This document shows positions 1 to 34,094 of a stretch of DNA of 34,094 nt, piece by piece (within the stretch, counting starts at the first letter, position 1; the number at the start of each line of letters is the position of its first letter). The translations under genes were made by a program, and so were the position numbers. The notes under the pieces were generated by a model. The model did not search any database and was not told where the DNA came from. It saw nothing but the letters and a program-made list of their open reading frames with translations. This DNA comes from Planctomycetota bacterium (GTDB taxonomy: Bacteria > Planctomycetota > Planctomycetia > Gemmatales > Gemmataceae), in NCBI GenBank assembly GCA_016873095.1, contig VGYC01000064.1:1-34094 (forward strand). Direction: 5' to 3'.

Positions 1-78
1 CAAGTGCCGAATCAGCGCCAGCACCGCTGCGGGTGTCGCGGCGAGATCAGCTTCAGAAACAACCGGAGAAGCATCCAT
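1..78 (-). CDS. IS66-like transposase, N-terminal 26 codons (partial)
   Basis: An ATG at 78 opens a frame that reads to the window edge without a stop. The 26 visible residues begin MDASPVVSEADLAATPAAV and continue with a leucine-rich stretch ending LIRHL. This resembles the start of IS66 transposases in planctomycetes, where such a segment leads into a leucine-zipper-like region before the DDE catalytic domain. No catalytic residue is visible because the gene leaves the window. No IS66 accessory orfA or orfB lies between the terminal repeat and this start, which fits the single-gene ISBst12-type subgroup. The family call is from memory of similar N-termini and should be treated as probable. 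Confidence 0.55.
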   Translation of the reverse strand, partial: MDASPVVSEADLAATPAAVLALIRHL

Positions 79-139
79 GCCAGCTGCAAGGATACCCCAT
101 TCCGAGTAGAAAACGCTAGACTGACCTGTGAACGGTTAC
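1..139 (-). mobile_element. 5' end of an IS66-like insertion sequence (runs off the window)
   Basis: The conserved DUF1549 reading frame stops abruptly at 136-139, where the minus strand reads GTAACCGTTCACAGG (139 down to 125). IS66-family terminal repeats usually start with GTAA, and a transposase-like frame starts 60 bases further in. The GTAA itself supplies the stop codon of the interrupted gene. IS66 elements usually duplicate 8 bp of target; the candidate here would be 140-147, but the other end is outside the window. Element identity is inferred from the terminal repeat and the short transposase N-terminus. Confidence 0.65.
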
Positions 140-1077
140 AGCGACCAGTAATCGACGTACTCCGGCCGATCGAGCAGTTCGTCGATTAACTTGGTACGCC
201 TGGCGGGATCGCGCGACTCGGCGAAGCGGCGCACTTCCTCGACGGTCGGCAAGCTGCCGGTGAGGTCCAGCGAGACGCGCCGCAGGAAGGCGCCGTCGTC
301 CGCCGGCGACGCCGGGATCAACTTGAGCTTCCGCCACTCGGTTGCGATGTGCTCGTCGATGAAGTTGCTCTTGGCGATCAGCGGCAGTTGGTCCTTGCCC
401 CTGTACGGGACAGTGACGGTGACGGCGAAGACTTGCCCGAGATAGCGGACCGTGACGGCGGCCCGACCCGGCTGTGACGCCTTCACGAGGCCTTCGGCCG
501 ACACCTCGGCCACGCGGTCGCTGGTCGATTCATACAGCGCCCACGGCGTGGCATCCTGCTTGACGCCGTCCGACCAGATGGCCTGCACGCGCAGCGCAAG
601 CTGCTGCTTCGGCTGCAATATTGCCTCGGCCGGCTGCACTTCGAGTTTCAGGATCTTCGGGTCGCCCTTCTTCGGGCCGGGGTAGCCCTGGGCAATCCAG
701 TCGCGCAGGATGCGATAGCTCTCCGTTCCCGGCGTCAGGCGCTTGCCGCCCTTGTGCGGCATGGCGCCCGTCGGCTTCTGCAAGAACAGGCTGCTCTCCG
801 GATGGGCGGGGAAGATGCGCCGGCCATGCGATTCGCGGACCAGGGCGTCGAAATCCATCTCCGGGTCGAAGCCGAGCAGCGACAGCCGCAAGCCGCCTCG
901 GCCCTGAAACGACCCGTGGCAGCCGCCGCTATTACAGCCGGCCTTGGTTAGTACGGGGACGATGTCGCGGCCAAACTGGATGGCTGGAACCGCTGACTGA
1001 TTCCTGGGTTGCGCTAGCGCCGGCACAGCTGCCGCAAGCATCACCAGCGTGGCATATCCGTTATTGGTTGCGGTCAT
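136..1077 (-). CDS. Planctomycete cytochrome/DUF1549 protein, truncated by IS insertion
   Basis: The 314 residues start with a signal peptide (residues 1-23, hydrophobic core LVMLAAAVPALA). A heme-type motif follows, C48-x4-C53-H54, in a segment typical of Planctomycetes cytochromes. Next come a bacterial Ig-like (Big_2) domain at about 125-205 and the beginning of DUF1549 from about 222 (NFIDEHIATEWRKLKLIPAS, then a DLTGSLPT segment). Family members normally continue through DUF1549 into DUF1553 and reach roughly 700-1000 residues; this one stops at YVDYWSL, exactly where the IS terminal repeat begins. The start at 1077 was chosen over in-frame ATGs at 1095 and 1137 because an AGGA lies about 10 bases upstream and the signal peptide then begins cleanly. 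The product would be exported, but the truncated protein is probably non-functional. Confidence 0.8.
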   Translation of the reverse strand: MTATNNGYATLVMLAAAVPALAQPRNQSAVPAIQFGRDIVPVLTKAGCNSGGCHGSFQGRGGLRLSLLGFDPEMDFDALVRESHGRRIFPAHPESSLFLQKPTGAMPHKGGKRLTPGTESYRILRDWIAQGYPGPKKGDPKILKLEVQPAEAILQPKQQLALRVQAIWSDGVKQDATPWALYESTSDRVAEVSAEGLVKASQPGRAAVTVRYLGQVFAVTVTVPYRGKDQLPLIAKSNFIDEHIATEWRKLKLIPASPADDGAFLRRVSLDLTGSLPTVEEVRRFAESRDPARRTKLIDELLDRPEYVDYWSL

Positions 1078-1170
1078 CAGCACCGTTCCTGTCATTCGGC
1101 GGGCTGGGCAGGCGGGAAATCGCGGATATTGTAGCAAGAAAGCTGTGCTCGATCCCGCGGAGCACGCGGC

Positions 1171-2271
1171 CTACTGCATGCGCAAGACCACGGCCGTGCG
1201 GATCAGACCATCACCGACGAGCAGCCAGGTGTCGCCCTTGAATACATCACTCTTGGATTTTTTGAGACGATCGAGAGCGGCAGCCGGCGGCTGTATCTCC
1301 AGGTGATGGCCAGTCAGAGACATTGTGGCAGCATCGGCGTCGGCGTCCGACAGACCGCGCGAACTGGCCCAGGCTTTCCAGGCGTGGCGCAGGCTGGCCG
1401 TGTCCGGTTCCGCTGTCAGACCGGAGAACGCCTCTTGCCAGCCATCGGCAATGCGAATGAGCGGTTCGCCGCCGTGCAGCGCCCAGCCGTCTTGCCGGGC
1501 CGCGAACACCAGCAAGCAAGCGCCCTCTTCTGAGCCCGGCACCAAGGCCCAGACGGTCAAATGGCGTTCCGGGTGATCGACAAGAACGCGTTGCCAGACG
1601 CTCGACTCTTCGCTGCCGCCGTCGGCTGCGTCGGGAGAAGAAAGCGCTACGACGCGTTGAATCTCTTGTGGGAAGTCAAAGCGTGACTGCCATTCGCTGG
1701 GACGCTGCACGCATTCGTGCAGGCTGTTGACATCGAAGGGACATTCATCGGCGGACCAGGGTTGACCACCGTCGCCGCGCCAGCCCACAAAATGAGGCGA
1801 AACAGCGCGTTCGCCGTTAGCTTGCCAGCGCTCGAGAAAGCAAAACGTTCGCCGATCGATCGCTTGCACGGGATACTCGCCATCAGCCAGGGCGCGTCTG
1901 CCGTTGTTGGTCAATCCCCAGCCAGCACCGGATCGCTCTTGCGCCAGGCCGTCGCTTTCAAGCGAGCGCAGGAGCTGGAAAAGCACCTGCCGGTTCAAGA
2001 TCAAACGACCTTCCAGGCGCGCAACCAGGTCGCAAGGCACGGATTTTGCGTTAGCGGGCGCCTCACGGTCCAGAGCTTGCAGCAACAGGAGCAAGAATGG
2101 ATCGACCCTGCGTGGCTTGATGAGCTGAACGGCGGCTTCAACGCGGTGCAAAAACAGGTAGCCGACTCCGAATGCTTGCGGCTGGTGGGTGGCAAGCTGT
2201 CGCCACCAGCCCGCCAGAGTCTTGCTCCCCGGAAAGGCCAGTGAAGAGGCCAAAGCGGTGGCCAGGGTCAT
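1171..2271 (-). CDS. Unknown protein with possible winged-helix segment, coupled to helicase
   Basis: I do not recognise a family for this 366-residue protein. It has no signal peptide or membrane segment and is probably cytoplasmic. Residues about 95-135 (QVLFQLLRSLESDGLAQE, then WGLTNNGRRAL) read like the recognition helix and wing of a winged helix-turn-helix domain. The C-terminal half is rich in Trp and acidic residues and shows no motif I can name. Its ATG overlaps the stop of the upstream helicase gene in an ATGA (2268-2271), so the two are almost certainly translationally coupled and probably act together. A role as DNA-binding or regulatory partner of the helicase is inference from this arrangement. 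Confidence 0.75.
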   Translation of the reverse strand: MTLATALASSLAFPGSKTLAGWWRQLATHQPQAFGVGYLFLHRVEAAVQLIKPRRVDPFLLLLLQALDREAPANAKSVPCDLVARLEGRLILNRQVLFQLLRSLESDGLAQERSGAGWGLTNNGRRALADGEYPVQAIDRRTFCFLERWQANGERAVSPHFVGWRGDGGQPWSADECPFDVNSLHECVQRPSEWQSRFDFPQEIQRVVALSSPDAADGGSEESSVWQRVLVDHPERHLTVWALVPGSEEGACLLVFAARQDGWALHGGEPLIRIADGWQEAFSGLTAEPDTASLRHAWKAWASSRGLSDADADAATMSLTGHHLEIQPPAAALDRLKKSKSDVFKGDTWLLVGDGLIRTAVVLRMQ

Positions 2272-5200
2272 GGATGACTTTCACACAGGTGAAACGCCCA
2301 GGCGTGCTTGCCCTTGCCTTGCAGGTAGCGAACCAGATCCTTGATGAGGACTTCTTCCTGATGGGCGGCTGTTTCGTCCAGGTTGTCCAGCCGACCTTGC
2401 CACTGACCGCGGCGGGCGAGTGTGCCAGGGTCACCGATGAGGATAACTTGCGAACGCGCCCGTGTCAAAGCCTGGACGACGTGCGCGGCCTGGTCGCTGA
2501 AAGAAACGGCACGCGGGTTGCTCCGCGTCAAGCCAAGGATCACGATGGCGAACTCGCGCTGGATGAAAGCCGAGGGTAAGCCGACCTCCACCGGAATGCC
2601 GCTCTGCTGGATGCGCTGCGATCGTGCGACGAGTCGGCGCAGTAATTCCACCTGGGCCCCGTAAAGGGCAACAACGGCAATGCTCGCCGCATGCGGCTGG
2701 CAAATGGACTTCAGATTATCGGTGTCGGCAACCAGTGTCTCGAGCCGGCGGACCAGCGCCTGGGCTTCTGAGCAGTTCACCAGCCCGCGTGAAGGGACCA
2801 GTCCCTTCAAGTCGCCCGGGATGCGTTCGTGGCTGCGGCCAACGCCAAGTTCCAGCTCAAGCCCAGCTCCTTCGCGCGGCAGGTTGCACGCTTGCCTGTC
2901 TGCTTGCCGGGGGGCCGGTTTGTCGTTCTTGTTTTCCTTCCGGCGCATGGCCGGCACAGGAAAGAAGAGCATGGCGGCGGCATGGCCGGTGCCATTGCCG
3001 TTGTGCGCAGCATGACCGAGTTCGATGCGAGCACCGCCATGTCCGCCAAAAAGCATGTCCGAGAGCAGCGCCGCCAGCGGTGGGCGCATGCGATACGGCA
3101 CATCCAGCCACGCGGTCCGACCCAGATCGCGAAGCTGCAAATGCTCGTGCAGCCAGCGTTCGACGCGCGCACGGTCCCAGCCGGCGGACCTGTCAAACTC
3201 GATCCGGGCCGTCAAGCAGCACGCGACGCCATTGCGTGAGGGGCCATCACAATCGACGATGATCTCGCGGAGGCCTGCGTCCAGCTCGACTTCGCGCACC
3301 TTGCGGCCAGCTTCGTCGGCGAAGCTGAATATCCAGCGTTCCGCTTGCTGAGAAAGTCCAGTGCCTCGACCTGCCGCCTGAACCGCCGCTTCTTGCAACT
3401 CCCGGTAGATGAACTTCTTGGCCTCCGCGAAGGATAACGACGCCGGGAACACCACTTCGGCAAGGGCGGGAGGAGCATGCGGCAACGACAGGATACGCAG
3501 CTCGATGTCCGGAAAATCAGCCAGGCGCTCACTCTCCAGATGTTGCCGGTGCTCGGTGGGCACGGATCTGAGCCGGCAGCAAGAGCGATCGCCTTCAGCG
3601 TGCCAGGAATAGGGCAGCTTGCCCGGATCGCAATGGAAGTGCGACCAAAGCCGCTGGAAGAATGACGGCGTGGGCGGCGCCTTGGCAGGGGCGCCTCTGG
3701 ATCCGCATAACCAGGTCGGCTCACCCACCAGGGTCCAGCGGCGGGCACGTCGGGACAGCCGGAAGAAGTCAGCTTCGCCAAGTAGATGCGCCTCTTCGAG
3801 AATCAGCAGATCAAAGACCAGCCCCGAGGTCTGGCCAAAGTGCTTGTCGGCGGCAAGTGCGGAAAAAGTTGCTGCAACGAGATTGGCCAGCGCGGGCAGC
3901 CGATTCACCAGCGCGTCCGCCGACTCTTGCAGAAACGCGCTCCAGCGGCGGGCAAACTGGCACGTATCGTCGTCGCGCTGACATTGAGACTGCCAGCGGG
4001 CCTGGGCATCGGCCACGGCAACCGCCGACAGCGACGACGGCCGCAGTTCCGCGGGCATCAAGCCGAGCATGCATTTCGACGCCGCTTCTTCGAGTTGCCG
4101 TTGCTCGTGCTGCAGCGTTGCTTGCTGGGCCAGCACGGCCTGCCGGCGGCGATCCAGCTCGCTTTGCAAGAGCCGATCCACCTCAGCCTGATGGGCGCGA
4201 TCTTCCTCCTGTCGGCTGCGACTTGAGCCGTCGATGCGTTCCTGGAGCAGGGTTAGCTCGCCGCGCGCGGCGGTTATCTTTGCCTCGAGTTCGCCGAGCC
4301 GGCCGACCACGTTGCCAGCCAGCGTTGCCCGCCACCATGTGGGAGACCACCAGCCGCGATTGGCTTTCGCCTGGATCAGCGGCAGCAATTGATTGCGTTT
4401 CTCCTCCATGCCGTCCAGTGCCAGAGTTTGCTCTGCACGCGCTTGCTCCAGAGATGGCATGACAGCGTCGGCAGCCGCGGCCGCCTGTCGATGCCGCTGT
4501 TGTTCATTTTGGACCGCAGCCAGGAACGGTGCATCGCCATCGGGTGGGCTGGCCTCGGTCCCGTCAGCAACGGCGCGTTTGAGCATCCCCGGCAGCGCTT
4601 GCATGTGCTCGTCAAGCTTGCTGCGGCAAGTCTGCAGTTCATCGCACTTGTCCGCAAGTTGCCGCAGTTCCGGCCAGATACTTGCTTCCTGGGCGCGGCG
4701 CTGGCAATCTTGCTCAGCCTCGTCCCGCGCCTTGGCGGCGGCGGCGATCGATTCACGCAAGGCGCGAGCACGTTCGCCGTGCGTCAGGCTGCGAACCGCC
4801 GCCGACAGCGTGTCTGGGTTCTCGTTCGGTTCCAGGCAGCGCACCGCGCAAAGCTGATCCCGATCGGCAACCTGCGCCAGCACCGCGTCAATCGCCTGAG
4901 CATGGGGCGCCAGAAACAAAACGCGCAAGCCGCGATTGGCCGCCTGGCTGACAATTTCGGCAATGACCCGTGACTTGCCCGTGCCTGGCAAGCCCGCGAT
5001 CAGGCACACATCGGTAGCTGCGAGAGTGCGAGCCACGGCCTGCCGCTGGCCAGCATCAAGCGATTCATCGATGGGAACGAAGTCGACTGGCTCAACCGGC
5101 TGCCAGCGTTCCGGCGGAACGGTTGCCAGGTTGGACAGGGCGCGAAGCTGGCCGTGGTCGTCGTGATGCGTTACCGATTTCTTGCCGTTCGCATAGACCG

Positions 5201-5432
5201 GTAGCTGGTGAGCATACAGGAGACCCTGCTTGCGCGCCAGTGACAAGAGTTCGGAACGTTGGGCCGGCGTGGCGTGCAGGAACAGCTCGTCCCACTGAAG
5301 GGAGCGATTGTGTGCCTCGTGTGACAAGGTCGGCCGCGAACTGCCCGAATTTGGCAAGACGGCCGTGGCCGCCAGGATGGCGGTCGATCCACTGGCGGTG
5401 GATCCAGCAGCAGTCTTGCGGTCCTGGGTCAT
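2268..5432 (-). CDS. Upf1-like superfamily 1 helicase with long coiled-coil insert
   Basis: The 1,054-residue protein shows the SF1B helicase motifs in order: Q-motif (LDAGQRQAV, 125-133), Walker A (GLPGTGKS, 147-154), motif Ia (APHAQAIDAV, about 175), a motif Ic-like ANLVAATFSALA (about 516), motif II as EEAH (546-549), motif III as LVGEP (568-572), PYRMRP (779-784), motif V (IQREFAIVILGLTRSN) and motif VI (ALTRAR, ending at 993). Between motifs Ia and II lies an insert of about 300 residues, mostly charged coiled coil, with a Trp-rich tip near 360-370. Motif II has Glu in place of the usual Asp, and motif III lacks the usual Gln, so activity may be altered. It should use ATP to move on or remodel nucleic acid in the cytoplasm. 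The start has AAGGG just upstream. It is the first gene of the two-gene unit. Confidence 0.85.
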   Translation of the reverse strand: MTQDRKTAAGSTASGSTAILAATAVLPNSGSSRPTLSHEAHNRSLQWDELFLHATPAQRSELLSLARKQGLLYAHQLPVYANGKKSVTHHDDHGQLRALSNLATVPPERWQPVEPVDFVPIDESLDAGQRQAVARTLAATDVCLIAGLPGTGKSRVIAEIVSQAANRGLRVLFLAPHAQAIDAVLAQVADRDQLCAVRCLEPNENPDTLSAAVRSLTHGERARALRESIAAAAKARDEAEQDCQRRAQEASIWPELRQLADKCDELQTCRSKLDEHMQALPGMLKRAVADGTEASPPDGDAPFLAAVQNEQQRHRQAAAAADAVMPSLEQARAEQTLALDGMEEKRNQLLPLIQAKANRGWWSPTWWRATLAGNVVGRLGELEAKITAARGELTLLQERIDGSSRSRQEEDRAHQAEVDRLLQSELDRRRQAVLAQQATLQHEQRQLEEAASKCMLGLMPAELRPSSLSAVAVADAQARWQSQCQRDDDTCQFARRWSAFLQESADALVNRLPALANLVAATFSALAADKHFGQTSGLVFDLLILEEAHLLGEADFFRLSRRARRWTLVGEPTWLCGSRGAPAKAPPTPSFFQRLWSHFHCDPGKLPYSWHAEGDRSCCRLRSVPTEHRQHLESERLADFPDIELRILSLPHAPPALAEVVFPASLSFAEAKKFIYRELQEAAVQAAGRGTGLSQQAERWIFSFADEAGRKVREVELDAGLREIIVDCDGPSRNGVACCLTARIEFDRSAGWDRARVERWLHEHLQLRDLGRTAWLDVPYRMRPPLAALLSDMLFGGHGGARIELGHAAHNGNGTGHAAAMLFFPVPAMRRKENKNDKPAPRQADRQACNLPREGAGLELELGVGRSHERIPGDLKGLVPSRGLVNCSEAQALVRRLETLVADTDNLKSICQPHAASIAVVALYGAQVELLRRLVARSQRIQQSGIPVEVGLPSAFIQREFAIVILGLTRSNPRAVSFSDQAAHVVQALTRARSQVILIGDPGTLARRGQWQGRLDNLDETAAHQEEVLIKDLVRYLQGKGKHAWAFHLCESHP

Positions 5433-5691
5433 GCGCCCTTTCTTCCGGTTGCCGATGCTTCCGGCGTGCCACTCGCGTCATGAGATTCGTTGAGGGGGGA
5501 CTTCAGGAGATTGTGGCCGACAGGATTCCTGTTCCAGCCGCACGGCTCCGCGAATGGCTCGATCCCAATCGGCAACCTCAATCTACTAGACGTTCCAATG
5601 GCCTCAAACTATCGCATTCTTTTGTGGCCTGCAAACAAATTCCTTGATTCGGAGGGCAGCTGCCAACGCCGCGCACAACTGGTTTCCTGGC

Positions 5692-7221
5692 TTACTCAAC
5701 GCGAACCACGTCGATCGACAGTCGGCCGAGGACGCGGAGCAACGGGAGCAAGGGATTGAGGGTACGCGTGTCGTTCCAGCTATGGTCGGTGATTTTCAGG
5801 TGGGTGGCGCCGACGTAGCCCTGGCCGAGCGTGGCGTCGATGGGGATCCAGCGGCCCAGGATCCATACTTCCGTCCACATGTGGAAGGCGAAGGCCGGGC
5901 CGGATTCCGTGTCGGCGTAAATCAAGCCGATGGCGGTGCGTGCCGGCACGCCCTCGGCGCGGCACATGGCCGCGGTCAGCATGGAATACTCCGTGCAGTC
6001 GCCGCTCAGTGTGCGGGCCACGTGATCGGCTGTCGCAAGGGCTTCATCTTGCCGTGTTGTCATGTGGTCGTGGACCCACTTCTCGATGCGCAGCGCCTTC
6101 TTCCAGGCGTCCTTTTCGGCGCCGACCGCCTTTCTGGCAAGTTGCTTGACCCGGGCATCGTCGCAATTGATGAAGTACGAGCTCTGCATGAACTTGGGGG
6201 CCACCTTGGCCTCGCCGTCTTCGTTTGCCGGGCCGCGCTGCGAATCGATGTAAAGGTCGAAAGAGGCCCCCTGGACATTCTTGATCCGTTGCCGGGAATC
6301 TTGGGCGAAAGTCCTGCCCGCTTCTTCCTCGCCCTTCACGGTCACTCGGTAGATGGCCGATCGGGACGCATAGGGCCGCGCGATCTTTCTCTTGACGCGC
6401 ACCAGTTGCTTGACGGCGATGTCGGGGAGCTGCGCTACCGCCGCCGGGCCCAGTGCCGCTTCCTTGGTCGTGCGATACAGCAGAATCTTGCCAAGCCCCG
6501 GCGCTTCCATCTGCGAACGCACCGCCTGGAAGTCGCGGTCCAGCCAGGAAATCATCGTGGGGAATTGCTGCCCCTCGATCTTGCCCGGCTTGGTCTCGAC
6601 GCGCAGGAGCTTGCGTCGGCTCTTGCCGCCGAACATCTCGACTTCTTCGACGCGCTTGACTTCGACTTCGTTACCGATGACCAGGTTCACCGTCGGCTCG
6701 AAACTGAGATAGTCAAACGTGTCGCCGGTCTTGACCTTGCGCTCGGCAAACAGGCGTTGCTGGCGGTACATGCCGACCACGCGGTCGTCCCAAGGAGCCG
6801 GCTTGAGCGCCTTGTCGCCGTCAAGCGTGAGTTGCAGTTCCTTGCCGACGACCTTGCCAACGATCTCCAGCTTTTTTTCCGGACCCAGATAGTGCCGCAT
6901 GTAGGTGCCGAATACCTTGCCCTGCGGATTCTCCAGCATGCCGGTTTCCATGCGGAGTTGTATGACCTGGTCGTTGCGCTTCACGGTCAGGAAGAGCACC
7001 ATGACCGTCTGATAAAACTTCTTGCCGCCGTGTAGCGACTCCGTGACATAGGTGTGGACATAGCCAGCCTTGGCCCCTTCCAGATAGGCGACATCCCAGA
7101 TGTCCTGGACGACCTTCTTCTCGCTGATCTGCGCGTTGTTCGGCTGCGCATTCGTGGACTGAGCCGGCGCGAGGCACGCCATGGCGATGAGAATTGCGGG
7201 CAAAACCGCCAGACGCCGCAT
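5692..7221 (-). CDS. Secreted transglutaminase-like protein
   Basis: The 509-residue protein starts with a signal peptide (MRRLAVLPAILIAMACLAPA), so it should act outside the cytoplasmic membrane. The C-terminal third is a transglutaminase-like core with the full triad visible: Cys409 in GDCTEYS, His447 in FHMWTEVW and Asp462 in IPIDATLG. The roughly 350 residues before it are mostly beta-strand-like and have no catalytic motif I recognise. Bacterial members of this superfamily act as amidases, proteases or peptide cross-linkers; the substrate cannot be read from sequence. The start at 7221 was chosen over 7251 because GGAG sits 7 bases upstream and the signal peptide then starts with the usual positive charges. 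The next gene downstream, the helicase, is 259 bases away and probably separately transcribed. Confidence 0.85.
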   Translation of the reverse strand: MRRLAVLPAILIAMACLAPAQSTNAQPNNAQISEKKVVQDIWDVAYLEGAKAGYVHTYVTESLHGGKKFYQTVMVLFLTVKRNDQVIQLRMETGMLENPQGKVFGTYMRHYLGPEKKLEIVGKVVGKELQLTLDGDKALKPAPWDDRVVGMYRQQRLFAERKVKTGDTFDYLSFEPTVNLVIGNEVEVKRVEEVEMFGGKSRRKLLRVETKPGKIEGQQFPTMISWLDRDFQAVRSQMEAPGLGKILLYRTTKEAALGPAAVAQLPDIAVKQLVRVKRKIARPYASRSAIYRVTVKGEEEAGRTFAQDSRQRIKNVQGASFDLYIDSQRGPANEDGEAKVAPKFMQSSYFINCDDARVKQLARKAVGAEKDAWKKALRIEKWVHDHMTTRQDEALATADHVARTLSGDCTEYSMLTAAMCRAEGVPARTAIGLIYADTESGPAFAFHMWTEVWILGRWIPIDATLGQGYVGATHLKITDHSWNDTRTLNPLLPLLRVLGRLSIDVVRVE

Positions 7222-7771
7222 GAGGACACTCCGCTGGGAAAGACCAATCACTCAATCATACTCGCAAATAGGGAAAGGCTAACCGGCGAAAAGGTTTCTC
7301 GCAAGGTCAGGCTCGGAAATGGGGCAATTTTCACCGAAGTTTCCGAATGTAACGACCGAGACACCCCCAAGCATGCGTCGCCGGCGACAACATGGCGGAT
7401 GCGATGTAATCTAGGAAAGATGGATCATTTGGGTAGATTAGCTGCTTGCGCCAAAAAATTTGGTGTCGCCGCGGTGGCATAAACCTGGCAATTCCAATGT
7501 CGACAGTCCAAGCTCTGATGATCTGAAATCTGCAATCGCCCTCTCGAGGTTTTTTTGGCCGGTCCGGATGTCGCGGCCGTCCCCAAGCGTCCAGGCCGCG
7601 CAAGCCTTCTGTCCGCAACGCGTTTCATTTTCCTCACTCCGGCGCGCGTACAATCGGAGCGAACGATTGGCCGCCGGGCGGGTTGCAGTCTATATTTGGA
7701 CGACATTTGTTTGCCCCGCGGTCTCGGATGGCCCCGTCCCTTCTCCCATTCCCGAGCGCAGGGTTTATCCA
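7222..7771. other. 550-base intergenic region with a repeat arm and a possible -10 box
   Basis: No convincing gene was seen. The minus side upstream of the transglutaminase has a TATGAT-like box near 7250. Positions 7521-7537 match 17 of 17 bases of the palindromic repeat found inside the kinase gene at 18705-18789. This is followed by a short CCTC-TC-GAGG palindrome and a run of seven T (about 7540-7557), which resembles a weak terminator on the plus strand although no plus-strand gene lies upstream. A TACAAT at 7649-7654 could be the -10 box for the gene starting at 7772, but no clear -35 box was found. Confidence 0.4.
7521..7537 (+). repeat. Partial copy of the kinase-gene palindromic repeat
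   Basis: ATCTGAAATCTGCAATC is identical to part of the right arm of the repeat at 18759-18789. No second arm was found nearby, so this is a fragment or a single-arm copy. It lies in non-coding sequence. Confidence 0.45.
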
Positions 7772-8413
7772 GTGAAAAAAGACTTGACTACCCATCTGCA
7801 AGTGGAACGCTACGGAGATTTCTGGCTGACGGACGCAATTCGTCCCGGTCCCGCTCGCGGCATCGTGCCGCGTCAAGGCTATCGCCAGGAGGTCTACCAC
7901 GACCGCCGCGCCGGCTTCAAGGTGCCGGCCCTCGTCGCTGCCATCTCGCGCGAGGAGTTGTTCGAGACGTTCCTCGATCTGCTCGATCCGCTCGACGATG
8001 CAGTGGACGTGGTTGTCGAAACCAGCCACGAAAGCCGCGGCACGCAGCATCTAGATCTTTTCCGCGAGGGGATCGACCTGCCCGTCTTCAAGAGCCATTG
8101 CTGCGAGTTCGAGGAATTGCTCATGCACGACGGCTGCACCGGCGTCGCTGCTCTCTCGACTTCCGGCCCGATGGAGGTGCAGTTCGACGACCACAAGCTC
8201 CTGGTCGTGTATGCCACGGACCTCAAGCCGTTTGCCCGCATCCTGGAGAGCCACGGCGTCCGTCGCGACGACCGCATGAAGATCATCACCCAGGGCGAGC
8301 ACCTGCACAGCACAGACCCGCGCTACCAGGACCAGTTCGCCCGCATGTGCCGCCGCCTCGGCGTCGGCGAAGCAGTTGAACGCGTCAACTGGGGCGAATG
8401 CTTCGAGGGCTGA
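7772..8413 (+). CDS. Conserved hypothetical protein (213 aa)
   Basis: I recognise this only as a protein conserved in planctomycetes, without an assigned function. It is soluble, has no signal peptide and is acidic. Notable segments are an N-terminal YGDFWLTDAIRPGPARGIVP, a paired-acid LDLLDPLDDAVDVVVET stretch, CCEFEELLMHDGCTG, and a C-terminal VQFDDHKLLVVYATDLKPF. These suggest an alpha/beta fold with a conserved core, but no catalytic motif I can name. The GTG at 7772 was chosen as start because AGGG lies about 8 bases upstream and the matching N-terminus begins there; the frame is open back to 7460 but that part looks non-coding. It converges with the small membrane-protein gene, whose stop is only 15 bases away. 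Confidence 0.7.
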   Translation: MKKDLTTHLQVERYGDFWLTDAIRPGPARGIVPRQGYRQEVYHDRRAGFKVPALVAAISREELFETFLDLLDPLDDAVDVVVETSHESRGTQHLDLFREGIDLPVFKSHCCEFEELLMHDGCTGVAALSTSGPMEVQFDDHKLLVVYATDLKPFARILESHGVRRDDRMKIITQGEHLHSTDPRYQDQFARMCRRLGVGEAVERVNWGECFEG

Positions 8414-8428
8414 ACGGCCGTCGCGACC

Positions 8429-8701
8429 TCAAGGACGATTCTCCCACGATTCCCCATCCGCCTGCATCTTCTCGCGCAGCTCAAGCTCTTCGCGCTCGCC
8501 CGCGACCTCGCGCGTGAGCCAGTAGCCCCAGATGAGATACTGAAGCGCGCCGAGAACGGTGATGAGCAGCGTGATCTTGACGATGGCCGACAGCAGGCCC
8601 ATCGAGATGAGATCGAGGAACAGCGCGAACGCCCCGCCAAAGACGATGATCAAGAATATTGCAAGAAAGGTCTCACGGCCCTTGGATGGTTGCTTGTCCA
8701 T
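8429..8701 (-). CDS. Small membrane protein with two transmembrane helices (90 aa)
   Basis: After a short charged start (MDKQPSKGRE), two hydrophobic stretches follow at about residues 12-34 (FLAIFLIIVFGGAFALFLDL) and 36-58 (LLSAIVKITLLITVLGAL). The tail is charged and helical (REVAGEREELELREKMQ) and probably cytoplasmic. No family was recognised. There is no clear ribosome-binding site, but TACAAT lies about 12 bases before the ATG, so the transcript could be leaderless or nearly so. A related string, CTCCGGCG(CG)CGTACAAT, appears near 7640 ahead of the divergent neighbour, which supports this being a promoter element. Confidence 0.7.
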   Translation of the reverse strand: MDKQPSKGRETFLAIFLIIVFGGAFALFLDLISMGLLSAIVKITLLITVLGALQYLIWGYWLTREVAGEREELELREKMQADGESWENRP

Positions 8702-8838
8702 ACAGCCATTGTACGCCGGAGGAACCGATCGAACGAAGCTGTCATTTCTTCTCGCCTGCTAATGCGTGAGGGCATCGAACATTCATACGATTGAAAGAAG
8801 ATTGGTTTTCCGTGCGAGTCGTTGTACATTGGGAAGCC

Positions 8839-10524
8839 ATGACTAGCGCGACCACGGTTGGCGACGAGAAGAACCTGGTTCATGCTCTCCGCGTGCAAGC
8901 CGAGCGCCTCGGCCACGTCCCCGCTGTGCGCTGGAAGCGGTTTGGCCGGTATCAGGATCTTTCCTGGTCCGACTATTACGAGCAGGTTCAGGAGTGCGCC
9001 GCCGCGCTGGTTGCCGCGGGAGCGGCCGTCGGCGACCGCATCGGCTTGCTTTCCGAGAATCGGCTGGAATGGCTGCTGGCGGACATGGGCATCATGGCGG
9101 CCGGCGGCGTGAACGTCCCGCCGCACGCGCCGCTCACCGCCAAGCAGGTGCAGTTTCAGCTTGCCGACGCCGGCGTCCGCTGGCTGTTCGTCTCCACGCG
9201 CGAGCAGCTTGACAAGATTCGCCAGGTCCGTCATGAGCTGCCCGAGTTGCGCAAGGTCATCGTCTTTGACCGCATAGCGGCCGGCGACGAGGCGGTTTCG
9301 TGGGCGGGTTTCCTGCAGCGCGGACGAACGCTGCTCGGCGAGCAACGCGAGCAGCTGCGCCACCGCGAAGATGGCCTTCATGCCGACAGCCTGGCCACGA
9401 TCATGTACACCTCCGGGACGACCGGCAATCCCAAGGGGGTGATGCTGACGCACGGCAATCTGCTGAGCAACGCACGGGCGACGGATGCGGCGTCGCCCCG
9501 GCCCGTTGACTCCGTGCTCTTCAACTGGCTGCCGTTCAGCCACATCTACGCCCGCACGGTGGATCATTATCTCAGCGTCATCGCCGGCATTCCGCTGTGT
9601 CTGGCCGAGTCTGTCGATACCGTGGTTGACAACCTGGGCGACATCCGGCCGACGCACATGTCCTCGGTGCCGCGCTTCTACGAAAAGGTCCTGACGGCGG
9701 TGCAGTGCGGCGACGAGGCCGAGACCGGCCGACGGCTGCGCAACATCTTCGGACCGCGCATCGACTGGCTTGGCTCGGGCGGTGCTCCCTTGCCGGTCGC
9801 CATCGCCGAGGCGTTCAAGCGCGCCGGCATCCTGCTCCTGCAAGGCTACGGACTCACCGAGTGCGCGCCTGTCATCAGCTTCAACCGCAAGGACAGCTAC
9901 AAGCTGGAAACCGTCGGTCAGGCGATTCCCGGCGTTGAAATCGCCATCGGCCCGGACGGCGAGGTGCTGACGCGCGGCTCGCACGTGATGAAGGGCTACT
10001 GGAACAATTCGCAGGCCACTGCCGAGGCCGTCCGTGACGGCTGGTTGCACACCGGCGATCTCGGCACGCTGGACGCTGATGGCTTTCTCACCATCACCGG
10101 CCGCAAGAAGGAAGTGCTGGTCCTCTCCAACGGCAAGAAGGTCGTGCCCAATCAGCTTGAATGCTTGCTCATCGCCGATCCGTGCATCGACCAGGCGGTG
10201 GTCCACGGCGAGGGCCGAAACTTTCTGTCGGCACTGATCGTCCCGCACTGGGAAAACCTGGCCAGGGCGATGAAGGAAGCGGGCCTGTCCGGTGACGGCG
10301 TGCCAGCGACATTATGCGGTCGCGAGGATGTCCGGTCGTTCATCGCCTGCCGGATCGACTGCGCCCTGGCGGAGTTGTCGCCCTGGGAACAGGTTCGCAA
10401 GCTCGTCTTGCTGCCGCGGCCATTCTCCGTCGAGGCGGAAGAACTGACTGTCAGCCTCAAGATGCGCCGCAACGTGATTTCCGAACGTTACCGCGAGGAA
10501 CTCGACCGGCTGTATGCATCCTGA
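8839..10524 (+). CDS. Long-chain acyl-CoA ligase (AMP-forming synthetase)
   Basis: This 561-residue adenylate-forming enzyme should activate a fatty acid with ATP to an acyl-AMP and then to an acyl-CoA, in the cytoplasm or at the inner membrane. The signature motifs are present in order: YTSGTTGNPKG (about 190-200), QGYGLTECAP (about 335), the THTGD-type segment WLHTGDLG (about 402), ITGRKKEVLVLSNGKKV, and the C-terminal catalytic lysine in LTVSLKMRR (Lys541). This matches the FadD/FAA1-like branch rather than acetyl-CoA synthetase. The ATG at 8839 was preferred over the in-frame TTG at 8791; GGGAAG precedes it, though closely. gluQ follows on the same strand 72 bases later, with no obvious functional link. 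Confidence 0.9.
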   Translation: MTSATTVGDEKNLVHALRVQAERLGHVPAVRWKRFGRYQDLSWSDYYEQVQECAAALVAAGAAVGDRIGLLSENRLEWLLADMGIMAAGGVNVPPHAPLTAKQVQFQLADAGVRWLFVSTREQLDKIRQVRHELPELRKVIVFDRIAAGDEAVSWAGFLQRGRTLLGEQREQLRHREDGLHADSLATIMYTSGTTGNPKGVMLTHGNLLSNARATDAASPRPVDSVLFNWLPFSHIYARTVDHYLSVIAGIPLCLAESVDTVVDNLGDIRPTHMSSVPRFYEKVLTAVQCGDEAETGRRLRNIFGPRIDWLGSGGAPLPVAIAEAFKRAGILLLQGYGLTECAPVISFNRKDSYKLETVGQAIPGVEIAIGPDGEVLTRGSHVMKGYWNNSQATAEAVRDGWLHTGDLGTLDADGFLTITGRKKEVLVLSNGKKVVPNQLECLLIADPCIDQAVVHGEGRNFLSALIVPHWENLARAMKEAGLSGDGVPATLCGREDVRSFIACRIDCALAELSPWEQVRKLVLLPRPFSVEAEELTVSLKMRRNVISERYREELDRLYAS

Positions 10525-10596
10525 CAGGTTTACGAATCGCATCGCGCGATACGTTCCCTGACTGGAGCCGGCGAACGCGAAACGTAAACAAGTCAT

Positions 10597-11562
10597 ATGC
10601 ACGATCAGATCAAGGGTCGGCTGGCCCCCTCGCCCACGGGGGCTCAGCATCTGGGCAACGCGCGGACGTATCTGGCCGCTTGGCTGTCGGCGCGATCGCG
10701 CGGCGGCACGCTGGTGTTGCGCATCGAGGACATTGATTCGCCACGTGTCAAGCCGGGGGCGGCGGAACAGGCGATCGACGACCTCCGCTGGCTCGGTCTC
10801 GACTGGGACGAGGGACCGATCTATCAGACAGCGCGACTGGCACGGTACGCGGCGGCTTTCGATCAACTGCAGCAGGCGGAACTGGTCTATCCTTGCACCT
10901 GCACGCGCACTGATGTCGAACGAGCTGCGAGCGCACCGCACGGCGAGTCGGCCGGCGCAGTCCATGCCGAGCCGGCCTATCCGGGGACCTGTGCCGGTCG
11001 TCGTGTCGCCGACGCGGCCGGCTTGCGGGATCGGGTCTTCGCCTGGCGGCTTCGAGCAGCGCCGGCCTTGTGGTCATATGTGGATGGCTTGCTCGGGCCG
11101 ACCGCGCTGGACCTCGAGAAGCTCGGCGGCGACTTCATCGTCTGGAAGTCCTCGGGCACGCCGGCATACCAGCTCGCCGTCGTGGTCGATGATCACGAGA
11201 TGGGAGTGACCGAGGTCATGCGCGGCGACGACCTGGTGCCTTCCACGGCCCGGCAGTTGCTCCTGTATCATCGGCTGGGCTGGACGCCGCCGGTATTCAC
11301 CCATGTGCCGTTGGTGGTTGGCCCGGACGGCCGGCGCCTGGCCAAGCGCCACGGCGATACCCGGCTGTCAACGCTGCGTGACGCCGGGATCACAGCCGAG
11401 GACGTCATCGGCCTGCTTGGCTGGTCATGCGGCTGGCTCGACAGCATTCGCCCCATCTCGGCGCATGAGCTTTTGTCGAGTTTCACGCTGGCGGCCGTGC
11501 CGCGCGTGCCCTTCGTGTTGACCCAGGAGTTGCTCACCCAGATTGCCCCACGTCATGGATAG
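10597..11562 (+). CDS. gluQ: Glutamyl-Q tRNA(Asp) synthetase
   Basis: This 321-residue paralogue of glutamyl-tRNA synthetase lacks the anticodon-binding half, as GluQ enzymes do. Family members attach glutamate to the queuosine base at position 34 of tRNA(Asp). The sequence shows the class I signature in the form HLGN (18-21), the RIEDID segment (42-47), a zinc site of Cys100, Cys102, Tyr128 and Cys132, and RLAKR (247-251) at the KMSKS position. The C-terminal extension after the catalytic core is short. Function would require queuosine in the host tRNA; no queuosine biosynthesis gene is in the window. The ribosome-binding site is weak. Confidence 0.9.
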   Translation: MHDQIKGRLAPSPTGAQHLGNARTYLAAWLSARSRGGTLVLRIEDIDSPRVKPGAAEQAIDDLRWLGLDWDEGPIYQTARLARYAAAFDQLQQAELVYPCTCTRTDVERAASAPHGESAGAVHAEPAYPGTCAGRRVADAAGLRDRVFAWRLRAAPALWSYVDGLLGPTALDLEKLGGDFIVWKSSGTPAYQLAVVVDDHEMGVTEVMRGDDLVPSTARQLLLYHRLGWTPPVFTHVPLVVGPDGRRLAKRHGDTRLSTLRDAGITAEDVIGLLGWSCGWLDSIRPISAHELLSSFTLAAVPRVPFVLTQELLTQIAPRHG

Positions 11563-11660
11563 CTTGCGAAGTGCAGCCTACCCTGCAGATTCCTCTTCGA
11601 ATTCTCGCACGCCAACATAGAATAAGCGAGACGATTTCGATCGATCCTGGGAGACCCTTC

Positions 11661-11825
11661 ATGACCCACGAGCAACCACCGGCCGGCCAGCTCTTTTCCG
11701 ATGATGAGTGGCAACGCTTGCAGACAGAGGACATTCAGGCGGGCAAGGCGATTGTCTACCTGATGTCCGGCATCTTCGTCATCGGCCTGGTGCTGTACAT
11801 GATCGTGGCCTGGTCGGTAACCTGA
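11661..11825 (+). CDS. Small single-pass membrane protein (54 aa)
   Basis: A soluble, acidic N-terminus (MTHEQPPAGQLFSDDEWQRL) leads into one hydrophobic helix (AIVYLMSGIFVIGLVLYMIVAW, about residues 30-51) at the C-terminus, so the protein is probably tail-anchored with its N-terminus in the cytoplasm. GGGAG lies about 8 bases before the ATG, which supports this start over the in-frame 11571. No family was recognised. It follows gluQ by 98 bases on the same strand and converges with the 925-residue gene. Confidence 0.65.
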   Translation: MTHEQPPAGQLFSDDEWQRLQTEDIQAGKAIVYLMSGIFVIGLVLYMIVAWSVT

Positions 11826-11884
11826 TCAGCGCGCGGGACATACGGACCAGCGAACTGCTGCGAATCCACGACCATGCTCGAACT

Positions 11885-14662
11885 TCATGGCGCCGAGGCC
11901 GTGCGATTCGAGGGTACTAGTGGTTCAATCCGGACGTCGTCGAAGTAAGCGCTGCCCAGGCCTGTCAGGGCCAGCGTGACGTGCAGTGTTCCCGAATCCG
12001 GCACGCGGCGGTAGAGCGAGATCTTTTTCCAGGGCATCGGCTCGGTGAGGCGAAGAGCGAGAGGTTCGCCGCCAGCGCTGTCGTAGAACAACGCACCGTC
12101 CGGCGACGCCTCGATCCTCTTCGGAATCCGCACCCAGGCACTGACCTGCACCAGCGAGCCTGGCTGCAAGTGTACGACGGGACTGGTCAGTGCCAGAAGG
12201 GTTCGCTCGAGCGCTTGTGGTGGCAGTTCCTTGTTCTTGGGACGAATCTGCAGGCGCAGACACTGCTTGCCCTGTCGCGGCAGTTCGGCTACGGCCGGCG
12301 GTGGCGCGGCGCCGGGCTTGGCGCTCTGCGGCGTGGACACCTCGGAAACGCGCTCGACTGTCATCTCCACGTCGTCCAGCGTCGGCTCCTCGGGCCGCCA
12401 GGAATCCTGCACTCGTTCGGGAATGATCTCGAAGTCACCGCCAGGCAGCACATTCCCCGTCGCGATCGACTTGCTAACCTGGTCCATGAATTCCCAGTGT
12501 TTGGGCAGCGTGAAGAAGCTGACGGCGTACGGGCTGGAGACCGGCGAGTCGAGTGCCTTGGTCGCCAGTTCCCACTGGGCCCGCATCAGAATGCGTAACG
12601 GCCGCAATGCCCGCTGACTCTCCCGATAAGCCTCGGCGAACAGACGATTATCCCAGTGCTGCTTGGCGGTCCGTAGACGCGCCTGCGAATCCTCGATCAA
12701 GTGCTTGCCGTCGGGCAAGACGTGTCCCTGATTCTCGAGCTTCTGCTCGATGCGCAGGACCTTCTCCATTTCGTAGAGCGCCATGTCGTAGGTCCACTGG
12801 GCAGCGTGTTGCCGGCGTGAGCGAGCCTGCTCCTGAAAGCGAACGATCACCGAGGTGTCCGAGGTAAACACGATCGCCGAGGTCAGGCCAAACTCCGGCA
12901 GCGTGATCTTCGATCCGCCGGTGACGCGTTCGGAGCGCAGCCCGCGCGTGTCGCCCGGCGACACCTCCCAGGCCTGGTGGCTTTGCGGCACCTGGGGCAC
13001 GTTGATCGTCAGCCTGGGGACAGCCGACTGCCCCGGCACGAACTGCGAGCCCTTGCCCAGCCAGATGGGCAGCACCAGCACGCCCTTGGGCCCGCGAATG
13101 ACGGCTGCCTTGACGTCCTTTGACGAAGTGTCGATCCACTGCCGGCTGGTCGCGGTCACCAGCAGCGGCTCGATCATCTCCAGTTCTTGATTGAGGAGGG
13201 CCAGGCACAGCAAGCGATCGCGGCCGGAATGACTGTCCGACAAGAATCGATCTGACCAGAAGGACAGACCACGGCAGCCCGAGCCGATGGCTGTATACGC
13301 GAGCAGTCGAACCTGCTCCGGCTGCGGGCCGATGGGATCCTTGAAGGCCGCACCGCCTGACTGATTGTAGAGCAGATACGTGTACCAATCGGGCAAGTGC
13401 GTCTGAACCCAGGTGAACATGAACGCGTCGTTGGCAAGGCGACGGCGCTGGTCCAGCCACTCGGCGTACTGCGCCAGCTCAAGAGTCGTCAGGAGCGGCC
13501 AGCGATGGATACCAAGAAGCTGCAGGTTGCGCCCATAGCCGCGCAGTCCGTCCCAGACGTCGGCGCCAAGAGGCCGGCCGGGGTCCACGGTCTTCATGAA
13601 CTGTACGGTCCGGGCGACGGCGGTCGATTGTTCGGCCGCCAGCGTGCCGCCCAGATGCCAGAATAGCACGGCGTCGTTTTCTGCGAATCGGCCCATTTCC
13701 TGGCGTACGCCGTCGGCGGTGGCCAGCCGCGAATCGTTGGCCATCACCTGCAGCGTGGGTACCAACCAGAAACCGAGATCGGCCGCCTCGCGCACCAGTT
13801 TTGGATCGGCCGTGTAGTTGAAGGTGAGTGTGTTGAAGCCGGCGTCGCGCAGCACGGGGATCGGCGTGTCCGTGTGCTTGATGTTACGCATGAAAAAGGG
13901 TCTGCCGCCCACAAGGAGTTGCGTGCCGTTGAACTCGATGACCTGGCCGCGCGCCGTTGGTCGCGGCTCGTGCGCCGGCCCCTTGGGATCAACGCCTGGC
14001 CGGACAACCCCTGGTATCCGTCCGGGCTCCGAGAACACCGGCCCAATCTCAAGATCGTCGATCCAGACCTCGGTCGGTCCCGGCCCGCCGAAGACGTTGA
14101 CCACCAGGGCATCGACATAGGCATCGCTGAAGTTGATCGAACGCTTGAGCTGGGCCTGCATGATCTGCTGCTGCTGCTGGGCAAGCTGCAAGGGCCGGCC
14201 CAGCTCGAGCCGCTGCCAGCGGCCTGTAAGGCGATAGACCTCGCCGCGCAGAAGCGTCGTTAGCGGTGCGTCCAGGTTGCTCGGGTCGCGCTCCTTGGGC
14301 AACACGACCCGTGCCAGCAACTGGATGCCGTGCCGGTTCGATTTCAGCCAGATGCTGGCGTTCAGCTCGGCTGAAATGAGCGCCTTGCCCGTGGGATACT
14401 GATAGTAAATGTGACTGCCCTGCTCGGCATTGAGCTTGATGTACTCGGAGTTCTGGCCGTCGTGAGCACCCTGGTCGGTGATGGTATGTTCGATCTCCTG
14501 GAACGTGACGTCGGCCGCCCCTTTCGTCCAGATCGGCCTGGGGTTCTCGAACGCGTTGCGATGGATCTGCTGTGCCCGCGTCAACGGTGCCCCCACGAGC
14601 GAAAGGACGCCGATTACGGCGACAGCCGAATAGCACCAACCCAGCTTGGGCAAGCTCCTCAT
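11885..14662 (-). CDS. Large secreted protein, glycoside-hydrolase-like
   Basis: The 925-residue product has a signal peptide (hydrophobic core AVAVIGVLSLVGAPL, cleavage near RAQQ) and is probably periplasmic or surface-bound. Residues about 35-220 look like a carbohydrate-binding jelly roll ending in a WIDDLEIGP segment. A middle part (IKHTDTPIPVLRDAGFNTLTF, then FWLVPTLQV and VLFWHLGG) follows the strand-helix rhythm of a clan A glycoside hydrolase barrel. A second jelly-roll-like domain ending in AYFDDVRIEPL closes the protein. I could not confirm the two catalytic glutamates of a clan A enzyme, so hydrolase activity is inference. The start has AAGGAT seven bases upstream. A helical stretch around residues 635-700 separates the barrel from the C-terminal domain. 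Confidence 0.75.
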   Translation of the reverse strand: MRSLPKLGWCYSAVAVIGVLSLVGAPLTRAQQIHRNAFENPRPIWTKGAADVTFQEIEHTITDQGAHDGQNSEYIKLNAEQGSHIYYQYPTGKALISAELNASIWLKSNRHGIQLLARVVLPKERDPSNLDAPLTTLLRGEVYRLTGRWQRLELGRPLQLAQQQQQIMQAQLKRSINFSDAYVDALVVNVFGGPGPTEVWIDDLEIGPVFSEPGRIPGVVRPGVDPKGPAHEPRPTARGQVIEFNGTQLLVGGRPFFMRNIKHTDTPIPVLRDAGFNTLTFNYTADPKLVREAADLGFWLVPTLQVMANDSRLATADGVRQEMGRFAENDAVLFWHLGGTLAAEQSTAVARTVQFMKTVDPGRPLGADVWDGLRGYGRNLQLLGIHRWPLLTTLELAQYAEWLDQRRRLANDAFMFTWVQTHLPDWYTYLLYNQSGGAAFKDPIGPQPEQVRLLAYTAIGSGCRGLSFWSDRFLSDSHSGRDRLLCLALLNQELEMIEPLLVTATSRQWIDTSSKDVKAAVIRGPKGVLVLPIWLGKGSQFVPGQSAVPRLTINVPQVPQSHQAWEVSPGDTRGLRSERVTGGSKITLPEFGLTSAIVFTSDTSVIVRFQEQARSRRQHAAQWTYDMALYEMEKVLRIEQKLENQGHVLPDGKHLIEDSQARLRTAKQHWDNRLFAEAYRESQRALRPLRILMRAQWELATKALDSPVSSPYAVSFFTLPKHWEFMDQVSKSIATGNVLPGGDFEIIPERVQDSWRPEEPTLDDVEMTVERVSEVSTPQSAKPGAAPPPAVAELPRQGKQCLRLQIRPKNKELPPQALERTLLALTSPVVHLQPGSLVQVSAWVRIPKRIEASPDGALFYDSAGGEPLALRLTEPMPWKKISLYRRVPDSGTLHVTLALTGLGSAYFDDVRIEPLVPSNRTASAP

Positions 14663-14937
14663 GGCTACATCCTTTTTCGTTTGACCCGGAGCCTAATGCG
14701 ACGAGCGCGATCTGCGGGCAACTATGGGCGCGGGCTTCTAGCACAAGACCGGTTAACAGAAAAGTGGAACTTGTTGCGTAATCTTAACAATGGCGAAGAG
14801 TGGCGACCGGGGCGCTTCGACGCATATCATTGGCGTGCTGAACCTTGCGATAAGCTGCGCGATCGCGAGCGTTTGGTCCGAGGATTGCTTATCCGTTTAA
14901 CGGGAGAACGGAGCGCCTTAAAACGAGGGAATTGCGA

Positions 14938-15228
14938 ATGGCCAAGTCGTGTCCAGTGGACTGGAGCAAGGAGAGCCTTCCCCTGGAATTGCTCGAGTTG
15001 CGCAAGCAAATGGCGGTGTTGCCCGCAAGGCAGCGCGAAAAAATGCTGCCGTTATGCGACCGGGTCTGCCATTTCATCCGGCTGCAAACCCGCCTCATCA
15101 AGATCGCGCAGGACGCCGTCGATCAGCTACAACTCGACGTGAAGTACCTCAACTTCGATTTGCAGGCGACTCGGCAGGAACGCGATGCCTTCCGCCGCGA
15201 GTTGGAGGAGCAGTCGGAAGAGTTCTGA
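14938..15228 (+). CDS. Small coiled-coil protein, conserved hypothetical (96 aa)
   Basis: The protein begins MAKSCPVDWSKESLPLELLE and is almost wholly helical, with a heptad-like C-terminal part (LDVKYLNFDLQATRQERDAF). It has no signal peptide or membrane segment. I recall similar small proteins in Gemmata relatives, without a known role; the shape suggests a dimeric or scaffold protein. GAGGGA lies 8 bases before the ATG at 14938, which makes that the better start than the in-frame TTG at 14932. It converges with the DUF1501 gene, the stops being 32 bases apart. Confidence 0.7.
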   Translation: MAKSCPVDWSKESLPLELLELRKQMAVLPARQREKMLPLCDRVCHFIRLQTRLIKIAQDAVDQLQLDVKYLNFDLQATRQERDAFRRELEEQSEEF

Positions 15229-15260
15229 CTGCCAGCGCCATTCGCCAGTGGCCGATGCCT

Positions 15261-16352
15261 TTAACCAAGCAGTTCGTGAATGGGCTGTGCCGGCAGGACG
15301 GACAGTCCCAGCGCGCTCAGGATCGAAGCGGACACTTCCGGCGGACTGACAGGTCGATCCCGTACCTCGGCGCCGATATGGTTCGTGGCGCCAATGACCT
15401 GGCCGCCGTGGACGCCGCCGCCGGCGAACAGGATGGACCAGGCTGCCGGCCAGTGGTCACGGCCGCCTCTGGCATTCAGACGCGGCGTGCGCCCGAATTC
15501 TCCCATCGCCACGACCAAAGTGCTGTCCAGCATGCCGCGGTCATGCAAGTCCTCCAGCAATGCCGAGTAGCCTGAATCGAATGTTGGGCACAACGTCGTT
15601 CGGTAATCGTCCAGAGTCGTGGGTAGCGAAACGCCGTCGGCATGACAATCCCAGGTCACCTTATCAAAGACGGTGTCGAACATGTTGACGGTAACCAGTT
15701 GCACGCCACGCTCGACCAGGCGACGCGCTTGCAGGCAGGAGCGGCCGAAGTGCGTCCGGCCATAGCGTCTCAGGTCGCGATCATGGATGCTGGCGACTGG
15801 GTGGAAGCGCGGATCGTACTCATGGCCGAGCACGCCCGATCCTTGCCCGTGACCGACGTTCACGCCGGTGTTGCCGATCTGGCCGGGAACGATGACGAAC
15901 GGCGGCATGCCGCGACGCGCCCCAAGTTGATGCGCGACGACTGAGCCGACATGCGGTAACTCGACGCCAGCTTGCGCCAGCCCTCCAGTCTGGAGGAGCT
16001 GCTGCCCCGTTTCGTGGATCGGCGACGAGTCATGGCTCACGGAGCGAACAATGCTGAAGCGCCGGGCCATCGCCGCCATCCGCGGAAAATGCTCGCAGAT
16101 TTGCATGCCGGGAACGGACGTGCAGACTGGCCGAAACGGACCACGGATTTCGGCCGGAGCGGCCGGCTTCATGTCCCAGGTGTCGAGCTGACTCGGGCCG
16201 CCGACCAGAAAGAGGATGATACAGCTCGTTGCGCCTCGTTCCGGGGTCGAAGCCGGCATTGCCGAAGCAGCGCTGGTCAGGGACGACAAACCAAGGGAGC
16301 CGGCGCCCAGTCGCAAGAAATCACGGCGATCCGCAGTGCCTGGTCGCCTCAC
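15261..16352 (-). CDS. DUF1501 sulfatase-like protein with Tat signal
   Basis: The 363 residues begin with a twin-arginine signal (DRRDFLRLGAGSLGLSSL), so the folded protein should be exported by the Tat system. The body has the DUF1501 pattern: GGPSQLDTWDMKP near the start, YGRTHFGRSCLQARRLVE in the middle, then WDCHAD, MGEFGRTPRLN and GRDHWP. DUF1501 proteins share the alkaline-phosphatase/sulfatase fold, and in planctomycetes they are usually encoded beside DUF1549/DUF1553 genes; here no such partner is adjacent. It is shorter than many members (about 430-480 residues), with a compressed segment before YGRTHFG, but no frameshift was seen. The GTG start is supported by GGGGAGG seven bases upstream. 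Confidence 0.85.
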   Translation of the reverse strand: MRRPGTADRRDFLRLGAGSLGLSSLTSAASAMPASTPERGATSCIILFLVGGPSQLDTWDMKPAAPAEIRGPFRPVCTSVPGMQICEHFPRMAAMARRFSIVRSVSHDSSPIHETGQQLLQTGGLAQAGVELPHVGSVVAHQLGARRGMPPFVIVPGQIGNTGVNVGHGQGSGVLGHEYDPRFHPVASIHDRDLRRYGRTHFGRSCLQARRLVERGVQLVTVNMFDTVFDKVTWDCHADGVSLPTTLDDYRTTLCPTFDSGYSALLEDLHDRGMLDSTLVVAMGEFGRTPRLNARGGRDHWPAAWSILFAGGGVHGGQVIGATNHIGAEVRDRPVSPPEVSASILSALGLSVLPAQPIHELLG

Positions 16353-16454
16353 GGTCTCGCCTCCCCGGACTCAAGTTTGCGGTTCGCGTTCACAGGCGGG
16401 CGATCCGCCTCGAGCAGCGCGTGCGAAACGCGAAGCGCAAACCAGCGGTGGTGC

Positions 16455-16787
16455 TCAGTCCTTGTCTTTCGACTTGGTCGTTGATTTCTTGTCCTCGCCG
16501 AGCAGGATCTTCTTGAGTTGCTCCTTTTGCTCGGCCGACAGGACCTTGACCATGTCGCTCTTCTCCTGGACCCTCAAATCCTTGATCTGCGCCTCCAGCG
16601 CCTTGACCTTTTCGCGGAACTGAGTCGGAATCGTGTAGATCTTGAGAATCTGTTCCTTGGAAAGGTCGAGGTTCTTCCAGCCGGGCGGGAGCTGTCCCTT
16701 GATCTTCTTGCCGCCGCCGGATATCCCGGTGGTCACGAACAGGGCCATCCCCAGCAAGATCAAACCGGCAACGACGCACTTGCGCAT
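16455..16787 (-). CDS. Small exported helical protein (110 aa)
   Basis: A signal peptide (MRKCVVAGLILLGMALFVTT) leads to a short Gly/Lys linker and then LPPGWKNLDLSKEQILKIY. After that comes a helical hairpin-like region (FREKVKALEAQIKDLR and VKVLSAEQKEQLKKIL) and a Lys-rich tail. The pattern of two helices with an LSxEQ motif recalls the LTxxQ repeat of Spy/CpxP periplasmic chaperones, but the similarity is loose. The start is supported by GGAGG six bases upstream. It is transcribed away from the sigma factor gene. Confidence 0.75.
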   Translation of the reverse strand: MRKCVVAGLILLGMALFVTTGISGGGKKIKGQLPPGWKNLDLSKEQILKIYTIPTQFREKVKALEAQIKDLRVQEKSDMVKVLSAEQKEQLKKILLGEDKKSTTKSKDKD

Positions 16788-16860
16788 GGCGGGCCTCCGC
16801 TACGTTGATTCGCGTCCTTGAGGAATTGACTTGGTGGGGTGATTCCGTTTCCGCCACTAT

Positions 16861-16876
16861 TGGTAGGAAACTACCA
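16861..16876. promoter_or_regulatory. Perfect 6-bp inverted repeat with GAAA loop
   Basis: TGGTAG-GAAA-CTACCA lies in the divergent region between the exported helical protein and the sigma factor gene. It could be an operator for either gene or an RNA hairpin closed by a GNRA tetraloop. There is no T-run on either side, so it is not an intrinsic terminator. The function is not known. Confidence 0.35.
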
Positions 16877-17028
16877 AACGAATAAGCGCCCGTCAATGAA
16901 AAACATCCAGGCAAAAAAGAAAAACCTCGCAACGCCAGGTTGCCGTTGGTGTGCACTGCCATCACAGAATCGGCGCCGGCGACCCGGCAGTTTGCAATAC
17001 TCTTACAATGACGCAAAGGACACACGGC

Positions 17029-17589
17029 ATGCATACGACGCCGGTCACACTTCTTGAACGCCTGCGCGGCACGGTGGACGATGCTTCCTGGCAGCGCTTC
17101 GTCAGCCTGTACACTCCATTGCTGTACTCCTGGGCTCAGCGCCTGGGCTGTACCGAGGCGGACGTGCCCGATCTTGTGCAGGAAGTGCTACTGCTTCTGG
17201 TCGTGAAATTGCCGGCTTTCACGTACGACCCCAGCCGCAGCTTTCGTGCCTGGCTTCGCGCCGTGGCGCACAATCGCTGGCGTAACTTGCAACGGCGTGC
17301 CCGGTTGCCAGACGCGAACGACCTGGCCGACGATGACCTCCCCGATCCCCATCCCGCCGATCCGTTCTGGGAAGTGGACTATCGCCGACAGCTGGCGAGT
17401 CGCGCCCTGACGCTGATGCAAGCGGAGTTCGAGCCGGCCACCTGGCGGGCCTGCCTGGAGTGTGTCGTGCATGGCAAGCCCGCCCGACAGGTGGCCGACG
17501 AACTGGGACTCTCGCCTGGAGCCGTCTACGTCGCCAAGTCGCGCGTGCTCAAGCGCCTTCGTCAGGAGCTTGCCGGGCTCTGGGAATAG
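17029..17589 (+). CDS. ECF-type RNA polymerase sigma factor
   Basis: The 186-residue protein has only the two conserved sigma regions. Region 2 runs from RFVSLYTPLLYSWAQRLG through DVPDLVQEVLLLLV to FRAWLRAVAHNRWRN. Region 4 is a helix-turn-helix, ACLECVVHGKPARQVADELG followed by LSPGAVYVAKSRVLKRL. Region 3 is absent, as in ECF factors. It should direct RNA polymerase to a specific promoter set. The start at 17029 was preferred over 17008 and 16951 because AAAGGA lies 8 bases upstream. The following gene, 335 bases downstream on the same strand, is a kinase whose N-terminus carries an anti-sigma-type zinc motif, so the two are probably a regulatory pair. Some planctomycete ECF groups are known to pair with Ser/Thr kinases. 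Confidence 0.9.
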   Translation: MHTTPVTLLERLRGTVDDASWQRFVSLYTPLLYSWAQRLGCTEADVPDLVQEVLLLLVVKLPAFTYDPSRSFRAWLRAVAHNRWRNLQRRARLPDANDLADDDLPDPHPADPFWEVDYRRQLASRALTLMQAEFEPATWRACLECVVHGKPARQVADELGLSPGAVYVAKSRVLKRLRQELAGLWE

Positions 17590-17924
17590 CGCAAACCTCA
17601 CAGCAAAGTGATTCATATGTCGCAGCCTCACGGATTCGTCCAGAATTCGTCCAGAAACAGACATACACCCCCTCGGCGCATCCTCGGCCGGATTCAACCC
17701 GGACTGCGTGTGGCAGTCGAATCTCATGATCTCTGTAATCGCTGGCCAGATAACAGGTTGCAACGACGGTCGAGAAATCGCCGGCGAGCACATGCGTAGA
17801 GCTTGCTGTCCGGCAACTGCCGTGGCCCTCCCCTGAACGCCTTTTTTGACGTGTGTTTCCTGTAAGGTCTCCGCGGCAGTTGGTGTAATCTAATCGGGGG
17901 ATGCTTGTCCTTGGAGTCTTTGCC
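17590..17924 (+). other. 335-base leader between sigma and kinase genes
   Basis: No gene was identified. It contains a perfect tandem duplication of ATTCGTCCAGA (17634-17644 and 17645-17655). TTGACG at 17846-17851 resembles a -35 box, but no well-spaced -10 box follows. The last 25 bases hold GGAG at a good distance from the kinase ATG at 17925. The length suggests the kinase has its own promoter, possibly one used by the adjacent ECF factor. Confidence 0.4.
17634..17655 (+). repeat. Perfect 11-bp tandem duplication
   Basis: ATTCGTCCAGA occurs twice, head to tail, just after the sigma factor gene. It could be a paired protein-binding site or a replication slippage product. Confidence 0.5.
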
Positions 17925-20900
17925 ATGCCCGACACCGCCGCCTGTGCGGATCTGCAGTTGCTCGAACGCTTTGCGATTGGCGATTTGCCGGACGCCGAGG
18001 CGGATGCGCTCGCCCAGCATGTCCTGCTTTGCCCGTCGTGCGTGGCCAGGCTGGATACGCTGAGCGGTGCCGATGGGCTGACGCTGTCCTTGGCGGGTGC
18101 GAGCGTGCCAGGCGTTCCCAGCGCCGAAGTGCAGCGGCTCATCGACGAATTGCGCACGCGCCGGCCAGCCCGCCCCGGCGAAACCACTCTGGATTTTTCC
18201 TCACCCGAGGAAGTGTCGATTGCCGAGCCGGCGCTGTCGGCCGGCAAGCTCGACTTCCTTGCTTCGGCCCAGGCCGGCGACGAATTGGGTCGCCTGGGCG
18301 CGTATCGCGTGCTCAAGGTGCTCGGCAAGGGCGGCATGGGCATGGTATTCCTCGCAGAAGACACCAAGCTGGAACGCCGGGTGGCGCTCAAGGTGATGCT
18401 GCCCAGGTTCGCCGAGAATCCCACGGCCAAGCAACGCTTCCTGCGCGAGGCCAAGAGCGCCGCCGCTCTCAAGCACGACCACATCATCACCATCTACCAG
18501 GTGGATGAGGATCGCGGCGTGCCCTTCCTGGCGATGGAGTATCTCGAAGGCCAGTCGCTCGACCAGCGGCTCAAGACCGGCCAGCCGCCCAGCGTGCAGG
18601 AGAGCGTACGCATCGGCCGCGACGTCGCCCAGGGATTGGCCGCCGCCCACGCCAGGGGACTCATCCATCGCGACGTCAAGCCGGGAAACATCTGGCTGGA
18701 AACGATTGCAGATTTGAGGTTGCAGGTTGCAGATTCCTCGGAAGGGCGGCGCGATGCAAATCTGCAATCTGAAATCTGCAATCTGCAATTTCGGGTGAAG
18801 CTCCTCGACTTTGGCCTGGCCCGGGCCCAGGCGGACGATGTGCATGTCACGCAGTCGGGGGCCATTGTCGGCACGCCGGCATACATGGCCCCGGAGCAAG
18901 CCCGCGGCGAGAAGAATGTCGATCAGCGTGCCGACCTGTTCAGCCTGGGCTGCGTGCTCTATCGGCTGTGCGCCGGCACGCTGCCGTTTCCCGGGCAGAA
19001 CACGATGGCGATCCTGATGGCGCTGGCGACGCACACGCCCCCCGTGCCGGCGGCGCTCAACCCCGAGATTCCCGGCGACCTGTCCGAGCTGACCATGCGA
19101 CTGCTCGACAAGGATCCGTCGAGACGGCCCGCTTCCGCCACGGAAGTCGTCGCCTTGCTGGGCAAGATCGAGCAGCGGCTGGCGCCGCCGGTACCGGTTC
19201 CAGCGCCGCCGCGCAGCGCCGCCGAGACGGCCATCGCGCCGGCGCCGATCAAGTTTGACTCGGAAGAACGCCCCGCGGCGGCGACCCAGAAGCCGACGAT
19301 CCCACCCTCGGCTCCGTCCCGGCGCTTCGCCGCCCGGCGCTGGCTGGTCGCCGCCGGGCTGCTGCTGGTGCTCGCGACGCTCGGCTATTTCTTCGCGGGA
19401 ACCGTGGTCCGCTTCATCTCCAATCGCGGCGAGCTGATCGTGGATATCGACGATCCCAGCATCGAGGTCACGATCAAAGGAGAAGATGTCATCGTCCACG
19501 ACCGCGACCGGCAGCGGCGTTACGTGCTCACGCCCGGCAAGGATTACGAGATCGAGGTGCGCGAATGGGGCGAGGACGGAATCCGCCTCGCAACCAGGAA
19601 CTTCACGATCGTTCGCGGTGGCAAGGAACGTCTCAGCGCGCGCATGTTGCTGGGCGACGCCGAGACGACCAGCGATCCGGAGCGCCGGGCCGCCTTCTGG
19701 GTGCTGCGGCATGGCGGCAAGGTCAAGGTCCGGCTCGCCGACGGCGGCGCGGAAAAAGTCGTGACCAGCAACGCCGCGGTGCCCCGGGAACGATTCACCA
19801 TCCGTGAAGTCGACCTCGCCGCCGGCACGGCGCCGGTGGCCGAACTCGACCGGCTTCAGGGCTTGAACGATCTTGCGATCCTGAACCTCGGTAGCATGGA
19901 ACTGGCCCCGGGATACCTTCCCGAACTGACGGGATTGCCCGCGGTGCGCGAGATCGTGCTGGCCGGCGATGGTCCTTCCTTCATATACCTGGCAACCCAG
20001 CTGCACCAGTTGCAGACCGAAGTCAGGTTGCGGCTCGTCTACTTGAAGGGCGTGCCCGAACCGGGGACCGAGGCCGATCGCAAGGCCGCGGAGTGGGCCC
20101 TGGCCCAGGGCGGCAGCGTCGAGGTGGAAAGCAATGACTACCTCGCGGCCATCAAGCCCGGCTCCGCCCTTCCGGAGGACAAGTTCCGTCTGCGCGCCAT
20201 TCGCTTCGATGCGCCGGCCATGGCGGAAGGCATCTTGTTTCCCAAGGTGAATGACGCATCGCTTGTCATCCTGAAAGACGTCCAGCATCTCAGGTGGCTC
20301 GTGCTGCACAATACCAGCGTCAGCGATGCCGGCGTCAAGCAGTTGAGCGGCTACGCAGGGCTGGCAGGGCTGGAAGCGCTCGACCTCGGCTACCTGCAGA
20401 ACATCTCCAGCGCCTGTGTGCCGAGCCTGCTTCGCTTCAAGCAGCTCTCCCGACTGAATTTCCGCAATACGAAAATCGACGACGCCGGCGTGAAGCTTCT
20501 CGTCGGCCTGCCGAAGCTGAGGGAAGTGCAGATCGGCGCTTCTCCCGTGACCAATGCGGGACTGGCCGAGCTGGCCAAGCTGCGCTTGCAAGCGCTCTGG
20601 CTTGTCGGGAATCAGAATATCAAGGCAGACAGCTTTACTTTGCTGGCCCGGTTTCGCGATCTGGAGGTCCTGGACTTGAGGCGCATCAAGAGTATGCGTG
20701 ACGAGAACATGGCCGTGATTGCCGGCATGCCCCGTCTCCGCCGCCTGTACTTCGAGGGGTCGCCGGTCGGCAACGGCGTGCTCAAGTACCTGGACAAGTT
20801 TCCTCTGACCTTGTTGCAGTTGTCGGGCACCAGCATCGACGACGACGGATTGGCCGAATTGAGTCGAATGCCATCGTTGAAGGAACTTCTTGTGGCACGA

Positions 20901-22415
20901 ACGCGGATCGGCGACGCTGGACTGGCGCATCTCACGCACCTCAAGACCCTGCGTCAACTGCGAATCAAGCAGACGCAGGCAACCGCCGCCGGCATCGCGC
21001 GGCTGCATGCCGCGTTGCCGCGGTGCCGGATCGAATCGGATCACGGAACATTCGGGCCGGGCGTGTCCAATTCGCCTCCGTCGGGCTTGCAATTGCCGCC
21101 ATACACCTCTCCCAGCAAGCACGCCCTCATCTTCGACGGCAAGTCCAATTACGTTTCGTTTCCGACCGTCAGGTATGACGACAGCCAACCCCTGACAATT
21201 GAAATGGATGTCAAGCCAGCGAGAGAGCAGGTGACGGATCTCATGACGAACGGCGCAGCCGGCTTCATCTGGGATGCAAGGCGCGGTCCGCCCATGTTCA
21301 GCTTTGGCATCATGACCCAGGACAAGGATTTTTTCGGGCTCAATGCCATGACCGGCACCGTTCCCCACGAGGTCGTGCATCTGGCGGGTGTTTTGGAGCC
21401 GGATGAAATTCGCATTTACTTGAACGGCAAACTCCAGGAAGCGAAGGGGTTTGGCGGCAAGAAGATCGCGCGCCCACAGGCGCCGCTTACCCTGGGCGCC
21501 AACGATTGGCTGGCGCGCAGCAAACCGGGCAGCACCAGTGACACCCAATCAGGCCTGAACTTTTTTGCGGGCCGCGTACAGCGCATCCGCATTTCCAGGG
21601 TCGCCCGTTACAAGCAGAACTTCACCCCCGGTGACCGCTTTGTGCCGGACAAGGACACCCTGGCGCTGTACCAATTCGACGAAGGCCAGGGCGACAAGCT
21701 CATCGATTCGTCGGGCAACGGGCATCATGGCAAGATCGTGGGGGCGAAGTGGGTGAAGGTGACGACAGACGGTGACATGCAACCGGCACGACCCGCCGCC
21801 TGCTTGCAATTCGACGGCAAGTCCAGCTACGTCGAGATCCCCTCACTGCGCTTTGACGCCGAACAGCCCGTCACCATCGAAGGCCTGGTCACGGTCGAGC
21901 AAGAGCAGAATGCCATGCTCCTGTGTCGGGTGGCCGGAAAGTCCTGGATGTCATTGTCCGCGAGCGGCAAGCAATGGAGCCTGGTCGGAGGCCACAACAA
22001 TCAACAACATGGAGTGGCGGCGCCGAACGCCCTGGTCAAGGCCGCGAAGACCCACGTGGCTACCACCTGGGACGGCAAGCAACTTCGCCTGTTCATCAAC
22101 GGCAAGGAAGCGAGCGACCGGGTGACGCTGCCACAGAAACCAGCCACGATCAAGTCCGGACAGACGGGCACGACGCAGATCGGCGGCGCTCCGGGCAGCA
22201 AGCTGTTTCTCGCGGGCAAGATCCACGGCCTGCGCGTTTCCAGGGTTGCGCGCGATCCCAAGGGCTTCACGCCCGCAACCCGCTTCGAAGCCGACAAGGA
22301 CACCATCGCACTGTATCGCTTCGACGAAGGCCAGGGGGACAGGCTCATCGACTCATCAGGCAACAATCATCACGGTAGAATCGTCGGCGCGCAGTGGGTG
22401 AAGGGCACGCCGTAG
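17925..22415 (+). CDS. Membrane Ser/Thr protein kinase with anti-sigma zinc motif, LRR and two LamG domains
   Basis: The 1,496-residue protein begins with a short helical domain holding H32-x3-C36-x2-C39, the zinc motif of anti-sigma (ZAS) factors. The kinase domain follows: G-loop GKGGMG (134-139), Lys156, HRDVKPGN with Asp250, DFG with Asp295, then GTPAYMAPEQ. About 29 extra residues (261-289), encoded by a palindromic repeat, sit between the HRD and DFG motifs. One transmembrane helix lies at about 472-495 (WLVAAGLLLVLATLGYFFAG). Outside the membrane come leucine-rich repeats (about 640-1030) and two LamG-like domains (from about 1065 and 1293). It should sense an external ligand and phosphorylate cytoplasmic targets, possibly including or controlling the adjacent ECF factor. 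The start at 17925 has GGAG eight bases upstream; 17901 does not have a usable site. Confidence 0.88.
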   Translation: MPDTAACADLQLLERFAIGDLPDAEADALAQHVLLCPSCVARLDTLSGADGLTLSLAGASVPGVPSAEVQRLIDELRTRRPARPGETTLDFSSPEEVSIAEPALSAGKLDFLASAQAGDELGRLGAYRVLKVLGKGGMGMVFLAEDTKLERRVALKVMLPRFAENPTAKQRFLREAKSAAALKHDHIITIYQVDEDRGVPFLAMEYLEGQSLDQRLKTGQPPSVQESVRIGRDVAQGLAAAHARGLIHRDVKPGNIWLETIADLRLQVADSSEGRRDANLQSEICNLQFRVKLLDFGLARAQADDVHVTQSGAIVGTPAYMAPEQARGEKNVDQRADLFSLGCVLYRLCAGTLPFPGQNTMAILMALATHTPPVPAALNPEIPGDLSELTMRLLDKDPSRRPASATEVVALLGKIEQRLAPPVPVPAPPRSAAETAIAPAPIKFDSEERPAAATQKPTIPPSAPSRRFAARRWLVAAGLLLVLATLGYFFAGTVVRFISNRGELIVDIDDPSIEVTIKGEDVIVHDRDRQRRYVLTPGKDYEIEVREWGEDGIRLATRNFTIVRGGKERLSARMLLGDAETTSDPERRAAFWVLRHGGKVKVRLADGGAEKVVTSNAAVPRERFTIREVDLAAGTAPVAELDRLQGLNDLAILNLGSMELAPGYLPELTGLPAVREIVLAGDGPSFIYLATQLHQLQTEVRLRLVYLKGVPEPGTEADRKAAEWALAQGGSVEVESNDYLAAIKPGSALPEDKFRLRAIRFDAPAMAEGILFPKVNDASLVILKDVQHLRWLVLHNTSVSDAGVKQLSGYAGLAGLEALDLGYLQNISSACVPSLLRFKQLSRLNFRNTKIDDAGVKLLVGLPKLREVQIGASPVTNAGLAELAKLRLQALWLVGNQNIKADSFTLLARFRDLEVLDLRRIKSMRDENMAVIAGMPRLRRLYFEGSPVGNGVLKYLDKFPLTLLQLSGTSIDDDGLAELSRMPSLKELLVARTRIGDAGLAHLTHLKTLRQLRIKQTQATAAGIARLHAALPRCRIESDHGTFGPGVSNSPPSGLQLPPYTSPSKHALIFDGKSNYVSFPTVRYDDSQPLTIEMDVKPAREQVTDLMTNGAAGFIWDARRGPPMFSFGIMTQDKDFFGLNAMTGTVPHEVVHLAGVLEPDEIRIYLNGKLQEAKGFGGKKIARPQAPLTLGANDWLARSKPGSTSDTQSGLNFFAGRVQRIRISRVARYKQNFTPGDRFVPDKDTLALYQFDEGQGDKLIDSSGNGHHGKIVGAKWVKVTTDGDMQPARPAACLQFDGKSSYVEIPSLRFDAEQPVTIEGLVTVEQEQNAMLLCRVAGKSWMSLSASGKQWSLVGGHNNQQHGVAAPNALVKAAKTHVATTWDGKQLRLFINGKEASDRVTLPQKPATIKSGQTGTTQIGGAPGSKLFLAGKIHGLRVSRVARDPKGFTPATRFEADKDTIALYRFDEGQGDRLIDSSGNNHHGRIVGAQWVKGTP
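18705..18789. repeat. Imperfect palindromic repeat inside the kinase gene
   Basis: The left arm (18705-18735) and right arm (18759-18789) are inverted repeats matching at 26 of 31 positions, around a GC-rich loop of 23 bases. Each arm is built from short iterations of TTGCAGATT or its complement AATCTGCAA. The element is AT-richer than the surrounding gene and is translated in frame without a stop. A 17-base piece of the right arm recurs at 7521-7537. This looks like a dispersed miniature repeat of the host genome that landed in a loop of the kinase domain. Confidence 0.7.
21651..22407 (+). repeat. Diverged direct repeat of LamG C-terminal segment
   Basis: The segments 21651-21760 and 22298-22407 encode nearly the same peptide (KDTLALYQFDEGQGDKLIDS against KDTIALYRFDEGQGDRLIDS) and share long identical DNA stretches such as TTCGACGAAGGCCAGGG. 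They are the ends of two tandem LamG units, which shows that the second domain arose by duplication within the gene. Confidence 0.7.
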
Positions 22416-22449
22416 CGACCTGCGAAAGAACGGCTGCTTCCCGCGCAAC

Positions 22450-22484
22450 AAAAAACCCCGGGCACGGCCGAAGCCGTCCCGGGG
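22450..22484 (-). terminator. Intrinsic terminator of the cytochrome-WD40 operon
   Basis: Read on the minus strand, CCCCGGGACGGC and GCCGTGCCCGGGG form a 12-bp stem with one bulged G, closed by a TTCG tetraloop and followed by six T. It lies 53 bases after the stop of the cytochrome-WD40 gene and separates it from the convergent kinase gene. There is no T-run on the plus strand. Confidence 0.88.
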
Positions 22485-22537
22485 CCGCGTGTTCCCGGCC
22501 ACCCCCCAGTTCGGCCGGGCCAACGTCTTCGCAACGA

Positions 22538-23959
22538 TTACTTCTTCTGCTCGGGCGGCTGCACGCCGGGGGGCAGCAGCGAGCGGACCAGCTGGCCGTT
22601 GGCGCCGTTGTAGACGCGGACGATGCCTTCCTGGCCGCCGGCAACGACCACGGCGCCGTCCGGGCTGACGCCGACGGCGTAGATGTAGTCGTTGTTGCCG
22701 CCGAAGTTGCGGATGTTGCCGCCGTTGGTGGCCTCGAAGAACTTGATCTGCTGATCACCCGAGCAGGTCACGAACTGGCTGGTCTTGCCGATGTACAGCA
22801 GTCGCGTTACCTGCTTCTGGTGAGCATTGATGGTGCGGGCCTGCTCCCCCTTCTCGTAGTCCCAGACCTTGACGGTGCTATCGGCGCCGGCGGAGGCGAG
22901 TAGCTTGCCGTCGTTCTGCCAGCCGACATCGAGCACGTGGTGAGTATGCCCCTCGAAGGACTTGATGAACTTGCCGGAGGGGACCTCGAAGACCTTGATG
23001 AACTTGTCCGCCGAGCAGGTGGCGATCTTCTTCGAGTCGGGGCTGAAGCTCAGGCCATAGACGGTGTCGCTGTGGCCGTTCTTGATGTCGCCGATCAGCT
23101 TCCAGGTGGGCGCCTCGAAGATCTTGATCTCGCCATCTTCGGTCGGAGCGCCGCCGCCGGAGGCCAGCAGCTTGCCGTCCGGCGAAAAGGCCAGGGCGAC
23201 GACGTCGTGCGCGAATCCTGTGATCTTGTGCCGCAACATGCCTGTCTTGACGTCCCAGAAGGAAACCTCCTGGAAGCTGCCGCTGACCAGATACTTGCTG
23301 TCGGGCGAGAAGGCCATCGCCGACACGATGGACATGTGCGCGGCTTGCACGGGCTTGCCGTCGCCCATCTTCAGACCGGGATCGACCAGGCTACGGATGA
23401 ACTTGCCGGAGCCGGCGTCGTAAACGTGGATCTGGTTGCCGCGGCCGGCGGCGACCATGGACTTGTCGGGGCTCACGGTGAGCGCACGCACGGGGTGCAC
23501 GTTGGCCGGCGGCAGCCCAACGATGATCTTGGGCCGCACCCGAACGGTCGTCGGCGCCTTGGCCCCCTGGTCGATCCACAGCTTGATGATCGCCAGTTCC
23601 TCGGGGCTCAATGGCTCTTCACCCTTTGGCGGCATGAACGGCTTGGCGGAACGACCAGCCGACTTGTACAGAAGGCTGGTATCCGACTTGCCGGGGACGA
23701 TCGGAGTGCCGCGCTTGCCTCCCTTGACAAGGCCCTCGTAGCTGCCCATGTCGAGCCGGCCTTCCTTCACTGAGCCGCTATGGCAGGTCGTGCACTTTTT
23801 CAAGAAGATTGGCTCCACGTCTTTCTCGTAGGTGACCGGATCCTTGCGATTGAGTGCGACGACCTTGATTGGCTCGATCTTCTTCGATTTTTCCTGGGCC
23901 AGGACGGCAGCGGGGGCGGACATCAGGATGCCGACACTCAGAATCAAGAACAAGCGCAT
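22538..23959 (-). CDS. Exported c-type cytochrome with WD40 repeats
   Basis: The 473-residue protein has a signal peptide (MRLFLILSVGILMSAPAAVLA). A small cytochrome domain of the Planctomycetes type follows, with heme site C56-T-T-C59-H60 and a downstream PFMPPKGEEPLSPEEL segment that may supply the axial Met. From about residue 160 there is a series of WD40 repeats, recognised by recurring units such as MAFSPDSKYLVSGS, LAFSPDGKLLASGG, LSFSPDSKKIATCS and VKVWDYEKG, enough for a seven-bladed propeller. This fusion is common in planctomycetes but has no established function; electron transfer combined with a protein-binding platform is the reading from its domains. The start has GGAG seven bases upstream. 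The gene lies 71 bases after the pre-peptidase-domain gene, probably in one operon. Confidence 0.88.
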   Translation of the reverse strand: MRLFLILSVGILMSAPAAVLAQEKSKKIEPIKVVALNRKDPVTYEKDVEPIFLKKCTTCHSGSVKEGRLDMGSYEGLVKGGKRGTPIVPGKSDTSLLYKSAGRSAKPFMPPKGEEPLSPEELAIIKLWIDQGAKAPTTVRVRPKIIVGLPPANVHPVRALTVSPDKSMVAAGRGNQIHVYDAGSGKFIRSLVDPGLKMGDGKPVQAAHMSIVSAMAFSPDSKYLVSGSFQEVSFWDVKTGMLRHKITGFAHDVVALAFSPDGKLLASGGGAPTEDGEIKIFEAPTWKLIGDIKNGHSDTVYGLSFSPDSKKIATCSADKFIKVFEVPSGKFIKSFEGHTHHVLDVGWQNDGKLLASAGADSTVKVWDYEKGEQARTINAHQKQVTRLLYIGKTSQFVTCSGDQQIKFFEATNGGNIRNFGGNNDYIYAVGVSPDGAVVVAGGQEGIVRVYNGANGQLVRSLLPPGVQPPEQKK

Positions 23960-24030
23960 ATTGGTCTCCAAGTTTCGGTTCGCAGCATGCCGTTGTCCGT
24001 GCCGGAACACGGACAAGGCAACACTCAAAA

Positions 24031-26661
24031 CTATTTCACGATGTTGATGTTGATCTTCGCCTCGTGCGTGAGGGTGATGTTGCCATGGATGGTGGCCGTG
24101 GCGCGGACGATGAGGTTGGCACGATTGCCGGCGGCCGCGTTGGCGGGCACACGGATGACCAGCTTGCCGTCGCTCTTGCCGGCAGGGATGACGGCATCAT
24201 CGGCGCTCAGACCCTGCGTCCCGGGCGGCAGGATGAGCTGCAACTTGACCGCATCTTCGAAATCAAACAGCCGGTTCACCGGCACGGCCAGGTCGAGGTT
24301 GGTGCCGGCCTTGATGTTGGTATTCGCCGCCACATTGAGCTTCACGACCTCCTTGGGCACGACGGTCAAGGCCACCGGCGTCGAGGGCACGATGGCGTTG
24401 ACGTTATTCTTCTTGTCTTTCGGATTCTTCGCGAACGGGACCGGCGCGAAGCTGCGGAAGACAAGCGAGTACGTTCCCGGTGGCACGTTGGCGGGCACGT
24501 TGAGGACGATGAGCCCATCGTTCTTGCCGTTGGGAATGGTAACATTGCCGAAGGTGACGCCCGGCGGCAACTCCGGGGCGATGGGCGTGATCTGCACCGG
24601 CTGATTCATGTCCGGCCACAGACGATTCAATGTCAGCTTGACGTTGGCCTTGTTGCCATGGCTCACCATCTTGTTGTCGATGGCGGCGACCAGCTGATAG
24701 GGCGGCTTCTCGCGCACCGCGATCACCAGATTGCGGTCCAGGCGGGTCACCGTCGGGACGTTCTGCTGCGGCTGGACCGGCCAGGTGACGCTTGCCGGCC
24801 GCGCCTCGCGGACCACCGGCTTGCCCTTGATGCTGGCCGTTCCCTTGATCTTGATCTCACCGGTGAAGATCGGCGCATCGGCGGCGGCGCTGACGACCAG
24901 CAACGCTTCCTTGACGTTCGGACCGACCACCTGCGGCACGCTGGTAACGCCCTTGGGAAGTCCTTCGGTGGTCAACGTGACCTCGCCCTTGAAACCGTCC
25001 TGCCGGTCTACCAGGACGATGAAGTTCTGGCTGCCTCCCTTGCCGACGACGCAGGAATCCGGCCGGAAATCATCGGGCGGCATGACAATCAACCGGTAGT
25101 CTGGTTCTTCCGGCGTGATGCGCAGCCGATAAAAGGCCTTGGGCCCGAATTGAGTGTTGCTCAGATGGCTGCCGATAAGAATGAAATACTTGCCGTCCGC
25201 CGGCACGACGAAACGGTACGCCGGCGGATCGCGCGTGAGGTTGTAGAAGATCTTGGCATTGAGCACGGCTGGAGCATCGTCAAGCAGGACGATTTCCGGG
25301 CCGACCTTTGGCGGCGGAGGCGGCTCTTTTTCCTTTGGATCGGGCTTGGCCTTGGGATCGACCTTGGGTGGCGGCGGCGGCGGATTGCGCAGACTCAGGA
25401 AGACATCGGTGGTCGCCCCGAGACGCTGGCTGACGACCTCGATCATGAACACGTCTCCCTTCTTGGCGTTGAAGACGTACCAGTCGCGATCGCCGCGCTT
25501 GTCGATCCGGCCGCCGACCTCGCAGGGCACGGTCAGCTCCTGCGCGTTTTCCGGCAAGTCGTTCGCATCATTCTCGATCACCACTGGTCCGCGCGCAAAG
25601 CTCAGTAACGCTGGATTGGAGACGCCCGCTGGGGCATTCAGGCGATACTCGAAGCCATCCTCGGTTGCCGTCACGGGAGCGATCATCCCGCCATAATTGA
25701 GCCGTGTCGATTCCTTCGGGGCGGTGACGTTCACCGTGATCCTCTCCAGTGGCTTGCCGTCGACCAGGAACGCAGGGTCTGGCTTGCCGTCAGGCAAGTT
25801 GCGACCAAAGATGGTGATGGCCGCCTGCTTGCCGGGTTCAATCATCGGCGGAAAGACAGCGTCAATCCATGGGCCGGTGGAGATATCGAGCCGATAGAAA
25901 TGCTCGCCGCCTCCCTGCGTGTAGGTGAACTGGCACAGTCGAACGACATAGTCGCCGTCCCTGGGCAACACGGCGTCGAGGATGCCGTCCTGACCCGGGA
26001 TCGGCTGAAACACGGCGATCTCCCGGCCCTCGGGATCAAGCAAGCGCATTTCCGGATGTAACCGGCTGTCCAGGCTGGCGCAAAGGCAGGAGACGACGAC
26101 ACGTTGCCCCTTGCTGCCGGCGAATGTGAAATAGTCAACGTCGGTCGGGGCAGCGACGACGCCGTTGATCGTGGAGTTGAGTTCAACGCGCTGCGCCTGT
26201 TCCAGATCGTTGTTGGGCTCTTTCTCGGCGACCTCTTTCATGGTGCCGACAACAAAGACGCGCGGGTTGCTCACCCCCCACTTGTTCGCAAGCCGAACAT
26301 CGTACAGACCGGGGGGCACGTCCTTGGCAATCGTCACCTTGAACTGCGTGACGGGCGGAGGTGGCGGCGGGGCCGGCTTCTTCGGGTCCGTCTTGGGCGG
26401 CGGCGGCGCCGGCGGGATGATCGGCGTCGCCTTGATGCCCGCGTGACTGAAGATCATCGCTTCGGGCAGTTCCAGATCGCCGCCCGAGAACGAAACATCC
26501 ACGGTCGTGCCTGGATTGCCGCCCAGCGGCGTGATGGAGTTGAGCCGCGGCGTCGGCAGCTGATTGCCATTCTGAATCTGCCCCTGCGCATGCGAGGCGG
26601 CGAACGCGCAAAGGGCGATCACGGAGAGGTTACGCCAACAGGCAAATCGTCGGCCTGGCAT
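24031..26661 (-). CDS. Secreted pre-peptidase C-terminal (PPC) domain protein
   Basis: The 876-residue protein has a signal peptide (NLSVIALCAFAASHAQG) and should be on the surface or in the periplasm. An N-terminal Ig/IPT-like domain (LNSITPLGGNPGTTVDVSFS) is broken by a proline- and lysine-rich linker. A PPC domain follows, starting at EKEPNNDLEQAQRVELN with the typical DVDYFTF strand, and then a second PPC-like unit (NDANDLPENAQELTVPCEVG, DRDWYVF) which also carries a proline-rich insert. Further Ig-like strands fill the C-terminal third. No protease or other catalytic domain is present. The start has a strong AGGAGG nine bases upstream. It is the first gene of the pair with the cytochrome-WD40 protein. 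Confidence 0.85.
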   Translation of the reverse strand: MPGRRFACWRNLSVIALCAFAASHAQGQIQNGNQLPTPRLNSITPLGGNPGTTVDVSFSGGDLELPEAMIFSHAGIKATPIIPPAPPPPKTDPKKPAPPPPPPVTQFKVTIAKDVPPGLYDVRLANKWGVSNPRVFVVGTMKEVAEKEPNNDLEQAQRVELNSTINGVVAAPTDVDYFTFAGSKGQRVVVSCLCASLDSRLHPEMRLLDPEGREIAVFQPIPGQDGILDAVLPRDGDYVVRLCQFTYTQGGGEHFYRLDISTGPWIDAVFPPMIEPGKQAAITIFGRNLPDGKPDPAFLVDGKPLERITVNVTAPKESTRLNYGGMIAPVTATEDGFEYRLNAPAGVSNPALLSFARGPVVIENDANDLPENAQELTVPCEVGGRIDKRGDRDWYVFNAKKGDVFMIEVVSQRLGATTDVFLSLRNPPPPPPKVDPKAKPDPKEKEPPPPPKVGPEIVLLDDAPAVLNAKIFYNLTRDPPAYRFVVPADGKYFILIGSHLSNTQFGPKAFYRLRITPEEPDYRLIVMPPDDFRPDSCVVGKGGSQNFIVLVDRQDGFKGEVTLTTEGLPKGVTSVPQVVGPNVKEALLVVSAAADAPIFTGEIKIKGTASIKGKPVVREARPASVTWPVQPQQNVPTVTRLDRNLVIAVREKPPYQLVAAIDNKMVSHGNKANVKLTLNRLWPDMNQPVQITPIAPELPPGVTFGNVTIPNGKNDGLIVLNVPANVPPGTYSLVFRSFAPVPFAKNPKDKKNNVNAIVPSTPVALTVVPKEVVKLNVAANTNIKAGTNLDLAVPVNRLFDFEDAVKLQLILPPGTQGLSADDAVIPAGKSDGKLVIRVPANAAAGNRANLIVRATATIHGNITLTHEAKININIVK

Positions 26662-26849
26662 CGGATCAATCCTCCTGAGCGGGCAAACAGCGAAATTACT
26701 GGCAAAAGCTTGGCGGGAGCCGAAGGCTAGTTAACCGGGCCGGCGCCACTGGTGGAGAACCAGTTGCTCGGCCTGTCTCACGGTTGGGCCGCCGGGCAGG
26801 ACTCAGTTCCGGTCGGCGGCGCCCCCCGGAACCCCTAACTGATTACATT

Positions 26850-26878
26850 ATGTTAATTTGGGACGGCCTCGCGGTCAA
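26850..26878 (-). promoter_or_regulatory. Candidate housekeeping promoter of the PPC/cytochrome operon
   Basis: On the minus strand TTGACC (26878-26873) and TAACAT (26855-26850) are separated by exactly 17 bases in an AT-rich patch of an otherwise GC-rich region. This would start a transcript near 26843 with a leader of about 180 bases before the ATG at 26661. The match is five of six and four of six bases to the sigma-70 consensus. The remaining intergenic sequence (26662-26953) holds nothing else I can name. Confidence 0.4.
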
Positions 26879-26953
26879 GAAAGTTCCGCGCATTATCTCA
26901 CGCATTCATCCCGCCCATGCCCGGTGGCCATGATTTCGTGACTGACCGCGCCG

Positions 26954-29662
26954 TCACTTCGCCGTCAGATCGACGACCTGCAGATCGCCGGTATGCACAC
27001 GAACGCGGACCTCCGCCACGTTGTTGTCGCGTGTGATTGCCAGATCGCGAGGCTCGGTCTGTTCCTTCGCTGCCGCGACCGGCAAGCGCGTCCGCACGAC
27101 CACGTCCACGAACTGGCGGCGATCGACGCGGGCGATACCGTTCTGTGTCTTGTCGATGCCGCGCTGGTTGAACAATGCGACCAGGTAGCCGCGCTTCGTC
27201 TTGTTCACCTGATACATGATCTCGCCTTTAGGCCGCGAGCCATCGGCGAGACGCACTTCCACCGGCAACAGATCCTTCGTCAAGCCGTTCATCAAGTATG
27301 GCAACGATGGATGAGCACGTTCGTCGTGGCCGACGAGGTGCGGAACAAGTGTCATGATGACCGCGCCGGCGCCGACGGCGTGGCGAGTGATGAGCGGTGT
27401 CTTCTTGTCGCCGACCACTGCCCAGGCCAATGCCCTGGCTTTATCCAGGTTGACGTCGGCGACTTCGAATGGCGTGGCTGCTTGCTGCTTGCCGTCCTCC
27501 GTCATCCATGTCTCGGCGATGATTTTCTTGCCCGTGACCTTCGCGCCCAGGAGCTTGTCGGGCATCGGTCCTGCGGCGGCGACGTTGATCACCAGCGTCC
27601 CGCCACGCCGCACATAGTCGTCGATCGCCCCGTGCCATTTTCCATCCAGCTTCGTGTCGCCGGCCGCCCAGATGATGGGGTAATTGAATATGGCGCCGCT
27701 ACGTTCCGGGCGGTCGACGAGCATGTCGAAGATGTTGCCATACGTCCCGCTGGGCATGCTCTGCACGTCTGGTGAGGCCGGCTGGCCTTCAAGCACCTCG
27801 ACAGGATGCCAGAGGACGTTGAACAGTTCGCGCAGCTCAAGGTCATTCTTATCCTCGGTGAAGACATTCAGCATCTTGCAGTAGTTGTTGACGCGCTCGT
27901 AGGCGTGGCCGTAGCTGAGCAGGACGCCGATGGGCGTGCACGGTTCGCCGCGATCCGGCAGGCGGCTGACGAACGCCTGAAAATCTTCGGTGGCCCGGCC
28001 AAAGGGAGATAGCTGAACGGGATGTGTACCGGGGCCGGGGATCATCCACTGGTTGCCAAGGCTTTGCTCCCAGTAGATGGCGGCGGCGCCGGAAAGATAG
28101 TTGATGTAATAGAGCTTGCGATACCAGCAGATGCTGACACCGTCGGTGACGGCATACTTGCTATGGAACCACGAGGGGGCGCCGCGCTCGACGACCGGTT
28201 TCTGCGTGAAATAATTGCAGGCGTCGCCGAAGTTGCCGCTGGCATAGTTGATCCACGATCCGCCGTATTGCCGGGCCGCGCCACGCTCGAAGGCGATGCG
28301 CATCGGCACGTGCACGTTGGTGGCGTCCTCCTCGTAGCCGACGATCTTGCAACCCATGTCGTGAAACAGATGCGCCAGCGCGATGCTGTCCACCGACAGG
28401 CAGGAGATGCTCTTGGTGATCCAGCTGTCGGGAACCTGGGTCTTGAAGATCTTGCTCCAGCTCTCGGCTTGTTGCTTGCGGATGCTCTTGGCGACAGCAT
28501 CCACGTGCTCGCGGCGCGTCTTGCCGAGCGCCGTGTGCGGCAAACTCACGCCGCCGGTGCCGACCGCCTCGCCGTGAATGAAGCCGAGAAACTGGTCGGC
28601 CAGCGGGCCCGCCAGCGCCGCGTATGTCGCCGGCCCGTTCTTGGCGTCGTAGTTGCCGCTGGCGTAGTTCGTCATGATGTAGAACGGCGTCTTGGTCCGC
28701 TCGAACCATTTGCGCAGCGGCGTCCCCGGCGAAAAGTCCGGCGTGCCGCCCAGATACAGCCCCGGCAGCAACCCCGGCCAGGACATGATCGGAATGTCCT
28801 TCTTGCCGGCCAGTTCCTTGTGAAACTTGTCGCGGATGTCGGCCGGCGGCGAGAACTGGAAATAGATGTCGTAGAGCTTCAGCCCATCCACATTCTGCTT
28901 CGCCCACCATTTGAGATCGGTATCGATGCCGGTCCACATGGAGAAATCGCGGCCGGCGACCTTTGGGCGGACCCAGGCGGACTTGATGCCCTTGCCATTG
29001 CCGCGCCAGTTCGCGCCGTCCTCCGGCTGCAGTCTCATCGCCGTCTGGTAGGCGAACGCCGGCTTCTCCCGGCCATGCGGCATGAACTTCGCATCATCGG
29101 TGATCAGCACCGCATCGAGTTGCCGCCACGCCTGTCCCGGCCTGTCGATGGCGAGGATGAGCCGGGCCGGACCTTTTTCCAGCTTGCCGCGCACGCTGCC
29201 CCAGCCGAACGAGAAGCCCCAGAAGAGCTGATACTCGTCATTGGCGGGCACGACCGGCTTGACGCCCCGTTCACCGTTGATGACGTTCTTGCCGGACTGC
29301 TCGACGAGCACGCGAAACGGTTCGGTCTTGTGGCGATGATCGACGTAGCGGACCCAGATGGTGTACTCGCCGGTCCGCGGCACGATGAAGTCGCGGTGGC
29401 AGCGGGCCTTGGTCTCCTCGGCGGCGGCGCCCATCGAGTTCCACTCGCTCTCGCCCCCCTGGCTCCACTCCGCGCTGATGCCCGGGCCGGCAATGCCCCA
29501 GCTTCCCGTCGCCTTGGGCGGCCCGGACCAGTAGCCGAATGAGCCCTTGACTCCCTCAAACCATTCCGGCTCGAACCAGACGTGGATACTGGGCCGCCCA
29601 TCCTCGCCGCCGAGACAGAAGCCGCATGCCGAAAAAAACATCAGCAACATGAAAGTCCGCAT
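26954..29662 (-). CDS. Large secreted protein of unknown function
   Basis: The 902-residue protein starts with a short hydrophobic signal (MRTFMLLMFFSACGFCLGG), which could be a signal peptide or a weak lipobox. Residues about 30-165 look like a jelly-roll domain (EYTIWVRYVDHRHKTEPFRV). The middle resembles a hydrolase barrel, with segments such as DIPIMSWPGLLPG and FYIMTNYASGNYD. A later part (IFNYPIIWAAGDTKLDGKWH, then YVRRGGTLVINVAAAG) matches the glutamine-amidotransferase-like fold that follows the barrel in beta-galactosidases of family GH42. I recognise no complete family and cannot assign catalytic residues; carbohydrate processing is inference. The start at 29662 was chosen over 29749 because GGAG lies 8 bases upstream and the signal peptide then begins at the N-terminus. 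It starts 52 bases after the ABC permease gene, probably in the same transcript. Confidence 0.75.
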   Translation of the reverse strand: MRTFMLLMFFSACGFCLGGEDGRPSIHVWFEPEWFEGVKGSFGYWSGPPKATGSWGIAGPGISAEWSQGGESEWNSMGAAAEETKARCHRDFIVPRTGEYTIWVRYVDHRHKTEPFRVLVEQSGKNVINGERGVKPVVPANDEYQLFWGFSFGWGSVRGKLEKGPARLILAIDRPGQAWRQLDAVLITDDAKFMPHGREKPAFAYQTAMRLQPEDGANWRGNGKGIKSAWVRPKVAGRDFSMWTGIDTDLKWWAKQNVDGLKLYDIYFQFSPPADIRDKFHKELAGKKDIPIMSWPGLLPGLYLGGTPDFSPGTPLRKWFERTKTPFYIMTNYASGNYDAKNGPATYAALAGPLADQFLGFIHGEAVGTGGVSLPHTALGKTRREHVDAVAKSIRKQQAESWSKIFKTQVPDSWITKSISCLSVDSIALAHLFHDMGCKIVGYEEDATNVHVPMRIAFERGAARQYGGSWINYASGNFGDACNYFTQKPVVERGAPSWFHSKYAVTDGVSICWYRKLYYINYLSGAAAIYWEQSLGNQWMIPGPGTHPVQLSPFGRATEDFQAFVSRLPDRGEPCTPIGVLLSYGHAYERVNNYCKMLNVFTEDKNDLELRELFNVLWHPVEVLEGQPASPDVQSMPSGTYGNIFDMLVDRPERSGAIFNYPIIWAAGDTKLDGKWHGAIDDYVRRGGTLVINVAAAGPMPDKLLGAKVTGKKIIAETWMTEDGKQQAATPFEVADVNLDKARALAWAVVGDKKTPLITRHAVGAGAVIMTLVPHLVGHDERAHPSLPYLMNGLTKDLLPVEVRLADGSRPKGEIMYQVNKTKRGYLVALFNQRGIDKTQNGIARVDRRQFVDVVVRTRLPVAAAKEQTEPRDLAITRDNNVAEVRVRVHTGDLQVVDLTAK

Positions 29663-29714
29663 GTTATCGCTCCGTGTGGGGTAGGAGAGTTGTAAGGACG
29701 CCGGACCTTCATGG

Positions 29715-30521
29715 CTAGCTGCTGGCGCTGCGATAGCGGCGCAGGGCAAAAAGCAGGAACCAGCGGCTGGCGAGCAACACCAGCACCGTGGCCGCCGCGG
29801 TGTAGCCGACCAGCCGCGGTTCCAGGGTCTTGACCATCGTTCGCGCCGGCACGTTCGTCACCAGCATGATCGGCACGACGAAGTAGAAGAACCAGCCGAC
29901 CGGCTCGGCCCAGTGGCGGAAGATCTCGCGCGGATATCTCATCAGAGTCGTGAACAGCCACCACATCTCGTACAGACTCTGGTTGCGCATGAACCAGATG
30001 GACGCCGAGGTGAGCATCAGCAGGAATCCATACGAGAGCAGCACGCCGCAGCTGAACATCGCCAGAAACAGCAGGACCGGGAGCGCGTCAAACTGCCATG
30101 CTGTTTCTCTGAGGCCGTAGATCATCACGCCGACACCCATGATGATGTTCGCGGTGGTGGACCAGTCGAGCTTGCGGCAGCTGAGCAGGAATTGCTCGTC
30201 GATGGGCTTCACGAGAATGAAGTCAAGATCGCCACTGCGCACCAGATCGGCAAACTCGTTGCAGTTCTCGAGAAACAGCGTCTCCAGCACACCGCCCAGG
30301 GCGAAGTAGCAGCCGACGAAGAACAGATACTCCCCCGCGCTCCAGGTCGCCACGACGGAAGTCTGCTGAAACACGGTGTCGTAGAAGACCAGCAAGATGC
30401 CAAGCCACAGCACCTCGACGACGATCTTCACGAGGAAATTGGTGCGGAACGCCAGCTCGCGCAGCAAGCCAAAACGCGCGAAAGCAATCCAGAGACGAAG
30501 ATAGCGAGCCAGCGCGGACAT
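29715..30521 (-). CDS. ABC-2 family (DUF990-type) transporter permease
   Basis: The 268-residue protein has about six transmembrane helices, among them IVVEVLWLGILLVFYDTVF, AGEYLFFVGCYFALGGVLE, ALPVLLFLAMFSCGVLLSYG and a C-terminal TAAATVLVLLASRWFLLFA. The cytoplasmic segment DLVRSGDLDFILVKPIDEQF is characteristic of this permease family. Such proteins normally pair with a second permease and an ATPase encoded next to them; neither is present here, so this subunit either works with genes elsewhere or is stranded. The ATG at 30521 was preferred over the in-frame GTG at 30533 because AGGAG lies directly against the GTG. Immediately upstream is a remnant of a mobile-type gene, which may mark where the partner genes were lost. 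Confidence 0.85.
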   Translation of the reverse strand: MSALARYLRLWIAFARFGLLRELAFRTNFLVKIVVEVLWLGILLVFYDTVFQQTSVVATWSAGEYLFFVGCYFALGGVLETLFLENCNEFADLVRSGDLDFILVKPIDEQFLLSCRKLDWSTTANIIMGVGVMIYGLRETAWQFDALPVLLFLAMFSCGVLLSYGFLLMLTSASIWFMRNQSLYEMWWLFTTLMRYPREIFRHWAEPVGWFFYFVVPIMLVTNVPARTMVKTLEPRLVGYTAAATVLVLLASRWFLLFALRRYRSASS

Positions 30522-30569
30522 CGGCAGGGGCACTCCTGCATTCGGCCGGATGAGCAGCGGACGCTGCTA

Positions 30570-30694
30570 TCATATAGGAAGTTTTCCATGCCCAGGGCAT
30601 AGCTGATCTGCAGGTGTCCCTTGAAGATTAGACGGTCAAAACAACCGAGAGTCCCGCTGATCGTGTCGGCGTGTTTCTTTGGAAATGACTGCAC
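30570..30694 (-). pseudogene. 5' remnant of a multicopy, mobile-type gene
   Basis: From a GTG at 30694, with AGGGAGGGG just upstream, about 41 codons encode VQSFPKKHADTISGTLGCFD followed by a RLIFKGHLQISY segment and MENFLY. I recall this as the start of a family of roughly 450-500-residue proteins, present in many copies in some genomes and often next to mobile elements. Similarity ends near 30570, after which the frame runs into the region upstream of the permease gene. The remnant is therefore truncated by about nine tenths. Family membership is from memory; the biochemical role of the family is not established. Confidence 0.5.
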
Positions 30695-30790
30695 GGCGTT
30701 CCCCTCCCTGCTGGTGCTCGTAGTTAGCACCATTCTGGGAAGGCAGAAAGCCGTTTCCACTACGGACTTTTTGGTTGCGGCTACGCCGCC

Positions 30791-33772
30791 TTAGGAATTC
30801 TTCAATTCCTGATATGTCTTTGCGACTTCCGTCAGAATCAAGGCGAGTTGACTCTTCAGTTCGCCAAAAGCCTGGTCGACGTATTCCAGACAATTCTCCT
30901 TGGCCAGGTCTTCAAGCCGAAAAGCGGCTTGATAACCATCCGTGGCGCTGAGATTGCCGAGGGCGCCTTTTATGGTGTGGGCAGCTAGCTGTATTCGCCT
31001 GGCATCTCGTTTTTCAATCGCGTCTTCAACTTCCTTCAATAGGTTCGTTAGTTGCCCGGGGACTATCTCAAGAATCTCGACCAAGGATTTGGCGTTTCCC
31101 CCCACACGGGCCAGAAGAGCCTGACGATTGATCGCTGTCGCGGCAGCGGATTGGGGCGGAGATGATTCTTGCACGTTTTCGTATGCGTGTGGAATGAGGC
31201 TCTGAATAATCATGCGCAGTTCATCGATTTGAATCGGTTTTGCCAGGTAGTCGTCCATGCCAGCCGCCAAGCAGCGAGCGCGATCTTCCTTCAAGGCGTG
31301 GGCGGTCAAGGCGATGATGGGAAGATGCCTCTCGCTGATTGTTTCCATCTCGCGAATAGCTGCCGTCGCTTGAAGGCCATCCATTTCGGGCATTTGCAGG
31401 TCCATGAGCACCAAGTCGAATGGTTGTTGGTCCAGAATGGCGAGCGCTTCCTTGCCGTTGTTGACGATGGTCACTTGATGTCCAACGCTTTGCAAGGCGC
31501 CTAGCATGACTTTCTGATTGATGAGGTTGTCCTCTGCCAGAAGAATTCGCAACCCAGAACCTTTTGCGGAGGTCATCGCGGAGATTGGCGGCGAGAGCGC
31601 GCCCACTCCCTTGGGGGCGATTTCCTGCGCGCCATGGGAGCGGTCAAGGGCATCGATAATGGCGTTAAAGAGCTTGGATGTTGAGACCGGCTTGGTGAGA
31701 TAGGAATTGATGCCTGCCTCGCGACAATGCGCCACGTCTTCGGTACGTCCGGCCGACGAGAGCATCATGATCGTGACGCTATCGAAGGCACGATTTGCCC
31801 GCAGGGCTTCAGCAACGGTGAAACCGTCCATTCCCGGCATCATTGCATCCAACAGAATCAGGGCGAATGGAGAGCCCTTTGCGGCGGCGTCCCGCATGGC
31901 CGCCAGTGCCTCGGCGCCGCTGGCGACGCAGGTCGGTCGCATGCGCCAGTGAATCAGGGTGTCGTGCAGGATATGGCGATTTGTAGCGTTGTCGTCCACG
32001 ACAAGAACATTCAGGTTGAAAAATTCCGCCGGGGCGCCGATCTGGCGATGCTGGGCTGGCTTGTCGGAAACGTGGAAGCGAGCGCGAAAATGAAAGGTGC
32101 TGCCGACGCCTACCTCGCTTTGCGCTTCGAGCGTGCCTCCCATCAAGGAAACAAGCCTGGAAGAAATCGTCAGTCCGAGTCCGGTGCCGCCGTATTTGCG
32201 CGTAATGGAAGTGTCGGCCTGTTCAAAGGGCTCGAACATGTGATCAAGCTTGCCGGGCACAATGCCGATGCCCGTGTCGCGCACGGAGAATTCCAGCCAG
32301 ATTTCATCGCCGGTCTGCGCGGACTTTCGGACAGCAAGTTCGATCTCGCCTTGCTCCGTAAATTTGACGGCGTTGCCCAGCAGCTTGACGAGAACCTGAC
32401 GCAGGCGGCCGGGATCACCCAACAGGGCATCGGGCACGTCCGGATCGATGTCCGCGTTCAATTCCAGATTCTTCGCGTGGGCGCGGATCGCTATTTCCTT
32501 CAATACATTCTGAATCCAGTCATTGAGGCTGAAAGAAACGATATCCAACGTGAATTTGCCCGCCTCGATCTTGGAGAAGTCGAGAATGTCGTTGATAATG
32601 TCGAGCAGTGACTCGGCGGAATGATGAGCAAGCTCGATGTACTCTCGTTGCAAGGAACTCAATTCGGTTTCCAGCGTCAGCCGGGTCATACCAAGGACGC
32701 CGTTCATCGGCGTGCGGATTTCATGGCTCATGTTTGCGAGGAACGGGCTCTTGGCACGGTTGGCGGCCTCGGCGGCCTCCTTGGCGCGGTGCAACGCTTC
32801 CTCTGAACGCTTCCGTTCGCTAATGTCACGCACGAACCCGGTGAAGAGCCGGCGATCCGGCAGAATGACCTCGCTCACCGACAATTCGAGTGGGAAGATC
32901 ACGCCGCCTTTCCGCAAGCCGGTGACTTCGCGTCCGAAGCCAATGATCCTTTTGTTGCCGGTCGTCAGGTAGTTTTGCAAATAGGAGTCATGCTCGTCAC
33001 GGTATGGAGGGGGCATGAGCACGTTGACGTTTTGTCCCAGCAATTCCGGCGCGGAGTAGCCAAAGAGTCTTTCGGTGGCTGGATTGATGGATTCGATCAG
33101 ACCGCGTTCATCGATGGTTATGATTGCGTCCACCGCCGTGTCGAGCACGGCACCAATACGCCTGGTGGCTGCTTCCGCGGTTTCCTTGGCCAGGCGCTCG
33201 GCTTTTCCCATCTCTTGAAGCTGTCGATTCGTTACCTCGAGTTCCCCGGACCGCACTGCCAGTTCGCGCGTCCGTTGCTCAACGCGCAACTCCAACTCGT
33301 CACGGAACCGCCGCAATTCCTCATTCGTCCGCTCGAGTTTCTTGTTCAATTCAAGCACCTGCTCTCGCTCCGTGAGGACGCGCTGGAATTCCTGGCCGCT
33401 TTTCAGTTCCAGCGCGAAGGGCAAGATGCGTGCGAGCACGACCACCCCGATACACGACACAATGGCCGTTGCGACCTTGTTCAGCCCTGCCAAAGGATAG
33501 ATGGGCCACCAAAAGATGATGGCTTCCATCAAATGGCCCGTACCGCATGTCAGAAAGATCATCGCCAGAAAAACGTAAAAGATTGGTGGAAACTTCAGGT
33601 TCGACCGTTGTCGGACGAAGTAGATCGTGACCAGCGGTACTGCAAAGTACGCCAGAAACGTGAAGACATCCGCCACGATGTGCGTCAAGCCATGCGCCGT
33701 TGACCAGTTGCCGCAATTCCACCGCGCCGGAAAATCGGACGTGTCAAACATCTTGGTGATCAAATCAAACAT
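30791..33772 (-). CDS. Hybrid histidine kinase with ethylene-receptor-like and FixL-like sensor domains
   Basis: The 993-residue protein opens with three membrane helices matching the ethylene-binding domain of ETR1. It has Asp35, Tyr42 and Pro46 in helix 1, Cys76-x3-His80 (copper ligands in ETR1) in helix 2, and a KVATAIVSC segment in helix 3. A coiled-coil linker (about 123-203) leads to a PAS domain (about 205-320) very like the heme PAS of FixL, with the heme-ligand His (261) and the distal Arg (281) retained; FixL Arg206 is Asn here. Next come HisKA (His350 in SHEIRTP), HATPase (Asn467, DTGIGI, GGTGLGL), two receivers (Asp642 with Lys694, Asp791 with Lys846) and a C-terminal HPt (His932). 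The parts form a complete phosphorelay. The start has AGGAG nine bases upstream. The gene is visibly less GC-rich than its neighbours. Confidence 0.9.
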
Positions 33773-33879
33773 GGCCAAGCGCTCCTATCTTTTTTGGAGT
33801 CCGCTGGTCGCCGCGCCCCCGCGAGCACAGGGCCAAAGTGGGCATGGCGCTCCCAACCATCCAGCTCATGACGAGGTTC

Positions 33880-33992
33880 TCATGGTGCCTTCCCCGTGTA
33901 CTTGACGACAACGCACGTAACGTCGTCGCTCTGCTCCTTCCCGTTCGAAAATTCGAACGCGGATGTCAGAAGATGCTGGATAATGACGTCGG
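33880..33992 (-). pseudogene. C-terminal remnant of a SpoIIE-type (PP2C) phosphatase
   Basis: The last 37 codons (PDVIIQHLLTSAFEFSNGKE, then QSDDVTCVVVKYTGKAP) fit the end of SpoIIE/PP2C-type Ser/Thr phosphatases, where a DD(I/V)T segment supplies a metal ligand before the final strand. The frame stays open to the window edge, but beyond 33993 its sequence (such as GLSRQSKPTTINKGQYLYCP) no longer looks like this family. There an IS66-like end begins and a different frame encodes a transposase-like C-terminus. The gene therefore appears to be cut by the insertion. It ends 107 bases before the histidine kinase start on the same strand, so the two were probably once one signalling operon. Confidence 0.6.
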
Positions 33993-34094
33993 GTATTGGT
34001 TCACGGCGCGGGCAATAGAGATATTGCCCTTTGTTGATTGTGGTGGGCTTGGACTGCCTCGACAAGCCAGTCGAAGACGTTGCAGGATTGGCGG
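33993..34094 (-). mobile_element. 3' end of an IS66-like insertion sequence (runs off the window)
   Basis: The plus strand from 33993 reads GTATTGGTTCACGGC, which matches the terminal repeat at 139-125 (GTAACCGTTCACAGG) at 10 of 15 positions. The transposase-like frame ends a few bases inside it. The two ends look like left and right ends of the same type of element, seen here in two different copies. Confidence 0.5.
34001..34093 (-). CDS. IS66-like transposase, C-terminal 30 codons (partial)
   Basis: From the window edge a minus-strand frame reads RQSCNVFDWLVEAVQAHHNQ and then QRAISLLPAP before a TGA at 34003-34001. IS66-family transposases of planctomycetes and cyanobacteria often end with a pattern like this, VxxFLxxxxxAHxxxxxxPSLLP. 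No catalytic residue lies in this part. The stop codon falls inside the putative terminal repeat. The identification rests on a short stretch and on the neighbouring terminal repeat, so it is tentative. Confidence 0.5.
   Translation of the reverse strand, partial: RQSCNVFDWLVEAVQAHHNQQRAISLLPAP

Follow-up and report, generated by a model that had tools for sequence, protein, structure and literature searches.

A dispersed palindromic repeat lies in frame in the beta7-beta8 loop of a planctomycete Ser/Thr kinase, a loop also occupied by unrelated repeat families

The window, that is, the whole stretch of 34,094 nucleotides analysed here (contig VGYC01000064.1 of the Planctomycetota assembly GCA_016873095.1), harbours a gene for a Ser/Thr protein kinase whose product also contains LRR-like and Laminin_G_3 matches (Pfam) C-terminal of the kinase domain (Table 1). 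The K, E, HRD, N and DFG residues are all present in the PF00069 match, which extends over residues 135-416 (E 5.5e-44) and spans an imperfect inverted repeat situated between the HRD and DFG codons.

Table 1 Position of the kinase gene, its motifs and the palindromic element in the window
Feature	Coordinates	Strand	Basis
Ser/Thr protein kinase gene, 1504 aa	17901..22415	+	ORF list; Pfam
Kinase catalytic domain	18303..19148	+	Pfam PF00069 placement
HRD codons	18666..18674	+	Sequence
Strand beta7, domain residues 133-137	18690..18704	+	AlphaFold model
Palindromic element, left arm (ATTGCAG / ATTTGAG-type heptamers)	18705..18735	+	Sequence
Spacer separating the arms	18736..18758	+	Sequence
Right arm, heptamers of CTGCAAT / CTGAAAT type	18759..18789	+	Sequence
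Strand beta8, domain residues 166-170	18789..18803	+	AlphaFold model
DFG codons	18807..18815	+	Sequence

The arms of the repeat (18705-18789) are 31 nt long, 84% complementary and separated by a gap of 23 nt. Its inverted-repeat score was 16, against a mean of 6.4 in shuffled sequences, none of which reached 16 (0/100), and a score of at least 12 was attained by just 1 of 150 control windows of 31 aa taken from the kinases of this genome. A first interpretation made from the letters alone (hereafter the sequence-only reading) had proposed that a palindromic repeat is translated in frame within a kinase domain and forms a large hairpin in the mRNA. Both proposals were supported, the former by the frame that stays open throughout the gene and by the Pkinase match running across the repeat, the latter by a computed RNA fold of -42.3 kcal/mol (z -5.5), equalled in stability by none of 200 dinucleotide shuffles; the window had no match to any known RNA family in Rfam. 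The insert peptide (NIWLE-TIADLRLQVADSSEGRRDANLQSEICNLQF-RVKLLDFG) would presumably be produced as part of the kinase. The proposed gain of about 29 residues had to be corrected: the repeat spans 85 bases, a length not divisible by three, and the segment from HRD to DFGLA comprises 52 residues in the window kinase (L164) versus 26 in the closest insert-free paralogue found (L171), a net gain of 26 residues, or 27 over the consensus of the kinase model. AlphaFold (22 sequences, mean pLDDT 84.8) yielded a confident kinase core for the window domain, in which the predicted strands beta7 and beta8 flank the insert. This agrees with the earlier placement at a loop between two strands and says little about the fold of the insert itself. 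In a close paralogue of the window kinase in the source genome, G000 (L176, C212), a stop follows NIWLE near the contig end, so the insert in its loop may be larger or may be broken.

The repeat belongs to a dispersed family, here called A, in which the left arms are built of the heptamer ATTGCAG and its variants ATTTGAG and ATTTCAG and the right arms of their complements. Arms of about four heptamers enclose a variable spacer, and whole elements measure 44-188 nt (median 84). As expected for a genomic repeat, the window copy gave 39 BLAST matches in its own genome, and a 13-mer allowing at most one mismatch was found at 95 places, versus none for the reversed control. Within the examined stretches of this genome we counted 24 clusters of at least 3 exact units, three of them being contig-end pieces (L092, L093, L094). 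Elsewhere in the window, at 7523-7536, two right-arm heptamers lie between genes next to a short T run, with no partner arm nearby. The arms of one element resembled each other slightly more than arms of different elements (0.900 vs 0.886, a value reached by 3 of 1000 shuffles), which hints weakly at a joint origin or at correction. A longer family A pattern was detected in 8 of the 59 nearest genomes (source included), all within the same family (37 genomes), and in none of the 22 nearest genomes outside it. In a draw across the phylum, 8 of 392 genomes (source included) matched at no more than one mismatch, and since these came from several other families, the distribution of family A across Planctomycetota is patchy. 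Copies in relatives (L302, L311, L312) had longer heptamer arrays or additional heptamer variants, so arm length varies between genomes.

Family A elements also lie in frame in proteins other than kinases. In the source genome, one is located in UvrA shortly past a Walker A motif (L089 2482-2577, C95) and another within the Pyr_redox_2 domain of a FAD oxidoreductase. The genome G003, from another genus, has an in-frame element in the linker that precedes the second half of CarB; in genome G035, elements are found in the HisKA domain of a histidine kinase, splitting a DUF3536, in an ABC protein ahead of its second Walker A, and in proteins of the PAS, PIG-L, FAD-oxidase and PPDK-like types, in every case in frame. 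Coding was called from the kinase profile and Pfam, since GC content at codon positions had chosen the wrong strand (e.g. L313, L303), and 6 of 20 proteins (seven frames) that had no match in Pfam were left uncounted as coding (L298 with two frames, L072, L087, L075, L287 776-1618 and L322).

Kinase domains contained 9 of the 24 family A clusters of the source genome. The beta7-beta8 loop is occupied in the window kinase and in those on contigs C129 and C255. In the kinase on C7 (L073 2557-2788) the two arms are divided between loops, the left one lying at alphaD and the right one at beta7-beta8, and what separates them is the native catalytic segment. The remaining copies (C232, C369 and the contig ends C76, C114 and C116) are in the alphaD loop of near-identical paralogues or pieces of them. 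The C129 kinase shows one stop within the matched span and an uncovered N-lobe, so it may be broken. Among the matches listed for G003, 4 of 11 clusters fell in the beta7-beta8 loop (L313, L314, L320, L321), where they add some 21 to 27 residues. The sequence-only reading had suggested testing whether further copies cluster at the same loop of other kinases, and the C129, C255, C7 and G003 copies give this test a positive outcome. By contrast with G003, none of the 31 clusters among the matches listed for G035 was in this loop, one of them (L301) being in a different kinase loop according to the kinase profile, and none of the 20 regions among the matches listed for the distant genomes G202, G073, G146 and G308 was in it either; a G308 kinase close to an element had an unrelated loop sequence. 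Although C7 fits a pattern of arms placed around native sequence, its arms lying in two loops, we dropped this pattern as a general rule, as the spacers of G035 share a consensus (judged by eye) and seem to be part of the element.

A kinase profile built for this purpose gave 131 distinct domains in the examined stretches; the 154 listed Pfam kinase matches include fragments of a single domain as well as matches outside those stretches. The beta7-beta8 loop was covered in 127 domains, 29 of which carry inserts of at least 10 residues there. Inserts of this length were less frequent at alphaD (8), at model position 151 (5) and at five other positions (1 each). An inverted-repeat score of at least 12 was reached by 7 of the 29 beta7-beta8 inserts, 2 of the 8 at alphaD and 0 of 10 elsewhere (1/150 in the controls). 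Twelve of the 29 matched multi-copy repeats; the other 17 were left outside the repeat-derived count, and some of them resemble decayed copies by eye. Only 3 of the 12 belong to family A, and 9 come from four multi-copy families unrelated to it: B, made of TTCATCA heptamers (13 places, 4 in the loop), C (6 places, 1 in the loop), D (33 matches, 3 in the loop, from one paralogue set) and E (16 places, 1 in the loop). The HRD, K, N and DFG residues were kept in all 29 insert-bearing kinases, and the beta3 K together with the alphaC E in all 26 in which that region was covered. Unrelated inserts of similar length at this place had been considered evidence against the sequence-only reading. They do occur in paralogues and relatives, and, with 9 of the 29 long inserts coming from other multi-copy repeats, they widen that reading more than they refute it: the loop is not specific to family A. 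Outside the phylum, in a Dehalococcoidia genome, one kinase (L051) carries 21 nt inserted in frame at this loop that two closely similar kinases (L052, L053) do not have. The insert may be a repeat; few matches to parts of it were found among the loci examined.

Were insertion even along the genome, about 0.02 family A copies would be expected in the beta7-beta8 loop (computed with 26 clusters; 24 are listed), and the observed copies therefore require tolerance of the loop, targeting to it, or both. The presence of unrelated families at the same loop favours tolerance. We consider it likely that a dispersed palindromic element landed in frame in the beta7-beta8 loop of the window kinase and was kept there through the tolerance of the loop, and that such events have recurred with several families. 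Under this explanation, palindromic elements of several families would have spread widely by some route, a family A element inserting in frame in the window gene. Most insertions within genes would be lost, those in essential protein cores being purged by selection, and the survivors would be found where a loop tolerates 20-35 residues (about 26 in the window). Once kept, the inserts would probably be neutral and later decay toward ordinary loop sequence.

Targeting, in which the DNA of the loop, by its sequence, by microhomology or through recombination among kinase paralogues, would direct palindromic elements to this place, seems unlikely to us. It would account for a recurrence far above the even-insertion expectation, and several inserts of G003 and G000 follow a native-looking LLQ, whose possible coding sequence CTGCAG resembles the heptamer (noted by eye and uncounted). 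Nevertheless, families with different ends share the loop, for which tolerance is the simpler explanation, and a general hot spot is at odds with the lack of loop copies among the matches listed for G035 and the four distant genomes. Nor were flanking direct repeats, such as the target site duplication expected of a MITE, above chance: for k-mers shared by the two sides of 54 elements the value was 2.96, against 3.07 in shuffled partners, a weak test given the fuzzy arm ends. Simple copying between paralogues is made less likely by the window and C129 elements, whose spacers are identical at only 12 of 24 positions (50%), below the 61% and 70% identity of their flanks.

The same pair bears on whether a single old insertion was inherited by the paralogues or spread among them by gene conversion. 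The window and C129 inserts are equal in length, with arms 75% and 91% identical, and the family D copies of C114, C232 and C369 do belong to near-identical paralogues and represent one event. However, in a FastTree phylogeny of 128 domains (loop removed, support values not considered), family A copies appeared in three separate parts of the tree: paralogues with a family B insert, another insert or none sit between the window kinase and C129, and C255 and C7 are placed apart from both. Considering also that other families fill the same place, we find a single old insertion quite improbable as a general account, and read the window and C129 inserts as probably separate insertions, an old shared one being possible for this pair.

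We also asked what the inserts might contribute. As seven is coprime with three, units of seven bases give a peptide period of seven residues in whichever frame they are read, and the model of the window insert contains two short helices; both features would suit inserts retained for altering kinase regulation or partner choice, for instance as a helical hairpin. Most of the insert, these helices included, was however modelled at pLDDT below 50, and the insert sequences are diverse, with many of decayed appearance. We attach no special meaning to the heptamer being open in all six frames, since half of all 7-mers (8260/16380) are equally open and family B is closed in one direction. A recruited function is accordingly very unlikely in our opinion. 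A bolder version of the preferred explanation, in which the beta7-beta8 loop is a landing pad for at least five unrelated palindromic families, two of them heptameric, that supply helical modules which may alter regulation, also appears unlikely. An assembly artefact fusing halves of different kinases at a shared repeat is scarcely credible, even in a genome of 548 contigs with C76, C114, C116 and C369 among those ending at a repeat, because in several genes, from more than one genus, the reading frame continues through complete domains, and the window repeat lies well inside its 34 kb contig.

A single genome here offers a natural series of repeats, from fresh to apparently decayed, in the same defined loop of one family of enzymes. 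The long-standing question of whether new protein sequence can come from selfish repeats thus becomes directly testable, by comparing insert-bearing with insert-free kinases. In the open-licence literature, where absence is weak evidence, we found no description of the family A heptamers or of this kinase loop as a recurrent site.

In-frame palindromic repeats as such are of a known kind, the Rickettsia palindromic elements (RPE) being an example. According to PMC10969869 and PMC2996958, RPE and the related protein-coding palindromes of Wolbachia and Methanocaldococcus jannaschii are short, dispersed and in frame in unrelated protein genes, reportedly at non-structured segments. Family A, likened to RPE by its properties rather than by sequence comparison, is also palindromic, dispersed in many copies and in frame in unrelated protein genes; it differs in that the conserved part is the heptamer arms, with a variable spacer between them, and in its Planctomycetota host, and here several unrelated families converge on one loop of one protein family. 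With the GTAG/CGTC REPs associated with RAYT, family A shares the short palindromes, the many copies and the occasional location inside genes, and in recB of two Xanthomonas species REPs reportedly occupy roughly the same position (PMC3733652). Within 12 nt of the ends of 54 elements, a fixed end tag was not apparent (GTAG, 3 on the left and 0 on the right; CGTC, 2 and 1). Within the family sample, Y1_Tnp matches (Pfam) occurred in all 8 genomes that bear the repeat and in 22 of the 33 others, and none of the places listed had a Y1 transposase gene adjoining an element. Finally, PARCEL, according to PMC2996958, is likewise palindromic DNA read as protein, in the form of tandem 25-residue repeats of membrane or surface proteins; family A shares with it the translation of palindromic DNA, but consists of single inserts in enzyme loops instead of tandem repeats.
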